Part shown: positions 1 to 64,000 of the stretch, piece after piece
How positions within the stretch are numbered: the first letter of the stretch is position 1
Layout: the number at the start of each line of letters is the position of its first letter
Assembly: GCA_013215375.1 (NCBI GenBank)
Contig: JABSRB010000033.1
Span: 1-64,000 of the forward strand
DNA length: 64,000 bases
Source of the DNA: Oceanospirillaceae bacterium
Lineage (GTDB): Bacteria; Pseudomonadota; Gammaproteobacteria; Pseudomonadales; Balneatricaceae
Reading direction: 5' to 3'
The notes under the pieces: generated by a model
The model's database searches: none
Told to the model about the DNA's origin: nothing
Seen by the model: the letters and a program-made list of their open reading frames with translations, nothing else
Position numbers and translations under genes: made by a program

Positions 1-76
1 GAACTCAGAAGTGAAACGATTTAGCGCCGATGGTAGTGTGGGGTCTCCCCATGTGAGAGTAGGTCATCGCCAAGCT
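1..76 (+). rRNA. rrf: 5S ribosomal RNA, 3' end (partial)
   Basis: The first ~76 bases match the conserved 3' portion of gammaproteobacterial 5S rRNA, including the GCCGATGGTAGTGTGGGG block and the ATGTGAGAGTAGG block. The 5' part lies outside the window, so this is the distal end of an rRNA operon. A strong intrinsic terminator follows 14 bases later. The exact mature 3' end is estimated. Confidence 0.95.
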
Positions 77-90
77 TGAAATACGTAAGA

Positions 91-122
91 AGCCCCAAGT
101 ACTTTGTACTTGGGGCTTTTTT
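91..122 (+). terminator. Intrinsic terminator of the rRNA operon
   Basis: A perfect 12-bp stem (91-102 AGCCCCAAGTAC paired with 106-117) with a TTT loop runs into six T residues. Its position directly after 5S rRNA makes it the rRNA operon terminator. Confidence 0.95.
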
Positions 123-140
123 CGTTCTAGCAGAAACAAA

Positions 141-464
141 GCGATGACCGTACTCTCACATAGATGTGATAGTAGGGGAGTTTTTTAATGCTTTAGAAGC
201 GCAGCTTCGTATTAAAAAATCCGTAGAGCGCTTGCGCCATCCTCTAAGGTTTACCACGCCAAGCTTTAGCTACGAAGTACCACGTTTCCAATTTATGCAG
301 CTCTCTAATTCCACTTGGTTTTTTTCGTTATTAAAGCTTGAAGGCGATGAGCTACTCGCACATGGCGAAAGAAGCCAAGCTTTAGCCTAGCAGTACCACA
401 CATCTACTTTATGCAGCGATTCTATTAGCAAAAAATCTGCATCAAACAGTTCCTAATTCCACTT
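141..464. repeat. Two degenerate tandem units containing inverted 5S-tail sequence
   Basis: This non-coding stretch holds two related units. Each begins with a degraded reverse-complement copy of the 5S 3' end (141-162 GCGATGACCGTACTCTCACA; 334-370, with AAGCTTG and GCGATGA blocks). Each then carries the shared blocks CCAAGCTTTAGC...GTACCAC (259-282; 375-399), TTTATGCAGC (292-301; 408-417) and CTAATTCCACTT (305-316; 453-464). A 74-codon open frame here lacks coding character. The remaining bases to the next gene at 594 show no clear gene. Confidence 0.7.
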
Positions 465-593
465 CAATTCTCAATTTTTCACTCCTACACATACCCTCAA
501 TAAACTCACCTTTCCCACACAAACAAGTGTTAGATCAACCATGTTTCTAGTATTGTCAAATACAACACTGCATATACACGGACTTGATAAGAA

Positions 594-1631
594 ATGGATA
601 ACAAGATGAAAAGCGATCATAGATGGCTTGAGCAATGGCAGGGGATTTTCAAAGGAAAAAGGGTATTAGAGCTAGGTTGCGGCGATGGTAGAGATAGTAG
701 GATACTTGCCGAGCATGTAGCTAGCTTAGTGGCTTGTGATTTAAAAGTTGATAGCGCGCTTGCAGCGAAGTCCGTAGATAGCCATGTGCAATATCTAGCA
801 GTGGATCACAGCAAACCACTACCGTTTAAAGACAATGAGTTTGACGTAGTGATTGCTAGCCTATCACTTCATTACTTCAGCTGGATAAATACCCGTGAAA
901 TCATCAATGAGCTCTCTAGAGTGATAGTCAGTGGTGGTCAACTGATCTGCCGTGTGAACTCGCATCTAGATGTGAACTATGGCGCACAAGGTCATCCTGA
1001 GTTAGAACCAGGTTGGTATGATGTAAAGGGTGTCAGTAAACGATTTTTTCAGAAAACTGATATCCAGCAATTGTTTGATCAGAGCTGGCATATGAACAAT
1101 ATTGTACACAAAAGCATCGACCGCTACCCCGAGACGAAAAATATCTGGGAATTCATGGCAAGCCATCAGCAGAAAGTACAATTGCGTAAAGCGAGTCATG
1201 TGGACGCGGTTGAAATAAGTCGGCTTATCGAGCCGCTTGTCATTAAATATATTTTACCGACTTGTACTCAAGAGGGAGGTGGGTTGTTAATGGCATCTAT
1301 GACTGCTCATAGTATTGATAAATATTTCACTCTTGGCTATGAATATACTGTCGCTGAGGTAGCAGGGAAGATAGTTGCGGTTATCGGTATAAAAGAGAAT
1401 TCACATTTGTATCATTTATTTGTTGATGACGACTATCAGGGGAAGGGCATCGCCAAGTCACTATGGGGGTATGCAAAAGAGCAATGTCTATGCAGGGGAA
1501 ATAACGGGGTGTTTACCGTTAACGCTGCATTAACAGCAGTTGATTTATATCATCATTGGGGCTTCGTCAGCTTATCTGATGTGCGAAACAGATCGGGGGT
1601 TAAAGATGTACCTATGCAGTTGACTTTGTAG
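594..1631 (+). CDS. SAM-dependent methyltransferase fused to GNAT acetyltransferase
   Basis: 345 residues with two domains. Residues ~20-115 form a class I methyltransferase Rossmann fold: motif I VLELGCGDGRDS, an acidic motif II (VACDLK), then PLPFKDNEFDVVIASLSLHYF, typical of the Methyltransf_11 group. Residues ~195-345 form a GNAT domain: QLRKASHVDAVEISRLI at its start, YQGKGIAKSLW as the acetyl-CoA pyrophosphate loop, and LYHHWGF near the end. Such a fusion may methylate and acetylate one substrate or act as a toxin-resistance enzyme, but the substrate is unknown. It stands alone, with no operon partner. The start ATG at 594 has only a weak ribosome site (GATAAGAA); an in-frame ATG at 606 is an alternative. 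Confidence 0.8.
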   Translation: MDNKMKSDHRWLEQWQGIFKGKRVLELGCGDGRDSRILAEHVASLVACDLKVDSALAAKSVDSHVQYLAVDHSKPLPFKDNEFDVVIASLSLHYFSWINTREIINELSRVIVSGGQLICRVNSHLDVNYGAQGHPELEPGWYDVKGVSKRFFQKTDIQQLFDQSWHMNNIVHKSIDRYPETKNIWEFMASHQQKVQLRKASHVDAVEISRLIEPLVIKYILPTCTQEGGGLLMASMTAHSIDKYFTLGYEYTVAEVAGKIVAVIGIKENSHLYHLFVDDDYQGKGIAKSLWGYAKEQCLCRGNNGVFTVNAALTAVDLYHHWGFVSLSDVRNRSGVKDVPMQLTL

Positions 1632-1845
1632 GTATATATTAATTAGAGACAAGCTTAGCGTTACTCTAATAAATCTAAATAAACTGTTATTTATTTTGGC
1701 TTAATCTAGGGTGAATAAATTCTGGGTTTGCCTATGTGTTTAAATGTTAGCTGTTTGAGAATCTCGATATACTAGGCGTTGCGAGCTCTAGAAACAAGAC
1801 ACTCTGCTAGAGTATCTCACCCTTATTCTTACAGAAGAAGAATTA

Positions 1846-2529
1846 ATGCCGCTACTCGAAAATACTAAAAGTGATCATTTTTTTAAAGACAGCTTACTTT
1901 TCATAAGCTTCAATTTTATTGTATTTTTGCTACTGATTAAATACGACGTGCTCGAACTACTTTATAGCGCCTCTAGGGACTACGAGAGCTTGCAGCTAGA
2001 TGAAATGATTCCTCTTGCGATAAGTTTAAGTTTTAGTTTGTTAATATTTACCTATAGACGTGTGTCAGAAGTGAATAAGTTACAAAAGGCATTTTCCAAG
2101 TTGTTCGAGAGCAGTTTTCTCTCAAAAATATCGAGCAGAAAAACTGGTATATTGATTATGGAATCTCTACACCAACATGCAACTTATAGCCTGGAGTCTT
2201 TTAGTATTGTTCGTATTGAGTTAAAAGGTTGTGATGATCTTAGTAACCGTTATGGCGTAGCATTAGCGGAGGGGGTTTTTTACAGTATAAAAAAATCAAT
2301 CACCACTGAGATGTCAGCTAATCAAGAGTTAATAGGGTGGGCAAATAATCAATTGATGTTGTTGATTCCCAATGACAAAGACGTGCAGTCCTGTATTGAT
2401 GGGCTACAAGTGTTGCTTGATAAACAATTAGCAGGTATTGAACCCATCTCTATCGACCTTAAACTTGCAACTTGGCAGCCGGGAGAAAGTTTGCAAAGTA
2501 TGCTGAAGTCTGTAGAGCAGAATTTGTGA
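1846..2529 (+). CDS. Membrane protein with degenerate GGDEF-like domain
   Basis: 227 residues. Two hydrophobic segments at ~17-38 and ~55-70 suggest an inner-membrane anchor. The cytoplasmic part (~100-227) has the pattern of a GGDEF fold: FSIVRIELKGCDDLSNRYG corresponds to the usual hydrophobic beta strand followed by D-x-F/L-K-x-hN-x-xhG. The catalytic turn, however, reads WANNQLMLLIP instead of RxGGDEFhhhhP, so the GG(D/E)EF signature and its metal ligand are lost. It is therefore probably not a diguanylate cyclase and may be a sensor or protein-interaction relic. AGAAGAAG precedes the ATG at a suitable distance. No neighbour suggests a partner. Confidence 0.6.
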   Translation: MPLLENTKSDHFFKDSLLFISFNFIVFLLLIKYDVLELLYSASRDYESLQLDEMIPLAISLSFSLLIFTYRRVSEVNKLQKAFSKLFESSFLSKISSRKTGILIMESLHQHATYSLESFSIVRIELKGCDDLSNRYGVALAEGVFYSIKKSITTEMSANQELIGWANNQLMLLIPNDKDVQSCIDGLQVLLDKQLAGIEPISIDLKLATWQPGESLQSMLKSVEQNL

Positions 2530-2652
2530 GGGTGTAACTGCTTTTCTTAGATGCTTTGGAGTAGCGTCTTTACCTTCTTCTTCACCACAATATAAGTGTT
2601 AATCAGCCCTCCTGATAGCCTTCGATATTCCTGTTGCTTGGTAATGCTATGC

Positions 2653-2675
2653 GCAGTTTAAGCGTGCTAAACTGC
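2653..2675. promoter_or_regulatory. Inverted repeat upstream of trxC
   Basis: GCAGTTTA (2653-2660) and TAAACTGC (2668-2675) are perfect 8-bp arms around a 7-base spacer, 33 bases before the trxC start codon. This could be a regulator site over the promoter or a leader hairpin. The cognate regulator is not identifiable; trxC is OxyR-controlled in E. coli, but this is not an obvious OxyR site. Confidence 0.35.
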
Positions 2676-2707
2676 AGCGCATTCAGTGTATAGATATAGG
2701 ATAGATT

Positions 2708-3145
2708 ATGACCATCAATATAAGTTGCCCGCAATGCAACGTTACTAACAAACTACCTAAAAGCAGATTGGCAGATAAACCTAAATGTGGGAAGTGTAAA
2801 GCACTTATTTTCAATGCTAAGCCGCTAGATTTAACGGCGGCAAATTTTTCCAAACAAGTCACTGCCAATGAATTACCAGTACTGGTTGATTGCTGGGCGA
2901 GTTGGTGTGGTCCGTGCGTGCAATTTGCTCCGATTTTTGCAGCGGCGGCAGCGCAGTTTGAACCGCATATACGCCTGTTAAAACTAGACACTGAAGCCGA
3001 GCAGGGGATCGCTTCGAACTGGGGCATCAGATCTATTCCGACCCTGATTCTTTTCCAAGCAGGCAAAGAGGTGGCTCGCACTAGTGGTGTGATGCCTTTA
3101 GGTCAGTTGCAGCAGTGGTTGGCGCAACATCAAATCCAAGTGTAA
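2708..3145 (+). CDS. trxC: Thioredoxin 2 with N-terminal zinc-ribbon
   Basis: 145 residues, the usual TrxC length. Cys7/Cys10 and Cys27/Cys30 form the zinc-binding CxxC pairs that set TrxC apart from TrxA. The thioredoxin domain follows (~40-145) with active site WCGPC (Cys67, Cys70) and the cis-proline region SIPTL. It is a cytoplasmic disulfide reductase, in known relatives fed by thioredoxin reductase and linked to oxidative stress. It is monocistronic here, and a dyad lies just upstream (2653-2675). Confidence 0.95.
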   Translation: MTINISCPQCNVTNKLPKSRLADKPKCGKCKALIFNAKPLDLTAANFSKQVTANELPVLVDCWASWCGPCVQFAPIFAAAAAQFEPHIRLLKLDTEAEQGIASNWGIRSIPTLILFQAGKEVARTSGVMPLGQLQQWLAQHQIQV

Positions 3146-3399
3146 ATGATGGGTAAGTTTTCAGGCTGCTCTGGTCGATAGGCAATATTAAAATGCGCTT
3201 GTTTGGAAAAGATAAGCGCTAATAACTGGGCTCGTTTAGCCGGTTTATTCGCTCCGGGTCGATAGACTAGGTTGATCGACAGCCCTCCTTACACACTGCG
3301 GCAGAACATGGCAGCATTTCCTGAAGCTATGTCATGACACATAAATACTGAGTAACTTAATCTCATCAATAAATTCAGTCATCGAATTAGGAGAATAAA

Positions 3400-4401
3400 A
3401 TGATTAAAGCGTATGCAGCAATGAGCGCCGGTGCTCCACTAGAAGCCTTTGAGTACGATCCAGGTGTACTGGCCAATAACGAAGTCGAGATAGCAGTAGA
3501 ATCTTGTGGTTTGTGTCATAGCGATCTAAGCATGTTGGATAATGACTGGGGTTTTACGGCCTACCCTTTTGTTCCAGGGCATGAAGTGATTGGCACAGTA
3601 GTGGCCATTGGCGCTGATGTAACTTCGAGCGCAATTGGTCAGCGGGTCGGGTTAGGCTGGCACAGTGCGTACTGTAATACTTGTAGCACTTGTCAGGCAG
3701 GCGATCAAAACTTATGTAGCAGCGCCCAGCCTACCATAGCGGGAAGGCATGGTGGCTTTGCCGATAAAGTACGAGCACAGGCCACAGCCGTGATCAATCT
3801 TCCCGATGGCGTTAATCCAGACTCTGCTGGCCCGCTGTTTTGTGGTGGCATTACTGTGTTTAATCCATTAGTGCAATTTGATATTAAGCCGACTGCTAAA
3901 GTGGCGGTGATTGGTATTGGCGGTTTAGGCCATATGGCGCTGCAGTTCTTAAATGCTTGGGGTTGTGAGGTGACGGCTTTCACTACCAGCGAGAGAAAAA
4001 AAGCAGAAAGTTTAGAGATGGGCGCGCACCACGTGCTTAACTCTAGCTCCGAAGAAGAACTCGCGAGTGCTGCTGGTAAATTTGATCTTATTCTTTCGAC
4101 AGTTAACGCAAAACTAGATTGGAATGGTTATTTGGCAACGCTTGCGCCTAAAGGGCGTTTGCATTTTGTGGGTGCGACACTAGAGCCGTTAGATATCGGC
4201 GTCTTTAATTTGATCGCAGCGCAACGCACAATCTCTGGATCGCCTGTCGGCAGCCCCAATACCATTGCAGCAATGTTGGAGTTTGCCGCACTGCACAAAA
4301 TAGAGCCTGTAGTTGAGTACTTTAAGTTCGATCAAATCAACGAAGCCATTGCCAGGTTACGTGAAGGCAAAGCTCACTACCGTATCGTACTTAAAAAGTA
4401 G
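3400..4401 (+). CDS. Zinc-dependent alcohol/aldehyde dehydrogenase (MDR, cinnamyl-alcohol type)
   Basis: 333 residues. The GroES-like N-terminus has catalytic zinc ligands in CGLCHSD (Cys36, His40) and GHEVIG, and structural zinc cysteines in YCNTCSTCQAGDQNLC. The Rossmann part contains VIGIGGLGH, followed by FTTSERK where NADP(H)-preferring CAD/YahK-type enzymes carry Ser/Arg after beta2. Likely NADP-dependent reduction of aldehydes; the natural substrate is unknown. GGAGAA precedes the ATG. It is monocistronic, followed by a hairpin terminator. Confidence 0.85.
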   Translation: MIKAYAAMSAGAPLEAFEYDPGVLANNEVEIAVESCGLCHSDLSMLDNDWGFTAYPFVPGHEVIGTVVAIGADVTSSAIGQRVGLGWHSAYCNTCSTCQAGDQNLCSSAQPTIAGRHGGFADKVRAQATAVINLPDGVNPDSAGPLFCGGITVFNPLVQFDIKPTAKVAVIGIGGLGHMALQFLNAWGCEVTAFTTSERKKAESLEMGAHHVLNSSSEEELASAAGKFDLILSTVNAKLDWNGYLATLAPKGRLHFVGATLEPLDIGVFNLIAAQRTISGSPVGSPNTIAAMLEFAALHKIEPVVEYFKFDQINEAIARLREGKAHYRIVLKK

Positions 4402-4412
4402 CCAGTGTCGTT

Positions 4413-4437
4413 ACCGCTATCTAGTTTTGGTAGCGGT
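4413..4437 (+). terminator. Putative intrinsic terminator after the alcohol dehydrogenase
   Basis: ACCGCTA (4413-4419) pairs with TAGCGGT (4431-4437) and is followed by the T-rich TTCATTCATT. It lies 11 bases after the stop codon. Confidence 0.55.
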
Positions 4438-4522
4438 TTCATTCATTAAATGAAGAGTGTTCATCATTATTCTAAATACATGGGTTTGCATTATATGCAA
4501 GCGGTTAACTGCCGGCACTAGG

Positions 4523-5161
4523 TTAATAAGCGGCCGTAAAACGTTGTTGATGATGGCGTGGCTGCTCTGCTTCATCTAGTAAAACCACGGCAAAATCGGC
4601 CATGGAAATCTGCGAATTTCTATCTGCATCGTAAATCAGCTCATCCTGGGCGACTCTATATTTTCCGGTACGTATGCCATCAACAAGCATGGCAGGCGGC
4701 GACAAATACGCCCATTGGCTGTTGTCGCTATCTATCACCGCTTGATGTTGTGCAAAACAGGCTGCGGCAATTGGTTTTACGGCATCGGGTAAAAAATTTG
4801 GTGCGCTCAGCACGGTATGGGCCTGACCTGGTAAGTTGAGACTGGCTGCGCCTCCTACAATTAAGGAACGTACCTTGTTAGTCTCTGCTCCTTGTAAAAT
4901 TGCCAGAGTAATAGGCACCAGTAATTGCTCTTGTCCCTGTGATGGTCTGACGGCGCTGATGACTAAGTCATGACCTTTGATTAATGCAGTCACTTGCGCT
5001 GTATTTTGAGCATCGCCAATCACTGCACAAACTGTTTTTGGAAGCTTAAATAATTGTTGCTCTTTCCTGGCCACCCCCGTGACATCATGGCCACGACTTA
5101 AAGCTTCTTCTACTATTTTGCTGCCTACGTTGCCCGGTGCGCCAAATACGATAATTTTCAT
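4523..5161 (-). CDS. NAD(P)-binding atypical SDR (NmrA/epimerase-like)
   Basis: 212 residues. The N-terminal GAPGNVGSKIV is the GxxGxxG dinucleotide loop of atypical short-chain dehydrogenases. There is no clear YxxxK catalytic pair, as in NmrA/HSCARG-like proteins (YwnB/azoreductase-like). GGAG precedes the start. It lies 31 bases downstream of the EamA transporter gene on the same strand, so both are likely co-transcribed from the MarR-controlled promoter at ~6.1 kb. It could be a quinone/NAD(P)H sensor or reductase linked to the compound sensed by MarR. Confidence 0.75.
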   Translation of the reverse strand: MKIIVFGAPGNVGSKIVEEALSRGHDVTGVARKEQQLFKLPKTVCAVIGDAQNTAQVTALIKGHDLVISAVRPSQGQEQLLVPITLAILQGAETNKVRSLIVGGAASLNLPGQAHTVLSAPNFLPDAVKPIAAACFAQHQAVIDSDNSQWAYLSPPAMLVDGIRTGKYRVAQDELIYDADRNSQISMADFAVVLLDEAEQPRHHQQRFTAAY

Positions 5162-5192
5162 GTTGATTCTCCGTTATGAATGCTGTGTTTCG

Positions 5193-6089
5193 TTAAAAGT
5201 TTAGTTTAATAGCCTTCATTATTGGCTTAACGCTAATCGGTGATTGGGATAGCCAAACACTCAGTAATATTAATGTTGCTCCGCCAAACTGCAGCGGTGT
5301 CAAACTCTGTTCAAGTACTAGATAACCTAAGATCACTGCACTTAGCGGGCTTAAGAAACCAAGTGGTGAAATGACATTGGGCGATAGTGCAGCAATCCCT
5401 CTGAACCATAAAAAGTAAGTGAGCCCTGCGCCAATCAAACCCAAGTAGCAAAATGCGACAATGTTGATGGTATTCAGTGGCGGTAGTGCTGGCTCAATCA
5501 ACCAAGCAGCAGGTAGCAGTAACATGCCGCCGGCGGTCAGTTGCCAAGCGGTTAGTGTCAAAGGGCTAACTGTCTTAGTGCCATTAGCTGCGAACCATTT
5601 TTTACTTAATACAGTGCCAAATCCCATCGATATAGTCGCTCCAATACCGGCGAGTACACCGATTGGATTGAGCGTGATTTGTGCCGAAAGTACCAAAATA
5701 GTCACTCCGCTAATGCCTAAAAGAATGGCAAAAATTGTGTAGAGGCGTATGGGTGTGCTCAGTAAAAAACGCGAGAGGAATATGACTAGTAGTGGCTGCA
5801 TTGAGCCCAAAGTAGCAGCGACTCCTCCGGGGAGTGAGTAGGCAGAAACAAATAACAGCCACCAAAAAATTGAGAAGTTGAGCGCACCTAAAACAAAGAT
5901 TTTCATTAGATCTTTTACTACAGGCAACTGGCGACAAATCACCAGTAGTAACAAACCCACCGGCAGGGCTCTCAGCATTGCCAATGTTAAAGGGTAATCT
6001 TGTGGTAAATATTGCGTGGTTACTATGTAGCTACTTCCCCAAATAATGGGTGCGAGTGCTGTCGTCATTAACAGAGTGTTTTTTGACAT
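5193..6089 (-). CDS. EamA/DMT-family transporter (RhaT/YdcZ-like exporter)
   Basis: 298 residues with about ten hydrophobic segments arranged as two EamA repeats; the proline/glycine-rich GSSYIVTTQYLP and FLSPLSAVILGYLVLEQSLTP are typical of the family. It probably exports a metabolite or drug across the inner membrane. The frame is open five codons upstream to a TTG at 6104, but ATG at 6089 with GGAG nine bases before it is the better start. The gene diverges from marR (6174), and two perfect MarR-type palindromes lie in between, so it is probably repressed by that MarR until ligand is present. Confidence 0.85.
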   Translation of the reverse strand: MSKNTLLMTTALAPIIWGSSYIVTTQYLPQDYPLTLAMLRALPVGLLLLVICRQLPVVKDLMKIFVLGALNFSIFWWLLFVSAYSLPGGVAATLGSMQPLLVIFLSRFLLSTPIRLYTIFAILLGISGVTILVLSAQITLNPIGVLAGIGATISMGFGTVLSKKWFAANGTKTVSPLTLTAWQLTAGGMLLLPAAWLIEPALPPLNTINIVAFCYLGLIGAGLTYFLWFRGIAALSPNVISPLGFLSPLSAVILGYLVLEQSLTPLQFGGATLILLSVWLSQSPISVKPIMKAIKLNF

Positions 6090-6108
6090 TATGTGTCGCT
6101 CCAAAATT

Positions 6109-6152
6109 TATCTTGACGTCAAGATAACAGATTATATCTTGAGGTCAAGATA
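6109..6152. promoter_or_regulatory. Twin MarR-type operators between eamA and marR
   Basis: TATCTTGACGTCAAGATA (6109-6126) is a perfect 18-bp palindrome. TATCTTGAGGTCAAGATA (6135-6152) is identical except for one central base. Their centres are 26 bp apart. Both lie in the 84-bp gap between divergent genes and overlap the promoter elements of both, the usual arrangement for autorepression plus control of the adjacent transporter. Confidence 0.85.
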
Positions 6153-6166
6153 AATTCTGGTATAAT
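6139..6166 (+). promoter_or_regulatory. marR promoter, predicted leaderless
   Basis: TTGAGG (6139-6144), a 16-base spacer and TATAAT (6161-6166). The ATG at 6174 is only 7 bases after the -10 box, so transcription should begin at or within a base or two of the A of the start codon. No ribosome site precedes it. The -35 lies inside the second operator. Confidence 0.6.
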
Positions 6167-6173
6167 TATTTGT

Positions 6174-6656
6174 ATGGATAAAGTAGATAAGATAATTCAA
6201 CAGTGGAATACACAGCGCCCCGATTTAGATGTGAGCTCAATGGCATTGATTGGCAGGGTAAAAAGGGTGAGCGAGCATCTGACGAAAGAGATGACAAAAA
6301 CATTCGCTCATTATCAATTAAATTTTGCTAGCTTTGACGTGCTGGCGACCTTGAGGCGCAGTGGTGAACCCTATGCTTTGTCCCCCAATGATTTGTTACA
6401 GACGATGATGGTCACATCGGGGACAATGACTAACAGGATAGATCAATTAGTTAAGGTAGGGCTGGTAGAGCGTATTGCCAATCCTAATGATGGACGCAGT
6501 TTTATTATTGCCCTCACGTCTTCTGGTTTTAACTTGATTGATGAGGCAGTCACCGCTCATGTGGCGACTCAGAAAAAGTTAACATCGCGCTTAACTGACA
6601 GTGAGCGGCAAAGTTTAAATTCATTGTTAACTAAATTTTTAGCTGATCTAGAATAA
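6174..6656 (+). CDS. MarR-family transcriptional regulator
   Basis: 160 residues. The winged helix-turn-helix covers ~55-125: LSPNDLLQTMMVTSGTMTNRIDQL is the recognition-helix region and RIANPNDGRSFIIALT is the wing with the conserved DxRS. The flanking helices are the dimerisation part. It very likely binds the two palindromes at 6109-6152 and represses itself and the divergent eamA-NmrA pair. Ligand unknown (aromatic acids or oxidants are common for the family). The start codon has no Shine-Dalgarno sequence. Confidence 0.9.
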   Translation: MDKVDKIIQQWNTQRPDLDVSSMALIGRVKRVSEHLTKEMTKTFAHYQLNFASFDVLATLRRSGEPYALSPNDLLQTMMVTSGTMTNRIDQLVKVGLVERIANPNDGRSFIIALTSSGFNLIDEAVTAHVATQKKLTSRLTDSERQSLNSLLTKFLADLE

Positions 6657-6758
6657 TGCGCAAGTAGTTCTTACAGCAAGGCAGCATTTCGCAGTAATTT
6701 CCAAATCGTTTTGGATTTTGTTATTATTGCGCACTTTATGGTTTTTAATTAGGCGGCG

Positions 6759-7787
6759 ATGATGGCAACGTTAAAAGATATAAGCGAGCATTTAAGCTTA
6801 TCGGTTACCCAGGTAAGTCGGGCGCTTAATGGTCATTCTGATGTTAGTGAAGCCACGAGAGTGCGGGTCATGGCAGCGGCAAAAGCGTTAAATTACACGC
6901 CCAATATAGCCGCGCGAAAGTTGGTGTCAGGTCGCTCTGGTATCGTAGGTCTAGTGACAACAGCGCCTAAAGGCGAGGCGCAAAGCAGTAATTATTTGGA
7001 AGTTGTGGTGGGGTTGTCTGCACAATTCACTAAGTTGGGTATGCAGTTTTTAGTGCATATTATCGATGAAAAAGACGATGTTGTGCTGGCCTATGAGCGC
7101 TTGATTAACAGCGGCACTATCGATGGTTTTGTGTTGGTTTCTGCGTTTGAGAAGGATACCCGTATCGCATTCTTGCAACAGCGAAAAGTCCCTTTTGTGG
7201 TGCATGGCTGCAGTAGCGACCAAGGTGAGTATCCGTTCTTTGATATCGATAATTACCAAGTGGCCTACCAACTTACCCAGCATTTAATTGAGCAGGGGCA
7301 TCGACGCATTGCCTTTATCAATGGGGTTTCAGGCACTGCATATGCCTGTGCACGGATGCGTGGCTATCAAGATGCGTTGAGTGCTGCGAGACTTCCTCTC
7401 TATTCACATTTAGTCTGTGCTGGTGAAATGGATGCGGCGTTAGGCACTATTGCCACAGTCGGCATGTTCGCGGACAACGAGATAAAACCTAGTGCAATAA
7501 TTGCCAATAATGTATTGATTGCCAGCGGCGTTTACTCGGCGCTCAGTGCACTTAATCTAAGTATTCCTGAAGACGTTTCGGTGGTGGCGCACGATGATGT
7601 ATTGCCAAGATTTAGAACATCTGCCTTTTACCCGGCACTAACAGTCACTCGCTCACCTTTGAGTGATAGCTGGGGGCCCCTGGCAAAATTTCTGAAAGGT
7701 ACTTTGGATGGGATTCCTGTTGCCAAGCTGCAGAAAACGGGGACTGTTGAGTTAATTCCGCGCGCTTCCTGCGCTGCTCCTCACTAA
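6759..7787 (+). CDS. thuR: LacI-family regulator of the thu (trehalose-type) operon
   Basis: 342 residues. N-terminal LacI helix-turn-helix: TLKDISEHLSLSVTQVSRALNG and the hinge helix NIAARKLVSGRSG. The remainder is a periplasmic-binding-protein-like effector domain. It sits directly upstream of a thuEFGK-thuA-thuB operon on the same strand, the same arrangement as ThuR of rhizobia, so it most likely represses that operon in the absence of the disaccharide. Two matching operators flank the thuE leader. CCAAATCGTTTTGG (6701-6714), an imperfect dyad centred on CG, may be an autoregulatory site. ATG at 6759 or 6762 may be the start (AGGCGG before them). Confidence 0.85.
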   Translation: MMATLKDISEHLSLSVTQVSRALNGHSDVSEATRVRVMAAAKALNYTPNIAARKLVSGRSGIVGLVTTAPKGEAQSSNYLEVVVGLSAQFTKLGMQFLVHIIDEKDDVVLAYERLINSGTIDGFVLVSAFEKDTRIAFLQQRKVPFVVHGCSSDQGEYPFFDIDNYQVAYQLTQHLIEQGHRRIAFINGVSGTAYACARMRGYQDALSAARLPLYSHLVCAGEMDAALGTIATVGMFADNEIKPSAIIANNVLIASGVYSALSALNLSIPEDVSVVAHDDVLPRFRTSAFYPALTVTRSPLSDSWGPLAKFLKGTLDGIPVAKLQKTGTVELIPRASCAAPH

Positions 7788-7803
7788 ATAATTGTACAAA
7801 ATT

Positions 7804-7832
7804 TTGACAGCTTAATATAGGCGTGGTATAAA
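7804..7832 (+). promoter_or_regulatory. Strong sigma-70 promoter of thuE
   Basis: TTGACA (7804-7809, perfect -35), 17-base spacer, TATAAA (7827-7832, 5/6 match to -10). The first LacI-type operator starts at the base after the -10 box, so bound repressor would cover the start site. Confidence 0.85.
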
Positions 7833-7909
7833 TCCGAAACGTTACGGAAATGCTTTGGTATTTCCGTTGACGATCCGCAAGAAAAGCATTTTTTCCGAAA
7901 CGTTACGGA
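7833..7909. promoter_or_regulatory. Twin LacI-type operators and nested inverted repeat in the thuE leader
   Basis: The quasi-palindrome TCCGAAACGTTACGGA occurs identically at 7833-7848 and 7894-7909, each centred on the CG step typical of LacI-family sites. Start-to-start spacing is 61 bp, close to six helical turns, which suits looping by a tetramer or co-binding. Just inside the operators lie perfect 9-bp arms AAATGCTTT (7848-7856) and AAAGCATTT (7883-7891). The whole segment is therefore a long imperfect inverted repeat that could also fold as a leader RNA hairpin. Confidence 0.85.
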
Positions 7910-7956
7910 TGTTTCTTAGCATCGGTAAGAACAACAATAAAATCAAGTGAGGGAAT

Positions 7957-9225
7957 ATGATTAAAAAGTTAAAACTTGGCGCGTTAACCGCGTTGGTCAG
8001 TGTCGCGATGAGTACTGCAGTACTAGCAGACAACATTCACTATGTTGCTGGTGTGACAGGGAATGCGCTAGAGACATTTAAAAATATCGTTAAGCCCTGG
8101 GAGAAAGAGACCGGACATACTGTCACTTTTGTACCTATGCCCGCTTCTACCACTGATCAATTTGGTCAGTACCGTCTGTGGTTGGCGGCTGGGAATGCTG
8201 ATATTGATCTTTATCAGACCGATGTTATATGGGCGCCGCAGCTCTCAGAGCAGTTTATCGACCTATCCGAGGTGGCTAAAGATTTAGCGCCTAAGCATTT
8301 TAAAGCGATCATTGAGTCGCAAACCGTGAATGGCAAGTTAGTCGCGTTACCCTTGTTTACTGACGCCCCTGCGCTTTACTACCGCAAAGATCTGTTAGCT
8401 AAGTACAATGTGGATGTGCCTAAAACGTGGGAGGAGTTAACGGTTGCCGCTAAAACTGTACAAGATGCAGAGCGCGCTGCAGGTAATGCTGATCTGTGGG
8501 GGTTTGTCTTTCAAGCGAATGCCTATGAAGGATTAACGTGCAACGCCTTAGAGTGGGTCAAATCTTTTGGTGGCGGGCAAATTGTCGAGCCAGATGGCAG
8601 TATCTCGATCAATAACAAAAAAGCCATTGCCGCGATAGAATTGGTAAAAACTTGGGTGGGCACTATCGCACCTGAAGGTGTACTTGCCTATCAGGAAGAG
8701 GAAGCGCGTGGAGTATGGCAAACAGGTAACGCGGTGTTTATGCGTAACTGGCCTTATGCCTATGGCTTAGGTAACAGCGATGACAGTGTAGTTAAAGGAA
8801 AATTTGGCGTAGTACCATTGCCAACCGGTGGCGGTAATGCGAACTCAGCAGCAACTTTAGGTGGCTGGAATGTCGCCGTCTCTAAATACTCTAAAAAGCA
8901 AGATGCAGCGATTTCCCTCGCGCTGTATTTAGCGGGTCCAGTAGCGCAAAAAGAGCGTGCTCTGATCGCTTCCAATTTACCGACTATAGTGTCTTTGTAC
9001 GATGATGCAGATATTGCCGCTCAGCAGCCTATCATTCCAAGATGGAAGGATGTGTTCTTGCAAGCGGTACCTCGCCCATCTGCGCCTACTAAAGCTAAGT
9101 ACAACGAAGTGTCCTCTAAGTTTTGGTCTGCTGTGCACAGCTCGCTTTCAGGCGATGGCAGCACCGCTGAAAACTTCGAAATTTTAGCGCTAGATCTTGA
9201 AGATCTAAAAGGTAGTGGCTGGTAA
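7957..9225 (+). CDS. thuE: ABC transporter substrate-binding protein, trehalose/maltose type (ThuE-like)
   Basis: 422 residues. An N-terminal signal peptide (~1-24, cleavage after AVLA) is followed by a family 1 extracellular solute-binding fold with TWEEL, GVWQTGNAVFMRNWPYAY and GGWNVAVSKYSKKQDAA, features of MalE/ThuE-type sugar binders. It would capture the disaccharide in the periplasm for ThuFGK. Its place directly after the promoter and before the permeases matches rhizobial thuEFGK. GTGAGGG precedes the ATG. A 14-bp hairpin after the stop may stabilise this part of the message so that the binding protein exceeds the permeases. Confidence 0.88.
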   Translation: MIKKLKLGALTALVSVAMSTAVLADNIHYVAGVTGNALETFKNIVKPWEKETGHTVTFVPMPASTTDQFGQYRLWLAAGNADIDLYQTDVIWAPQLSEQFIDLSEVAKDLAPKHFKAIIESQTVNGKLVALPLFTDAPALYYRKDLLAKYNVDVPKTWEELTVAAKTVQDAERAAGNADLWGFVFQANAYEGLTCNALEWVKSFGGGQIVEPDGSISINNKKAIAAIELVKTWVGTIAPEGVLAYQEEEARGVWQTGNAVFMRNWPYAYGLGNSDDSVVKGKFGVVPLPTGGGNANSAATLGGWNVAVSKYSKKQDAAISLALYLAGPVAQKERALIASNLPTIVSLYDDADIAAQQPIIPRWKDVFLQAVPRPSAPTKAKYNEVSSKFWSAVHSSLSGDGSTAENFEILALDLEDLKGSGW

Positions 9226-9238
9226 ATACAGCTTATCT

Positions 9239-9272
9239 GGTCTAGATGAGTGTCTCCCCACTCATCTAGACC
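9239..9272 (+). terminator. Strong intercistronic hairpin between thuE and thuF
   Basis: GGTCTAGATGAGTG (9239-9252) pairs perfectly with 9259-9272 around the 6-base loop TCTCCC. There is no immediate T tract (a T7 run comes only at 9292-9298), so it is more likely an RNA-stabilising or partial-termination element that raises thuE over thuF than a full stop. Confidence 0.7.
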
Positions 9273-9404
9273 CTCTGTGAGAAACGAATGATTTTTTTAC
9301 AGAGTCCTTTATTTTATCTCTTCTTTAACCTGTTTTTTTTACCTTGCTTGGGCGCAACCATGGCGGGTATCTACTGTGGGTAAAAGTTAGTAAGTGAGTC
9401 GCTA

Positions 9405-10376
9405 ATGTTTAATTTCAACTCGAGCAAAACCATGCTCGCAAGCTCTGAGCTGAGTTTGCAGCAACAGAGAGCACGTTCCGCATTTTGGTTTTTAGCACCG
9501 ATGCTGATCATGCTGTTTTGTGTCGCAGCTTGGCCGTTGCTGCGCTCAATATATTTCTCATTTACCGATACTAGTTTAACGGATTTATATGGGGGGCAGT
9601 GGGTAGGTTTTGATAATTACCTGTCCTATCGCGAGCTCTCCTCTGGGCGCATTCTTTGGCGCGGAACACTGGCAGACCCCGCATGGTGGAATGCGGTGTG
9701 GAATACGGTGAGATTTGCCTTTGTCTCAGTATCGATAGAAGCCATTTTAGGTGTATTGGTCGCGCTGTTACTCAACGCGGAGTTTAAAGGCCGCTCAATT
9801 GTGCGCGCCGCTATTCTTATCCCCTGGGCGATCCCAACGATTGTTTCAGCCAAGATGTGGGCGTGGATGCTCAACGATCAATTCGGCATCATTAATGACC
9901 TCTTCTTAACGCTGGGACTGATTGATCATAAAGTGGCTTGGACGGCTAATATTGATACGGCGATGATCTCAGTGTTGGTGGTTGATATATGGAAAACCAC
10001 CCCCTTTATGGCGCTGTTATGTCTGGCGGGACTGCAAATGGTACCTAAAGATATCTATGAGGCGGCAAAAGTGGACGGTGTGCATCCGATCAAAGTTTTT
10101 TTCAAAATTACCTTGCCGCTGATTCGTCCTACTTTGATGGTCGCTATTATCTTTAGAATGTTAGATGCGCTGCGTATTTTTGATTTGGTGTATGTATTAA
10201 CCCCCAATTCAAAAGCGACTAAAACCATGTCGGTGATTAGCCGTGAAAACCTGATCGAGTTTGATAAGTTTGCCTACGGGTCGGCACAATCTAGCTTGTT
10301 GTTTGCCATCATCGCCATCTTTGTCGCGCTCTATATCTGGTTGGGTAAATTAGATCTGAACGGGGAGAAAAACTAA
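9405..10376 (+). CDS. thuF: Trehalose-type ABC transporter permease (ThuF-like)
   Basis: 323 residues, about six membrane helices, binding-protein-dependent permease fold. The cytoplasmic EAA loop reads EAAKVDGVHPIKVFFKITLPLIRP and would contact the ATPase ThuK. N-terminal extension QQQRARSAFWFLAPMLIMLF is typical of MalF/ThuF-type subunits. The next gene overlaps it by one base (TAATG), so translation of the two permeases is coupled. Confidence 0.9.
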   Translation: MFNFNSSKTMLASSELSLQQQRARSAFWFLAPMLIMLFCVAAWPLLRSIYFSFTDTSLTDLYGGQWVGFDNYLSYRELSSGRILWRGTLADPAWWNAVWNTVRFAFVSVSIEAILGVLVALLLNAEFKGRSIVRAAILIPWAIPTIVSAKMWAWMLNDQFGIINDLFLTLGLIDHKVAWTANIDTAMISVLVVDIWKTTPFMALLCLAGLQMVPKDIYEAAKVDGVHPIKVFFKITLPLIRPTLMVAIIFRMLDALRIFDLVYVLTPNSKATKTMSVISRENLIEFDKFAYGSAQSSLLFAIIAIFVALYIWLGKLDLNGEKN

Positions 10377-11209
10377 TGGATTTACCGACAATAGTAAAAA
10401 GAACCGCGCTGTATTTTGCCGTGGCCGTGGTGGTAGTAATAGCGGTATTCCCTTTCTATTACGCCATTATCACCAGCTTTAAAACAGGTACACAGCTGTT
10501 TGAAGTGAACTACTTTCCAACCAGTTTTAATCTTGAAAACTACCAATCAGTATTGGGTGGGCGGCACTTCATCAGAAACATTGGCAACTCTATCTTTATT
10601 TCATTTGTCACTGTGGTCGCGGCATTGTTTCTGGCGATTACCGCCTCTTACGCACTGGCGAGAGTGAAGTTTAAAGGTCGCGGATTATTGTTGATGACTA
10701 TTTTGGGCATCTCAATGTTCCCGCAAATAGCGGTTCTGGCAGGGTTGTTTGAGTTGGTGAGGTTCCTCGGTATTTACAATACTCCCTGGGCGATGATTCT
10801 CTCGTACACCATTTTTACTTTGCCTTTTACCGTGTGGGTTTTAACCACTTTTATGCGAGGTTTACCGATAGAAATTGAAGAGGCGGCAATTGTGGATGGT
10901 GCTACTCCCTGGATAATAATCACTAAGGTATTTATGCCCTTGATGTGGCCCGCGTTAGTGACCACTGGCTTGCTTGCGTTCATTGGGGCTTGGAATGAAT
11001 TTCTATTTGCGCTGACTTTTACGGTGTCAGAAACAACCCGCACGGTACCTGTTGCCATCGCTTTAATTTCAGGGATGTCGCAGCACGAAACGCCTTGGGG
11101 AGCCATTATGGCAGCCTCTGTCATTGTGACGGTGCCCCTAGTGTTATTGGTGTTTGTCTTTCAGCGAAAAATTGTCTCGGGGCTCACCGCTGGCGGTGTT
11201 AAAGGTTAA
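10376..11209 (+). CDS. thuG: Trehalose-type ABC transporter permease (ThuG-like)
   Basis: 277 residues with six membrane helices and the EAA loop EAAIVDGATPWIIITKVFMPLMWP. The short N-terminus and C-terminal QRKIVSGLTAGGVKG are characteristic of MalG-type subunits. The start ATG overlaps the thuF stop by one base. A palindromic repeat element sits between this gene and thuK. Confidence 0.9.
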   Translation: MDLPTIVKRTALYFAVAVVVVIAVFPFYYAIITSFKTGTQLFEVNYFPTSFNLENYQSVLGGRHFIRNIGNSIFISFVTVVAALFLAITASYALARVKFKGRGLLLMTILGISMFPQIAVLAGLFELVRFLGIYNTPWAMILSYTIFTLPFTVWVLTTFMRGLPIEIEEAAIVDGATPWIIITKVFMPLMWPALVTTGLLAFIGAWNEFLFALTFTVSETTRTVPVAIALISGMSQHETPWGAIMAASVIVTVPLVLLVFVFQRKIVSGLTAGGVKG

Positions 11210-11254
11210 AGATTAAAAACTTATTGTTCTTGAACTTCTCAGTGTAGCGAAGCG

Positions 11255-11326
11255 CCTCTGTGTTCTCGGTGGTCGAATAGGTTTTAAAAACTTATTTCAC
11301 CACGCAGGGCATCGAGCACACAGAGG
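11255..11326. repeat. 72-bp imperfect inverted repeat element between thuG and thuK
   Basis: The sequence starts CCTCTGTGTTCTC and ends with its complement GCACACAGAGG, with a centre of GTTTTAAAAAC. The right arm carries about ten extra bases relative to the left. Similar accaCAGAGG/CCTCTGTGgt palindromes recur in intergenic regions of many proteobacteria as far as I recall. No second full copy is seen in this window. It may act as an intercistronic RNA structure. Confidence 0.7.
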
Positions 11327-11374
11327 AAAGGACTAAAGATTAGACGTTAAAGGCTATGGATAGGAATAATAAAA

Positions 11375-12388
11375 ATGGCAAATATTCAGTTTAAGAAATT
11401 ATCTAAGACCTATGACAACGTTAAGGTCATTAAATCCGTTGATCTGGAAATCAGATCGGGTGAATTCATGGTGTTTGTCGGGCCTTCAGGCTGTGGGAAA
11501 TCGACCTTGTTGCGCCTTATATCGGGCCTAGAAGAAATCACTAGCGGTGACATGTATATCGATGAGCAGCGGGTAAATAATGTTATCCCATCAAAACGTG
11601 GCATATCGATGGTGTTTCAATCTTATGCGCTCTACCCGCACATGAATGTTTACGACAACATGGCGTTTGGCTTGAAGTTGGCAAAGTCGAGTAAAGAGGA
11701 GATAGAACAAGCAGTACTTAACGCTGCGAAAATGCTGCAGCTAGATGAGCTGCTTGATCGTTTGCCCAAGCAGTTATCAGGTGGGCAACGTCAGCGTGTG
11801 GCTATTGGTCGCGCCATTGTGCGCAAACCCAAAGTTTTCCTGTTTGATGAACCGCTGTCTAATTTAGATGCAGCATTGCGGGTGCAAACACGCTTAGAAA
11901 TAGCCAAGTTACACCACGATATGAAAAACGTCACTATGGTGTATGTCACCCACGATCAAGTTGAGGCGATGACGCTGGCCGATAGAATTTGTGTATTACG
12001 CGATGGGCGCATAGAACAAGTAGGTACTCCCGCCGAGCTCTACGAGAGTCCTGCATCACTTTTTGTCGCGGGTTTTATCGGCTCACCACAAATGAATTTT
12101 ATTAACGGTGACATAGCGGCGCAGTACCAATGCCACACTTTGGGCGCGCGCCCTGAGCATATTGAGGTTGTTGCTGAAGAAGACGCCCTGTGGAGCGGCA
12201 CTGTTATCCACACTGAAGACTTAGGTTCAGACAACCATTTATTTGTAGAAATAGGCGCAAAGCAACCAGTGGTTGTCAGGTGCAACGGCAAGCTGAATAC
12301 GGACATTGGCACCAGAGTGCATCTGGCGCCTATGGCCTCTCAGTTACATTTTTTCGATGAAAACGAATTGCCAATTCGGCAATCATAA
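11375..12388 (+). CDS. thuK: ABC transporter ATPase (ThuK/MalK/UgpC type)
   Basis: 337 residues. Walker [11 protein letters not shown]-loop [12 protein letters not shown], signature [14 protein letters not shown], Walker [14 protein letters not shown] and the switch histidine in [17 protein letters not shown]-terminal TOBE/regulatory domain (~235-337) is present, shorter than in MalK (371). It powers disaccharide import with ThuEFG. AGGAATAATAAAA before the ATG gives a plausible ribosome site. It lies 165 bases after thuG, with a repeat element in between. Confidence 0.92.
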
Positions 12389-12400
12389 TAGGCATACAAG

Positions 12401-13186
12401 ATGAGCATAAAAACCATAGTTTGGGGCGAAAACGTCCACGATCAAGAAAACCAAGTCGTCGCAGATCTATACCCAAAGGGTATGCATACTTGCATCGCAG
12501 CAGGACTTAACTTAGATGAAAATATAGAGGCTAGCACTGCGGTGTTGCAAGATCCAGAACATGGCTTGAGCCAAGAGCGATTGGACAAGACAGATGTACT
12601 TTTATGGTGGGGCCATGCAGCGCACGGCGATGTTAGTGATGAAGTGGTAGAGCGCGTAGCCAATGCGGTGCTTGGCGGTATGGGGTTGATCGTTTTACAC
12701 AGCGGTCATTTTTCTAAAATATTCAAACGATTAATGGGCACTCCCTGTAATTTAACCTGGCGCGAGGCTGGTGAGCGTGAACGCTTGTGGGTAGCTTCAC
12801 GCAATCATCCCATCGTCAAAGGCATTCCCGACCATTTCGAGCTGGAATTCGAAGAGATGTATGGCGAGCCTTTTGGCATCCCAGAGCCTTTGGAAACCGT
12901 ATTGATTAGCTGGTTTCAAGGTGGTGAAGTATTTAGATCGGGTGTGACTTACAAGCGTGGCGCTGGCAACGTTTTTTACTTTAGACCAGGCCATGAAACT
13001 TACCCGACCTATCACGATGATAACGTTAAAACCATTTTGAAAAATGCGGTGAACTGGGCCTATAACGAACAGCCTAGGATACTTGATCCAAATGATGCGC
13101 CTAATGTTCCGGTCACAGAGGCATTGGAACCAATAGTAGAGCGCGGTCCAAAATTACATGCAGATGGCGAAGCCGGTTTTAAGTAG
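12401..13186 (+). CDS. thuA: ThuA-domain trehalose utilisation protein
   Basis: 261 residues, the length of rhizobial ThuA. It shows the class I glutamine-amidotransferase-like ThuA fold: [51 protein letters not shown] and [20 protein letters not shown]. ThuA and ThuB of rhizobia are required to use trehalose (and related disaccharides) by an oxidative route through a 3-keto derivative; the biochemical step of ThuA itself is less certain. It lies 12 bases after thuK and 24 before thuB, consistent with one transcript. Confidence 0.92.
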
Positions 13187-13210
13187 CGGCTTTTTAGAGC
13201 AAGGGGAATT

Positions 13211-14254
13211 ATGAAAAATACACAACCAATAGTAAGGCTCGCCATCATAGGGACGGGCAGTATGGGTGGTATGCATGCAAAGTCTTACACTGCTATAGAA
13301 AATGCCACACTGGTGGCGGCAGTGGACACCAATGAAACTCAACTGATTGAGTTTTGTAACAAACACGATATAGAGCATCGTTTTACCTCATTACAAGCGT
13401 TGCTTGACTGGAATGAATTTGATGCGGTGTCTAATGTGACACCGGATCAAGTTCATCACAGGACCAGCTTACAAGTGATAGCCGCTAACAAACATATTTT
13501 GTGTGAAAAACCACTGGCGGTAAACTATCAAGATGCCCGTGAAATGGCTGATGCTGCAGCAGGTGCGGGTGTCATCAATATGGTGAATTTGAGTTATCGG
13601 AATGTGGCCTCGATTCAAAAAGCGGCACAGATGGTCGCTGATGGCTGCATAGGTCAGATCAAGCACTTTGAAGCATCCTATTTACAATCATGGTTAACCC
13701 AGCCTGCTTGGGGTGATTGGAAGTCACAAAGTCAGTGGCTGTGGCGTTTATCGTCAGAGCATGGTTCTAAAGGCGTGCTGGGTGATGTGGGGATTCACAT
13801 TATTGATTTTGTCACCTTTGTCGCCAATCAGATGCCAAAGAGCCTCTCTTGTCAGCTACATACCTTTAACAAGGCAGAGGACGATAAAATTGGCGAGTAC
13901 CCACTAGATGCCAACGATAGCTTTGTGATGCATATGCAGTTGGATAATGATGCGTTGGGAGTGGTGAGCGCCACCCGTTTTGCCTCGGGTCATCACAACG
14001 ATTTACGGCTGCGTATATACGGTGATAAAGGCGGTTTGGAAGTGTCTTTCGAAAACAGTACCAGCCGCTTAAGAGCTTGTCTTGAAAAAGATCTTGAGAG
14101 TGCTACTTGGCATGAGGTGGAATGTGCGGATGTGGATACTATCTATCAAAAGTTTATAGATGCCATATTATTAAATGAGCAAGCGCTGCCCAATTTTGAG
14201 CGCGGAGCACAGTTGCAACAATTGCTCGATACCGCCATGGGTGAGCATAAATAA
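13211..14254 (+). CDS. thuB: ThuB-like Gfo/Idh/MocA oxidoreductase
   Basis: 347 residues. Rossmann loop IIGTGSMGGMHA, then HILCEKPLAVNY, the EKP motif of the family, and DVGIHIIDF, whose DxGxHxxD histidine is the usual catalytic residue. In known thu loci ThuB is the NAD(P)-dependent oxidoreductase that acts with ThuA on imported trehalose-type sugars. AAGGGG precedes the ATG. Last gene of the thu operon; it ends 17 bases from a convergent gene with no obvious terminator. Confidence 0.88.
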   Translation: MKNTQPIVRLAIIGTGSMGGMHAKSYTAIENATLVAAVDTNETQLIEFCNKHDIEHRFTSLQALLDWNEFDAVSNVTPDQVHHRTSLQVIAANKHILCEKPLAVNYQDAREMADAAAGAGVINMVNLSYRNVASIQKAAQMVADGCIGQIKHFEASYLQSWLTQPAWGDWKSQSQWLWRLSSEHGSKGVLGDVGIHIIDFVTFVANQMPKSLSCQLHTFNKAEDDKIGEYPLDANDSFVMHMQLDNDALGVVSATRFASGHHNDLRLRIYGDKGGLEVSFENSTSRLRACLEKDLESATWHEVECADVDTIYQKFIDAILLNEQALPNFERGAQLQQLLDTAMGEHK

Positions 14255-14271
14255 CCAAAGACTGATAAGGG

Positions 14272-15501
14272 TTAAGAAACACTCAAGGCGTAGCTGTTCT
14301 TGCCGCTATTCTTGATCTCGTACATGGCAATATCTGCCTGCTTAAACAGCGTGTCGGGGGTGGAGCCATGTAGGGGGAAAATGGCAATGCCAATACTGGC
14401 AGAGATTGAATCAATGGTTTGAGAATCGACGTTATACTCTTTTGCCAATGATTCATTGATTCTAGCGGCGATGCTCATAGTGTCTTTGGTGTTGATGTCA
14501 GCTAACATCACAGCAAATTCATCACCACCTACTCTGGCGGGAGTGTCATTGTTACGCATGACATTTCTTATTCTCAAAGCGGCCATTTTTAAGACATTGT
14601 CCCCCACATCATGGCCATAAATATCATTTACTTGTTTGAAACCATCTAAGTCGATAAACATTAAGGCACATTGACCATTCTCTGCAATGCAGCGCAAAAT
14701 TTCTTTGTCTAAGTTGGCTCTACAGAGGTTTACAATAGGTAAGCCGGTTAGAGAGTCGTGATTATTACTGTGTGATAATGCGGCCGTGGTACTTTTTAAG
14801 GCCTGCAATGTTCTGTTTAACTTGGCTACAACAGGCCAGACCACCAAGAAACCACTTAATATACTGCCGAGGGCAAATGCGGCGCCCAGAATATAAACTT
14901 TGGCGTTGAAGAAGTGTCCAGGTACTGGAATGGTCACTTCCCTTACACCGCGAAAATCGCCGACTTTCCAAACGTTTTTAAATTTGAATTCAGCTCGGTT
15001 ATGACAACTTACACAGCTCTCAGTCATAAATACCGGGGTCGCCATACGCATGACCTGTTTGCCATCTACCCTCTCTTTTACCGAGTAGCTGGGGCCTTTC
15101 GCCTGCTCAAAATATTCAATGGCTTGTAGGCTAAAGGGGTCTAATATTCGATCTTTTTGATTGCTAAAGGGGTGGTTGGAATATAAACGTACATTTAAAT
15201 TTTGCTCGGTTAGTTTTAAATGCTGGCCAAAATTATTGGTAAAGGTCGCTGGGAATGGGATGTTTGTTAAATCCCCTTGAGTATCAACCGTTAATTCGCC
15301 GCCTAAGCCTACTACTCTTGGAACTATTTCACTGGCGTAAAAATTTTGTAGTTCAGAGAGGGTCTTTAGGTAGGTTTTAGCCATGTTTTCAGTGAGAGAG
15401 TCACGAATGATATTTTCATAGAGAAAAGCGCCACCTAAAAATAGCGACGAACTTAAAAGGATATAGCAAGAGAGTACAACCAACGGCAATTTACTGAGCA
15501 T
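14272..15501 (-). CDS. Diguanylate cyclase with periplasmic c-type haem-like (DUF3365) sensor domain
   Basis: 409 residues. A membrane helix at ~6-28, a periplasmic region ~30-200 and a second helix at ~203-225 precede a GGDEF domain (~245-405). The periplasmic part carries Cys163-x-x-Cys166-His167 (SCVSCH), the c-type haem attachment motif of Tll0287/DUF3365-like sensors. The active site is intact: GGDEF at 325-329, and RNND at 316-319 forms the product-inhibition I-site five residues before it. The protein should make c-di-GMP in response to a redox or gaseous signal. No EAL domain is present. Confidence 0.88.
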   Translation of the reverse strand: MLSKLPLVVLSCYILLSSSLFLGGAFLYENIIRDSLTENMAKTYLKTLSELQNFYASEIVPRVVGLGGELTVDTQGDLTNIPFPATFTNNFGQHLKLTEQNLNVRLYSNHPFSNQKDRILDPFSLQAIEYFEQAKGPSYSVKERVDGKQVMRMATPVFMTESCVSCHNRAEFKFKNVWKVGDFRGVREVTIPVPGHFFNAKVYILGAAFALGSILSGFLVVWPVVAKLNRTLQALKSTTAALSHSNNHDSLTGLPIVNLCRANLDKEILRCIAENGQCALMFIDLDGFKQVNDIYGHDVGDNVLKMAALRIRNVMRNNDTPARVGGDEFAVMLADINTKDTMSIAARINESLAKEYNVDSQTIDSISASIGIAIFPLHGSTPDTLFKQADIAMYEIKNSGKNSYALSVS

Positions 15502-15735
15502 ATGACACTATCTCCGTCCAATATTAGCCGATCACTAGTGATGATCTATGCAGGAAATATTTACAAGTTGATTATAAGACTAGTTTATATGTTCAATAAC
15601 TCAAATATGTGAGCTGTTTATTGAATCTTTAAGTTTAAAATAATAGGTTAAAGATCGCTTGCCCCTTAATGGGGCGAACGTTTTAAGTTAGTATGTGGGC
15701 AGTGTTTGTCGTCAATTTTTAGGAGAGCCCCAGCG

Positions 15736-16341
15736 TTGGATAATTTAAATCATCTATTTGAGCGGAATCGAGAATGGGCCCGTCAGGTAAAAGAAGATAA
15801 CCCCAACTTTTTTATTGAGCTCTCTGAGCAACAGGCGCCTAAATACTTGTGGATAGGTTGCTCAGATTCACGAGTGCCCGCCAATCAGATTGTTAAATTA
15901 CCACCGGGTGAGATATTTGTGCATCGCAATATCGCCAATGTCGTGGTGCATACCGATTTGAATTGCCTTTCAGTAATACAGTACGCCATTGAAGTGTTGG
16001 CTATAGAACATATAGTGGTTTGCGGACACTACGGCTGCGGCGGTATCAATGCGGCAATGGCAGACAGCGAACACGGTTTGATCGATAACTGGCTCAATCA
16101 TATTAAAGATGTCAGACGTTTACATGCGGATAAATTCGTAGGTTTGAGTAAACGGGAACAACAAGATCTACTTTGCGAGCTTAATGTTAAAGAGCAAGTG
16201 CTAAATGTGTGCAATACCACCGTGGTACAAAGCGCTTGGAAGAAAGGCAAGAAACTGTCTGTTCACGGTTGGGCGTACAGTATTAAAAATGGCATTATTG
16301 TCGATCTTGAAACCAGTATTTCAAGCAGAGAGCAACTTTAG
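15736..16341 (+). CDS. can: Beta-class carbonic anhydrase
   Basis: Zinc enzyme interconverting CO2 and bicarbonate in the cytoplasm. I choose the TTG at 15736 as start because AGGAG (15721-15725) lies ten bases before it. That start places the zinc ligands at Cys42, Asp44, His98 and Cys101, the same numbers as E. coli Can. A TTG ten codons upstream (15706) is in frame but has no ribosome site. The protein is 201 residues, slightly shorter than E. coli Can (220) at the C-terminus. Its product supplies bicarbonate for carboxylases; no operon partner. Confidence 0.93.
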   Translation: MDNLNHLFERNREWARQVKEDNPNFFIELSEQQAPKYLWIGCSDSRVPANQIVKLPPGEIFVHRNIANVVVHTDLNCLSVIQYAIEVLAIEHIVVCGHYGCGGINAAMADSEHGLIDNWLNHIKDVRRLHADKFVGLSKREQQDLLCELNVKEQVLNVCNTTVVQSAWKKGKKLSVHGWAYSIKNGIIVDLETSISSREQL

Positions 16342-16408
16342 AAAAACCTTGTGGTAGTGTGACGCCGCGGTGATTGTGTTGCAATTGAGCGGTCTAAGGC
16401 AATGCTTG

Positions 16409-17179
16409 TTAAGGCGTTAACCAACCACCAGTTACTTGTATTGGCTGGTGCCCTTGAGTCGCTATCCAGCCAACAATTGCCTGCTTAGATGTTTTTGAGG
16501 TAGATGCAATAGTTTCATCGAGCTTAGCAAGCTGCGCTTTACAGATAAACTGATTATTTTTAAACTCTGCTGCGCTGGTGGTGAGGGAGAGTAGCGCAAA
16601 GTCTTGTGCTAAGGTTAAGCCGCTATTCTCACCGGCAGTTATTGCCACTTCAGGATCAAATGATAAGAGAGCGAAATGGCAGTAGGCAGGAATGTCTTGG
16701 CTCAAGTTAGTTAGCGTCATATCAGCAGTGTTTGCGCCAGTGTCTAATTGCAGTTTAAGTTGCCCACTGGATTGGTTAGGTAGGTTAGGCAGTGGCGCCG
16801 ATCTAAAAAAACCTCGCCATTCACTGCCATCTATAACAAATTGAGGTGTATAAACATTACTGGTATTACTGCGTTTAAAGTGCTGCTGTTGACGCTCATT
16901 CGAGAGCGCGTTTGAGTAAGTATCAGACCAGCCTAAATAGTTCCAGTAATTAACATGTAGCGCGATGGGAAAGTAGCTCTGCCAAAGCTTATCAGAATCC
17001 ATCAAGGTAGATAATAAATGTTCTGCTGGTGGGCAGCTACTGCAACCCTGGGAAGTGTACAGCTCAATCAACAGATTTTTCTGCTCTCCAGATTGAAAAG
17101 TAACAACTTGCGCCTGAAGCATAGCGGTTGTGAGAGGCAGCATCAGTAGCGACAGTAGATAGCGGGGGAATTTATACAT
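16409..17179 (-). CDS. Secreted DUF1223 thioredoxin-fold protein
   Basis: 256 residues. Signal peptide ~1-23, then LIELYTSQGCSSCPPAEHLL, the hallmark of DUF1223, with a CxxC pair in a thioredoxin-like fold, and HVNYWNYLGWSDTYS. YTPQFVIDG resembles the cis-proline strand region. Function unknown; the family is periplasmic and a redox role is inferred from the CSSC motif. Monocistronic. Confidence 0.82.
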   Translation of the reverse strand: MYKFPRYLLSLLMLPLTTAMLQAQVVTFQSGEQKNLLIELYTSQGCSSCPPAEHLLSTLMDSDKLWQSYFPIALHVNYWNYLGWSDTYSNALSNERQQQHFKRSNTSNVYTPQFVIDGSEWRGFFRSAPLPNLPNQSSGQLKLQLDTGANTADMTLTNLSQDIPAYCHFALLSFDPEVAITAGENSGLTLAQDFALLSLTTSAAEFKNNQFICKAQLAKLDETIASTSKTSKQAIVGWIATQGHQPIQVTGGWLTP

Positions 17180-17374
17180 TCTGTACCAATAATTAGTCTA
17201 GGAACTGTTGTTTGGACTTTCAATTAGTGAAAAGGTTCTGCAAAAAAATATTTTGAATTCTGTTTGAAATGTATGTCAAATTATTAGATGTTTTAAGACC
17301 ACTATGCCATATTGTGTATTATTATAAAGCCTGTATTATTGTTTCATATCATTATCTTACGGATTTATATAAGA

Positions 17375-18151
17375 ATGTACAAAAATAAAAAATTAAGTAG
17401 CCTATCTTTGGTTATCTGTTTGATTTTTTCTGTTATATCTCCTGTTATTGCCGCTCAAACAACGGTTTATGCTTTTGAATTAATCAATAGAATGGGTACT
17501 GCCAAAGATCAGCAATATGATCTCCTTTGGCAGGATATGCGTAAACAGGGGGTTGAGGTTGATTTACAACTGAAATCTTTCACTAGATATAAGCGCGCTT
17601 TTAAAAAGGATACCAATAGCTGCATATTTCCCGCTAACCTAGACGTTGTAACAAAAGTCGTCGGTAAAAAGTCCAAGGCAAAATTCATCAGTGCAGAATC
17701 AGTGGATTATGTAGGCTTAGTAGCCATCACGGAAGCAGGGGATACAAAAATCGAAACACGGGCTGATCTGGCGGAGAAAAATATAGCGATATCTCCCATT
17801 TTGAATTCCAGTAATTTCTTGCAAGGCATTGATTCTGCGGCACTAAAATTAGCGGATAATAATGAAGTATTATTAAAAATGTTATATCGGCACAAGGTCG
17901 ATGCCATTATTGCCTTCATGCCTGATATTTTATTGGCCGCGAAGAAATTAAATTATCCGCTACCTCACTCAACCGATATCTGGTTTATTAAAAAACATCC
18001 TATTAGTATCGTCTGTCACGATACCGCCAATAATCGGATATTTGTGCAGCAGTTTAATAAGCAGCTGCAACAGTTGAAAAAGTCGGGCCGACTGCGTGAA
18101 ATAATGGGGCCGTTAGTGAACTTAGGCGATGGTAGTGCTGAATATTATTGA
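17375..18151 (+). CDS. Orphan periplasmic solute-binding-like protein (SBP_bac_3 type)
   Basis: 258 residues from the ATG at 17375. The frame is open 21 codons upstream, but MYKNKKLSSLSL starts a normal signal peptide (~1-26, ending VIAA). The remainder has the layout of a type II periplasmic binding protein (SRYKRAFKKD-like arginine region, INNSNFLQGI hinge area, FNKQLQQLKKSGRLREIMG terminal helix). Cys residues in NSCIFPAN and SIVCHD may pair. No permease or ATPase gene is adjacent, so it may be a sensor or scavenger. It resembles, in organisation, three other proteins encoded at 52-56 kb. Confidence 0.65.
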   Translation: MYKNKKLSSLSLVICLIFSVISPVIAAQTTVYAFELINRMGTAKDQQYDLLWQDMRKQGVEVDLQLKSFTRYKRAFKKDTNSCIFPANLDVVTKVVGKKSKAKFISAESVDYVGLVAITEAGDTKIETRADLAEKNIAISPILNSSNFLQGIDSAALKLADNNEVLLKMLYRHKVDAIIAFMPDILLAAKKLNYPLPHSTDIWFIKKHPISIVCHDTANNRIFVQQFNKQLQQLKKSGRLREIMGPLVNLGDGSAEYY

Positions 18152-18173
18152 TTATTGATTATTGATTATTGAG
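18147..18173 (+). repeat. Heptamer tandem repeat over a stop codon
   Basis: ATTGATT is repeated three times and followed by a partial fourth unit (ATTGAG), beginning three bases before the stop of the binding-protein gene. A simple-sequence tract like this may vary in copy number. Confidence 0.8.
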
Positions 18174-18272
18174 ACTAATTACATACTGAGGCCTCTGTAT
18201 TGTCGAGTGCCGTCGTTATCAGGGTCTTATGCTAGTTATTGAGGGAGTTTGCAGTAGATTAGTCTGCGTCTA

Positions 18273-19148
18273 TCAGTCTCCAAGCGGTTCAGTGTTTTCG
18301 ATATCTCTGTTAGCCATCAACTGATATTTCATGCGGCGTAAATTCTCGGTGGCTTTATCACCCATTTTAATACCGATCTGATTGGCCAGTATATCAATCG
18401 TTGCCAGTAGTGCGTAGCGAGAGGCGGTGGGTTTTAAAATATCTTTGGTTTCTGGGATGTCGACAGGAATGACAATATCTGCGGTGTTGGCAAGGGGGGA
18501 GTTAGGTCGAGTGATAGCGATGACTTTACAGTGATAATTACCGGCAATTTGGCTGCATTCGACCAGTTCTTGATCGCGGCCGCTGGTGGAGATAATGATT
18601 AAATTATCTTCTTCTTTTAAGGTCGCGGCAACCATGCGTTGCAGTTGCGAATCAGTGTAGGAGACGACATGTAAAGATAGACGAAACAGTCGATATTCGG
18701 TGTCTTGGGCCACCACAGTCGCGCCGCCGCCGCCACCGAAGATAACAATTCTCTGAGCTTTACATAGGCTATCTACGGCTTGTTCCAAGGCCTGATAATC
18801 AAGTGCTTGGTGTAAATGATGCAAGGCTAATTGCGCAGAAGAAATGACATTACTGGCTACATCTTGGATGTTGTCAGAACCAATGTTTAATGTGACATAG
18901 CGATTGCCAACCGATAGGGATTGAGCCAATTTTACCTTTAACTCTTTTAGCCCTTTTAGCCCCAATGAGCGGCAAAAGCGTGTAATAGTGGGTGAGCTTA
19001 CACCCGACCTTATGGCCATTTCACTGGTGGTCGCCTGAATAGCAAAGTTGACATCAGCGAGTATTGTTTCAGATAAGCGTTTTTCCGACTTGCTTAAGGT
19101 ATCCTGCTTTTCATGAATGGTCGATATTATATCATCGCTTAATATCAT
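18273..19148 (-). CDS. RpiR-family regulator, HexR-like
   Basis: 291 residues. N-terminal helix-turn-helix (~15-75: LSKSEKRLSETIL, SGVSSPTITRFCRSLGLKG) and a SIS sugar-phosphate domain (~120-260: RIVIFGGGGGATVVAQD, LIIISTSGRDQELVECS). RFCRS and the following LAQSL..GN.YV resemble HexR, whose effector is 2-keto-3-deoxy-6-phosphogluconate. The neighbouring RidA/TRAP/KdgK cluster makes that effector logical. Two sites close to the HexR consensus lie at 19736-19821. It probably senses the phosphorylated product of KdgK and derepresses the cluster. Confidence 0.85.
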   Translation of the reverse strand: MILSDDIISTIHEKQDTLSKSEKRLSETILADVNFAIQATTSEMAIRSGVSSPTITRFCRSLGLKGLKELKVKLAQSLSVGNRYVTLNIGSDNIQDVASNVISSAQLALHHLHQALDYQALEQAVDSLCKAQRIVIFGGGGGATVVAQDTEYRLFRLSLHVVSYTDSQLQRMVAATLKEEDNLIIISTSGRDQELVECSQIAGNYHCKVIAITRPNSPLANTADIVIPVDIPETKDILKPTASRYALLATIDILANQIGIKMGDKATENLRRMKYQLMANRDIENTEPLGD

Positions 19149-19299
19149 AAGTAATTGCCAGTAGATGTATGATTTATAGATCTAAAATTCTATTTGTTAA
19201 TTACGCTAAGGAGCGCTGTTAGGGATACTAACATGTAGCGCAGGTGCCTTAACAGTGAGTATCTGTCGGAAATCTGTTGAGGCGTTTTAAGTGATTTAT

Positions 19300-19323
19300 A
19301 TTCGACGCCCCTCAGCGTCGAAT
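19300..19323 (-). terminator. Hairpin after the RidA gene
   Basis: ATTCGACGC (19300-19308) pairs with GCGTCGAAT (19315-19323), 9 bp perfect with a 6-base loop, 12 bases after the ridA stop on the minus strand. The following sequence is A/T-rich but not a clean T tract, so termination is plausible rather than certain. It separates ridA from the regulator gene. Confidence 0.5.
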
Positions 19324-19335
19324 AGGCACAAGTGC

Positions 19336-19722
19336 TTATGCCGGATCCTTATAGGCAACTATGTCAATTTCTACTTTGCAATCAACCATAATGCGTGACT
19401 CTACGCAGGCTCTTGCCGGGGGTGCATCAGAGAAATATTCTTTGTAAACACCATTAAAACTCCAGAAGTCCCGAGGGTCATCGAGCCATACACCCACTCT
19501 AACCACATCTTTAAGGCTGTATCCTGCCTCTTCAAGAATGGCGATCACATTGCTCATAGTTTGATGTGTTTGGCGGATGATTCCTCCCTCCACTATTTCG
19601 CCATCAACCATAGGTACTTGGCCTGAAACATACAAAAAACCACCCGCTGCAACAGCTCTGGCAAAAGGGAGGTTTTGACCGCCTGCACCCTGTTTTTCTG
19701 CTCCATATCTAATAATTGGCAT
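19336..19722 (-). CDS. RidA-family enamine/imine deaminase
   Basis: 128 residues from ATG 19722, preceded by AAGGA; an upstream ATG at 19761 would add 13 residues without a ribosome site. Rid fold signatures: GGFLYVSGQVPMVDGEIVEGG, QTHQTMSNVIAILEEAGYSLKDVVRVGVWL, ARACVESRIMVDCKVEIDIVAY, with the conserved arginine in ARACVESR that binds the substrate carboxylate. RidA proteins hydrolyse enamine/imine intermediates of PLP enzymes. The PLP lyase encoded at 25495 is the obvious partner. Confidence 0.9.
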   Translation of the reverse strand: MPIIRYGAEKQGAGGQNLPFARAVAAGGFLYVSGQVPMVDGEIVEGGIIRQTHQTMSNVIAILEEAGYSLKDVVRVGVWLDDPRDFWSFNGVYKEYFSDAPPARACVESRIMVDCKVEIDIVAYKDPA

Positions 19723-19735
19723 GTTGTTTCCTTTT

Positions 19736-19821
19736 TGTAATTTAATTTCATAAATATTCATTAATCGTTGACATGATCGTTATTTAAGCATAATAATAAC
19801 GGAAATTGAAATTAAATTTCA
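19736..19821. promoter_or_regulatory. Two HexR-like operators between ridA and the TRAP operon
   Basis: TGTAATTTAATTTCA (19736-19750) matches the published HexR consensus TGTARTWWWATTACA at 14 of 15 positions. TGAAATTAAATTTCA (19807-19821) matches at 13 of 15 and is itself nearly palindromic. They flank the divergent start regions of ridA (minus) and the TRAP genes (plus), 71 bp apart. The adjacent RpiR/HexR-like regulator is the probable ligand. Confidence 0.7.
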
Positions 19822-19963
19822 TAATTGTGAGTTTTCGACTCTTCTTAGCAGTCTTTGGAATAGTTAAAACTACCCTTTAAAAGAGAGACATCAGCGTCGA
19901 AGTTGATGCTGGATAAAAGCGACAAGCAGTGTTTTACGACACCTATATATTTAGAGGTCTTGG

Positions 19964-20512
19964 ATGGACAATAAAAATAAATCAAATGACAGATCACCAA
20001 TCCAGCAGAAAATCATTTCATTGGGGGCAATGCTGAACAGCGCAAATGAGCGGGCGATTGCGATACTTATTGCGATATTGGTATTAGATGTATGGCTGGG
20101 AATATTGGCCAGATATGTTTTTCACTGGCAGATCCCCTGGACGGAGGAACTGGCCAGGTACATCATGATATGGGGGATATTGCTCGCCGTTCCCTGCTGT
20201 TGTTATCGACGCGAACACATCGGATTAACGTCGTTACAAGGGTACATCCCCGAGCATATTAAGCGCTATTTACTGTTAGGGTTGGATTTATTATCCCTGA
20301 CTTTCTTTTTGACCCTCGCCTATACAGGTACAGCTTTCGCCGAGAAGGGGATAAGTCAATTCTCTACCGTTTACTCGATGCCAATGGCCATCCCTTACGC
20401 GGCAATTCCCGTGGCTTTTTTACTCGCTGGAGTGCAGACATGCATTGCCATGTTTAGAGACTTTGGCCGTGATTATGTCAATGAGGATAGTTTAGGGGGG
20501 ACAGACGTATGA
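19964..20512 (+). CDS. TRAP transporter small permease (DctQ family)
   Basis: 182 residues, four membrane helices. WLGILARYVFHWQIPWTEELARYIMIWGILLAVPCCCYRREHIGL is the DctQ signature region (seen here in parts: IPWTEELARY and REHIGL). It pairs with the large permease, whose gene overlaps by four bases. Substrate: see the binding protein at 21828. Confidence 0.92.
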   Translation: MDNKNKSNDRSPIQQKIISLGAMLNSANERAIAILIAILVLDVWLGILARYVFHWQIPWTEELARYIMIWGILLAVPCCCYRREHIGLTSLQGYIPEHIKRYLLLGLDLLSLTFFLTLAYTGTAFAEKGISQFSTVYSMPMAIPYAAIPVAFLLAGVQTCIAMFRDFGRDYVNEDSLGGTDV

Positions 20513-21786
20513 TCGTCGGCATCGTTTTTTTAATATTACTGTTACTCGGGCTACCGGTAGGAATCGTTCTAGGGATATCAGGAATTGTTGGCCTTGCCAG
20601 CATTGGCGGTATGCACTTCGTAGAATTAGCACCGAGCAAAATATTTAACGGCCTTAATATTTTCCCCTTTTTGGCAATGCCATTTTTTATTCTCGCCGGT
20701 GAAATAATGAATCATACGGGGATCACTTCGAGATTAGTTGTTTTTGCGCAAGTTTTGGTCGGGCATTTTCGTGGCGGCTTAGCCCACACTAATATGCTCT
20801 CCTCCGTATTCTTTTCCGGTATTACTGGCGCAGCTACCGCTGATGCGGCGGCCTTTGGCAGAACATTAGTGCCAGCAATGGTCAAGCAGGGATACAGTCG
20901 GCCTTTTGCCTGTGCAGTAACAGCGGCAGGTTCCATTATTGGCCCCACTATCCCGCCTTCAGGTTTGATGGTGGTGTACGGCTCTTTAATGGGCGTATCT
21001 ATCGGCGGCTTATTTGCCACGGGTGTATTGCCTGGACTGCTTATCTGCATCATTTGCATGTTAATTATTGCGGGCTTGGGTAAACGTAAAAACTTACCTA
21101 AAAATGCCAACAGGGCAACCCTCAAGGATATCTTCATCGCTTTTAAGTCGTCAATATTGGCGCTAATTATGCCGATGATTATTCTAGGTGGAATTCTGTT
21201 TGGGGTAGTGACTCCGACAGAAGCCGCTGCTGTAGCCGTCGCCTATGCGCTGTTCATAGGAACGGTGGTGTATCGCTGTATTACTTGGGCAGACATGACG
21301 CGCATGTTGATTCGTACCGGGCGTATTACCGGGGTGATTTTCTTAATCATTGCCTCCGCTTCTATCTTGGGCTGGTGGCTCAGTTTTGAGCAGATTCCCC
21401 AAGCGATTGCCGCGGCAATGATGAGTATCTCAGATAATCCACAAGTAATCTTACTGCTGATTATTGCGCTGCTGCTGATCGTCGGTACTTTGATGGACAT
21501 CACCGCGATGTTAATTATCTTGGCCCCCGTGTTAGTGCCTTTAACAGAGCATATTGGTATGGACCCGCTGCACGCAGGTATCGTATTTGTATTAGCCCTC
21601 AACCTTTCTCTCATGACACCACCGGTAGGTGCCTGTCTGTTTGTACTGTCCTCGGTTACCGGGGAATCAATAGAAAAGATAGCCGTAGAGCTATGGCCGT
21701 TTTTAATTGGTGAGCTGGCGATATTGTTATTAATCGCCTTCTTGCCAGACATAACCTTGTATCTCCCCCGCCTATTGGGATTTTAG
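20509..21786 (+). CDS. TRAP transporter large permease (DctM family)
   Basis: 425 residues with about twelve membrane segments. Family motifs: LPVGIVLGISGI, FPFLAMPFFILAGEIMNHTG, GGLAHTNMLSSVFFSGITGAATADAAAFGRTLVPAM and GSIIGPTIPPSG; near the C-terminus LNLSLMTPPVGACLFVLSSV. It drives sodium- or proton-coupled uptake of the ligand delivered by the DctP protein. The ATG overlaps the dctQ stop (ATGA), so the two are translationally coupled. Confidence 0.94.
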   Translation: MIVGIVFLILLLLGLPVGIVLGISGIVGLASIGGMHFVELAPSKIFNGLNIFPFLAMPFFILAGEIMNHTGITSRLVVFAQVLVGHFRGGLAHTNMLSSVFFSGITGAATADAAAFGRTLVPAMVKQGYSRPFACAVTAAGSIIGPTIPPSGLMVVYGSLMGVSIGGLFATGVLPGLLICIICMLIIAGLGKRKNLPKNANRATLKDIFIAFKSSILALIMPMIILGGILFGVVTPTEAAAVAVAYALFIGTVVYRCITWADMTRMLIRTGRITGVIFLIIASASILGWWLSFEQIPQAIAAAMMSISDNPQVILLLIIALLLIVGTLMDITAMLIILAPVLVPLTEHIGMDPLHAGIVFVLALNLSLMTPPVGACLFVLSSVTGESIEKIAVELWPFLIGELAILLLIAFLPDITLYLPRLLGF

Positions 21787-21827
21787 AAATAGGCAATCCC
21801 TAACTATAAATAAAAAATGGAATTAAT

Positions 21828-22886
21828 ATGAAAAACATACTCTCTAAACTGACCGTGGTGTCCGTATTGTCAGCATCATTGCTGGTGACTTCTATGCAGG
21901 CTGCTGCGCAAAAAACGATTCGCTTTGGCCATGATAACAAAGCAGATGTGATGGAGAACCCAGCGCATGCCTTCGCCGGTGTTTTCAAAAATATCGTTGA
22001 GTCTGCCACTAACGGTGAGATTAAAGTTCAAATATACCCGAGTAACCAGTTGGGCAGTGCCAAAGAGCACGTGCAGCAAGTTAAGGATGGCATTATTCAA
22101 GCGACTTTGACTTCTACTGGCGCACTGTCTTCGTATTACCCGCGTATTGGCGTATTAGATCTAGCCTTTGCCTTTAATCACAATGCGGCGACTTACGATG
22201 TATTTGATGGCGAGTTCGGTGCAACCTTAGCGAAGGATATCAATAAATCAGTGGATGGCGTGAAAGTGCTAGGCTTCCCTGATACTGGTGGGTTCTTCTC
22301 TATCACTAACTCCGTGAGAGCGATTAATACACTGGAAGACTTCAAAGGTATTCGTATCCGTACCATGACTTTGCCTTCCCATCAAAAAATCATTCAAGCG
22401 CTTGGTGGCGAAGCTTATCCACTAGCCTGGGGCGAAGTTTACTCATCGCTACAGACAGGTGTTATCGATGGTCAAATGAATCCAATACCCACTGTGTCGT
22501 TTGCCAAATTTAACGAAGTTCAAGAATACCTAACGCTGACTAACCACTTGTTTGCTCCCTATACTTTTATGCTGAATGACAAGTTTTATGAAAGCTTAAC
22601 CGAGCAAGAGCAGCAAATTATTCGCTATGCCACTCACTCGGGCATCATTGCCAGCCGCGGTATTGCCAGAGCGATAGAAGCTTCTGAAGATCGTGGTTTA
22701 GCAGGTTTAGCTAAGAAAATGAAGGTGAATTCTATCTCTGCCAAAGAGCGTAGCAGATTCAAAGCGGCTGCTGAGCCAGCGATTTTATCTCATGTTAAAG
22801 AGACATTAGGGGCAGAGGGCGTTGAGTTATTGAATTTGTTCATCTCTGAAGTAGAGAAAGCGAACAACAATACTTATTTGAGATAA
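21828..22886 (+). CDS. TRAP transporter substrate-binding protein (DctP family)
   Basis: 352 residues, signal peptide ~1-27 (ending AAAQ). DctP features: FGHDNK near the N-terminus, YPSNQLGSAKEHVQQVKDG, and FKGIRIRTMTLPSHQKIIQALGG, where the arginine normally forms a salt bridge with a substrate carboxylate; then PLAWGEVYSSLQTGVIDGQMNP. The ligand is thus probably an organic or sugar acid. Together with kdgK, MlrC and the PLP lyase downstream, an amino-sugar acid is a reasonable guess. The gene lies 41 bases after dctM; a hairpin follows. Confidence 0.92.
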   Translation: MKNILSKLTVVSVLSASLLVTSMQAAAQKTIRFGHDNKADVMENPAHAFAGVFKNIVESATNGEIKVQIYPSNQLGSAKEHVQQVKDGIIQATLTSTGALSSYYPRIGVLDLAFAFNHNAATYDVFDGEFGATLAKDINKSVDGVKVLGFPDTGGFFSITNSVRAINTLEDFKGIRIRTMTLPSHQKIIQALGGEAYPLAWGEVYSSLQTGVIDGQMNPIPTVSFAKFNEVQEYLTLTNHLFAPYTFMLNDKFYESLTEQEQQIIRYATHSGIIASRGIARAIEASEDRGLAGLAKKMKVNSISAKERSRFKAAAEPAILSHVKETLGAEGVELLNLFISEVEKANNNTYLR

Positions 22887-22894
22887 GCACTACT

Positions 22895-22920
22895 GGCTTC
22901 AGCTGTAAAAAGCTGGAGCC
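22895..22920 (+). terminator. Hairpin between TRAP dctP and kdgK
   Basis: GGCTTCAGCT (22895-22904) pairs with AGCTGGAGCC (22911-22920) with one T-G pair and loop GTAAAA, followed by TGTTTCCTTTC. It may be an attenuator that lowers kdgK and later genes relative to the binding protein. Confidence 0.55.
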
Positions 22921-22968
22921 TGTTTCCTTTCTCTACTAAATTTCAACTCTGTTTTCAAAGGATTTAAT

Positions 22969-23871
22969 GTGAAGGTGGTTTGTTTCGGTGAATGCATGCT
23001 TGAGGTGAAAATTGAGCAGTACCCTAAGGCGCGTTTTAGCTACGGTGGAGATGCTTATAATAGCGCCTACTACCTAGCGCTGCAGGGTAATAATGTCTAT
23101 TTTATGAGTAGTATTGGCAGTGATAAGCCTAGTCAGCGGCTGTTGCAGCAATGGAAGAAAGACGGAGTAAAAACCGATTTTGTGCATGTATCAAAGCAAA
23201 AAAAACTGGGTTTATATTGCATAGAAACCGACAGCAGTGGGGAGCGAAGTTTCAGTTATTGGCGGGATAATTCTGCGTCACGTTATTTTTTTTTAGAGGC
23301 GGATACCAAACAGCTACTTACACAATTTAATCGCGGAGATTGGTTTTACTTCTCGCTGATTTCCCTCGCGATGCTTAAAGAACAGAGTCGGGCTGGTTTT
23401 ATTACTTTTATAAAGGCCCTGCGACAGCAAGGTGTGAGCTTAGCTTTTGATAATAACTATCGACCAGAGTTATGGGAGTCGCAAGCTCTGGCCTGTGATT
23501 ATTTAGATCAAGTGCTGCCATTAATCCATATGTATCTACCTAGTGTAGCAGATGAAATGGCACTAAGAGATGCAACGCAAAAGAGTGTATTAGCGCAATT
23601 ATCAGCCTTGAAAATTGCTGAAATCGTCGTGAAAAATGGTGCTGATAGCTGTCACCTGTACACCTCATCGGGCCATTATCGCTATCAATTTGAAAGCGTC
23701 GTCGCCATCGATAGCACCGCCGCTGGTGATTCGTTTAACGCCGGTTACATCAGTGCAAGGCTCAATAAAAAATCGGCACAAGCTGCTGTTGAATCGGGGT
23801 GCCAATTAGCCTCACAGGTCATTAAACATCCTGGGGCAATTGTACCAGCAGATAAATTAACACTGCGCTAA
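22969..23871 (+). CDS. kdgK: 2-keto-3-deoxygluconate kinase
   Basis: 300 residues, PfkB/ribokinase fold. Close to E. coli KdgK at diagnostic places: FGECMLEV at the start, YSIETDSSGERSFSYWR-type segment (here CIETDSSGERSFSYWRDN), DNNYRPELW, VKNGADSC and the catalytic DSTAAGDSFNAGY. It converts 2-keto-3-deoxygluconate plus ATP to KDPG in the cytoplasm. The start codon is GTG with AAGGA seven bases upstream. Its presence in this cluster shows that the imported compound is processed to KDG or a close relative. Confidence 0.9.
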   Translation: MKVVCFGECMLEVKIEQYPKARFSYGGDAYNSAYYLALQGNNVYFMSSIGSDKPSQRLLQQWKKDGVKTDFVHVSKQKKLGLYCIETDSSGERSFSYWRDNSASRYFFLEADTKQLLTQFNRGDWFYFSLISLAMLKEQSRAGFITFIKALRQQGVSLAFDNNYRPELWESQALACDYLDQVLPLIHMYLPSVADEMALRDATQKSVLAQLSALKIAEIVVKNGADSCHLYTSSGHYRYQFESVVAIDSTAAGDSFNAGYISARLNKKSAQAAVESGCQLASQVIKHPGAIVPADKLTLR

Positions 23872-23990
23872 AAACACTGACATCAAACAAAATCAATTGG
23901 AAGCTAGCGCCGAGCGTCATCAAGGTTGCTGTGCACAATGCTAACTTCTGGCAATAACATTTAGTTTTATCCTATACACAAGGAACAATA

Positions 23991-25502
23991 ATGAGAGTAT
24001 TTGTCGCATCACTGGCAACAGAGACCAATACATTTTCTCCGGTGCCAACGGATTTAGAAAGCTTCAAAGAGTCTTTCTACGCTCCACCAGGTGAGCATCC
24101 GGATACACCGACACTCTGCAGTGCCACGCATATTATTTGCCGTGAGCGGATTCCCCAGCTTGGCTGGACCTTGATCGAGGGCACTGCCACTTGGGCTGAG
24201 CCCGGTGGGTTGATCAATCGACATACTTACGAACTGCTACGTGATGAAATCCTCGATCAAATTAGCGCGGCGCTACCCTTAGATGGCATTGTCTTAGGGT
24301 TGCACGGTGCGATGGTGGCTCAGGGCTACGATGATTGCGAAGGTGACTTTTTAAGCAGGATTCGTGAAATAGTGGGTACTAAAGTTGTTATAGCCGCTGA
24401 GCTCGACCCTCATAGTCACTTAACGCCGCTACGGGTCAAACATGCCAATGTACTGATCGCGTTTAAAGAGTTTCCGCACACTGACTTTGTCGATCGCGCC
24501 CGTGAGGTCGTCGATATCACTATTGCCAGTATTAAGGGGGAAGTAACACCCAAAATTTCTGTTTTCGACTGCAAAATGATAGAAGTGCTACCCACTAGCC
24601 GAGAGCCAATGCGTTCATTTGTTGATAAAATTCAGTTGCTTGAACAACAGCCAAATGTATTGTCGATTTCAGTTATTCACGGCTTTATGGCGGGTGATGT
24701 GCCGGAAATGGGCACAAAACTGATGGTGATCACCGATGACCAACAGAACTTCGGTGATGACTTAGCTAAGCGTTTAGGCTTGGAGTTGTTTTCATTTAGA
24801 GGCAATACCAGACCACCCTATTTAAGCCCAGATCGAGGTTTGAAAGAGGCGCTCAGTATTATTGATGGGCCGGTAATAGTCGCCGATATTTGGGACAATC
24901 CAGGTGGCGGCGTCGCCGGGGATTCGACCATATTACTGAAAAAATTGCTGCAGCTTAAACAGCAGAACGTGGCGATAGGCACAATTTGGGACCCTATAGC
25001 GGTGAGGTTTTGTATCGCGGCGGGAGAGGGGGCAAGCATCCAGTTACGCTTTGGCGGTAAATCTTGTGGTACGGCTGGTGGCCCCGTTGACGCTTTAGTG
25101 AAGATCAACAAAGTGGTACGCAAAGCAGTACAGAGCTTTGGGGAGAGTGTGGTGCCACTGGGCGATGCGGTCTGCATAGAGCTTGAGGGGATTGAGGTCA
25201 TTCTCAACAGCAACAGATCCCAAGCATTTTCTCCAGATCTGTTTAGTAACTTAGGCATAGACCCGCTGGCGAAACAGCTCTTAGTGGTTAAATCGACCAA
25301 CCACTTTCACGGGGCATTTTCTAAGATTAGTGAACATATTATTTACATCGACTGTGGTGCGCCCTATCCCAGTAACCCCATTACTAACAATTACAAAAAG
25401 CTTATCCGCCCTATTTGGCCGATTGTTGATGACCCACATGGCTTAGAAGATTCGATAGCAGCGAGTCAAGAAGCCGCAATAGGAGGCACTAATCATGAGT
25501 GA
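23991..25502 (+). CDS. M81-family metallohydrolase (MlrC/microcystinase-C type)
   Basis: 503 residues. DUF1485/MlrC signatures: ASLATETNTFSPVPTDLE at the start, LGLHGAMVAQGYDDCEGD, ELDPHSHLTP (metal ligands), and DIWDNPGGGVAGDST in the C-terminal half. MlrC was described as cleaving linear microcystin fragments; most family members have unknown physiological substrates and occur beside amino-acid-type enzymes. Here it sits between KdgK and a PLP lyase in a catabolic operon, so it probably frees the amino acid or amino-sugar acid from a conjugate. Overlaps the next gene by eight bases. Confidence 0.85.
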   Translation: MRVFVASLATETNTFSPVPTDLESFKESFYAPPGEHPDTPTLCSATHIICRERIPQLGWTLIEGTATWAEPGGLINRHTYELLRDEILDQISAALPLDGIVLGLHGAMVAQGYDDCEGDFLSRIREIVGTKVVIAAELDPHSHLTPLRVKHANVLIAFKEFPHTDFVDRAREVVDITIASIKGEVTPKISVFDCKMIEVLPTSREPMRSFVDKIQLLEQQPNVLSISVIHGFMAGDVPEMGTKLMVITDDQQNFGDDLAKRLGLELFSFRGNTRPPYLSPDRGLKEALSIIDGPVIVADIWDNPGGGVAGDSTILLKKLLQLKQQNVAIGTIWDPIAVRFCIAAGEGASIQLRFGGKSCGTAGGPVDALVKINKVVRKAVQSFGESVVPLGDAVCIELEGIEVILNSNRSQAFSPDLFSNLGIDPLAKQLLVVKSTNHFHGAFSKISEHIIYIDCGAPYPSNPITNNYKKLIRPIWPIVDDPHGLEDSIAASQEAAIGGTNHE

Positions 25503-26565
25503 GCTGACAGATTTGGCGTTATTAGATACTCCTTGTGTGATCGTCGATGAGCAAGTAGTGGATAAAAATATCCAGCGCTTTCAGCAGTATTGTAATAGCC
25601 AAACTTTTTCACTTAGACCGCATATTAAAACCCATAAAATACCGGCACTGGCGCACCGACAGCTTCAAGGCGGTGCCATTGGTATCAACTGTCAAAAAAT
25701 CTCCGAGGCAGAAGTATTTGCCGATGCGGGGATTAGCGACATACTCATTACTTTCAATATTTTGGGGAAAACCAAATTAGCGCGTTTAGTGGCGCTTTCA
25801 AAGCGGGTTAAATTGACCGTCGTGGCCGATAATGAAGAAACAGTGAGGCAGTTGTCAGCTTGCTTCTTGGCGCATGAAAGCTGTTTGTCGGTGCTGGTGG
25901 AATGTGATACTGGCGCGAAGCGCTGTGGTGTTCAGTCCCCTAAAGCTGCGCAACAATTGGCGGCTTTTATCGATAGCGCCGATGGGGTGGAATTTACCGG
26001 TCTCATGACTTATCCGCCAGTTAATCAAGCCCGTGAAGTTAACCTGTGGCTAAAAGAGGCGCGTCAATTGTGCGAACAAAAGGGGCTGACCGTTAAAGTT
26101 ATCAGCAGCGGTGGCACCCCTAGTATGTACCAGGCAGCGCAGTATTCAGAGGCGACAGAATACCGGGTAGGCACTTATATTTACAATGACAAATCTCTGG
26201 TGGAGAGAGGTGATTGTGAATACAAGGACTGTGCACTAACGGTACTGGCGACGGTTGTCAGTTGCCCGACAGCCGACAGAGTGGTGATTGATGCAGGGTC
26301 TAAAGCACTCACTTCAGACTTGCTGGGGATGCAGGGGCACGGTTGGGTCAGAGAATATCCTGCCGCGGTTATTTACGGACTCAGTGAAGAGCATGGCTGT
26401 ATCGATTTTAGCCAATGCGAGACACGTCCCGCGGTAGGAGACAAACTTAATATTGTACCCAATCATGTCTGTGTAGTGAGCAATCTGTTTGATTTTGTCT
26501 ATTTTTTGCAGGCAGATAATCGTCTTAAAAAAGTCGCTGTCGCCGCCAGAGGAAAAGTATGTTGA
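25495..26565 (+). CDS. DSD1-type PLP- and metal-dependent lyase (D-serine dehydratase/D-threonine aldolase family)
   Basis: 356 residues. Fold-type III PLP enzyme: LRPHIKTHK carries the PLP lysine (Lys45), VECDTGAKRCGVQ and VISSGGTPSMYQ shape the cofactor pocket, and PNHVCVV near the C-terminus supplies the His and Cys metal ligands of DSD1 enzymes. Family reactions are beta-elimination of 3-hydroxy-D-amino acids (D-serine, threo-3-hydroxyaspartate, D-glucosaminate) or retro-aldol cleavage. With KdgK upstream, conversion of D-glucosaminate to 2-keto-3-deoxygluconate plus ammonia is my preferred hypothesis. RidA would speed hydrolysis of the enamine released. Confidence 0.85.
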   Translation: MSELTDLALLDTPCVIVDEQVVDKNIQRFQQYCNSQTFSLRPHIKTHKIPALAHRQLQGGAIGINCQKISEAEVFADAGISDILITFNILGKTKLARLVALSKRVKLTVVADNEETVRQLSACFLAHESCLSVLVECDTGAKRCGVQSPKAAQQLAAFIDSADGVEFTGLMTYPPVNQAREVNLWLKEARQLCEQKGLTVKVISSGGTPSMYQAAQYSEATEYRVGTYIYNDKSLVERGDCEYKDCALTVLATVVSCPTADRVVIDAGSKALTSDLLGMQGHGWVREYPAAVIYGLSEEHGCIDFSQCETRPAVGDKLNIVPNHVCVVSNLFDFVYFLQADNRLKKVAVAARGKVC

Positions 26566-26574
26566 TCAATACAC

Positions 26575-27225
26575 TTAACTTGTTGTTAATCTCGGTAGTA
26601 GCTGCCAGACCGAAGCGCTAGCCGCGACTATCCCTTTCAGGCCTCCCGTTACCTGAGAGCGCTCGATACGTACTACTTCGTAGCTTGCAGTGTAATAACG
26701 TTGCAGGTGTTGCTCATTTAAAGAAAACGGGGGCCCTTGCATGAGTTGTTGATCGTAATCGAAGGTTAGTAGCAATTGTGGGGCTGTGTTGGTGATTTCG
26801 ATAAGCAGGGCGGCATATTGAATGCGCATTTTCTCTGGCAGAGCAATCAGCGCAGCGCGATCATAAATGGCGTCGACGCAACCTAAAATTCTATCGTTAA
26901 GTTGGAATATATCACCGACAAAAATTTCTATTTGCGCAGCGCTATAGCGGATGAGTCCATCGCTGCGTTCTATATTAGGGGTAAGGTCTAGTTGGATAAA
27001 AAGCTGACTGACAGCGAGCTCACTTAGCTCAGCGCCGACAACTTGATATCCTTGATTAAGCAGCCATGAAATATCATGGGTCTTACCGCAAAGCGGGACA
27101 AACACTCGCGCGTTATTAATTAAATTTAATCGCTTAAAGAACTGCATCAATTGCGGATTGATCTGCGCCTGATGGAAGCCAATGTTGCCAGACTTCCATT
27201 TACTCTGCCAAAAACTATGTTGCAT
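26575..27225 (-). CDS. tpm: Thiopurine S-methyltransferase family protein
   Basis: 216 residues from ATG 27225; a TTG six codons upstream is less likely because the family starts at FWQSKW. Motifs: NPQLMQFF, RVFVPLCGKTHDISWLLNQGYQVVGAELSELAV (SAM site) and DAIYDRAALIALP. Bacterial Tpm methylates selenium, tellurium or thiopurine compounds and contributes to metalloid tolerance. It diverges from a MerR gene, and its predicted promoter has the 19-base spacer typical of MerR control. Confidence 0.9.
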   Translation of the reverse strand: MQHSFWQSKWKSGNIGFHQAQINPQLMQFFKRLNLINNARVFVPLCGKTHDISWLLNQGYQVVGAELSELAVSQLFIQLDLTPNIERSDGLIRYSAAQIEIFVGDIFQLNDRILGCVDAIYDRAALIALPEKMRIQYAALLIEITNTAPQLLLTFDYDQQLMQGPPFSLNEQHLQRYYTASYEVVRIERSQVTGGLKGIVAASASVWQLLPRLTTS

Positions 27226-27259
27226 GTTTAATTTCTTTATCAAGGTAAGGAATCAGCTT

Positions 27260-27290
27260 AGTCTACATCTTCAAGTCGACTTTAGGTCAA
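27260..27290 (-). promoter_or_regulatory. MerR-type tpm promoter with 19-bp spacer and central dyad
   Basis: On the minus strand TTGACC (27290-27285) and TAGACT (27265-27260) are separated by 19 bases, the over-long spacer that MerR activators correct. The perfect palindrome AAGTCGACTT (27273-27282) lies in that spacer. Predicted start ~27253, 28 bases before the tpm ATG. Confidence 0.6.
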
Positions 27291-27311
27291 GCTAAATTGT
27301 CAGGAATTAAT

Positions 27312-27716
27312 ATGGATATCTCCGAAGTAGCAAAAATGTCTGGGTTACCAGTGTCAACGATCAGATATTACGATGAACAAGGTCTTATAAAATCGACAGG
27401 TCGCAGTGGCCTAAGGCGACAATTTAATAATTCTGTAGTAGAGCGCTTGGCGATGATATCGCTCGGCAGTAGCGTGGGCTTTTCGCTGCTAGAAATGAAA
27501 CACATGCTGACAGAACAAGGGGCTGAAATTAATCGAGAGCTGTTAATGGCGAAGGCGGATGAACTCGATAATCAAATAAAAAAATTAGTAACGATGCGCA
27601 ACGGCTTACGACATGCTGCTATCTGCGCTGCCCCAAGTCATCTTGAATGTCCCAAGTTTTTAAGAATTTTAAAAGTTGTAAGTAAACGTAGAACAGTAGG
27701 TCACTCCAAATACTAA
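27312..27716 (+). CDS. MerR-family regulator
   Basis: 134 residues from the ATG at 27312 (AGGAA seven bases upstream). N-terminal MerR winged helix: ISEVAKMSGLPVSTIRYYDEQGLI, then R.GLRRQFN and a dimerisation coiled coil (~75-115). The C-terminus contains Cys residues (AAICAAPSHLECPKF) that could bind metal or respond to oxidation. Divergent from tpm and likely to act on the 27260-27290 promoter. Effector unknown. Confidence 0.87.
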   Translation: MDISEVAKMSGLPVSTIRYYDEQGLIKSTGRSGLRRQFNNSVVERLAMISLGSSVGFSLLEMKHMLTEQGAEINRELLMAKADELDNQIKKLVTMRNGLRHAAICAAPSHLECPKFLRILKVVSKRRTVGHSKY

Positions 27717-27745
27717 TAGGTTAAAAGAGCTTTGTAGCCACTCTT

Positions 27746-28246
27746 TTATGCAAGGTCTGTCGCTGTTGTAGGATTGCTGACGTAGCTAGTTTTCTTTCTT
27801 TGAAAGTTCTCATAAAGGGAAGTGTGAGAGCGATAAGAAAACTCGTCATCTCTAGCTTCGTACTGTGAAATCCAATCAATCAGCATCGCTAGATTCGCAT
27901 CTTGCGCGGCTTTTGATGCATATTTATGCGGCTCCCAAGGACGCTGACGAGCATTGCTGATACAGAGTTCTACCGGTAAATCCATAAAAATGATTTCAGA
28001 GGCTTGCGGCAATAAAATGTTGATTAAATCTGCATAACAACCCTCGATCACCCAGTTAACATTAGCGGTGGTGAAAGCACCAATGTCGCGAGCAGATTCA
28101 GCTATCAACCTTCTAGTCGGTGGTGATGTTGGCTGCCAGGCAAGGGTATCTAAGTCGAGATGGGCTAATTCATCGGTGTCGCTAAAATTTTTGGCAAGCG
28201 TTGATTTTCCCGATGCAGAGTTGCCAAAGATGATGACTCTTCTCAA
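27746..28246 (-). CDS. P-loop adenylate-kinase-like ATPase (FlaR/topology-modulator type)
   Basis: 166 residues. Walker A IFGNSASGKSTLAKNF at the N-terminus, then HLDLDTLAWQP and NWVIEGCYADL and IIFMDLPVELC, as in small kinases once named DNA topology modulation or shikimate-kinase-like. The substrate is unknown. AGGAGCA precedes the start. It ends 29 bases from the convergent MerR gene; AAAAGAG/CTCTTTT (27723-27747) may be a shared weak terminator. Confidence 0.75.
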   Translation of the reverse strand: MRRVIIFGNSASGKSTLAKNFSDTDELAHLDLDTLAWQPTSPPTRRLIAESARDIGAFTTANVNWVIEGCYADLINILLPQASEIIFMDLPVELCISNARQRPWEPHKYASKAAQDANLAMLIDWISQYEARDDEFSYRSHTSLYENFQRKKTSYVSNPTTATDLA

Positions 28247-28273
28247 GTGATGCTCCTTTATTGTATAACGCGC

Positions 28274-28606
28274 CTATTTTGTACATTTTAGCTCGCCACT
28301 GACCTCTGGGTTTCTTCGTGATAAAGGGTTGCTTAACAAGGTTTTTATGGTGGCATCTGACGATAACGGCTGCTGTATATTGATGGCTAAAATTTCATAA
28401 CCCGTGGGACATAACTGCGCGGCTCTACGATGCCAGCTCTGAAGCACCCACTGATCCGGGGTGGTTGTGTTTCCCTGATAATTGAGACGGTAGTGACCGT
28501 GTTTTAGCTGCTGCTCTTGATAACCGCCATCCCAACCAAGTGGTTGATAAATAGTATCACAGCCGCTTAATAATGCTGCCAAACAAAGGATTATTAATTT
28601 TTTCAC
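28274..28606 (-). CDS. Small lipoprotein (CC0125/CC1285-like)
   Basis: 110 residues. Signal peptide with lipobox LLSGC (Cys16), then YQPLGWDGGYQEQQLKHGHYRLNYQGN. A tyrosine/glycine-rich segment (LGWDGGYxE...YRVxYxGN) followed by WxxRRAAQLCPxGY is a recurrent pattern in small bacterial lipoproteins of unknown function. The downstream Cys in AAQLC may pair with one at the C-terminus (GELKC). Confidence 0.7.
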   Translation of the reverse strand: MKKLIILCLAALLSGCDTIYQPLGWDGGYQEQQLKHGHYRLNYQGNTTTPDQWVLQSWHRRAAQLCPTGYEILAINIQQPLSSDATIKTLLSNPLSRRNPEVSGELKCTK

Positions 28607-28709
28607 CGTTCTTCCTATTACATTAACACTATTGAACAGAGGCTCTTTTTATCATAGTCGAGGGTAAATGCAAAAGAGAACATCAGTGTTTTATGGCTGA
28701 TTTAAGCCA

Positions 28710-29123
28710 CTAGCTCTCAATTAATTGTCGTTTTAACTGTGTTATTAAGCTTTGTTTATCTTCTTTTAATTGGTTACTGAATTCTACTGGGCAACCTGTA
28801 TGTTCATCATAATGAGCAGACCAGGCCATCATTTCTAGCAACATGGGTAATAAATCTATACCTTTTTCGCTGAGTAAATAAACTTTTTTTGCGTTATTGT
28901 TGGGGTCGATGGATTTGGTAATAAGCCCTGCTCGTTCGAGTTTTTCAAGTCGGCTTGCCAAAATGTTAGTGGATATTTTTTCCTCGGCCTTTAAAAATTC
29001 GCTGTAGTTGTTTTTTCCCTGAAACATTAAGTCGCGGATGATTAACAAGCTCCACTTATCACCAAAGGTTTCTAAGGCGTAATTAATAGGGCAATCTGAA
29101 CGGTATTTTGGTGTAGGTTTCAT
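28710..29123 (-). CDS. HxlR-family regulator
   Basis: 137 residues from ATG 29123. HxlR winged helix: CPINYALETFGDKWSLLIIRDLMF with the single N-terminal cysteine often used for redox sensing, ISTNILASRLEKLERAGLI as recognition helix, and YLLSEKGIDLLPML. An ATG ten codons upstream (29153) falls inside an operator, so it is unlikely. TATAAT lies 7 bases before the chosen ATG, giving a predicted leaderless message. Divergent from a GNAT gene; two CTTGCAT-ATGCAAG palindromes lie between. Confidence 0.85.
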   Translation of the reverse strand: MKPTPKYRSDCPINYALETFGDKWSLLIIRDLMFQGKNNYSEFLKAEEKISTNILASRLEKLERAGLITKSIDPNNNAKKVYLLSEKGIDLLPMLLEMMAWSAHYDEHTGCPVEFSNQLKEDKQSLITQLKRQLIES

Positions 29124-29130
29124 GCTGCTG

Positions 29131-29188
29131 ATTATAGCACTTGCATAATGCAAGTAAAGAGCCTAATATTTGCTTGCATTATGCAAGT
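29131..29188. promoter_or_regulatory. Twin HxlR operators and divergent promoters
   Basis: ACTTGCATAATGCAAGT (29139-29155) and GCTTGCATTATGCAAGT (29172-29188) share the palindrome CTTGCAT-N-ATGCAAG; centres are 33 bp apart, about three helical turns. The first lies between the -10 (TATAAT, 29136-29131) and -35 of the hxlR promoter on the minus strand. The plus-strand promoter for the GNAT gene may be TTGGCT (29192-29197)-17-CATTAT (29215-29220). HxlR thus probably represses itself and the neighbour. Confidence 0.8.
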
Positions 29189-29248
29189 GGATTGGCTGTT
29201 GACTGAGCTGCTGGCATTATCGATTAAACTCAATGCAGGGACTGCTAA

Positions 29249-29734
29249 ATGAAGAAAATAGAATATAAAAAATTTAACGCATTGGACCCGCTTGAATTTA
29301 TGACTGTGCTAAATGAGCAGAGCATAAGAAGTCATTTGATTGCCCACGGACTATTCGAGGAAAGTAGCGTTAAGGAGTGGGTGGCGGGTAAAATTGAAGT
29401 AGATGCTATTGCCGGTTGTCGAGTAAGGGCTGTGTATTGTGATAGTCAGTTAGTCGGCTGGTGCGGTCTGCAAAAAGAGCAGGCGCACTTTGAAGTAGCC
29501 ATTGTTATCTCTAAAAACGCCTGGGGTATTGGCAGCCAAATCTTTAGGGAGATGATGCGATGGTCTGTAGAACTGCGGCATAAGGAAGTAGTCATTCACT
29601 TATTGGAGACAAGGCCGCAATACAAATTTTTACAAAAAATATCCACACGATCATATCGAACCCAAATGCTGGGTAGACAATTTACGACTTACCATTTACA
29701 GGTCGCCCTCTCGTCTCAGCAGGAAACATCCTAA
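29249..29734 (+). CDS. GNAT-family N-acetyltransferase
   Basis: 161 residues. Weak GNAT pattern: CRVRAVYCDSQLVGWCGLQKEQAHFEVAIVISKNAWGIGSQIFREMMRW, where WGIGSQIFREM replaces the usual Q/RxxGxG/A loop, and the C-terminus lacks the common NxxAxxxYxxxGF. Substrate unknown. Divergent from an HxlR gene and probably in its regulon. AGGGA precedes the start. Confidence 0.65.
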   Translation: MKKIEYKKFNALDPLEFMTVLNEQSIRSHLIAHGLFEESSVKEWVAGKIEVDAIAGCRVRAVYCDSQLVGWCGLQKEQAHFEVAIVISKNAWGIGSQIFREMMRWSVELRHKEVVIHLLETRPQYKFLQKISTRSYRTQMLGRQFTTYHLQVALSSQQETS

Positions 29735-29743
29735 CTCAGGGGG

Positions 29744-30400
29744 TTACAGGTTTTTTTTTACATAATAACGATGATAGACAAACCAAGCGATCCAAAGCAG
29801 CGCTGAAATGCCTATCGCGGTATATAGTGCCGGTTTTGGGTTATCTATGGAGCTGATCGAGCCCGCATAAGTGGCAATTAGTACATAGGGCACTGTACTC
29901 AGTAACCAGCAGCAGATAAATTTTAGATAACTCATTTTACTGGCTCCAGCCAAGCATGCACAAATTTCTGGCAGCATTGGCATTGCTCTGGATAACAGTA
30001 TCATCATTACGCCATGTTTTTGGAAACTGGCGATAGCCTCTTCGCGTTGCTCTCTATCTTTGATCAAAAAATTAAACACTTTGTCACCGTAGCGATAGCT
30101 AAGGGCATAACCACAGCTACCGGCGCTGATTAAACCTATAAGCGCTGCCATGGATCCATATAGATGGCCTAAAAAGAACCCCGCGAGAATAGTCACCGTT
30201 AAAGTCGGCATGGCTATAAACAAGTCGACAAATAATAACAGTGCCACTATAGAGCCTACATACAGCGGGGATATATCTTGCGCCGCTATTAGCCAACCCT
30301 TGATTTGAGCGACGTTGAGCACCCCAGTGAACTTTATTATTAACAGCGTACTAGTAAAAAAGGTAATTAAGATGAGGATGATTTTAAGTAAGGGTTTCAT
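29744..30400 (-). CDS. TVP38/TMEM64 (VTT-domain) membrane protein
   Basis: 218 residues, about six hydrophobic segments. VTT signature: TLTVTILAGFFLGHLYGSMAALIGLISAGSCGYALSYRYG and SRAMPMLPEICACLAGASKMSYLKF, where the conserved R and P lie in the re-entrant loops. DedA/TVP38 proteins are linked to lipid scrambling and envelope homeostasis. Third gene of a tight operon after DUF2141 (13-base gap) and an SDR (10-base gap). Confidence 0.85.
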   Translation of the reverse strand: MKPLLKIILILITFFTSTLLIIKFTGVLNVAQIKGWLIAAQDISPLYVGSIVALLLFVDLFIAMPTLTVTILAGFFLGHLYGSMAALIGLISAGSCGYALSYRYGDKVFNFLIKDREQREEAIASFQKHGVMMILLSRAMPMLPEICACLAGASKMSYLKFICCWLLSTVPYVLIATYAGSISSIDNPKPALYTAIGISALLWIAWFVYHRYYVKKNL

Positions 30401-30413
30401 GGTAATAATACCT

Positions 30414-30848
30414 TTATGGATAAAGCATAGAGATGGTTAAACCTTCTCTAAATATTTCTTGAGTGACTTTGGTTTTTTTGTACTTAGGAGGGCCAGTAAG
30501 ACCCACACGCTGGTTGTTTGAAAAGCCTAGCCCTTCGGCGGGATAGACCCCCGTCCAATTTTTGCCAACCTTCCCATCTCCATTCTCATCATGCAATATT
30601 TTGACGGCTAGTTCGCTCTGCAAAGTATCGAAATGAAAGGATAGTTGCGGCACATCAGCCTTGTTGCTTTGAATGGCTAAAGCTTGGTCATGTACTTTGG
30701 GGAACCCCTGTTTGGAAAATAACATCACAATAATATTGCCCCCGCGTTTCACATCAATATTATTGACGGTAATAGTAAACTCAGCTGCCTGGGCATTATT
30801 AAGTAACATCATTAAACTCCATAAAGTGATTACTAGTGTTGTTTTCAT
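30414..30848 (-). CDS. Secreted DUF2141 protein
   Basis: 144 residues. Signal peptide ~1-21 (ending AQAA). The rest shows the DUF2141 pattern: FTITVNNIDVKRGGNIIVMLFSKQGFP, AVKILHDENGDGKVGKNWTGVYPAEGLGFSNN (HDxNxNGKxDxNxxGxPxExxGFS) with an acidic loop that may bind calcium. Function unknown. Second gene of the SDR-DUF2141-TVP38 operon. Confidence 0.83.
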   Translation of the reverse strand: MKTTLVITLWSLMMLLNNAQAAEFTITVNNIDVKRGGNIIVMLFSKQGFPKVHDQALAIQSNKADVPQLSFHFDTLQSELAVKILHDENGDGKVGKNWTGVYPAEGLGFSNNQRVGLTGPPKYKKTKVTQEIFREGLTISMLYP

Positions 30849-30858
30849 CAGTGAACTC

Positions 30859-31590
30859 TCAATACTTCTTCATTATTTTTCGGGCGATAGAAGGGGCTAT
30901 TCGCAACAGTAATCTCAGTAGCTTCACTTTGCCTATATTATGCTCTGTTATGCCGAGCGCGATGCCCTCAATTATTTTCTGGGCTGCTGATTTGGCTGAT
31001 ATTTTAGCGCTGCCTCTCCCTTGGCTCATGGGTGTTTCTACCAACTCTAAAAAGACTTGTTGTACATCAATATTGGTGTCTTCTAATTGATAATTAAGCG
31101 ATTGAGAGAATATATTGAGTGCGCCTTTGGTGGCGCAGTAAATAGCTGAAGTGGTTTTTGGCACTAGGCCTAACCCAGAATTAATATTGATAATACTGGC
31201 TTTATTACTGGTTAGCAGTGCCGGTAATAGCTGGTGGATTAAACAGCAGGGGGCGGTAAAATTGATGGTGACCTCATCGCGAATACTCGAGTAATCAAAA
31301 TCTTGGTCGGTAAATTTTGGCGTATTTTGCACGGCGGCGTTGTTGATCAGCATGTCGATAGTGGGAAACTCTGCCACGATTTTACTCGCAGCAGTTTCAA
31401 GCTGATCGAGATTCGCCAGATCGGCACAAAAGGTACTAATTCCTTTGAGCTCTTCGGCGAGCGCCTCGAGCTTCTGTGTGCTTCTGCCGATGACAATCAC
31501 TGTGTTGTCACTGTACAGTTGCCTAGTTAGCTCTAAGCCAATTCCTGAAGTAGCGCCACTGATAACGATGTGCTTACCTTTTATCTTCAT
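30859..31590 (-). CDS. Short-chain dehydrogenase (DltE-like)
   Basis: 243 residues. TGxxxGIG loop as SGATSGIGLELTRQL, NNAAVQ, the catalytic serine in NINSGLGLV and YCATKGALNIF (YxxxK). Classical SDR related to DltE/UcpA oxidoreductases; the substrate could be a fatty or ketone compound. First gene of a three-gene operon whose other members (DUF2141, TVP38) are envelope proteins, so a lipid substrate is a weak inference. Confidence 0.85.
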   Translation of the reverse strand: MKIKGKHIVISGATSGIGLELTRQLYSDNTVIVIGRSTQKLEALAEELKGISTFCADLANLDQLETAASKIVAEFPTIDMLINNAAVQNTPKFTDQDFDYSSIRDEVTINFTAPCCLIHQLLPALLTSNKASIININSGLGLVPKTTSAIYCATKGALNIFSQSLNYQLEDTNIDVQQVFLELVETPMSQGRGSAKISAKSAAQKIIEGIALGITEHNIGKVKLLRLLLRIAPSIARKIMKKY

Positions 31591-31690
31591 CTCTGCAATT
31601 CCACTAATGTCTGTTTGAAAACGAAATAATAGTTTGTTACGAAATGACAGGCATTAACCTAAGTTAAAAGTCAGTGATATTTTTGATAAG

Positions 31691-32164
31691 TTATTCGGTT
31701 TTGTTTGCGCTGCCTTTTACACATAAGAAATAGGTCCAAGCGATTAAAATTAGCTGCAGAGGGGCACGTATTAATAAGTAACTAGGCCCCCATTGGTGCC
31801 CTCCCAATCCTATATGATTAAAAGCGGCGTAAATATTAACCGGGAAGAACAGCACAAAAACGGCAATGGCCATTTTAGCTGCGACACTTTGATATTTTGG
31901 TTGCAGTAAAGTGATGGCGATAAACAGTTCAAGTAGGCCACTGAGATAAACCAATGCTAAGCGGTAAGGAACCCAGGGAGGAAGCATAGCTACCATACCG
32001 TCGGCTTTCACTAGGTGGCCTATAGCAAAGAGCAGAAAGGTAGAACTCAGTCCCCAGTAGGCGAATTTACGTTTATTTAGTATTGTGCCAGTGCTTTTGC
32101 AATAGAAGTAGGCGATGGCCAGTGGGCCTGCTAGTAAACAAAGAATGATTATCGGGGTTATCAT
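31691..32164 (-). CDS. DoxX-like membrane protein
   Basis: 157 residues with four hydrophobic segments. AIGHLVKADGMVAMLPPWVPYRLALVYLSGLLELFIAITLL fits the DoxX/SURF4 group of small quinone-pool-linked proteins, with VFLFPVNIYAAFNHIGLGGHQWGPSYLLIRAPLQ following. Divergent from a Crp/Fnr-type regulator gene (97-base gap), which probably controls it. Confidence 0.8.
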   Translation of the reverse strand: MITPIIILCLLAGPLAIAYFYCKSTGTILNKRKFAYWGLSSTFLLFAIGHLVKADGMVAMLPPWVPYRLALVYLSGLLELFIAITLLQPKYQSVAAKMAIAVFVLFFPVNIYAAFNHIGLGGHQWGPSYLLIRAPLQLILIAWTYFLCVKGSANKTE

Positions 32165-32260
32165 AAAAGCCTCTTTAATATAGGGATGGGTAACTCAGAC
32201 TTATGTTTTTTAAGACTGAATTACAATAGTTGGGTTGATTAATATATTTGAACGGATAAT

Positions 32261-32833
32261 ATGACGATTCGCGACACTGGTCATTACCTTAGGTTAAGCG
32301 CTATGACATTTAATGAATTAATTCAGCTCGAAGGGCTGGTAGTAGAAAAAGCTAAGACAGAGCCTGTTTTCAGGCAGGGCGATAACAATCAGTCGCTGTA
32401 TTTTTTGCAATCTGGGTTACTAAAAGCTTATTACACTTGCGTGGATGGCAAAGAGTTTATTAAATCGTTTGTGATGCCTGGGGATACCATCGGCAGTTTG
32501 ACTTCTGTCCATGCAAAAGAGCGTTGCTCGTTTAGCTTAATGTGTTTAGAGCCCTCTTCATTAATAGAAATACCCTTTGTCAAAATACGTGAGCACTGCG
32601 CGAAAGATCCCGAATTGGCACAGCATATGATTGAGTTTTTGTTGCAGTTTTCGATGAAGAAAGAAAAACGAGAGTTTCAATTACTCTGCTTAAGCGCGAA
32701 AGATCGCTACACTTTGCTGTTAGAGGAGTCTCCACAACTGTTGCAACAAGTCACCCAGAATGACTTGGCGCGGTACTTGGGAGTCACCCCTGTAGGTTTG
32801 TCGCGGATTAAAAACCGCGTGCTGAAGGCCTGA
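32261..32833 (+). CDS. Crp/Fnr-type cyclic-nucleotide-domain regulator
   Basis: 190 residues. cNMP-binding beta-roll (~20-125: FRQGDNNQSLYFLQSGLLKAYYTCVDGKEFIKSFVMPGDTIGS) and a helix-turn-helix near the C-terminus (TQNDLARYLGVTPVGLSRIKNRV). There is no cysteine cluster for an iron-sulfur centre and the cAMP contacts are not conserved, so ligand is unknown. Divergent from the DoxX gene and convergent, one base apart, with a Gfo/Idh gene. Confidence 0.85.
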   Translation: MTIRDTGHYLRLSAMTFNELIQLEGLVVEKAKTEPVFRQGDNNQSLYFLQSGLLKAYYTCVDGKEFIKSFVMPGDTIGSLTSVHAKERCSFSLMCLEPSSLIEIPFVKIREHCAKDPELAQHMIEFLLQFSMKKEKREFQLLCLSAKDRYTLLLEESPQLLQQVTQNDLARYLGVTPVGLSRIKNRVLKA

Positions 32834-32834
32834 G

Positions 32835-33821
32835 TTACACTATAACGTCAGACAATATCTGATCCATTACCCAGCTGGTATGTACAGCGCTTGCACCATT
32901 GGAGGGGTGTGGCATGCCATCAATAAGTTGGTCTCGGATGTTTTGCACATGATAGAACTGCACGTTTTCAGGGTGCTCAATATAGATTTCGCGCTGCTTG
33001 CTGTGGCTTCTAATATTGATCACAGTATCATCAAATATCGAAAATTCAATTTCGCCTTCACTGCCATAGATCACAACATTGTCGTGTCTGGCTCCCGTTC
33101 CAAAGTTCCAGCTGCCTGCACCGGTGATGCCGTTTTTATGCATCCAACAGGCAGATACCGCATCGATTGCTGAGTATAACCCCTGCTGGTTTAAGCTGAT
33201 GCCTTTAACTTGCTCGAAATCGCCCAGTAAGTGGGCAAAGAGGTTGAGCCCGTGACTGGCTAAATCGTCAAAGTAGCCGCCGGGAGCGACGGCTTTGTCG
33301 GTGCGCCAGTTGGTCTGTTTAGATTTGTCTAATTCACTAGCAGGGGCTGATAAGTGCCAGTTAATGTGACGGATAACACCTATGTCACCGTTATCGAGCA
33401 GCGCTTTTACTTTTTCGAAACGTGGTAAAGAACGCCGGTAATAGGCAACAAATAATGGCACTTTAGCTTCATCAAAGGCAGCTAATAACGTTTGGCTCTC
33501 TTGCAGAGTAGGTGCCAATGGTTTTTCGATGCAGCAGGGTTTGCCTGCAGCTGCCACTAGCAAGCCTAAGGATTTATGGGTATCGGGTGGTGTTGCGATG
33601 TAAATAGCATCAATGTAAGGGTCGTTGATAAGTGCATTGGCATCAGCGTAGTGTTTTTCGACGTTGTGGCGCTGTGCATAGTCTTTGGCGAGATCTGCAT
33701 TTCTGCGCATCACGGCTGTGAGTTTAAAATTGTCGACCTTTTGATAGGCGGGACCGCTTTTTACTTCGGTTACATCACCGCAGCCAATAATTCCCCAGTT
33801 AATCACTGTTTGCTTTTCCAC
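32835..33821 (-). CDS. Gfo/Idh/MocA-family oxidoreductase
   Basis: 328 residues. Rossmann loop IIGCGDVTEVKSGPAYQKV, EKPLAPTLQ (the EKP motif, here CIEKPLAP), and GGYFDDLASHGLNLF where H is the probable catalytic residue. An NAD(P)-dependent sugar or polyol dehydrogenase. The GCGDVTEVKSGPAF-type start defines a common subgroup without an assigned substrate. It precedes a galactoside-type gene region but is not in its operon. I do not think it is the galactose dehydrogenase of that pathway. Confidence 0.8.
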   Translation of the reverse strand: MEKQTVINWGIIGCGDVTEVKSGPAYQKVDNFKLTAVMRRNADLAKDYAQRHNVEKHYADANALINDPYIDAIYIATPPDTHKSLGLLVAAAGKPCCIEKPLAPTLQESQTLLAAFDEAKVPLFVAYYRRSLPRFEKVKALLDNGDIGVIRHINWHLSAPASELDKSKQTNWRTDKAVAPGGYFDDLASHGLNLFAHLLGDFEQVKGISLNQQGLYSAIDAVSACWMHKNGITGAGSWNFGTGARHDNVVIYGSEGEIEFSIFDDTVINIRSHSKQREIYIEHPENVQFYHVQNIRDQLIDGMPHPSNGASAVHTSWVMDQILSDVIV

Positions 33822-34063
33822 CGTTTGTTATCCTTTTCATTCAAGTTTTGTTTCGCTCAAAAAACAACCGTCAATATTAAACGACAGCGCGGTGAATTTA
33901 ACAAGAGTGTTATTTCATAACAGGTTTATGATTAATACAGCGGGGATTCATTTAAAGCAGAGGAGGGGTGTAGGAAATATTTTCAGACTTTCTCCAATGA
34001 AGTTTTGAATGGTGTTACTGTAATTTATCAAGATAAATACAAGATTAGGGGCTGAGGATAGCG

Positions 34064-35302
34064 ATGTTAAAAAGACTCTTTTTATGTTGGTTGCTTCTGT
34101 CTACTGCACAATTAGGCGCGAGCACTATTAACTTGATGGTACCTATAGTCCCTGGGCACCGAGATATCTATCAGCAATTGATAGCAGACTTTACCCGAGA
34201 AACAGGCATACAAGTATCGTTAAAGGTTAAAAATAGTGAAGATTACAAGAGAGATTTTCCGCTGTTACTTCAAGCTAGCCCCGGTTTTGATGTGTTATTG
34301 TGGAATGCAGGTCAGCGTCTTTTTAGCTTTGTAGATCAAGGTTTTCTGGCTCCTGTTACTGATGTTTGGCAGCAGCAGGGGTTGGAAAAATCGATGGGTC
34401 ACGTTAGTGATAATGTTAGCTATGGGAAACATATCTATGCCATCCCGCGAAGCTATTATCCCTGGGGAATCTATTATCGTAAATCGCTATTAGAGCGCTT
34501 TGGTGGGCCGCCAAATAATTGGCAACAATTTTTGGCTGTTTGTGCGGCATTAAAGCTAAATGGAATTATTCCAATAGGCATTGGACGAAAATTTCATTGG
34601 CCAGTAGATGCCTGGTTTGATTATCTTAATTTGAGAATTAATGGCTTGGATTTTCACCTTCAAGTAACTCAGGGGAAAATTGATTTTCATCATCAAAAAT
34701 TACAAACAGTATTTCAATATTGGAGCGATATAATTTCCTTAGGTTATTTCCATCCTGACGCTGTAAATATGTCTTCTTTCGATTTATTACCACTGTTATA
34801 TCGTAAGAAAATTGGTTTTTTTCTTATGGGCAGTTTTGCCAATGGGATGTTACCTAAAAACAGACCAACGCTGATAGAAGACATTGGTTTTATGGCATTC
34901 CCAAAGATCAACGATATTGGAGTTTTCGAAGAGGCGCCAATCGATGTTTATGTAATACCCATGAATGCACCACATCCAGTTGAAGCTAAAAAGTTCTTAG
35001 CCTTTATCAGCAGTAGAGAGGCCCAAAAAAAGTATCCGCAAATGTTTGGCCAGCTACCAATCAACAGAGAGGTCGTGATAAAGAGCAGTACGCTAATCGA
35101 GGACGGGTTAAGTATATTGGCTAACGCTGAAGGGGTCTCACAGTATTTTGATCGAGACGCCAAAGTAGAGTTCGCTAAACCGGCGAATTTATTATTCAAT
35201 CAATTTATGACAACCAACAACGTTGAGCAATTGACCGAGCAGTTAGAGAAATTGCGTAAAACCATTTTTGGATTGAGCGAAAGTAGTATTAAACAGTATT
35301 GA
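34064..35302 (+). CDS. Orphan ABC sugar-binding protein, paralogue of the galactoside binding protein
   Basis: 412 residues, signal peptide ~1-19 (ending LGAS). Family 1 extracellular solute-binding protein. It is clearly a paralogue of the protein encoded at 46567-47811: shared or near-shared segments are YYPWGIYYRK, DYLNLRINGLDFH, KKFLAF, GQLPIN and QYFDRDA. It has no permease or ATPase of its own and points toward the galactoside operon from the other side. It may lend a second specificity to the same MalFG permease or feed a signalling system. It is somewhat A+T-richer than its neighbours. GAGG six bases before the ATG. Confidence 0.85.
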   Translation: MLKRLFLCWLLLSTAQLGASTINLMVPIVPGHRDIYQQLIADFTRETGIQVSLKVKNSEDYKRDFPLLLQASPGFDVLLWNAGQRLFSFVDQGFLAPVTDVWQQQGLEKSMGHVSDNVSYGKHIYAIPRSYYPWGIYYRKSLLERFGGPPNNWQQFLAVCAALKLNGIIPIGIGRKFHWPVDAWFDYLNLRINGLDFHLQVTQGKIDFHHQKLQTVFQYWSDIISLGYFHPDAVNMSSFDLLPLLYRKKIGFFLMGSFANGMLPKNRPTLIEDIGFMAFPKINDIGVFEEAPIDVYVIPMNAPHPVEAKKFLAFISSREAQKKYPQMFGQLPINREVVIKSSTLIEDGLSILANAEGVSQYFDRDAKVEFAKPANLLFNQFMTTNNVEQLTEQLEKLRKTIFGLSESSIKQY

Positions 35303-35369
35303 AGTTGGTCTTGTGTTCAAGTATTTTTTTCAGGTGTTCAGCTTGGCTTGTCATAGAATAAAGAAAACG

Positions 35370-35387
35370 AGGGTTCACTTGAACCCT
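35370..35387. terminator. Bidirectional terminator between the orphan binding protein and GH42
   Basis: AGGGTTCA (35370-35377) pairs with TGAACCCT (35380-35387) around CT. T-rich sequence follows on both strands (CCTTTCTTT on plus; CGTTTTCTTT on minus), as expected between convergent transcription units. Confidence 0.7.
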
Positions 35388-35407
35388 AGCCTTTCTTTAA
35401 AAGTACT

Positions 35408-37303
35408 TTACAGTGCTTCCCAATGCACTCCAGCGGGCTCAATAGTTAGGCCTTGGTATTGAGTGGGAGTGGGGTTGTAGTTAAAGACAAAGCGATGCTC
35501 TTTGGTGTCTCTAATACGCAGCCCATCGGGTAGCTCTTGCACGGCAACGCCTTGCTCTTGGCAGAGTGTTTTGAATATCGATCGCAGAGCGCTTTGATCA
35601 GCCCAAGCGGTTAAGTATTGGCGATGACCATCTCCGATTAACACCGGTCTATTGCAAGCAGTACGTTGCAAAACAGGGTCTTCGTTGGTGGTTGTCTCTA
35701 TCCAGTTGATGACATTGCCGGTGTTTTTCATCGGTATGACAGTGCTTGGGCGCAGTGATTCAACGTAGCTGATTTTACTGCGCATGCCGGGCATAGGAGG
35801 CTCTAAATTCATCGCAAATTGCGCTGTTTTAGAACCGCTGCGAGGTCCTGAAATGACTGCACCGGCAAAGTTGTCGATAGCGTTGCGCAAGGTACTGTTC
35901 AAGCTCATTAAACCTGGGATCACTACTACTCTATAACTTTCGAGCGTATCGCTATCCGGTGGGATGATATCAATTGATAAACCTAAGCTGCGCAGTGCTC
36001 GATAATGTTCCAAGACCAATTTGAAATAGTTAAAACTCGCCCCTTGCGGTTGTATTTGCCAAGCCCAATCCGACTCGTAATCAAACACTAAGGCCACTTG
36101 CGCTGTGGCGGTGCTGACCTCTGGCATGGTCTCGATTTCAGCGGCAACGGTTTTGGCTTCAAAGAGTCCGGGAGCGGGATCATTGCCCGGGGTATAAAGC
36201 CCTGCGTGCATTTGCTCTTGGGCGAAATGTGCCTGACGCCAGCGGAAATAACACACCGCTTCAGCTCCGTGAGCAAAGGCTTCCCAACTCCAGAGCCGCA
36301 CCATACCTGGTAGTGGGGCAGGGTTGTAGGGTGCCCAGTTAACTGGGCCCGGCTGTTGCTCCATGATCCACCAACGACCGCGGCCTACGCTGCGGTATAA
36401 ATCGTGGTGAAACGCTTGAAAGTCCGGGTCTCCCTGCTGTGCGTAGCGGGCTTTAAAAGCTTCGCCCTCTTCGGATCTGTCTTCCAAAAAGCCCATTGGG
36501 TAACTATCCCAACTGGCGATGTCTAAATCGGCACCGACTTTATAGTGATCAAAATCAGTGACGCGGCCCATGTAATTATGGATCAGTGGCGCTTTCGAAT
36601 ATTGACGCAGCACGTCTGTTTGTAAGCGGTTAAAGCTGACTACTTGATCTGAGCTAAAACGTCTAAAATCTAATAGGTGGGTAGGGTTGGCATCCGTCAC
36701 GGTTTGGTTAGGTAACTGTATTTGCTCGAAGTTGTTGTACTCCATCGACCAAAATACATTGCCCCAAGCGGTGTTGAGCGCAGCGACGTTTTGATACTTG
36801 TCTGTTAGCCAAAGTCTAAATTGTTGCTCGGCCGCATCACTGTAAGAGAGTGTCGTATCGTGGCAACTGTATTCGTTGTCGGTCTGCCAAGCTTCTACAT
36901 GGGGATTAGCTCCGTAACGCTGTGCCATCAAAGTGCAGATACGCACGCATTCAAGACGATACGGCTGGTGGCTAAAACAGTAGTGACGGCGCGAGCCAAA
37001 CTTGTATGCCTGACTCTGCTCGTTGACGATCAGCATATTGGGCCATTTGTCGATCATCCAGCGCGGAGGGGTGGCAGTAGGCGTACCCATAATCACTTTG
37101 AGACCAGCGGCACCTAAAGTGGCGACGGCTTTGTCTAACCAGCTCCAATCCAGTTGGTAAGGCGTTGCCTCGATGCGACTCCAGGCGAATTCGCCGATGC
37201 GCACCCAGCTAATACCTGCCTCTACCATGCGAGCAGCGTCGCCTTCCCACATCTCTTCTGGCCAGTGTTCAGGGTAATAACAAGTGCCTATAGTACGTTT
37301 CAT
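35408..37303 (-). CDS. Beta-galactosidase, glycoside hydrolase family 42
   Basis: 631 residues. TIM-barrel A domain: GTCYYPEHWPEEMWEGDAARM, IGEFAWSRIE, then acid/base Glu144 in QTDNEYSCHD and the nucleophile Glu at ~314 in IMEQQPGPVNW. A trimerisation domain and a C-terminal beta domain follow (to 631), about 40 residues shorter than many GH42. No signal peptide, so it acts on imported galactosides in the cytoplasm. It would release galactose for the oxidative pathway encoded upstream. Last gene of the ten-gene operon, 232 bases after the lactonase gene, a gap that holds no clear gene. Confidence 0.93.
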   Translation of the reverse strand: MKRTIGTCYYPEHWPEEMWEGDAARMVEAGISWVRIGEFAWSRIEATPYQLDWSWLDKAVATLGAAGLKVIMGTPTATPPRWMIDKWPNMLIVNEQSQAYKFGSRRHYCFSHQPYRLECVRICTLMAQRYGANPHVEAWQTDNEYSCHDTTLSYSDAAEQQFRLWLTDKYQNVAALNTAWGNVFWSMEYNNFEQIQLPNQTVTDANPTHLLDFRRFSSDQVVSFNRLQTDVLRQYSKAPLIHNYMGRVTDFDHYKVGADLDIASWDSYPMGFLEDRSEEGEAFKARYAQQGDPDFQAFHHDLYRSVGRGRWWIMEQQPGPVNWAPYNPAPLPGMVRLWSWEAFAHGAEAVCYFRWRQAHFAQEQMHAGLYTPGNDPAPGLFEAKTVAAEIETMPEVSTATAQVALVFDYESDWAWQIQPQGASFNYFKLVLEHYRALRSLGLSIDIIPPDSDTLESYRVVVIPGLMSLNSTLRNAIDNFAGAVISGPRSGSKTAQFAMNLEPPMPGMRSKISYVESLRPSTVIPMKNTGNVINWIETTTNEDPVLQRTACNRPVLIGDGHRQYLTAWADQSALRSIFKTLCQEQGVAVQELPDGLRIRDTKEHRFVFNYNPTPTQYQGLTIEPAGVHWEAL

Positions 37304-37535
37304 TGCCGATCCTCAACTTTGAGACCTCAGCATAACTACTGCGCTTAATAATCCGGCGTTAAAAATCGGCTCAATAGAAATGAATTAGTCGGAGCTAACT
37401 CATTCAATAGCTCATTTACAGTAGTAATACCCATAAACAGGGGCACACTGATTCCGCTATTTCGCCAATTTTTGCCTTGTCTTATCTTCGCTCGCTACGT
37501 TATTCAGAGGTCTCAATTTATAATAAAAAAACGCG

Positions 37536-38402
37536 CTAGCCCTGTAAAATGACGCGTGGTTCCGCTTGGCCTTTAATGGTCAAGTCGGTGAAAAATAATT
37601 GCCCAGCAGCGGGCTGTTTTGCTAAATCGCTATCGCTGAGATGTTCTTTTGCGCTGGTTAAAAACAAGCGGTTGTAGTGCTCGCCGCCAAATGCCGGACA
37701 AGTGGTGTTGGTCGCGGGGGCTTTAATGGTTTGGATGAATTCACCGCTTGCACTGTACTGTGCGACACGGCCCAATCCCCACTGCGCAATCCACAAGTTA
37801 CCTTGGGCATCTGTTACTGCACCGTCTGGATTTATGCCTTGCTGGTTAAAATCGATCAGTGTTTCACGCTCACCTGTGGGCCAGCCATCTTTTTGATTAA
37901 GCGGCTGTCGCCAGATGATTTTTTCGACAGTGTCTGCGTAATAAGCGCAGCTTTTATCGGGGGCGAAGCAAATAGAATTAGTGATACTTTGTTCTTTAAT
38001 AATAGGGCGCAGTTCACCCGCGTAATAACGGTAGATAGCACCGGCATTGGCCTCTGCACTTTTACCCATAGTGCCAATCCAAAAGCCACCAAAAGGATCG
38101 GCGCGGCCATCGTTAGAGCGGGTGGCGTTGTTATCCGCTTCCAAATCACAGAGGTGTGTTTGTGTGGCGCTGTTGAGATTAAACTTAAACAGTGAATTTT
38201 CGCTGGCGATCAGTAAGTGCTCGCTATCGATCCAGCCAGCGGCAGAGACTATTTTGTCGAAGTGCCACTGTTTTAGTCCTTCCTCAGCTTTACAATATAA
38301 AGTCTGATTTAAGATATCAAACCAAAACAGTTGGCCTAGAAGTGGGTGCCATAGTGGTCCCTCTCCCAATTCACAAGGGGTGTTGTCATAGACCTGCATC
38401 AT
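37536..38402 (-). CDS. SMP-30/gluconolactonase-family sugar lactonase
   Basis: 288 residues. Six-bladed beta-propeller signatures: CELGEGPLWHP (metal-binding Glu), SNDGRADPFGGFWIGTMG (Asn/Asp ligands), ADTVEKIIWRQPL, NPDGAVTDAQGNLWIAQWG and AFGGEHYNRLFLTSA. It would hydrolyse galactono-lactone made by the sugar dehydrogenase to galactonate. It lies in the same operon as SDR, dehydratase, DgoK and DgoA, so a galactonolactonase role is well supported by context. Start ATG 38402 or 38399. Confidence 0.9.
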   Translation of the reverse strand: MMQVYDNTPCELGEGPLWHPLLGQLFWFDILNQTLYCKAEEGLKQWHFDKIVSAAGWIDSEHLLIASENSLFKFNLNSATQTHLCDLEADNNATRSNDGRADPFGGFWIGTMGKSAEANAGAIYRYYAGELRPIIKEQSITNSICFAPDKSCAYYADTVEKIIWRQPLNQKDGWPTGERETLIDFNQQGINPDGAVTDAQGNLWIAQWGLGRVAQYSASGEFIQTIKAPATNTTCPAFGGEHYNRLFLTSAKEHLSDSDLAKQPAAGQLFFTDLTIKGQAEPRVILQG

Positions 38403-38535
38403 CTGTTGTTGTCCTCAAAAATTAAGCGAAACGCGTTAAATAAATAGATAAGACTTGTACGCGTCTCGCTGACTAATTTCTACTCATTTAATTGAGTATC
38501 AATTAATGATTTTTATCCGCAGTGTAACAAATGAG

Positions 38536-39147
38536 CTATAGCCCTTTAGCTTTGTCGTAGGCAGCGACCATTAATTCTGCGACGTCCTTCACTTGTTGGG
38601 CGCTAAAACCGGGTTTGAAGATAGCTGATCCTATACCAAAACCGTCGATACCCGCCGCTAACCACTGCTCAAAATTGTCGGCATTGGCACCACCGACAGC
38701 AAAGGTCGGCATGTCTTTTGGCAGTACCGCTTTCATTGCAGCTACACCAGAGGGGCCCAAGATCGAAGCGGGGAAAAATTTTAAGCCATCGGCCCCTGCA
38801 TCAATAGCACTGAATGCTTCAGTAGGGGTGAGTACCCCTGGGAACGACTGCAAGCCTAATTCTTTGGTTCTGCGTATTACCTGGGTATTACAGTTTGGCG
38901 AGACAATCAATTTACCGCCAACCGCAGCAACGGCGTCTACTTGCGCGACATTTAGTACCGTACCTGCACCAAATTCAGCGTTATCTCCGAATTTTTCGAC
39001 CATTAATTTAATGCTTTGTATCGCATCGGGCGAGTTCATCGGAACTTCAATTTTTGTAATACCGGCGTTGATTATAACCTCGGCGATTTCGAGCGCTTGT
39101 ACTGGTTCTATGCCTCTTAAAATAGCTATAAGTTGGCGAGAGGACAT
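38536..39147 (-). CDS. dgoA: 2-dehydro-3-deoxy-6-phosphogalactonate aldolase
   Basis: 203 residues. Class I Eda/DgoA aldolase: LIAILRGIEP, KIEVPMNSPDA (DgoA subgroup marker rather than Eda's TLRTP), AGTVLNVAQVD, SPNCNTQVIRR, PGVLTPTEAF, and LKFFPA with the Schiff-base lysine. It splits KDPGal to pyruvate and glyceraldehyde 3-phosphate. It lies three bases after dgoK. Might also act on KDPG. Confidence 0.92.
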   Translation of the reverse strand: MSSRQLIAILRGIEPVQALEIAEVIINAGITKIEVPMNSPDAIQSIKLMVEKFGDNAEFGAGTVLNVAQVDAVAAVGGKLIVSPNCNTQVIRRTKELGLQSFPGVLTPTEAFSAIDAGADGLKFFPASILGPSGVAAMKAVLPKDMPTFAVGGANADNFEQWLAAGIDGFGIGSAIFKPGFSAQQVKDVAELMVAAYDKAKGL

Positions 39148-39150
39148 GTT

Positions 39151-40053
39151 TTAGACTCCTGAGACTAGTTGTTGGTGGGCCAATTGAAGGCCTTTTAGGG
39201 TCATCTGCTCACTAGGGTGAATAGTGGCTTTTACGCCTATTACTGTTAATGCTTGAAGGTAGATTTCGCAGAGTTTGTTATCCCCGACAAGTGCTACACC
39301 GTCTTTATGAGAAAATGCTTTGGCGCCAGTGAGCTCTAAACCTATTAACAAGCCGGAGAGACGTGCATTGGCTTCTCCTGCGGATAAATCGGTTATTAAT
39401 GTCTGAGCCCTGATAGAAAACAGCTCTGTCGTCACTCTGTCAGGTTTGGTGATACTGTCTAATATGGCGAGTTTAAATGCTTGATCGTCCCACTCGTTGC
39501 AGTCGACGCAGTGGCGCAATACTGATTTTTGTGACAACAAAGCGTACAGTTCACCGGTCAAAAAAGTTTGAAAGCTGCTGATTTTACCCTCGTTTATTTG
39601 TGCCCACTTAGAGTGGGTACCCGGTAGGCAGACAGCCCCATTGAAATTGGCATCACTGGCCAGTAAACCTGCGATTTGTGTCTCTTCGCCGCGCATCACA
39701 TCAGCAGGCTCTAGCTGTTTTACTCCAGGGCAGATGTAAACTTCTATGCGCAGATCAGTGACTGGCACTTGAGTGAGCTGTGAAATAGGCGCGCAAGGGG
39801 TGCTGTTATAATTAGCCTCTAGCCAGCCTTGTCTTGATCCAACCATACCGCAGGCTAAAACTTGGGTGCTGTGATCATCGCTTAACCAAGGTGAGATTAA
39901 ACTCAATAGCGCCGCTTCAAATTGATCGGGCAGCAAGCTGTTCATGCCTTGATTAGAGCAGCGGTTGGATAAGATATCGCCTGCGCTGTTCATGTGCCAA
40001 GTGCGCAGGTGAGTGGTGCCCCAATCGACGGCTATCCAATTATCAGTACTCAT
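39151..40053 (-). CDS. dgoK: 2-dehydro-3-deoxygalactonokinase
   Basis: 300 residues. DgoK signatures: IAVDWGTTHLRTWHM at the N-terminus, QVLACGMVGSRQGWLEA, MRGEETQIAGLLA and VCLPGTHSKWAQI, all from the actin-like ASKHA sugar-acid kinase fold. It phosphorylates 2-keto-3-deoxygalactonate for DgoA. The start codon overlaps the SDR stop by four bases, and DgoA follows after three, so translation is coupled. Confidence 0.94.
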   Translation of the reverse strand: MSTDNWIAVDWGTTHLRTWHMNSAGDILSNRCSNQGMNSLLPDQFEAALLSLISPWLSDDHSTQVLACGMVGSRQGWLEANYNSTPCAPISQLTQVPVTDLRIEVYICPGVKQLEPADVMRGEETQIAGLLASDANFNGAVCLPGTHSKWAQINEGKISSFQTFLTGELYALLSQKSVLRHCVDCNEWDDQAFKLAILDSITKPDRVTTELFSIRAQTLITDLSAGEANARLSGLLIGLELTGAKAFSHKDGVALVGDNKLCEIYLQALTVIGVKATIHPSEQMTLKGLQLAHQQLVSGV

Positions 40054-40820
40054 CCTGTCACCACTGTGCCGCCATCGACGACTAAGGCTTGTGCTGTGAC
40101 CATGCGACTCGCTTGGGATGCCAAAAAGAGCGTGGCATCAACGATATCGCGTGGTGCTAAATGCTCTTTTAGGCACTGCTTGTCTAAGTGTGCGGCTAAA
40201 TCTTGCGGCGTTGCCCACATGTCTAACTGCTTTTGCGTAAGCACCCAACCTGGTAGTAGTGAGTTAACCCGAATCTTATCTGGGCCCAGCTCGCGAGCTA
40301 ATGCGCGGGTTAATCCGGTAATCGCTGCTTTGGATGCAACGTAACCCGGGTAACCTGCGTTGCCCATTAAATAGGAAATAGATGAGAAATTAATAATGGA
40401 GCCGTGACCTGCTTTACGCATGCCTTGCGTAACAGCTTGCGCACTAAAAAAGTGTGGACGTAAATTAACCGCCATGCCCATGTCCCATTGCTCAGGGGTG
40501 TAATCAGCCAGGGAGTGACGCGCGTCATTGGCGGCGTTATTTACCAAGGTAGTGATTACACCGTGTGCCTGCTCAGCTTGCGCCATTGCTGTTTGTAAAG
40601 CGTCTACATCAGTGATATCGCACTTGATAAATAGCGGGGTAACACCGTGTTTTTGCTGCATCTGCGCCACAAACTCACTGGCGTCAGAGCGCTGTACAAA
40701 AGCGACTTTCGCGCCCTGCTCGATAAAACCTTCAGTAATAGAGGCACCAATTCCCGATCCGCCGCCGGTAATAAATACACTGCTATCTTTCAAGTCGTGA
40801 AATGTAACGAATTCAGACAT
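40050..40820 (-). CDS. SDR sugar dehydrogenase, probable galactose 1-dehydrogenase
   Basis: 256 residues. Classical SDR: VFITGGGSGIGASI, NNAANDARHS, Ser in NFSSISYL, YPGYVASKAAI (YxxxK), PGWVLT and a C-terminal MVTAQALVVDGGTVV. Its operon place before lactonase, dehydratase and kinase makes oxidation of D-galactose to galactonolactone the missing step, so I assign that by inference; the L-fucose/L-arabinose dehydrogenase group is the alternative. Start ATG at 40820. Confidence 0.82.
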   Translation of the reverse strand: MSEFVTFHDLKDSSVFITGGGSGIGASITEGFIEQGAKVAFVQRSDASEFVAQMQQKHGVTPLFIKCDITDVDALQTAMAQAEQAHGVITTLVNNAANDARHSLADYTPEQWDMGMAVNLRPHFFSAQAVTQGMRKAGHGSIINFSSISYLMGNAGYPGYVASKAAITGLTRALARELGPDKIRVNSLLPGWVLTQKQLDMWATPQDLAAHLDKQCLKEHLAPRDIVDATLFLASQASRMVTAQALVVDGGTVVTG

Positions 40821-40954
40821 TGTTTGATCCTCTAAAAAATACTTCTTAACAGATTATTATTGTTAATCACTGATTATACTGTTGTTTTACGCTAATGATA
40901 ATGTTGTTAGCCGCACTGTAGAGCGCTGTTATCCGTGGCCAACAATGCTTAAAA

Positions 40955-42670
40955 TCAGTGACTCTCTCTCGTGACTAGTCGAGTATCTTTACCCACTAAG
41001 AAATCTAAGTCGGCACCTTCATCGGCTTGCATCACATGATCGATGTAAAGCTTGGCGTAGCCACGTGTGTAATGTGGTGCCTCAGGTTGCCAGTGCTTAC
41101 GACGCTCAGCTAACTCTTCATCGCTCACTTCAAGCTCTAAAACGCCATCTTTGGCCGAGAGGCGAATCATATCGCCGGTTTTGACCAGCGCTAAGTTACC
41201 ACCTGCATTCGCCTCGGGCGCTACGTGCAAAACGACAGTGCCAAAGGCAGTACCTGACATGCGCGCATCAGACACCCTGACCATATCGGTGATGCCTTTT
41301 TCCACTAAACAGCGTGGAATTGGCATGTTGCCAACTTCGGGCATGCCCGGATAGCCCTTGGGGCCACAGCCTTTCAGCACTAAAATGGTATTTTCATCGA
41401 CGGGTAAATCAGGTAGGTCTATCTTAGCCTTCATGTCTTCAATGTTTTCAAATACATAAGCGCTGCCACGGTGCTCTAATAAATGTTCTGATGCAGCACT
41501 AGGTTTGATGATCGCGCCACGAGGCGCTAAGTTGCCTTTTAGTACTCGCAGACCAGCAGCCGGTTTTAGCGGTTTATCAAAGCTGTAAATGACATCTCTA
41601 TTGAAGCACTGCGCCCCCTCTGCAAAGACGCTGATGTCTTTATTGAGCACCGTGTTAGCGCGATGCATCTTATCGGCAAGCTCTTTGAGTACCACTGGCA
41701 TGCCGCCTGCGTAACAGAAGTCTTCCATCAAGTACTTTCCCGATGGCATGCAGTTGACTAATAGTGGGATCTGGTTACCAATTTCAAAATCTTTGAGGGT
41801 TAAATCAATCTCACAGCGCCCGGCAAGTGCCAGCAAATGTACCACTGCGTTAGTGGAGCCGCCAACCGCTGCATTGGCAATAATCGCATTTTTAAAACTC
41901 TCTTTAGTGATCACTTTAGACATCACTAAATCTTCTTCGACCATCTCGACAATGCGTTTACCGGTTAAGTGCGCCAGTGCTGCACGACGTGCATCAACGG
42001 CGGGAAGTGCCGCGTTAGTGGGTAGACACATGCCCATCGCCTCGACAATTGAGGCCATAGTCGATGCAGTACCCATGGTCATGCACACACCTGCCGAGCG
42101 GCTCATGCCAGACTCCGCGGCCATGAAATCTTGCAGGCTCATATCGCCAGCGCGCACGCTCTCGGAAAATTTCCAGACATCAGTACCAGAGCCTATGTCT
42201 TTGCCCTGCCACTTGCCGTTAAGCATCGGGCCAGAGGACACAACAATAGTCGGTAGATCAACACTGGCCGCACCCATTAACTGGCCAGGAGTGGTTTTAT
42301 CACAACCACCTAGTAGAACTACACCGTCGATACCGTAGGCGCGAATGCTCTCTTCAACGTCCATGGCTAATAAGTTGCGAAATAACATCGCAGTGGGTTT
42401 CATTTGCGTTTCACCCAGGGACATCACTGGGAATTCGACCGGAAAACCACCTGCCTCCCAAACGCCACGCTTGACCATCTCCGCTAGGGCACGCAGCCCT
42501 GAGTTGCAAGGGGTTAGCTCTGACCAAGTGTTGCAGATGCCAATGATGGGGCGCCCGTCAAAGACGTGATCGGGAAAACCTTGGTTTTTCATCCAGCTGC
42601 GGTGAATAAAACCGTCTCTGTCCTGTTTACCGTACCATGCTTGGGAGCGACGATTTTTCTTGTCTGTCAT
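40955..42670 (-). CDS. IlvD/Edd-family sugar-acid dehydratase (galactonate/L-arabinonate type)
   Basis: 571 residues. Cys55 (ELTPCNSG), Cys123 (GGCDKTTPG) and Cys196 (AGVCMTMGTAS) occupy the three iron-sulfur positions of the family, at a constant offset of four from the numbers I recall for Rhizobium L-arabinonate dehydratase (59/127/200). The GGSTNAVVHLLA loop is also present. Dehydrates a sugar acid to the 2-keto-3-deoxy acid; in this operon galactonate is the expected substrate, with L-arabinonate as alternative. ATG overlaps the GH36 stop by four bases. Confidence 0.9.
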   Translation of the reverse strand: MTDKKNRRSQAWYGKQDRDGFIHRSWMKNQGFPDHVFDGRPIIGICNTWSELTPCNSGLRALAEMVKRGVWEAGGFPVEFPVMSLGETQMKPTAMLFRNLLAMDVEESIRAYGIDGVVLLGGCDKTTPGQLMGAASVDLPTIVVSSGPMLNGKWQGKDIGSGTDVWKFSESVRAGDMSLQDFMAAESGMSRSAGVCMTMGTASTMASIVEAMGMCLPTNAALPAVDARRAALAHLTGKRIVEMVEEDLVMSKVITKESFKNAIIANAAVGGSTNAVVHLLALAGRCEIDLTLKDFEIGNQIPLLVNCMPSGKYLMEDFCYAGGMPVVLKELADKMHRANTVLNKDISVFAEGAQCFNRDVIYSFDKPLKPAAGLRVLKGNLAPRGAIIKPSAASEHLLEHRGSAYVFENIEDMKAKIDLPDLPVDENTILVLKGCGPKGYPGMPEVGNMPIPRCLVEKGITDMVRVSDARMSGTAFGTVVLHVAPEANAGGNLALVKTGDMIRLSAKDGVLELEVSDEELAERRKHWQPEAPHYTRGYAKLYIDHVMQADEGADLDFLVGKDTRLVTRESH

Positions 42671-44763
42671 GCTTTTATACCTTCAATAATCCACAGTGTC
42701 GCAGGGAATGCTACGGGCAGCGATATTCCACGCTGCATTAAATATTGTCCACTTAGAGTGATGTTGTGTTCTTTTAGAACGGGTGCGCCTCTGCTGGTGG
42801 GCGCACGATCTTGTGGGTTGCGCAGGCTGATGTTGTACATACTATCGGTCTCTAAACCGCACAAGCGTACAGGTCTTGGTAGCGTTTGAGCAGAGACTTC
42901 CATCTGCGCAATAAAGGCGACAAATTGGCTATCATCTGCGGCGAGCTGTATTTCACCCAGCACCGCTTTATCATCACAATCAAGACGTTGGATAAAACCG
43001 TTGTGCAACCAGTGGCGATTGGCTTTGTACCAATCGGCGGCCTCTTTAATGATTGTTATGTCGACATCACTGAGTTCTCGCGGATCCATTTCAAAACCCA
43101 TGTGGCGACTCGCCGCTACCCAAGCGCGAAATGCTATCGGTAGCTCACGACCTGAAGTGTGACAGTGGGCGGGGCCTATATGGCTGCCGGTAACCTCGCT
43201 GGGGAAAAACAGCGCCGCGTTGTTCTGCATCCAGAAACGCTCCAGTGCATCATTGGAATCAGACAGCCACAGGCGATGAGTACGCTTGAGAATTTCAAAG
43301 TCAGCGCGACCGCCACCAGAAGAGCAACTTTCTATTTCTACATTGGGATGTGCAATGCGCAGACGATCAAGTAGTGAATAAACACCTTGTGTTTGCGCCG
43401 CATCAACCACCGGCAATACCCGGTTGTGATCCCACTTTATATATTCGATCGGGTATTCGCTGAGCAGTGTCGATATTTGTGTGAACAAATAATTTTGTAC
43501 ATCTAGCAAACTCATATTTAATACTAGTTGCTGACGGCCCTGTACTTGATGCAGAGGGCCCAGCACCCAATCGGGATGGCTGCGATACAAGTCACTGTCT
43601 TCACTAACCATTTCCGGTTCAAACCACAGCCCAAAACCCATCTGTAAGCTGTGGATATGTTGTATCAGTGGATGTAACCCTTGAGGGAACTTAGCTTTAT
43701 CGACCACCCAATCACCTAAACTGCTGAGATCGTTATGGCGTTTTTTGAACCAGCCATCATCCAATACAAAGCGTTCTGCGCCAATACTCGCGGCGCGCGC
43801 TGCGATGTCTTTTAAGACATCGATGTCGTGATCAAAATAGACCGCTTCCCAACAGTTATAGTGCACCGGTCGAGGTTTGTTGGCATCGGGGAAGTTGACA
43901 ATGGCGCTGCGCAAGTGCCCTTGAAAGGATCTGGCTAAACCGTTTAAGCCGACTGCGGAGTAAGACGCGTATAACGGGGCAGTTTCAAAGCTGTTAGTTA
44001 GTTTTCTATCACTTTGAGTGGGGTGGCCAAACTGCACTTGGCGGCGCCCATCCGAGAGTTCCTCGGTGAGCATCTTGTGCCCGCCTGAAAAACCATAGTG
44101 TAAACCATAAGCCGAACCTGAATTATTATCGGCGTTGGTCGTCGGCATAATCAATCCGGGAAAATGTTCGTGAGAAGTGCGACCTAATAGGTTTTCGCGC
44201 AGGCGACAACCGGCACTCCAAGGGGCTATGTTGAGTTGGAACTCACCACACCAGCGCCCTGAAAACTCTAAGGTATGATCGGAATTTTGCGGTGCAGGTA
44301 ATACCGGCGCAGCAAGCCAATCGATGTAAATAGCGGGGTCGCTAAATAACTTGGCACTCAAAGTGAACAAGTTGTTAGCGGTATCAGTAACGATATCCAG
44401 CTGGTAAGTTATCCCTAAATTTTCATCATGAAAGCGCAGTACTAAGTCATTTTCGTGCAAGGTTTGCTCTTTAAAGCAAAAGTTGGTCCACAGGGCTTTG
44501 CCCTGTGCATCACGCAACGCCATGCCCGCTTGTCCTGGAAAACCTTCAGAGGCCTGTGGGCAGACACTTAGCGGTGCGATTTGATCCAGTGAGCCACCAT
44601 TGATATCGTAAGTGGCCATTTGCATTAACGCCGTTAAATCTTCAGCCGCAGGCAGGCTACTGCCCCAATAGATCACCGTGGGCAGGGCAGCATTTTCACT
44701 GCTCAGCACTAAGCTCTGTTGGGGCGTGTCTAAACGCCACTGTTGATATTCAGGGTGAATCAT
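42667..44763 (-). CDS. Alpha-galactosidase, glycoside hydrolase family 36
   Basis: 698 residues from ATG 44763; the frame is open 41 codons upstream, but that stretch overlaps the permease gene, whose stop TAA overlaps this ATG by one base. GH36 signatures: ERFVLDDGWFKKRHND, GFGLWFEPEMVS, nucleophile Asp (~443) in IKWDHNR, ESCSSGGGRAD and acid/base Asp (~501) in LWLSDSNDALERF. No signal peptide, so it acts in the cytoplasm on imported alpha-galactosides such as melibiose or raffinose, releasing galactose. Confidence 0.95.
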   Translation of the reverse strand: MIHPEYQQWRLDTPQQSLVLSSENAALPTVIYWGSSLPAAEDLTALMQMATYDINGGSLDQIAPLSVCPQASEGFPGQAGMALRDAQGKALWTNFCFKEQTLHENDLVLRFHDENLGITYQLDIVTDTANNLFTLSAKLFSDPAIYIDWLAAPVLPAPQNSDHTLEFSGRWCGEFQLNIAPWSAGCRLRENLLGRTSHEHFPGLIMPTTNADNNSGSAYGLHYGFSGGHKMLTEELSDGRRQVQFGHPTQSDRKLTNSFETAPLYASYSAVGLNGLARSFQGHLRSAIVNFPDANKPRPVHYNCWEAVYFDHDIDVLKDIAARAASIGAERFVLDDGWFKKRHNDLSSLGDWVVDKAKFPQGLHPLIQHIHSLQMGFGLWFEPEMVSEDSDLYRSHPDWVLGPLHQVQGRQQLVLNMSLLDVQNYLFTQISTLLSEYPIEYIKWDHNRVLPVVDAAQTQGVYSLLDRLRIAHPNVEIESCSSGGGRADFEILKRTHRLWLSDSNDALERFWMQNNAALFFPSEVTGSHIGPAHCHTSGRELPIAFRAWVAASRHMGFEMDPRELSDVDITIIKEAADWYKANRHWLHNGFIQRLDCDDKAVLGEIQLAADDSQFVAFIAQMEVSAQTLPRPVRLCGLETDSMYNISLRNPQDRAPTSRGAPVLKEHNITLSGQYLMQRGISLPVAFPATLWIIEGIKA

Positions 44764-45611
44764 TACTTCACGGCTCCGAGAGTTAGTCCGGCAATAAAGT
44801 GCTTTTGCATGGCAAAGAACATCAGTACCGGTGGCATAGCTGCGACGATAGAGCCCGCTGATACTAAGTGCCAAGAGGAAACCCACTGGCCGTTTAGTGA
44901 CGCTAATCCCGCTGTAACCGGTTGTGTATCAGCGCCTTGAGTCAGTACCGTGGCCCAGAAATAATCGTTCCATATAAAGGTAAACACCAGCACTGAGAGC
45001 GCGGCAATGGCCGGTTTCATCAGCGGCATCACCACGTACCAGAATATTTGAATTTCCGAGACCCCTTCAACACGTGCCACTTCGATTAACTCGTGGGGTA
45101 GTGCCTTGATAAAGTTACGCATAAACAAGGTACAAAATCCGGTCTGGAAGGCGATGTGGAACAGCGCCAAGCCCATGGTGGTGTTGTACATGCCAATAGA
45201 TAACGTGAAGTCACGTACTGGCACCATCAAAATCTGAAAGGGAATAAAGTTACCGGCAACAAACATAAAAAATACCAGCATGTTGCCTTTGAATTTATAG
45301 ATACCTAGGGCAAAGCCGGTCATACAAGACAGCGCTAAAGTACCGATTACCGTGGGAATAGTGACTTTAAAGCTGTTGAGTATGTAATGGCCTATGGGCG
45401 AGTTAGTGAAAACAGCAGTGTAGTTCTCCAGCATATTAAAGGAGGTGGGCCAGCCCCAGTAATTGCCGGCGTTGATGTCACCCGCGGAGCGGATAGAGGT
45501 AAGTGCCACGGCAATTAACGGCAGTAGCCAGAAAATTAAAGCAATCGGCAAAGCTATTTTATAGAGTCTCTGGGAATTGAGAGAGGTCTTTTCAATGGGT
45601 GTTGGAAACAT
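44763..45611 (-). CDS. ABC transporter permease, MalG type (galactoside importer)
   Basis: 282 residues, six membrane helices, EAA loop EVARVEGVSEIQIFWYVVMPLMKP. The C-terminus MQKHFIAGLTLGAVK is typical of the MalG subgroup. Two bases after malF; the stop overlaps the GH36 start (TAATG). With the protein at 45613 it forms the channel of the galactoside importer, and the ATPase encoded at 48846 is the likely motor. Confidence 0.9.
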   Translation of the reverse strand: MFPTPIEKTSLNSQRLYKIALPIALIFWLLPLIAVALTSIRSAGDINAGNYWGWPTSFNMLENYTAVFTNSPIGHYILNSFKVTIPTVIGTLALSCMTGFALGIYKFKGNMLVFFMFVAGNFIPFQILMVPVRDFTLSIGMYNTTMGLALFHIAFQTGFCTLFMRNFIKALPHELIEVARVEGVSEIQIFWYVVMPLMKPAIAALSVLVFTFIWNDYFWATVLTQGADTQPVTAGLASLNGQWVSSWHLVSAGSIVAAMPPVLMFFAMQKHFIAGLTLGAVK

Positions 45612-45612
45612 A

Positions 45613-46500
45613 TTAACGTCCTCGCTCGTCGCGGTACATTTTATATAAGAAGCCGCCGATATAGAGCATCATAATGAGAAATAGCACAACGGCGATAGCC
45701 GCGCCATAGCCCATACGGAAACCGTATTCTGAGAAGGCCTGCTCGTACATGTAATAAGCCAGTACTCGGCTAGAGCCCCAAGGGCCACCGCTGGTCATAA
45801 TAGAGATTAAGTCGAAGCTGCGCAGAGCACCGATGACGGTGACAACAACCGCGATAAAGGTCGCTGGTTTTAGCTGTGGCAAGATGATGTACCAAAGCAT
45901 GCGCCAGCCCTTGGCGTTATCTAGTCTTGCGGCTTCTATCTGCTCAGAATCCACGGAATTTAAACCGGTGAGATACAAAATCATGCAGTAGGCAGTTTGT
46001 GGCCACAGCCCGGCGACGATGATGCCGTAAGTCACGTAGTCCTCATCGGCCAAGACGGCGATTGAGTCAAAGCCTATGGCATTTAATAAAATATTCATCA
46101 GGCCGTTGGTCGGATCGTAGAACCAAGAAAAAACCAGGCCAACTACCACTTGTGAAATCACAAATGGGAAGAAAAATAGCGATTTATAGATGCGGATACC
46201 GCGCACAGTTTGATTTAAAAACAGTGCAACAAACAGACCCGCTGGTATGGCTAGCATGTAAAGCACCAACCAAATGATGTTGTTTTCTAACGATTTGTAA
46301 AAAGCTTCGTCGTCCATTAACTCTTTGTAGTTATCCAGACCGACGTAGGTTTTCTCGCCTAAACCGTCCCATGCGTATAGGGAAATGTCCACAGATTGAA
46401 AGATAGGCATGATGACGTAGATGGCGAACATCAACATTCCGGGGGTTAAAAAAAGCCAGGGCGCTAGTTTTAACTGGTTTGCTTTCCAGTAGGCACGCAT
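45613..46500 (-). CDS. ABC transporter permease, MalF type (galactoside importer)
   Basis: 295 residues from ATG 46500, which has GAGG nine bases upstream; a TTG at 46521 would add seven residues and overlaps the attenuator tail. Six membrane helices; FVISQVVVGLVFSWFYDPTNGLMN, and EAARLDNAKGWRMLWYIILPQLKP as EAA loop. A terminator-like hairpin separates it from the binding-protein gene, as is common when the binding protein must be in excess. Confidence 0.9.
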   Translation of the reverse strand: MRAYWKANQLKLAPWLFLTPGMLMFAIYVIMPIFQSVDISLYAWDGLGEKTYVGLDNYKELMDDEAFYKSLENNIIWLVLYMLAIPAGLFVALFLNQTVRGIRIYKSLFFFPFVISQVVVGLVFSWFYDPTNGLMNILLNAIGFDSIAVLADEDYVTYGIIVAGLWPQTAYCMILYLTGLNSVDSEQIEAARLDNAKGWRMLWYIILPQLKPATFIAVVVTVIGALRSFDLISIMTSGGPWGSSRVLAYYMYEQAFSEYGFRMGYGAAIAVVLFLIMMLYIGGFLYKMYRDERGR

Positions 46501-46519
46501 AGGGTTAATCCTCAAAAAC

Positions 46520-46552
46520 AAAAAAAATCCGCCAGCGTTAAACGCAGGCGGA
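46520..46552 (-). terminator. Attenuator between the galactoside binding protein and permease genes
   Basis: On the minus strand TCCGCC-t-GCGTT pairs with AACGC-t-GGCGGA (46552-46528), followed directly by eight T residues (46527-46520). This is a textbook intrinsic terminator inside the operon, 15 bases after the binding-protein stop, so only a fraction of transcripts should continue into malF. Confidence 0.92.
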
Positions 46553-46566
46553 GGGATGGGCAGGTA

Positions 46567-47811
46567 TTACTTGTAGGCGCGTGCGCGTACTTTTTCTAGG
46601 CGCTTAAGAATAGTATCTAGACGCTCAGGCTTAACCATGAACTCCTGGAAACCTTCCATGCCTGCTTTGGCCATTTCAGCGGGTGCATCGCGGTCAAAGA
46701 ACTGAGCCACTTGGCTAGTGTTAGACAACATTTTGAAACCCGCTTGCAAGAACTCATCATCGCCCGCTTTCGAATTGGCGTTGATAGGTAGCTGACCCAA
46801 AGTGATGTTCATTTTGGTTTGCACGTCAGCTTGTGCTACGAAAGCCAAGAAACGCTTCGCATCAACTTTGTTTTTTGCATTCGCTGGGATGTGTAATGTA
46901 TCAGTAGGCGCGTCTTCAGCCATTGGGATTCCCTTAGTGATTTCAGGGAATTGGAAGAAACCTAACTGATCGGCTTTAAGGCCTGCTTCACGTAGTGGTG
47001 CAACCGCAAAGTTACCCATTATGTACATCGCCGCTTTACCTTGAACCATAGGTGCTAGCGCTTCCTGCCAGCTGTATGCCGCGTGGTTCTCTAGGAAGAA
47101 ACCAGCGTCAACTAGCTCTTTCCAGTTCATCATGGTCTTGACAACGCGCTCGTCAGTCCATGAAATTTCGCCTTTGGTTAACGCCATGTGGAAATCGTAA
47201 CCGTTGGTACGCAAGTTTAAGTAATCAAAAACACCTGCAGCGGTCCAAAGGTACTTAGTACCGATAGTGATAGGCGTGATGCCCGCTGCGGTAAGCTTTG
47301 CGCCAGCGGCTTTAAATTCAGCCCAGTTAGTCGGTACTGAAATATCATTGGCGGCGAAAAGGTCCTTGCGGTAGTAAACGCCCCACTGGTAGTAAGTGTA
47401 AGGTACGCCCCATTTTTTACCATCGATGGTCATCGCAGCGGCCGCTGAAGCCATGGACTTATTGAGACCGTTCTCTTCCCAGACATCATCTACAGGTTCA
47501 AACAAACCGGCATTTACGTAGGGAAGCATTCTGTTACCAGCGTACCAGTTAGCAATATCTGGAGCATCAGCGGTTAGGAAGTTTCTGATAGACGTTTTGT
47601 AACCTTCGTGGTCAAACAAGTTCAAGGTTACTTTTACATCTGGGTTTGCCGCTTCAAAATCTGCAATTAACTCTTCAAATGCTTTCTTCGGTGCTGGATC
47701 AGAAGTATCTGAGTTGATGACCAAGTTACCGGCAAATACTGATGAGCTAAATACAGTGGCAAGTATCGCTGCTGCCAACTTCTTCTTGAACAGCATCTTT
47801 TTATTTTTCAT
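46567..47811 (-). CDS. ABC transporter sugar-binding protein (galactoside importer)
   Basis: 414 residues. Signal peptide ~1-27 (ending SVFAG). Family 1 SBP: LVINSDTSDPAPKKAFEELIADFEAANP, NWYAGNRMLPYV, TYYQWGVYYRKDLF, DAPTDTLHIPANAKNKVDAKRFLAF. First gene of the galactoside operon, transcribed from a TTGACA-type promoter next to an IclR palindrome. GGAGAG lies upstream of the ATG. The linked GH36 and GH42 make alpha- and beta-galactosides the expected ligands. A paralogue without transporter genes lies at 34064. Confidence 0.9.
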   Translation of the reverse strand: MKNKKMLFKKKLAAAILATVFSSSVFAGNLVINSDTSDPAPKKAFEELIADFEAANPDVKVTLNLFDHEGYKTSIRNFLTADAPDIANWYAGNRMLPYVNAGLFEPVDDVWEENGLNKSMASAAAAMTIDGKKWGVPYTYYQWGVYYRKDLFAANDISVPTNWAEFKAAGAKLTAAGITPITIGTKYLWTAAGVFDYLNLRTNGYDFHMALTKGEISWTDERVVKTMMNWKELVDAGFFLENHAAYSWQEALAPMVQGKAAMYIMGNFAVAPLREAGLKADQLGFFQFPEITKGIPMAEDAPTDTLHIPANAKNKVDAKRFLAFVAQADVQTKMNITLGQLPINANSKAGDDEFLQAGFKMLSNTSQVAQFFDRDAPAEMAKAGMEGFQEFMVKPERLDTILKRLEKVRARAYK

Positions 47812-47895
47812 CTGATGTTCTCTCCGTTGTGTTTTTAAAAGCCTCTGTGATTCATAGCAAATCGAAGCTTTATGATTTTATTGTTGTTCCACATA

Positions 47896-47954
47896 TTGAA
47901 ACTAGGTTTCAACTATTGACAATATGCGCCATTTAGCAAATACTGTCAATAGTT
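47896..47954. promoter_or_regulatory. IclR-type operator and face-to-face promoters
   Basis: TTGAAACTAGGTTTCAA (47896-47912) is a 7-bp-arm palindrome of the TGAAAC-N3-GTTTCA kind bound by IclR/KdgR-family regulators. Just beside it AACTATTGACA (47911-47921) and TGTCAATAGTT (47944-47954) are perfect 11-bp inverted arms. Each contains a TTGACA -35 box pointing at the other: plus strand TTGACA (47916)-17-AATACT for iclR, minus strand TTGACA (47949)-17-CATATT for the binding-protein operon. Only one promoter could be occupied at a time. Confidence 0.75.
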
Positions 47955-47984
47955 TTGATGGATTAAAGAATAGAGAGTTGACTC

Positions 47985-48773
47985 ATGGCAGCGGCAAAAA
48001 ACAGTGATGGAACAGTAGGTAAAGCACTGAGTGTATTGGATAAAGTAGCGCTATTTGGGCGCCCAGTACGCTTTAGTGAAATATTGGCTGATAGCGAATT
48101 CCCCAAGGCTACTTTGTATCGCCTTTTACAGACATTGACCAATCAGGGCATGTTGGGTTACGACCCCGACAGGCAACTATATAGTTTAGGAGTGCGTTTA
48201 GTAGGCCTTGCACATGCTGCGTGGAATCAAGCATCACTGGCACCGATTGCCCGACCTTTGTTGGATGAGTTGTCCTTAAAAGTGGACGAGACAGTGCACT
48301 TAGGACAATTGGACCACGGGCAAGTGTTATACGTCGATAAGCGCAACCCAAAATTGCCGCTAAATATGTTTTCCGATGCGGGCAAAATAGGGCCTGGATA
48401 CTGCACGGGAGTGGGCAAGGCAATGTTGGCGTATTTAGACAAGCCGCTGCGCGATAAATTGGTCTCTCAGCAATCGTTCCATCGTTATACAGAGCACACT
48501 ATTACCAATAGCGATGATTTTCAGGCAGAGCTCGCGACTATTCGCGAGCAACGTGTGGCCTATGATCGCGAAGAGCATGAGCCGAATATTATTTGCATAG
48601 CTGCACCGATTCTCTCTAGTAAACAGCGAGTATTAGGCGGGCTGTCAATTACCACTTCCACGGGGCGTTACACCCTGGAGGAGCTGGAAAAATTTAAACC
48701 GGAGCTGTTAGCAACAGCACACAAAATTAGCCAGCTGGCACAATCCTGGCACTTTCCTGAAACCAACAGCTGA
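47985..48773 (+). CDS. IclR-family regulator of the galactoside operon
   Basis: 262 residues. N-terminal helix-turn-helix (GTVGKALSVLDKVALFGRPVRFSEI, FPKATLYRLLQTL) and a C-terminal IclR effector domain (VHLGQLDHGQVLYVDK, YCTGVGKAMLAYLDK, REEHEPNIICIAAPI). It diverges from the ten-gene galactoside operon and precedes the ATPase gene, so it most likely controls both. The palindrome at 47896-47912 is the probable site. Effector unknown; a 2-keto-3-deoxy acid would parallel KdgR. Confidence 0.9.
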   Translation: MAAAKNSDGTVGKALSVLDKVALFGRPVRFSEILADSEFPKATLYRLLQTLTNQGMLGYDPDRQLYSLGVRLVGLAHAAWNQASLAPIARPLLDELSLKVDETVHLGQLDHGQVLYVDKRNPKLPLNMFSDAGKIGPGYCTGVGKAMLAYLDKPLRDKLVSQQSFHRYTEHTITNSDDFQAELATIREQRVAYDREEHEPNIICIAAPILSSKQRVLGGLSITTSTGRYTLEELEKFKPELLATAHKISQLAQSWHFPETNS

Positions 48774-48845
48774 GGAATATAGCAATAAGTCCAGAATACT
48801 TTCAACGGGCTTATCCACATATTCCCTAATACAATCGGAGTTACA

Positions 48846-49907
48846 ATGTCAGGCGTACAATTAAAAAATATAACCAAGAAATACGATGACCTTCAAGTTA
48901 TTCACGGTATTGACCTAGAAATTAAAGAGGGTGAGTTTTGTGTATTTGTTGGACCATCTGGCTGTGGTAAATCTACATTATTGCGCATGATCGCAGGTTT
49001 AGAAGAAACCACAGGTGGAGAGATGTTCATTGGTGATCGAAATGTCACTACTGCCGATCCCGCTGAACGTGGTATTTCAATGGTGTTTCAAACTTATGCG
49101 CTCTACCCGCACATGACGGTTGAAGAGAACATGGGCTTTGGTTTGAAGATGAATAAAGTGCCTAAGGCAGAAATAAAAAGCAAAGTTGCCGAGGCCTCTA
49201 GAATATTAAAGCTCGACGATTATTTGTCGCGTAAACCTAAAGCTTTATCGGGTGGTCAGCGCCAGCGTGTTGCTATTGGACGTGCCATTGTACGTGGTCC
49301 AGAAGTATTTTTGTTTGATGAGCCATTATCTAACCTAGATGCAGAGTTACGTGTAGAAATGCGTGTTGAAATCTCTCGCCTGCACAACGAAATCGGCGCT
49401 ACCATGATTTACGTCACTCACGATCAGGTAGAGGCGATGACCTTAGCCGATAAAATTGTGGTATTGCGTGATGGTCGTATTGAGCAAGTGGGCTCTCCGC
49501 TTGAGCTGTACAACAATCCGGATAATAAATTTGTGGCGGGTTTTATTGGCTCCCCTGGGATGAACTTCCTGAAGGGCGTGGTTGAAAATGGCAGTGTGCG
49601 TATACCGGCACTACAAGACAGTATGATTGCGTTAGACGTTAAATTGCCTGCATCTGGCACTAAGGTCTATATAGGGGTTAGGCCTCAAGATATTGAATTA
49701 ACTTCAGGTGAGGGCGATCTGCGTGTCGATGTTACCGAAGAGCTAGGTGGCGTTTCTTACATATATTTAAAAACACCTACAGATGAGCGCATTGTGGTTG
49801 AGTCGCGCGGCGAATCTTCTACGGCGTACGGCAGTAATGCCAACATAAGTTTCACTGCAGATAAAGTCGTCTTGTTTGATCTTGAGAGTGAGCAGCGCAT
49901 TCGATAA
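48846..49907 (+). CDS. ABC transporter ATPase, MalK/UgpC type
   Basis: 353 residues. Walker [23 protein letters not shown], signature [14 protein letters not shown], Walker [14 protein letters not shown], and [20 protein letters not shown] regulatory domain occupies ~235-353. Lies 72 bases after iclR on the plus strand, whereas the binding protein and permeases are on the other strand; it probably powers that importer. Close relative of ThuK. GGAG precedes the start; a hairpin follows the stop. Confidence 0.92.
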   Translation: MSGVQLKNITKKYDDLQVIHGIDLEIKEGEFCVFVGPSGCGKSTLLRMIAGLEETTGGEMFIGDRNVTTADPAERGISMVFQTYALYPHMTVEENMGFGLKMNKVPKAEIKSKVAEASRILKLDDYLSRKPKALSGGQRQRVAIGRAIVRGPEVFLFDEPLSNLDAELRVEMRVEISRLHNEIGATMIYVTHDQVEAMTLADKIVVLRDGRIEQVGSPLELYNNPDNKFVAGFIGSPGMNFLKGVVENGSVRIPALQDSMIALDVKLPASGTKVYIGVRPQDIELTSGEGDLRVDVTEELGGVSYIYLKTPTDERIVVESRGESSTAYGSNANISFTADKVVLFDLESEQRIR

Positions 49908-49917
49908 TGAAGTTGTT

Positions 49918-49941
49918 AGCACCGAGCGAAATCTCGGTGCT
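49918..49941 (+). terminator. Putative terminator after the ABC ATPase gene
   Basis: AGCACCGAG (49918-49926) pairs perfectly with CTCGGTGCT (49933-49941), 6-base loop, followed by GATTGTTGT. The weak T tract lowers certainty, but position 11 bases after the stop supports it. Confidence 0.6.
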
Positions 49942-50060
49942 GATTGTTGTCGGTAGCTTGAGATGTATATGTCGCTATTCGATCCTTTGTTAATTATTTA
50001 AGTGATACTGGCGCATATAGAACTTAGTTATCATACCCTTTGGATCAGAGATGCTTTATT

Positions 50061-50420
50061 TCACAGTCTTATCTTAATGAGAGGCGGTCCATTCTCTCTT
50101 TTAATGATCAATATCTTTTTCGCTTCAAGGCCCTGACTAAGATTGACCTTTACCTTCAAAACTATTTCACCGTCTTTAAAGGCCTTCGTTTTTTTATCCC
50201 ATTTCAAAGTTAATGTTCCTATCGCAATGTTGGGGATAGGTTGGGTACTTTGGCTGGGGGCTACTTTGCGCTCTTTTGCGGTTTGGGATATTAATATCTG
50301 CGAATCATGAGAAATGGCGGTGTTCTTCTTTGGCTCCACCGTAGGTATCATCGCATGGCTATAAGCGGATAGCGCGCTTAAAGTCAGACAAGCTAACATA
50401 CTAAATTTAAGTTTTTTCAT
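50061..50420 (-). CDS. Small exported protein of unknown function
   Basis: 119 residues. Signal peptide ~1-23 (SAYSHA). The mature part is basic and has TLTLKWDKKTKAFKDGEIVLKVKVNLSQGLEAKKILIIKRENG; no family recognised. GGAGAATACC precedes the ATG. Not adjacent to co-directional partners. Confidence 0.6.
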   Translation of the reverse strand: MKKLKFSMLACLTLSALSAYSHAMIPTVEPKKNTAISHDSQILISQTAKERKVAPSQSTQPIPNIAIGTLTLKWDKKTKAFKDGEIVLKVKVNLSQGLEAKKILIIKRENGPPLIKIRL

Positions 50421-50713
50421 GGTATTCTCCGCGCTTATTTAACGGTCATTAATTGCGGTGCCGGACCTTACAAAAAGACAGATAAACTATCTGGGGATTA
50501 GACGCCACAGTAAAAGCTTAGATCAAGAAATACTTTTTTCATACCTAATCAACATGAATTTTAGTCGTAGTGGTAGTTTTCTTAAGTGATAGAAGGGCTT
50601 AAAGTTGCCTGCCAGCGGGCTAGCTCCAGTAATACTGAACGCTTTAAAAATAATGGCGAAAGTGTACTATGAGCATGGAACATATCCTTACCCGCATGAT
50701 AATGGAGCAATAA

Positions 50714-50950
50714 GTGACGAATAAGCAGTTGGCAGTTATGTATTTAGAGCTGATGAGTATGTACGAAGAAGATTTTCCCGTTGATAAAACCACTGCTGAA
50801 GACACCGAAAATCGTGCCCTTTTAATTGAAAAGATCGAGTCTAACTCACTGTCAAAAAAAGATTTAACACTGTTAGAACCGGTGTTTAATTACGGCCATA
50901 TGGATGTGCATAAATACTTAAAAGCCAAAAAGCGCTTTATTTGGTTTTAA
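50714..50950 (+). CDS. Small acidic protein of unknown function
   Basis: 78 residues from a GTG start; GGAG lies seven bases upstream. The sequence is helical and charged (LELMSMYEEDFP, EDTENRALLIEKIES, KKDLTLLEPVFNYGHMDVHKYLKAKKRFIWF) with no signal peptide. I do not recognise the family. The long 293-base gap upstream and the absence of overlap make a real gene plausible. Confidence 0.5.
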   Translation: MTNKQLAVMYLELMSMYEEDFPVDKTTAEDTENRALLIEKIESNSLSKKDLTLLEPVFNYGHMDVHKYLKAKKRFIWF

Positions 50951-51070
50951 TCGAAACAGCGACACTGGCCAGTCGTTAAGCAGGACTTGAGATGACTCAC
51001 CTAGCACCTTTATCGTTCAAGCCATTGGAGCGAATCCACTATAGATGATTTAGGCTCCGTCTAATTCATC

Positions 51071-51232
51071 TTTATTGAACTCAAAACATTGTTACCCGCA
51101 ACAGACTTTGAACTTGCCAAACAGTTTTATAGTGATTTAGGTTTTAGCCAATGTTCTGAAACAGCGGGGGTTGCTTATTTTCGCTTTGGTGACTGCAGTT
51201 TCCTGCTGTGGCAAATTGGGAAAAATATCTGA
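51071..51232 (+). pseudogene. Truncated VOC (glyoxalase-fold) gene fragment
   Basis: Without an ATG, the frame from 51071 to the TGA at 51230 translates to a clear N-terminal VOC half: IELKTLLPATDFELAKQFY, SDLGF, VAYFRFGDCSFLLWQ. The only upstream in-frame start is blocked by stops, and the C-terminal half is missing. It is a remnant. The remaining bases of 50951-51412 show nothing else. Confidence 0.75.
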
Positions 51233-51412
51233 TTTTAAGATTTATCTAAGCTTTAAAAACATGCGAGTAAGTCGTGAATTGTATCGATAGTTTTAGCTCT
51301 TTCATTATACGCCACTTGCTATTCATCGCTGCTTCATCGCCATATGGTTAATGAGAGATTTGTTCTTTTAGTGTCAGCTTATCCTAATACTTACTACAAA
51401 AGGAAAGCAGAC

Positions 51413-51772
51413 ATGCACGCTAAACTACGCTCCGCCGAATTGTTAGTGAAAACAGCGATGGCCGACCCTGGCATAATGAAGGACCTCAAAGAAAACCCCG
51501 AAAAAGCATTGCGACAATTACAAGATCAGGTTGTTAATGAACTGCCTCCCAGAGCATTAGAGCAAGATATATGGATATACCGTATCGTGGTGGCTTCATT
51601 GAGTTTAGCGGTGTTATTGGTGGTTATTGGCGTATTAATAATTACCATATTTCCAGCGGTTAATGAGGCTGGGAAAATTGTTCCCGTGGCTATTCCTGAT
51701 ATATTGACAGCTTTAGGTGCTGCAGCGATTGGCGCGCTAGCGGGTTTGCTTGCGCCCGCACCGAGTAGTTGA
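51413..51772 (+). CDS. Small bitopic membrane protein with leader-like N-terminus
   Basis: 119 residues from ATG 51413, preceded by AGGA eight bases upstream; the frame is open to an ATG at 51344 without ribosome site. Residues ~1-48 are helical and charged; MADPGIMKDLKENPEKALRQL recalls the DPE-x-R-x-x-LLADPKAAL pattern of nitrile-hydratase-leader (NHLP) and related RiPP precursors. Two membrane helices follow at ~55-78 and ~95-113 with the C-terminus LAPAPSS. No maturation enzyme is near, so a RiPP precursor is doubtful and a membrane adaptor is as likely. Confidence 0.6.
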   Translation: MHAKLRSAELLVKTAMADPGIMKDLKENPEKALRQLQDQVVNELPPRALEQDIWIYRIVVASLSLAVLLVVIGVLIITIFPAVNEAGKIVPVAIPDILTALGAAAIGALAGLLAPAPSS

Positions 51773-51838
51773 TTCGCACTATTTACTGTCTAATGCACAG
51801 TGAATTTCTATTTTAGCAAACAAACTAGGGAATCTCGG

Positions 51839-52219
51839 ATGTATAGGTTATATCACACTAGGCACGAACAACTTTACGCGTGCAGTCGCTTTTTACGATC
51901 AATTAATGCCGCTACTGGGCGAGAAAAACTTGGGAGTAATAAGTCTATTGCTGCTTGGGGAAGCTCCAGAGAGGCACCTGCTTTTTGTATCGCCATACCC
52001 TTTAATGGAGAGTCAGCTTGCGTCGGTAATGGCGTGATGATCGCGATAAAAGTTGATTCTAAGCAAGAAGTTGATGCGTTCAATGCCAAGGCAATTTCAC
52101 TGGGAGGGCGTTGTGAAGGAGAGTCAGGCCCCAGAGGTGAGGGCGGTTTCTACGGTGGCTATTTTCGTGATCTAGACGGTAATAAGCTCAATGCATATAC
52201 ACCGGTGGCGACGCTTTAG
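51839..52219 (+). pseudogene. VOC-family gene disrupted by two frameshifts
   Basis: From residue ~40 the annotated frame reads as a VOC protein (AAWGSSREAPAFCIAIPFNG, FYGGYFRDLDGNKLNAYTP, a typical glyoxalase C-half). The expected N-terminal half is in the next frame: IGYITLGTNNFTRAVAFYDQ, then LMPLLGEKNLG at 51911-51937. The ATG (51839) and that segment are out of phase by one base (ATG-T-ATAGGT), and the frame returns around the A5 tract at 51926-51930. Either a decaying gene or sequencing errors. Confidence 0.75.
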
Positions 52220-52265
52220 GTTTGGGCACGAAGGTGAAAAACAGCTAGAACTGCATCTTTTCCTT

Positions 52266-53018
52266 TTATAATGATGCCGGAATCCACTGGCCAATGATTG
52301 CGTCCAAAGTGCCATCGAGCTTCAATTTTTCAGCGGAAGTTTTTAAAATTAATAGATCGTTATCAGAGATAGCTGATTTTTTAGAGCATTGCAGCCAGAC
52401 CGGTAATTGAGTGACAGGATATCCCGGGAAGTTAAGTTTATCGGCTAGTTTTCCTCGATGAATTTCATACTGCATCGTTTTAGTAATACCCACAAATGCG
52501 TCAATTCTTTCTCTCACGATCATCATCGGGCCTTGTTGCTGGTTTGGGGCTATATGAAGATTGAGTCTTAGATCGTTAAAAAGTCTGGGGAACATGAAGC
52601 CGGTACCACTGGCAAAACCGATCACATCAAGCTTAGGGTTAGTGTAAAAGTCAGAGTACTGCTTGATCTGAATGTCTTTACGGCTAATTACCGACACCTT
52701 TAAATCATATAAATGACTGATAAAATTGAGTTTATCTGCATTCTCATCATTTTTTATGAACAGCGAACAATCTACCTTTCCTGTTTTTAATTGGTGGATC
52801 ATTCGTGGATAGGAAGAGTAATTAGCACTAAGTGTCAGCTTGGTCTCTTTAAATAAAGCCAGGCTCTGCTGCCAAACAATGCCTGTAATCGCATTTCGAG
52901 ATTTCATGCCCCAAGGTTCAAAGTTAAAAATACCAATTTTGATAGTTTGCGCCCGCACTGTAATGGGCGTGGATGCTATGAATAATAATAAGATAACACT
53001 ATAAATTTTATTAGACAT
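52266..53018 (-). CDS. Orphan periplasmic binding-like protein (SBP_bac_3 fold)
   Basis: 250 residues. Signal peptide ~1-23. Type II binding-protein layout: IGIFNFEPWGMKSRNAITGI, YPRMIHQLKTGKVDCSLFI, IGFASGTGFMFPRLF, RIDAFVGITKT, and a C-terminal helix LDGTLDAIIGQW typical of amino-acid-type SBPs. It shares VWLQCSKKSA and QQQGP with the next gene (53198), so they are recent paralogues. No permease or ATPase nearby. AGGAGT precedes the ATG. Confidence 0.75.
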   Translation of the reverse strand: MSNKIYSVILLLFIASTPITVRAQTIKIGIFNFEPWGMKSRNAITGIVWQQSLALFKETKLTLSANYSSYPRMIHQLKTGKVDCSLFIKNDENADKLNFISHLYDLKVSVISRKDIQIKQYSDFYTNPKLDVIGFASGTGFMFPRLFNDLRLNLHIAPNQQQGPMMIVRERIDAFVGITKTMQYEIHRGKLADKLNFPGYPVTQLPVWLQCSKKSAISDNDLLILKTSAEKLKLDGTLDAIIGQWIPASL

Positions 53019-53197
53019 TAGAACTCCTTTTGTACTGAATTCTTAATTAAATCCCCGGTGTAAACCCTCTCGCTTAGCAAGCCTCACTGTGTGAAGCGGA
53101 GTGTTTCTAGTGACTGTTGGTTCTTATAATTTCACGCGACAAAGGGGAAGTTAAACCCTTAATGATTTATGTCCACGCCTAATTTACCACTATTAAA

Positions 53198-53980
53198 CTA
53201 ATGATTTATAAAAAGAAACGACATCCATTTGTCATTGATTGTTTGAAATGCACGCAGTGATTTAACACTTTTCACTGCGCTTTTAAGGCGTGCTTGGAAG
53301 TGGATAGCGAGAGCTGATTTTTTTGAGCACTGCAGCCACACTTCTAAGCGTTGAATGGGATACCCAGGGTAATTCGTTTTACCTAACAGTTTATCGCGGT
53401 TGATACCGTATAACAGTGAATATTTCATACCGATAAACGCATCTATTCTGCCTTTGGCTAGCATTAGCGGCCCTTGTTGTTGCGAGGGGACTATTTGTTT
53501 TTTGACTTTAGTATCACTAAATAATTTGGTAAATAGATACTTGCCGCCGTTGGGAAATCCCACTCTTGTTATTATCTCAGGATTGCGAAAATCATCATAG
53601 TGATTGATCACAGTACCTTTACGGCCCAGCGCAATTATTTCTACATCATATAGGTGGCTAATCATCAAATTGTGTTGAATTTCACCCGGCGTTTTGGTCA
53701 AGATAGCGCAGTCTATGAAGCCTTGTTTTAATTGCCTAACTAACCTGGGATAAAGTGCGTAGCTGTGACGGGTTTGGATATTCGCCATTCTAAAAATAGC
53801 ATGGGACTGTTCACGCATGATACCAGTAATGGGGTTATTATTTGCCTCGCCCCACTTTGAGATACCGATGATGCCGATCGTTAATGTACGCTCTACAGGC
53901 AAAGTATTGCTAGCAACAGTTATCCCGGTCACTATTGATAATGCAGCGAACAGCAAGGTTTTATGAATGGCGCAGTACAT
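53198..53980 (-). CDS. Orphan periplasmic binding-like protein, paralogue of the 52266 protein
   Basis: 260 residues. Signal peptide ~1-23. IGIIGISKWGEANNNPITGIMREQS, YPRLVRQLKQGFIDCAIL, VGFPNGGKYLFTKLF, RIDAFIGMKYS and VWLQCSKKSA parallel the neighbour, with which it shares the two cysteines (FIDC/VDCS and LQCSKK) that may form a disulfide. 179 bases from the neighbour. Ligand unknown, no transporter partner. Confidence 0.75.
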   Translation of the reverse strand: MYCAIHKTLLFAALSIVTGITVASNTLPVERTLTIGIIGISKWGEANNNPITGIMREQSHAIFRMANIQTRHSYALYPRLVRQLKQGFIDCAILTKTPGEIQHNLMISHLYDVEIIALGRKGTVINHYDDFRNPEIITRVGFPNGGKYLFTKLFSDTKVKKQIVPSQQQGPLMLAKGRIDAFIGMKYSLLYGINRDKLLGKTNYPGYPIQRLEVWLQCSKKSALAIHFQARLKSAVKSVKSLRAFQTINDKWMSFLFINH

Positions 53981-54091
53981 ATAACCTCAATAACTTGCTG
54001 AAAGATGTCCTATAGTATCGAAAAATCGCTCGGAATTTTTCTAATTTTTCCTTTAGACAAGAGCTTATTTTCAACAATAACAACAGCTTTG

Positions 54092-55177
54092 TTAATGCCG
54101 CGAGCGCCTTGAACGTCGCTCCCGAGCACTGCCACTTAACGACCCTCCCGCAATAGATAGGTCTCCTGAAAGCTGTGCTTTTGCGCCAGTACTGATAGGC
54201 CCTAATAATTGCTCAATTTTAGTGATATCAGGTGCTGGGCAACGTTGATGCTCTGCAAGCGCTTGTCGCATCACTGAAATATGCTCGGGAGTGGTGCCGC
54301 AACAACCGCCGATGATTTTGGCGCCGGCATCTAAAGCGAGCCGCGCATAATCAGCCATTAGTGCTGGGGTGCCAGAATAGACAATTTTCCCCGCTACATA
54401 TTCAGGGAGGCCGCAGTTAGCTTTGGCGACTAAAATAGGGTCAGTTTTCTGCTCGTCAGCAGCTATTTTCATATTCATGATAGCGGCGATAACTTCTGCT
54501 GCACCTACACCGCAGTTAGTACCGCAGGCGCTGGCGCTATGGGTTAGTTGGGCGTTTAATGCGACTAGTTGCGCGGGGGTAACGCCCATCATAGTGCGGC
54601 CATTAGTGTCGATGCTCATCGTATAAACCACTGGTAATCCAGTGCTAGCTGCCGCTTCACAAGCCGCTTTAGCCTCGCTTACATCCGAGATGGTCTCAAT
54701 CCATAAGACATCCACCCCGCCCTCTTTTAATGCTTGGGCTTGCTCTTTAAAGGCAACATAGGCGTCATCGTAAGTTAAAGTGCCAGCGGGTTCTAATATT
54801 TCACCAGTAGGCCCCATGGACCCAGCTATGACGATATCACGAGGGGATTTGTCAGTGAGTTCTTTGAGTATGGATACCGCCGCAATATTGATTTCTTTGA
54901 CTTTATCTTGGGCACCGTGCAGCTTTAGACGATAGCGGGTGCCGCCAAAAGTATTGGTCAGTAAAATGTCAGATCCCGCATCGATAAATCGCTGTGCAAG
55001 ATCGGCTATTTTTTCAGGGTGTGCAGTGTTCCATATCTCTGGCGCATCACCTGTTTGCAGCCCCATTAGAAACAGATTGGTACCTAGCGCGCCGTCGGCT
55101 AATAGATAAGGGCGCTGGGCAAGTAATTGAGTAAACAAGTTAGGCATAGTATGGACCATTTGAACATTAAAATTCAT
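54092..55177 (-). CDS. Homocysteine S-methyltransferase (betaine-type)
   Basis: 361 residues. Pfam S-methyl_trans fold: LADGALGTNLFLMGLQ, LTNTFGGTRYRL, GSMGPTGEILEP, WIETISDVSEAKAA, ANCGLPEY, and IIGGCCGTTPEHI. The Cys in ANCG and the CC pair supply the three zinc ligands. It would transfer a methyl group from betaine or a similar donor to homocysteine, giving methionine. The C-terminus is serine/arginine-rich (RERRSRRSRH) and probably disordered. It sits between binding-protein genes; a glycine-betaine link is only contextual. Start at 55177 or 55147. Confidence 0.88.
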   Translation of the reverse strand: MNFNVQMVHTMPNLFTQLLAQRPYLLADGALGTNLFLMGLQTGDAPEIWNTAHPEKIADLAQRFIDAGSDILLTNTFGGTRYRLKLHGAQDKVKEINIAAVSILKELTDKSPRDIVIAGSMGPTGEILEPAGTLTYDDAYVAFKEQAQALKEGGVDVLWIETISDVSEAKAACEAAASTGLPVVYTMSIDTNGRTMMGVTPAQLVALNAQLTHSASACGTNCGVGAAEVIAAIMNMKIAADEQKTDPILVAKANCGLPEYVAGKIVYSGTPALMADYARLALDAGAKIIGGCCGTTPEHISVMRQALAEHQRCPAPDITKIEQLLGPISTGAKAQLSGDLSIAGGSLSGSARERRSRRSRH

Positions 55178-55224
55178 GGAATGTTAGCGTAATATAGCGA
55201 TGGAAGGGGCTCTATATGCGACTT

Positions 55225-56025
55225 TTATTTACTGTCATTTAAGTCTGTTTCAGAGGACAGTATGCTCTCTTGTATAATTCTATCTAAGGTGCCATTTTCT
55301 TTTAACTGCTTTAAGCCTCGATTAAATTTATCTAAGTAGCGTTGACTGTCAGCGCTTTTAAGCGTGAATAATAAATGTAAAAAATCTTCTTTTAAAGGCT
55401 TGGGATGAAAAGTCAGTTTAGATAATTGATCAGCGGTTAATATTTTCTTCGCCAAGTGGAAGCCTGCGTGTAAATTGGCGGGAAAGGCGTTGATTTTACC
55501 ACGCAGTAATTTTTTCATATTAAGTGTCTCGCTGTGGATAGCACTGTAATTGAAAACAGCCGACTCTGCTGCTTTGTGAAAAGCCTCTCCGTAAAAGTAT
55601 CCCGATGTTCCCCCTATATTCAAGCCTTTTAGATCGCTGAGTTTGTTCCATTGTAAGGGGGTGCTCACAAGGTGGAAAAAGACATCTGAATTTTTAATGA
55701 TAGGATCGCTGAATAAAAAATGGGAGGCTCTATCTGCTGAGTAAACCCACACAGCTGTCGCGTCCCATTTGCCATTTTTTGCATAGAGCATTGCCCTTTT
55801 CCATGGAAAAAATCCCCAGCTAACGTCGACATTTTCAAGCGCAAACGCCTCTTTAATGATACGCAGCATAAAACCTTGATGCTCTAACTCTTGGGAGATA
55901 AAAGGTCCCCATTCTCCGGTGCTGATACGAATCTGATCGCGGGCAAATACACTGTTGGGAAGCAAGGTAAATAGAGTCAAGCAACATAAGGCGCTAGAAG
56001 TTTTTAGGTAAGTGTAAAGTGACAT
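55225..56025 (-). CDS. Orphan periplasmic binding-like protein (SBP_bac_3 fold)
   Basis: 266 residues. Signal peptide ~1-28 (SVFAR). IRISTGEWGPFISQELEHQGFMLRII is the standard start of family 3 SBPs; GFFPWKRAMLYAKNGKWDATAVWVY, DLKGLNIGGTSGYFYGEAFHKA and FNRGLKQLKENGTLDRII follow. Closest in style to amino-acid binding sensors. No ABC genes adjacent; the third such orphan in 4 kb. Divergence from the 52/53-kb pair is considerable. Confidence 0.8.
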   Translation of the reverse strand: MSLYTYLKTSSALCCLTLFTLLPNSVFARDQIRISTGEWGPFISQELEHQGFMLRIIKEAFALENVDVSWGFFPWKRAMLYAKNGKWDATAVWVYSADRASHFLFSDPIIKNSDVFFHLVSTPLQWNKLSDLKGLNIGGTSGYFYGEAFHKAAESAVFNYSAIHSETLNMKKLLRGKINAFPANLHAGFHLAKKILTADQLSKLTFHPKPLKEDFLHLLFTLKSADSQRYLDKFNRGLKQLKENGTLDRIIQESILSSETDLNDSK

Positions 56026-56055
56026 GATGATCTCTGTTTTTGACTGTCGAATACA

Positions 56056-56634
56056 TCATGCACTATGGGGGAAAACAGGCTGTACTGGAAGGTGCAATCG
56101 AAAACTCTCTCCCTGTACCAATGTGCCAGTTTTTTCTACCCACCCTGTAATGCCTCTAATATTGTAAGCCGCCTTGGCAAAAAACTTTCCTTTACCGGGA
56201 AAGGTTTCATCAATCACTTCGCCGACAAAGCGACAGGGTCCATTGATCATATCGACCACAATGGAGACACCAGAATCACTAATTAGCCGCGAAGAAGGTG
56301 GGATCAGTGAAAAGTCGGGGATGCCAGAGACAAGAATGTTAGCACCTAACCACTCGGGCTTTAAGTAAGGCACGTCCATGTTTGCAGCAATTTTGAGCAA
56401 TTCTTCCGCGCTGATAATAGTGATCTGCCGGACATTTCTTATCTCGGTTCCGCGCGGGTATTGCGCCAGTACTCGTGAGCAAGAGGGACGGGTTAAACCA
56501 CCATGTGCCTCGCCTTGCATACCTAAATAATCCAACTTGGCACTCGTGGTGGTAATACTGGCTAAGGTTAAATCGCGGTTGTGATTAACAAATAGAGCGT
56601 CGATATTCGCGTTAAATTTACTGGGCTTTAACAT
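56056..56634 (-). CDS. MOSC-domain protein
   Basis: 192 residues. MOSC features: HGGLTRPSCSRVL with the conserved Cys, NVRQITIISAEELLKIA, PEWLGANILVSG, DMINGPCRFVGEVI and NIRGITGWVEKTG. The domain carries the persulfide-accepting cysteine seen in molybdenum-cofactor sulfurase C-terminal domains; bacterial stand-alone members act on sulfur or N-hydroxy compounds. Ends ~30 bases before the SBP gene on the same strand. Confidence 0.85.
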   Translation of the reverse strand: MLKPSKFNANIDALFVNHNRDLTLASITTTSAKLDYLGMQGEAHGGLTRPSCSRVLAQYPRGTEIRNVRQITIISAEELLKIAANMDVPYLKPEWLGANILVSGIPDFSLIPPSSRLISDSGVSIVVDMINGPCRFVGEVIDETFPGKGKFFAKAAYNIRGITGWVEKTGTLVQGESFRLHLPVQPVFPHSA

Positions 56635-56717
56635 ATTAAGACTAATTCCTCTGTATTAAATTGCTGGTCGCGTTTATATTCTGTTCATTATTATGTGATT
56701 GAGTACAAGGAGACTAC

Positions 56718-59700
56718 ATGTTTATTAACCTGCTGCGTGTTAAACATAGCATTTTATTGGTAATAATTGTCCTTATTATGCAGGGCTGTGGTGGTGGATC
56801 AAGTTCCGATTCTCCGGTATCTAGTACTGATGAAACTTCTGAACTAAGCAGTGTTTCTAATAATACTTTACCAATTTACGGGGCGGGAGTTAACGGGCCG
56901 TTGCGTTTCGCAAAAGTCAGTGCACATACTCTAAATCTAGCTACAGGAGAAATATCAGATGTGCCTGTTGCCATTGGCACCACAAATGAAAGAGCAGAAA
57001 TTTCAGGGCTATCGATCCCTAAGCCAGTAACCTTTCCCTACATTATTAAATTTACAGTGACTGAAGAAACCCGCCTTCCTGATGGAACAAAATCGCAACT
57101 GCATGAACTAAATACGATTATTTTTGATGCAAGTACTCCGGTGTATGCAACGGTCCTCACTACCCTGGCTATAAATCTTGCGAATAAAACCATCATAGGT
57201 AAAAACCAAGCAGCTGATTTGTTAATTTACAAAAAATATATTGATAACGCTGCAAAATCTATTACCGATACCTTTGGCTTCTCGTTGCTAAATAAAATAG
57301 ATATCTTTACAACCCCACCCTTGATTTTCAAAGAGAACATGGAAAGCGAGCAGATACAAAAAGCCATAAATTATAGAACGGCATCCAATGCGGCGGTTAA
57401 AGTGGTGTTGAGTTTGGTTGGTGACAACGCCAAGGTAAAAAACATTGATGACATAATTAAATTATTAGTATCGGATCTTTTAGATGGCATCATCGATAGC
57501 AGAGAATTTGGAAAAGAACTTATATATGCTCAAGTGGCTAACAATGATATTACACAATTTATAACTAGTGAGGTTTCTGGGGCGGATTCAACCTCAGAGG
57601 TCGCTTTCAAGCTGTTGGCTGAGCAGATAATTACAAGTAATGATTATCTAAATTTAGTTTCTCATACCCCTGCACAACCTAAAGTACAATTTGAAGTAGA
57701 TATTGATGGTGATGGCTGGCTGATTAGTCAAGATACCGATGATGATGATAAAGATTACCCAGGTTTTAGCTTTGTTGATACCGACGGTGATGGGCTGGCA
57801 AATGTGGGTGGTAAAAATCCTGATAGCGACGATGACAATGACGGTATTCCTGATACAGATGACCCTTATCCATCGAACAGCCCACCTACTTACAGCAATC
57901 TATCAATATTGCCACAAATCGCGACGACTAATTCAGCCTTATCTATAGGTGTATTAATAAAAGATACAGATAGCGCAGACAGCTTGCTTAGGGGTGAGAA
58001 TTTTTGGTTTATTAATGGCCAAAGGCACATAGGGCAATCAGAATGGTCTCTCGAGCCTGAATTCACCAAAAAAGGTGACATTGTAAGTTTACACTTAGTA
58101 TTCTCAGATGGTTACAATGAAGTTACCACTGAGATAGTCACTCGGACTATCGTCAATTCGCCGCCAACAGTTACCGCTATCAAGTTAACCCCTGAACGTC
58201 CTATATTCGGGGATGATATACAGGTCTCCTTAATTGAAGTTGATGATCTAGATAACGACAACTTGAATTATCTTTATAGTTGGACAATCAATGGAAGCGC
58301 AGTGGATAACAATTTAGCGACTCTAGCGGCTGAATTGTTTGAGTTGGGAGATCTTATAGCGATCAGTATCGCCATCTCGGATGGCTACGATGAAGTTAAA
58401 GTAAGTTCAAATTCAATCACTATTGAAGAGCCTTCTATTGAAGTTAGTATATCCAGCTTGCCTACCAACACAGACCATAAAACTGAATTACTCTTTGACG
58501 TTGTAGCAACCAATTATCTGGGGGAACAGCAACCGCTGGAGGTAAGCTATGGACCCAGCGGGATGAGTATCAATGCCGCAGGTTTAGTCTCTTGGACGCC
58601 CAATGAAATCATGTTGGATAAAACAGAAGAGTTTAAGTTTGCCTTTAATGTTGTAGGTAATAAGGAGTCCATGGTAGTTGCATCAGTCATCGTAGAAGAT
58701 GTTGACCGAAAACAACCAATGAGCCGTTCAGGAATTGAAGTTCCTTATAAGAATCACTCAATTTGGGTAGATGATTATAATAACGATGGCGAGAATGAAA
58801 TTCTGTTAACCGATTCTCAAAACCTTGTGTTTACACTTAAATACAGTGATGGGGATTATTACCAAGATTGGATGTACCCTTTCAGCATTCCGGGTAATAA
58901 AAAAATTGTTCAGGTTTTAAGCCATGATGTTAATAATAATCAGCGCCCTGACATAATAATAATCACAATGGATACAGTGTCTATTATTGAAGATAGAGAA
59001 GGGATTGCACAATTAAAATTGCAACTAGAGGAGAGCGAAGGTGAATTTATAGCAGCGGCAGTTGCGAATATTGATGATGATGCAGCTATTGAAATTGCTG
59101 TCATATCAAGTAAGTATGGTGAGTATAAATTAACTGTATATCAATTAGATAATATGAAAATCGAGTTTTCTTTTGTCTTAAATAACAAGCCTGAAGCCGT
59201 TGTCATTGGTAATCTCGATACTGATGATGCAAAGGAGATAGTGCTCAGTAATGGCTATGTCTTTGATGGGCAAACAGGTGAGAACCAATGGTATTTCTCA
59301 GGCGGGTTTGGTTCGAGGATAGACGTTGGTGACGTGGATGGTAGTGGAATAGACATCATTATTGCAACCAATGGTTGGGCTAAGCCAAAAGCTTACAGTG
59401 CCATTCATAAATCTGAATTATGGGAAATTGATAAAGAAGATGTATGTTCTATAAAAGTTAACAATATTGATGATGATGTCCAGGAAGAAGTATTGATAGG
59501 ACAATGCCAGTGGCGCAATGTGATCGCATACGATATAGGCGGTGGTAATCCTGTAGAGCAAATTAAATGGGATAGTGTAGGGCATGGGTCTATAAGTTTG
59601 GCCGTCGGGGACACTGATAATGATAGCGATATAGAAATTATTTGGGGTTCAGGTATTTCTTCTTCAGGAGAAGATGTTTTAGTCATTGCTCAGGCTAATA

Positions 59701-60728
59701 TTTCAGAGCCAGTTAATTGGACAAATACAAACCCCTCGCAACTTGATAGATTCAAAAGTACAGGTTGGGCGCAGATTCAGCCTGGTAATGAGAAAGCAGT
59801 ATTTCTTGCCCCTAAGTCGGATAGTGGTTATGCAGGCCAGAGAATAATTACTATGGACCGAGACGGAACATTAGAAATTGGTGAAGAAGTGTCTTCAAAT
59901 TGGGATGCGGTAAGTAGTGGGCAGGTGGCCGATTACAATAAAGATGGCTATGCTGAGTTATTTTTTGGTGTTGCCCATATTAGAAGTGGTGAACTCCAAG
60001 TTAGGCAAATTGATAATAATAGTATCCTCATCGGTGGAGGCTTAGGAGATAGGGAAAGTAGTATCACTGCAATAAATATAAGCGATGTAAATAATGACTC
60101 TTATGAAGATGTTATATACGTTGATTCCGGTAAGGTAAATGTTCTTGATGTTTATAATCAGCGATTGATCTGGACCAGTACCACTTTTAATCATTTTGTT
60201 TCTGATATTCTTAGTATTCCTGATATGTCAGGTAGATCAAAAATACTGATTGCTGCAGATGAAGATCTATCTATTTGGGTATTTAACTCTGATAAATACT
60301 TAAGAGAAAATACAGCTCAAATAACTTGCGCAAGAGTACAGATTGCTGATCTCGATAATGATGGAAGTAAAGAAATATTGTGTTTGAAAAGAGAGAGTTA
60401 TTATTTTTCAAAACAAACAACAATCAGCGTTTACAATAGTGAATTAACACTTATACATACCCATGAATTTGATCTGGTATTGACAGATTTTATAGTTGAC
60501 GGAAGAAATATTCTCGCGGCAAGTAAAGATAATTTGAACTCTGATTATAGCAATATGAAATCCAGCAGCTTACTATTGATCTCACCTGTTACTGGAAATG
60601 TAATTTGGCAGAGCCAAGCAATTAATGGTTATATACCGACTCGAAGTATGCATCATATTCCTCAAGTAAACGGTGAAAATAAAACGATTACTTTTGCGAG
60701 CGAAGACGCGATGTACATTACAAATTAA
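56718..60728 (+). CDS. Large FG-GAP/VCBS lipoprotein with TSP3 repeats
   Basis: 1336 residues. Lipobox LIMQGC (Cys24) and a GGGSSSD tether mark an outer-membrane or surface lipoprotein. Residues ~40-320 are a helical/beta domain of unknown kind. Calcium-type TSP3 motifs occupy ~328-390 (DIDGDGW, DTDGDGL, DSDDDNDGIPDTDDPYP). Ig-like or cadherin-type modules (PTVTAIKLTP, ~390-680) lead to an FG-GAP beta-propeller from ~686 (DYNNDGENEILL, DVNNNQRPD, DTDNDSDIEI, DYNKDGYAEL, DVNNDSYEDV, DLDNDGSKEIL). It may mediate adhesion or carbohydrate binding. Notably A+T-rich against its neighbours. Confidence 0.85.
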   Translation: MFINLLRVKHSILLVIIVLIMQGCGGGSSSDSPVSSTDETSELSSVSNNTLPIYGAGVNGPLRFAKVSAHTLNLATGEISDVPVAIGTTNERAEISGLSIPKPVTFPYIIKFTVTEETRLPDGTKSQLHELNTIIFDASTPVYATVLTTLAINLANKTIIGKNQAADLLIYKKYIDNAAKSITDTFGFSLLNKIDIFTTPPLIFKENMESEQIQKAINYRTASNAAVKVVLSLVGDNAKVKNIDDIIKLLVSDLLDGIIDSREFGKELIYAQVANNDITQFITSEVSGADSTSEVAFKLLAEQIITSNDYLNLVSHTPAQPKVQFEVDIDGDGWLISQDTDDDDKDYPGFSFVDTDGDGLANVGGKNPDSDDDNDGIPDTDDPYPSNSPPTYSNLSILPQIATTNSALSIGVLIKDTDSADSLLRGENFWFINGQRHIGQSEWSLEPEFTKKGDIVSLHLVFSDGYNEVTTEIVTRTIVNSPPTVTAIKLTPERPIFGDDIQVSLIEVDDLDNDNLNYLYSWTINGSAVDNNLATLAAELFELGDLIAISIAISDGYDEVKVSSNSITIEEPSIEVSISSLPTNTDHKTELLFDVVATNYLGEQQPLEVSYGPSGMSINAAGLVSWTPNEIMLDKTEEFKFAFNVVGNKESMVVASVIVEDVDRKQPMSRSGIEVPYKNHSIWVDDYNNDGENEILLTDSQNLVFTLKYSDGDYYQDWMYPFSIPGNKKIVQVLSHDVNNNQRPDIIIITMDTVSIIEDREGIAQLKLQLEESEGEFIAAAVANIDDDAAIEIAVISSKYGEYKLTVYQLDNMKIEFSFVLNNKPEAVVIGNLDTDDAKEIVLSNGYVFDGQTGENQWYFSGGFGSRIDVGDVDGSGIDIIIATNGWAKPKAYSAIHKSELWEIDKEDVCSIKVNNIDDDVQEEVLIGQCQWRNVIAYDIGGGNPVEQIKWDSVGHGSISLAVGDTDNDSDIEIIWGSGISSSGEDVLVIAQANISEPVNWTNTNPSQLDRFKSTGWAQIQPGNEKAVFLAPKSDSGYAGQRIITMDRDGTLEIGEEVSSNWDAVSSGQVADYNKDGYAELFFGVAHIRSGELQVRQIDNNSILIGGGLGDRESSITAINISDVNNDSYEDVIYVDSGKVNVLDVYNQRLIWTSTTFNHFVSDILSIPDMSGRSKILIAADEDLSIWVFNSDKYLRENTAQITCARVQIADLDNDGSKEILCLKRESYYFSKQTTISVYNSELTLIHTHEFDLVLTDFIVDGRNILAASKDNLNSDYSNMKSSSLLLISPVTGNVIWQSQAINGYIPTRSMHHIPQVNGENKTITFASEDAMYITN

Positions 60729-60760
60729 AACCAAAGTTATCATCTTTATATAAAGATACT

Positions 60761-60793
60761 AAGTAAGGGGCTCGTTGGCGGGCCTTCTTACTT
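60761..60793 (+). terminator. Putative terminator after the FG-GAP lipoprotein gene
   Basis: AAGTAAG (60761-60767) pairs with CTTACTT (60787-60793) with further pairing inside (GGGC..GCC). Sits 33 bases after the stop codon. Confidence 0.5.
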
Positions 60794-60905
60794 TAGGCGA
60801 ATATAAGTGACATTTTAAATTCCTCCCCCAGCCAATACCTTGCTTGCACAGTGAGAAAAAGTCAGTAACATCAATCTTATTTCTAAGACTATTCAAGGCA
60901 TTAAC

Positions 60906-61835
60906 ATGAAAGTAGCAATCTATGGCACCGGTGGTGTCGGCGGGTATTTCGGTGGGCGTTTAGCGCAGGCGGGTGTCGATGTTAGCTTTGTTGCCAGAGG
61001 CGAACATTTAGCTGCTATGCAACAACAGGGCTTAAAAGTGGCTAGCATTAAAGGTGATTTTGTTATTCATCCCGTACAAGCGAGCGATAATCCCGCACAG
61101 ATTGGTGAAGTAGACCTAGTGTTGGTCTGCGTCAAAGGCTGGCAATTGAGTGATGCGGTACAGGCGATGAAACCTTTAGTCGGTGAGAATACAGTGATTT
61201 TACCGCTGCTAAATGGTGTTGATGCCGTCGATATTTTATCCGCAGAGTTTGGCGCTAATAAAGTGTTAAACGGTTTGTGTGGGATTTTCGCCAAAATAAT
61301 GGGCCCAGGTCTTGTTGCGCATATGGGTGCTAGCCCTTGGTTACAATTTGGTGAGCAAAGTAATCTTAAGACAGCAAGGGCAAAGCAAGTATTAGCGCTG
61401 CTGGAATCAGCCATTGGGCTGAAAGCTAAATTAGTGGATGATGTCAGTAGTGCTGTGTGGAAAAAGTTTATCTTCATTGCTAGTACAAGTGGCGTAGGTA
61501 GTGTTAGTCGCGCCACTTTTGGCGAGATGCGCGATATTCCCGAAACCAAGGCGTTGTTGAAAGGAGTGATTGCAGAAACAATCAATGTAGCCAAAGGCCT
61601 CAATATTGCTCTTCCTGAAGATATAGAGGTCTACATTTGGCAAAAAGTGGTTGATTCAACCCCCGACAGTGATACTTCTATGCAGCGTGATATTTTGAGC
61701 GGGAGGCCTTCAGAGCTTCACAGTCAAACCGGAGCGGTGATTCGGTTAGGAATGAAAGTGGGGGTGGAAACGCCTTTAAATGAGATGATTTACGCCGCTT
61801 TATTGCCACAAGAGCTTAAGGCTAGAAATCCGTAA
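60906..61835 (+). CDS. 2-dehydropantoate 2-reductase family protein (ApbA/PanE)
   Basis: 309 residues. Dinucleotide loop IYGTGGVGGYFGGRLAQAG, DLVLVCVKGWQ, NGVDAVDI and the C-terminal FIASTSGVGSVSRATFGEM with the catalytic Lys in SAVWKKFIF and TSMQRDILSGRPSE. NADPH-dependent reduction of ketopantoate or related 2-keto acids. Genomes often carry several such paralogues, so true PanE function is uncertain. Monocistronic. Confidence 0.85.
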   Translation: MKVAIYGTGGVGGYFGGRLAQAGVDVSFVARGEHLAAMQQQGLKVASIKGDFVIHPVQASDNPAQIGEVDLVLVCVKGWQLSDAVQAMKPLVGENTVILPLLNGVDAVDILSAEFGANKVLNGLCGIFAKIMGPGLVAHMGASPWLQFGEQSNLKTARAKQVLALLESAIGLKAKLVDDVSSAVWKKFIFIASTSGVGSVSRATFGEMRDIPETKALLKGVIAETINVAKGLNIALPEDIEVYIWQKVVDSTPDSDTSMQRDILSGRPSELHSQTGAVIRLGMKVGVETPLNEMIYAALLPQELKARNP

Positions 61836-61947
61836 AGCGGGTTTTGAGATTGAAGGGGTTAAAAAGAACAACATTATACTAGGTGACACTTTGGTTGATG
61901 AGTATGCTATGTCTCTTTTACTGGATTGACGCTAGGAAATTATTGGA

Positions 61948-62652
61948 ATGTACACGCAGGGAATAATAATTGCATGGGATGATAGCAAAGGTTTTGGTTT
62001 TGCTAGTACTCGACAAGGTAAACAAGACAAGCAAGATGTGTTTCTGCATATTAGTGATTTTGCATCATCAGAGTATCAACCCGTTGTTGATCAGGAAATT
62101 CGCTTTATATTGACGCAAGTTGAAGGCGGTAAGCTGCGTGCAGAAGCCATTACCTTTTGCGGTAAGAAACGCCAGCGAAAGAATAAGCAACTCGGTAAAT
62201 TTGTCCCCTTAGTGCTTTTAAGCTTTATAGCTTTTTTAATTTTCACTACCCAAACCGGACGGTTACCAAGTCTAGTAGCTGTCTATTATCTATTACTGAG
62301 CGGCATCACATATTTTAGTTATGCTCGTGATAAGCGGGCAGCACAAGCGGGGAACTGGCGCGTTAGTGAGTTTAGTTTGCAGTTGCAAGCTTTGCTTGGC
62401 GGTTGGCCAGGAGCTTGGTTCGCACAAGTTAATTTACGCCATAAAAGTCAAAAGCGTGGTTTTAAGTGGCTGTTTTATTTGCTGGTATTGATTAATTTAG
62501 CGGGTCTAAGCTGGTTTTTTAGTGAGCAGGGCAGTGTGTTTATCCACTCGTTAGCGATTAACCTGACCTTTCATCTATTAGGCGTCATTAGTTATTTAGA
62601 TTTTATCCAGCTGTGGTGGTGGAAGCTCAATTATTGGTTAACGCATCTGTGA
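61948..62652 (+). CDS. Cold-shock domain fused to DUF1294 membrane protein
   Basis: 234 residues. N-terminal cold-shock OB-fold (~1-70): GIIIAWDDSKGFGFASTR, DVFLHISDF (RNP motifs). A basic linker (KKRQRKNKQ) leads to four hydrophobic segments (~80-234) with the DUF1294 motif YFSYARDKRAAQAGNWRVSEFSLQLQALLGGWPGAW and HKSQKRGFKW. This CSD-DUF1294 fusion is known; its role is unclear (perhaps a membrane-anchored RNA binder). The last five codons overlap the convergent LysR gene. Confidence 0.88.
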   Translation: MYTQGIIIAWDDSKGFGFASTRQGKQDKQDVFLHISDFASSEYQPVVDQEIRFILTQVEGGKLRAEAITFCGKKRQRKNKQLGKFVPLVLLSFIAFLIFTTQTGRLPSLVAVYYLLLSGITYFSYARDKRAAQAGNWRVSEFSLQLQALLGGWPGAWFAQVNLRHKSQKRGFKWLFYLLVLINLAGLSWFFSEQGSVFIHSLAINLTFHLLGVISYLDFIQLWWWKLNYWLTHL

Positions 62653-63510
62653 CAACTGCATTAGTGTGTCTTGTAACGCACTGACTAATAACTTCTTTTC
62701 GCTAAGCTTATGCGAGAGCATGCTTATATTACGCTGGTAGCGTTTATCCTTAATGGGAAGTACTTGCAAGTTAGCGGCGATTTGTGACATACCTTGCCAA
62801 TGCGGGATTAATGACACGCCCATGTTAGATGCCACCATAAGGCTAATAGTTTCTAAGGCATCTATCTCACAAAGCGTTTGTACTTGCAGCTGATGATCTA
62901 CTAAATAGCGTTTTGCAATAGCCCCACCCCAGGCCTGTTGATCGTATTGGATAAACGCTTGTGAACTGAGAGCTGCTGGTATATCGCTGCATTGTTGCGC
63001 GCTAATAAAACACAGTGGCTGGCTTAGTAAATGTTGTTGCTCAATGGCTTTTGGCACAGTAAAAGGGGGTTCTACTACAATGGCGATGTCGATTTCTTGC
63101 GCCAACAGTTGCCGATAACAATCTTTTGAAGTGCCCGGTACAATTTGCAATAACAACCCAGGAGCTTGTGTCGATAACTGTCGCACGCAATTGGGCATTA
63201 CACTGCTTAATAAGCTGGAAATAACCCCCACTTTTATCTCCCCAGTAAGGCCTGTAGGATCCAAATCTCCACGCAGCAAAGATACTTGTGCGACGATGCT
63301 TTTAGCGCGCGGCAATAGGCGCAGACAGGCATCACTTGGGATAGCACTGTGCCCTGAGCGTAATAACAAAGTTGTTTGTAGAGTGTTTTCGAGTGCTTTA
63401 ATGCGTTGGCTAACAGCGGCAGCGGTAAGATTTTGCTCTCTGGCAGCCGCGGCAATTGAGCCCGTTTCGATCACGGCAATTAAACTTTGTAAAAATCTGC
63501 TATCCATCAA
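62638..63510 (-). CDS. LysR-family regulator
   Basis: 290 residues. N-terminal winged helix (MDSRFLQSLIAVIETGSIAAAAREQNLTAAAVSQRIKALE region, seen here in the SIAAAAREQNLTAAAVSQRI core) followed by the LysR substrate-binding domain (GEIKVGVISSLLSSVMPNCV, ALETISLMVASNMGVSLIPHW). Divergent from a VOC-family gene at 63605, which is the likely target. Ligand unknown. The 3' end overlaps the convergent CSD-DUF1294 gene by 15 bases. Confidence 0.9.
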   Translation of the reverse strand: MMDSRFLQSLIAVIETGSIAAAAREQNLTAAAVSQRIKALENTLQTTLLLRSGHSAIPSDACLRLLPRAKSIVAQVSLLRGDLDPTGLTGEIKVGVISSLLSSVMPNCVRQLSTQAPGLLLQIVPGTSKDCYRQLLAQEIDIAIVVEPPFTVPKAIEQQHLLSQPLCFISAQQCSDIPAALSSQAFIQYDQQAWGGAIAKRYLVDHQLQVQTLCEIDALETISLMVASNMGVSLIPHWQGMSQIAANLQVLPIKDKRYQRNISMLSHKLSEKKLLVSALQDTLMQLSQMR

Positions 63511-63604
63511 TATTTCTTATGCTGAAGGTAAAATAAAGATAGTATCTCTATCGGTAGGATATTGCTAACCTTGAGAAAATTAATGGTCAGTGGGAGTATA
63601 ATTG

Positions 63605-64000
63605 ATGGAGTCTAGATTTCATTTTGCGTTTAATGTCACAGATTTAGCAGTCGCTTGCGATTTTTACTCTAATGTACTGGGGTGTGAGAAAGGTCGCAGT
63701 GCCGATACTTGGGTTGATTACAATTTTTTTGGTCATCAGTTATCGCTACATTTAGGAGAACCTTTTGCCGTGGCTAACACCGGCATAGTGGAGGGTATTG
63801 CGGTGCCTATGCCGCATTTTGGTGCTGTATTGGCGCTGCGTGATTGGCAGTTATTAGCCGATAAGTTGAGTGCCACTGAGCTAGAGTTTGTGATTACTCC
63901 GCGAGTGCGCTTTGCGGGTGAAAGCGGCGAGCAGCACACCATGTTTTTCTTTGATCCTTTTGGTAACCCTATAGAGCTGAAAGGATTTGCCGATTTAGCT
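63605..64000 (+). CDS. VOC-family protein, cut by window edge
   Basis: 132 codons without stop to the window end. Starts MESRFHFAFNVTDLAVACDF, then LGCEKGRSADTWVDYNFFGHQLSLHLGEP, and FFDPFGNPIELKGF near the end, so it is almost complete. The layout is a glyoxalase-fold metalloenzyme with H, H and E ligands (FHFAFNV, HQLSLH, NPIELK). Divergent from lysR, so a LysR-controlled lyase or dioxygenase-like enzyme. GGGAG precedes the ATG. Confidence 0.85.
   Translation, partial: MESRFHFAFNVTDLAVACDFYSNVLGCEKGRSADTWVDYNFFGHQLSLHLGEPFAVANTGIVEGIAVPMPHFGAVLALRDWQLLADKLSATELEFVITPRVRFAGESGEQHTMFFFDPFGNPIELKGFADLA

Follow-up and report, generated by a model that had tools for sequence, protein, structure and literature searches.

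Upstream of a sugar-transport operon in the window (the whole 64,000-nucleotide stretch of DNA analysed here), one 16-bp near-palindrome occurs twice, and the locus raises the question of what this pair does. The original prediction read the two copies as LacI-type operators which together form a long inverted repeat able to loop the DNA and to fold the leader RNA. The elements concerned are the following.

7804 to 7809, forward strand: −35 hexamer TTGACA, read from the sequence.
7827 to 7832, forward strand: −10 hexamer TATAAA, with TGG immediately 5′, adjoining O1 after a 17-bp spacer from the −35 hexamer.
7833 to 7848, no strand assigned: O1, candidate main operator TCCGAAACGTTACGGA, whose centre probably coincides with the transcription start as placed from the −10 hexamer.
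7894 to 7909, no strand assigned: O2, candidate second operator, the same 16-mer as O1, within the presumed transcribed leader.
6700 to 6715, no strand assigned: O3, candidate third operator, TCCAAATCGTTTTGGA, in front of the gene for the LacI-family regulator, where it would serve autoregulation.
6759 to 7787, forward strand: LacI-family regulator, ThuR-like, 342 amino acids, with HTH and sugar-binding domains (Pfam PF00356, PF13377).

The predicted identity of the two sites is exact: O2 repeats O1 61 bp further on (start to start, with 45 bp in between), and in each copy seven of the eight position pairs are complementary. The near-consensus promoter TTGACA-17-TATAAA (7804–7832) ends where O1 begins, as had been proposed; it was omitted by the consensus promoter scan because that scan demands T at position 6 of the −10 hexamer. 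With up to three mismatches allowed, the consensus operator occurs three times in the window against 0.16 expected, a number reached by none of 100 shuffles. Exact copies of CCGAAACGTTWCGG in the complete 5.0-Mb genome are confined to O1 and O2, and the mismatch-free sites are O1, O2 and O3 only, the last of these being absent from the original prediction. Taking into account the even palindrome with central CG, the position near a promoter and the conservation together with the regulator, O1 and O2 are very probably real operators.

Further candidates were set aside. The sole place with one mismatch besides O1 and O2 (G000:C16:73585) is attributable to chance, the reversed-pattern control giving three hits, and the genome sites with two mismatches (12 and 11) are exceeded by the control (36 and 44). 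An extra operator within the regulator coding region, ACGTTTCGG at 7573–7581, is a half-site seen by eye and absent from the three-mismatch scan. Separately, TCCAAAGCGCTTTGGA and a near variant of it lie at G000:C89:19759-19774 and 22376-22391 of the same genome, possibly as sites of another LacI-family regulator.

The genes that follow O2, named in part from their context, define the type of operon.

7957 to 9225, forward strand: thuE-like sugar-binding protein of an ABC transporter (Pfam SBP_bac_1), up to 80% identical to alphaproteobacterial proteins among the best 80 of 569 loci.
9405 to 11209, forward strand: two sugar ABC permeases, named thuF and thuG from context, ordered as in L111 and L112.
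11375 to 12388, forward strand: ABC ATPase, named thuK from context, ordered as in L111 and L112.
12401 to 13186, forward strand: ThuA-domain protein (Pfam PF06283).
13211 to 14254, forward strand: Gfo/Idh/MocA oxidoreductase, thuB-like by context (Pfam PF01408, PF22725, PF02894).

The ABC transporter genes are succeeded by those for the ThuA-domain and Gfo/Idh proteins, an order also seen in L111 and L112, and together they correspond to a thuEFGKAB operon. In the Rhizobiales, ThuR and thuEFGKAB combine an ABC transporter with ThuA-domain and Gfo/Idh genes under LacI-family control, and the gene set of the window resembles that system in all these components. The regulator itself belongs to the LacI-family transcription factors, with scores of 46.2 bits for PF00356 (cut-off 27) and 78.3 bits for PF13377 (cut-off 26.5).

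The block is likely of foreign origin. The binding protein was absent, at E values up to 1e-60, from all six same-genus genomes searched, and was present in 18 of 193 genomes, that of the window included, with 41–49% identity outside the window. Among the 20 matches outside the window in these first 193 genomes, two have a distant LacI relative nearby (27–29% identical) and none carries a window-type operator in the stretch scanned; these 20 loci serve solely to suggest that the operon is foreign. A relative of the binding protein with 77% identity, in the same gene order, resides on a mobilizable plasmid of Qingshengfaniella, and the GC content of the operon (45.5–48.0%) is slightly higher than that of its two neighbours (42.0 and 42.5%). 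Collectively, these comparisons indicate that the lacI-thuEFGKAB block (6759–14254) was likely acquired horizontally, its closest listed relatives being alphaproteobacterial.

The proposed LacI-type operators at the promoter are strongly supported by comparison with these relatives. When genome contigs were searched with the ThuE-like protein, 569 loci matched, and the best 80 of them, mostly alphaproteobacterial, were used. A same-direction LacI relative, about 46–63% identical, precedes thuE in 27 of these best 80 loci, and in all 27 TCCGAAACGTTTCGGA or a near variant lies directly after a TTGA[CT] promoter. After the addition of 22 loci (two plasmid records and 20 from whole genomes, 18 of 394 and 2 of 6 genomes matching), the window and 102 loci were scored together; 53 were dropped for a LacI identity below 44% or no LacI match, L121 and L130 for having no thuE within 700 bp, and eight as duplicates of the intergenic stretch. 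In the resulting 40 non-redundant loci (the window and 39 relatives), at a threshold of at least 12 of 16 matches, a thuE-side site of this type is present in every one, and a lacI-side site in 31. In 39 of the 40 loci, TTGA[CT] precedes the first thuE-side site by 29–34 bp, the weak upstream site of L033 being passed over in this count; the exception is L123, with a pair of sites of which the first runs into the −35 region and the other lies 33 bp after TTGAC. On the lacI side, a 16-mer identical to O3 is found upstream of lacI in L025 and L026, implying autoregulation of the LacI-family gene through O3.

The regulon looks local, since the exact sites are absent elsewhere in the genome of the window and the matches to TCCGAAACGTTNNGG in relatives, which were obtained in four of five genomes with two or three strand-hits each, are confined to the thu locus with one exception (G558:C6:4590). 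The fifth genome, that of L088, whose own site is ACCGAAACGTTTCGGT, contains no match to TCCGAAACGTTNNGG.

The sites differ along with the recognition region of the regulator. It reads S-[VI]-TQVSR in the nine same-direction regulators compared, that of the window included, with CCGAAACG as site sequence, versus SQTTVSR in the six divergent regulators compared, with mainly CAAAGCG; where a site was found, the loci of the latter are mainly of the AAAGCGCTTT type. Divergent LacI proteins, about 31–37% identical, accompany L028, L052, L062 and others, many with AAAGCGCTTT sites resembling the printed AglR motif. Eight Rhodobacteraceae-type loci (L030, L040, L043, L046, L048, L049, L053 and L055) carry a second LacI-type palindrome around AAAGCGCTTTGG, located within the promoter spacer some 26 bp ahead of the operator, which is perhaps the site of a second regulator.

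Compared with described systems, the arrangement is that of a local sugar regulon. According to PMC4052901, LacI-family sites are even palindromes with central CG, and more than 75% of them lie 140–30 bp before the start codon; about 20% of operons carry tandem sites, and of the local regulators more than three quarters control their own genes. The window shares the even 16-bp palindrome, the central CG, the promoter-proximal site, a second site and apparent autoregulation with the local sugar regulons in that paper, but differs from them in its 61-bp spacing (published distances cluster at 13, 22 and 32 bp) and in TCCGAAACGTTTCGGA, which departs from the printed ThuR and AglR motifs (PMC4052901). 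As printed, the ThuR and AglR regulons have a divergent regulator with AAAnCGnTTT and AAAGCGCTTT sites, and ThuR of the Rhizobiales is a divergent gene with motif natcnAAAnCGnTTTngatt, whereas the regulator gene of the window is codirectional and its site is TCCGAAACGTTACGGA. For Ensifer aridi, PMC8877191 likewise predicts two ThuR sites, located upstream of thuR and aglE. Because the printed ThuR and AglR motifs differ from that of the window, the regulator is best called ThuR-like by context, and not ThuR by descent. Written as 14 letters (CCGAAACGTTTCGG), the motif gave no match in the literature searched, RegPrecise lying outside that search. The comparison points to a three-operator local regulon and to TCCGAAACGTTTCGGA as the probable consensus of a codirectional thu regulator clade, unlike the printed rhizobial ThuR motif.

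It is thus highly probable that a thu-type operon is controlled here by its own LacI-family repressor, in what looks like ordinary LacI-type sugar regulation. The sites, the match to a promoter, the conservation and the scarcity of exact sites elsewhere are direct observations, while binding, ligand, start site, oligomeric state and mode of block are deduced. In the absence of inducer, repressor dimers on O1, covering the start just downstream of the −10 hexamer, would block RNA polymerase; a second dimer on O2, 61 bp further on in the leader, could strengthen repression either as a second obstacle, to elongation, or through weak cooperativity; and O3, before the repressor gene, would provide autoregulation. 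The repressor would be released by a sugar, for which trehalose or a related disaccharide is the probable candidate.

It is more difficult to assign a function to O2. Two thuE-side sites occur in eight of the 40 loci, with spacings of 61 bp in the window, 32 bp in L039, L044 and L129, 33 bp in L056, 31 bp in L120, 27 bp in L123 and 49 bp in L033, where the first member is the weak upstream site; six of the seven pairs in relatives thus fall within 27–33 bp. Pairs on the lacI side are spaced by 31–32 bp (L058, L088, L120, L124 and L128), by 27 bp in L122 and, weakly, by 24 bp in L033, and L088 has a further weak site 74 bp upstream on that side. In PMC4052901, the intersite distances of the LacI family have their maxima at 13, 22 and 32 bp, with more than one site in about 20% of operons. 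A 61-bp pair is absent from all 39 relatives, and among 369 genomes of the class of the window a similar pair with a gap of 30–60 bp appears in one, namely its own. A second site is therefore ordinary for the family, and the 61-bp spacing is unusual, being found only in the window. A relic middle operator at +31 (start 7864), with 8 of 16 matches, was rejected as background: of the 33 relatives that lack a second site downstream, 8 likewise score at least 8 between offsets +29 and +34. Over the same offsets a weak second site scores 9 and 10 of 16 in the closest relatives, L025 and L026, and 10 in L058.

O2 could also be a neutral recent copy, produced by duplication or conversion and of little effect, with O1 alone regulating. 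The single thuE-side site in 32 of the 40 loci, at the threshold used, agrees with this, as does the A at position 12, which is common to O1 and O2, occurs in none of the 47 thuE-side sites of relatives and recurs in one lacI-side site of L088. Nevertheless, a perfect second 16-mer stands in the presumed leader and seven other loci, one of them weakly, have second thuE-side sites, so that a neutral O2 appears rather unlikely. Because the position-12 A is missing from the thuE-side sites of relatives, conservation is no guide to what O2 does.

The proposed DNA loop, in which O1 and O2 would be bridged across 61 bp by a tetramer or by a pair of dimers linked by a further protein, is compatible with two identical strong sites. 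The lac and gal systems of Escherichia coli have a main operator at the start region and an auxiliary one; the window is like them in this respect, but its auxiliary site lies only 61 bp downstream and a LacI-type tetramer tail is not seen. Residues 3–335 of the 342-residue regulator match residues 1–323 of the 340 of PurR, and its Lac repressor match ends at residue 290 of 360, which leaves no room for such a tail. The LacI tail lies beyond the stretch that the regulator matches, and nothing in the protein corresponds to it. In one reporter study, LacI, AraC and GalR are named as loopers demonstrated by experiment, a 55-bp distance between operators is said to be reportedly amenable to looping for LacI, and the distal sites of PurR added no significant repression to the proximal one (PMC7804116). 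The phase is likewise unfavourable, 61 bp corresponding to 5.81 turns at 10.5 bp per turn and 5.55 at 11. With LacI, repression by looping is strongest near 133 and 144 bp, the period being 11 bp (PMC8501960), and our extrapolation of these optima to 56 and 67 bp leaves 61 in between, with a geometry that may differ for another protein. Given the protein length, the spacing phase and the lack of a 61-bp pair in the relatives, looping is the less likely mode and is not favoured; we regard it as quite unlikely. Separate dimers on the two operators are the most likely mode of repression.

The inverted repeat adds two inner arms to the operators.

7848 to 7856, no strand assigned: perfect 9-bp inner arm AAATGCTTT, whose first A is the end of O1.
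7883 to 7891, no strand assigned: perfect 9-bp inner arm AAAGCATTT.

These arms lie just inside the operators, as described originally. The numbers given for a single imperfect inverted repeat at 7833–7909 are right as well, but the unity of the repeat is less clear: the 19-nt operator arms (7832–7850 and 7892–7910) are centred at 7871 and the 9-bp arms at 7869.5, and because the two sets centre apart the long repeat can pair only with a bulge of 3 nt. It has little standing as a separate entity, being mostly expected from two near-palindromic operators and having no 61-bp counterpart in the 39 relatives; it appears to be largely a by-product of two near-palindromes close together. Inner arms like these seldom arise by chance, and the two-operator account leaves them unexplained: among 5000 dinucleotide-shuffled versions of the spacer, perfect arms of at least 8 bp close to both operators appear in 0.12%, and of at least 7 bp in 0.74%, in a test devised post hoc. 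A simple inverted copy of O1 and its flank was rejected as the source of O2, since O1 and O2 are identical in direct orientation, the off-palindrome letter included. No single event explains O2 and the inner arms, because the arms fit an inversion but the operators are directly identical. AAATGCTTTG follows O1 in L056 as in the window, and judged from this one relative the AAATGCTTTG arm looks inherited and the other arm newer.

At the RNA level, the long hairpin competes with a local element that the original prediction did not include.

7840 to 7873, forward strand: competing local inverted repeat, predicted to form a 5′ leader hairpin.

From the −10 position, transcription probably starts at about 7838–7840, inside O1. 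For these starts, the modelled probability of the local hairpin is 0.978–0.9996 and that of the long form 0.0003–0.022, and the structure with the short 5′ hairpin is computed to be 3.6 to 6.9 kcal/mol better than the long form; were transcription to begin at 7833, immediately behind the −10 hexamer, the long form would reach 0.94 (end 7910) or 0.32 (end 7956) in the model. A long hairpin in the transcript upstream of thuE is therefore disfavoured, the start probably lying inside O1 and the short hairpin then being the better one in the model.

Control by the leader RNA, in which the folded transcript, through the long hairpin in the earlier version, would modulate thuE stability or translation, draws on folding energies. 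The strand 7832–7910 folds better than all 200 shuffles (z −3.44), and the transcripts 7838–7960 (z −2.36, 2 of 200 shuffles as good) and 7840–7960 (z −2.01, 8 of 200) also fold better than most, through the local hairpin. Over the first 75 nt, z is −2.27 in the window and ranges in 27 relatives from −3.45 (L056) to +1.78 (L033), falling below −2 in only L056 and L031 (−2.47). Against such control, besides the low probability of the long form, no shape common to the first 75 nt of these 27 relatives was seen by eye, and none of the five Rfam matches comes near its gathering score. Regulation by the folded leader is accordingly extremely unlikely. In L056, whose two operators lie 33 bp apart, the hairpin pairs the right half of the first with the left half of the second, which shows that tandem palindromic operators can bring hairpins of this kind with them at no extra cost; the apparent long hairpin of the window can likewise be a by-product of two operators.

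Some leader structure other than the long hairpin is plausible from the models. No match was found in the literature searched for LacI operators combined with leader hairpins. It is conceivable, if very unlikely, that the right half of O1 and the spacer are under a double constraint, as an operator array of about two 30-bp steps and as a short 5′ hairpin protecting or tuning the thuE message, with O2 as an elongation roadblock, the whole having arisen in this lineage after transfer of the operon.
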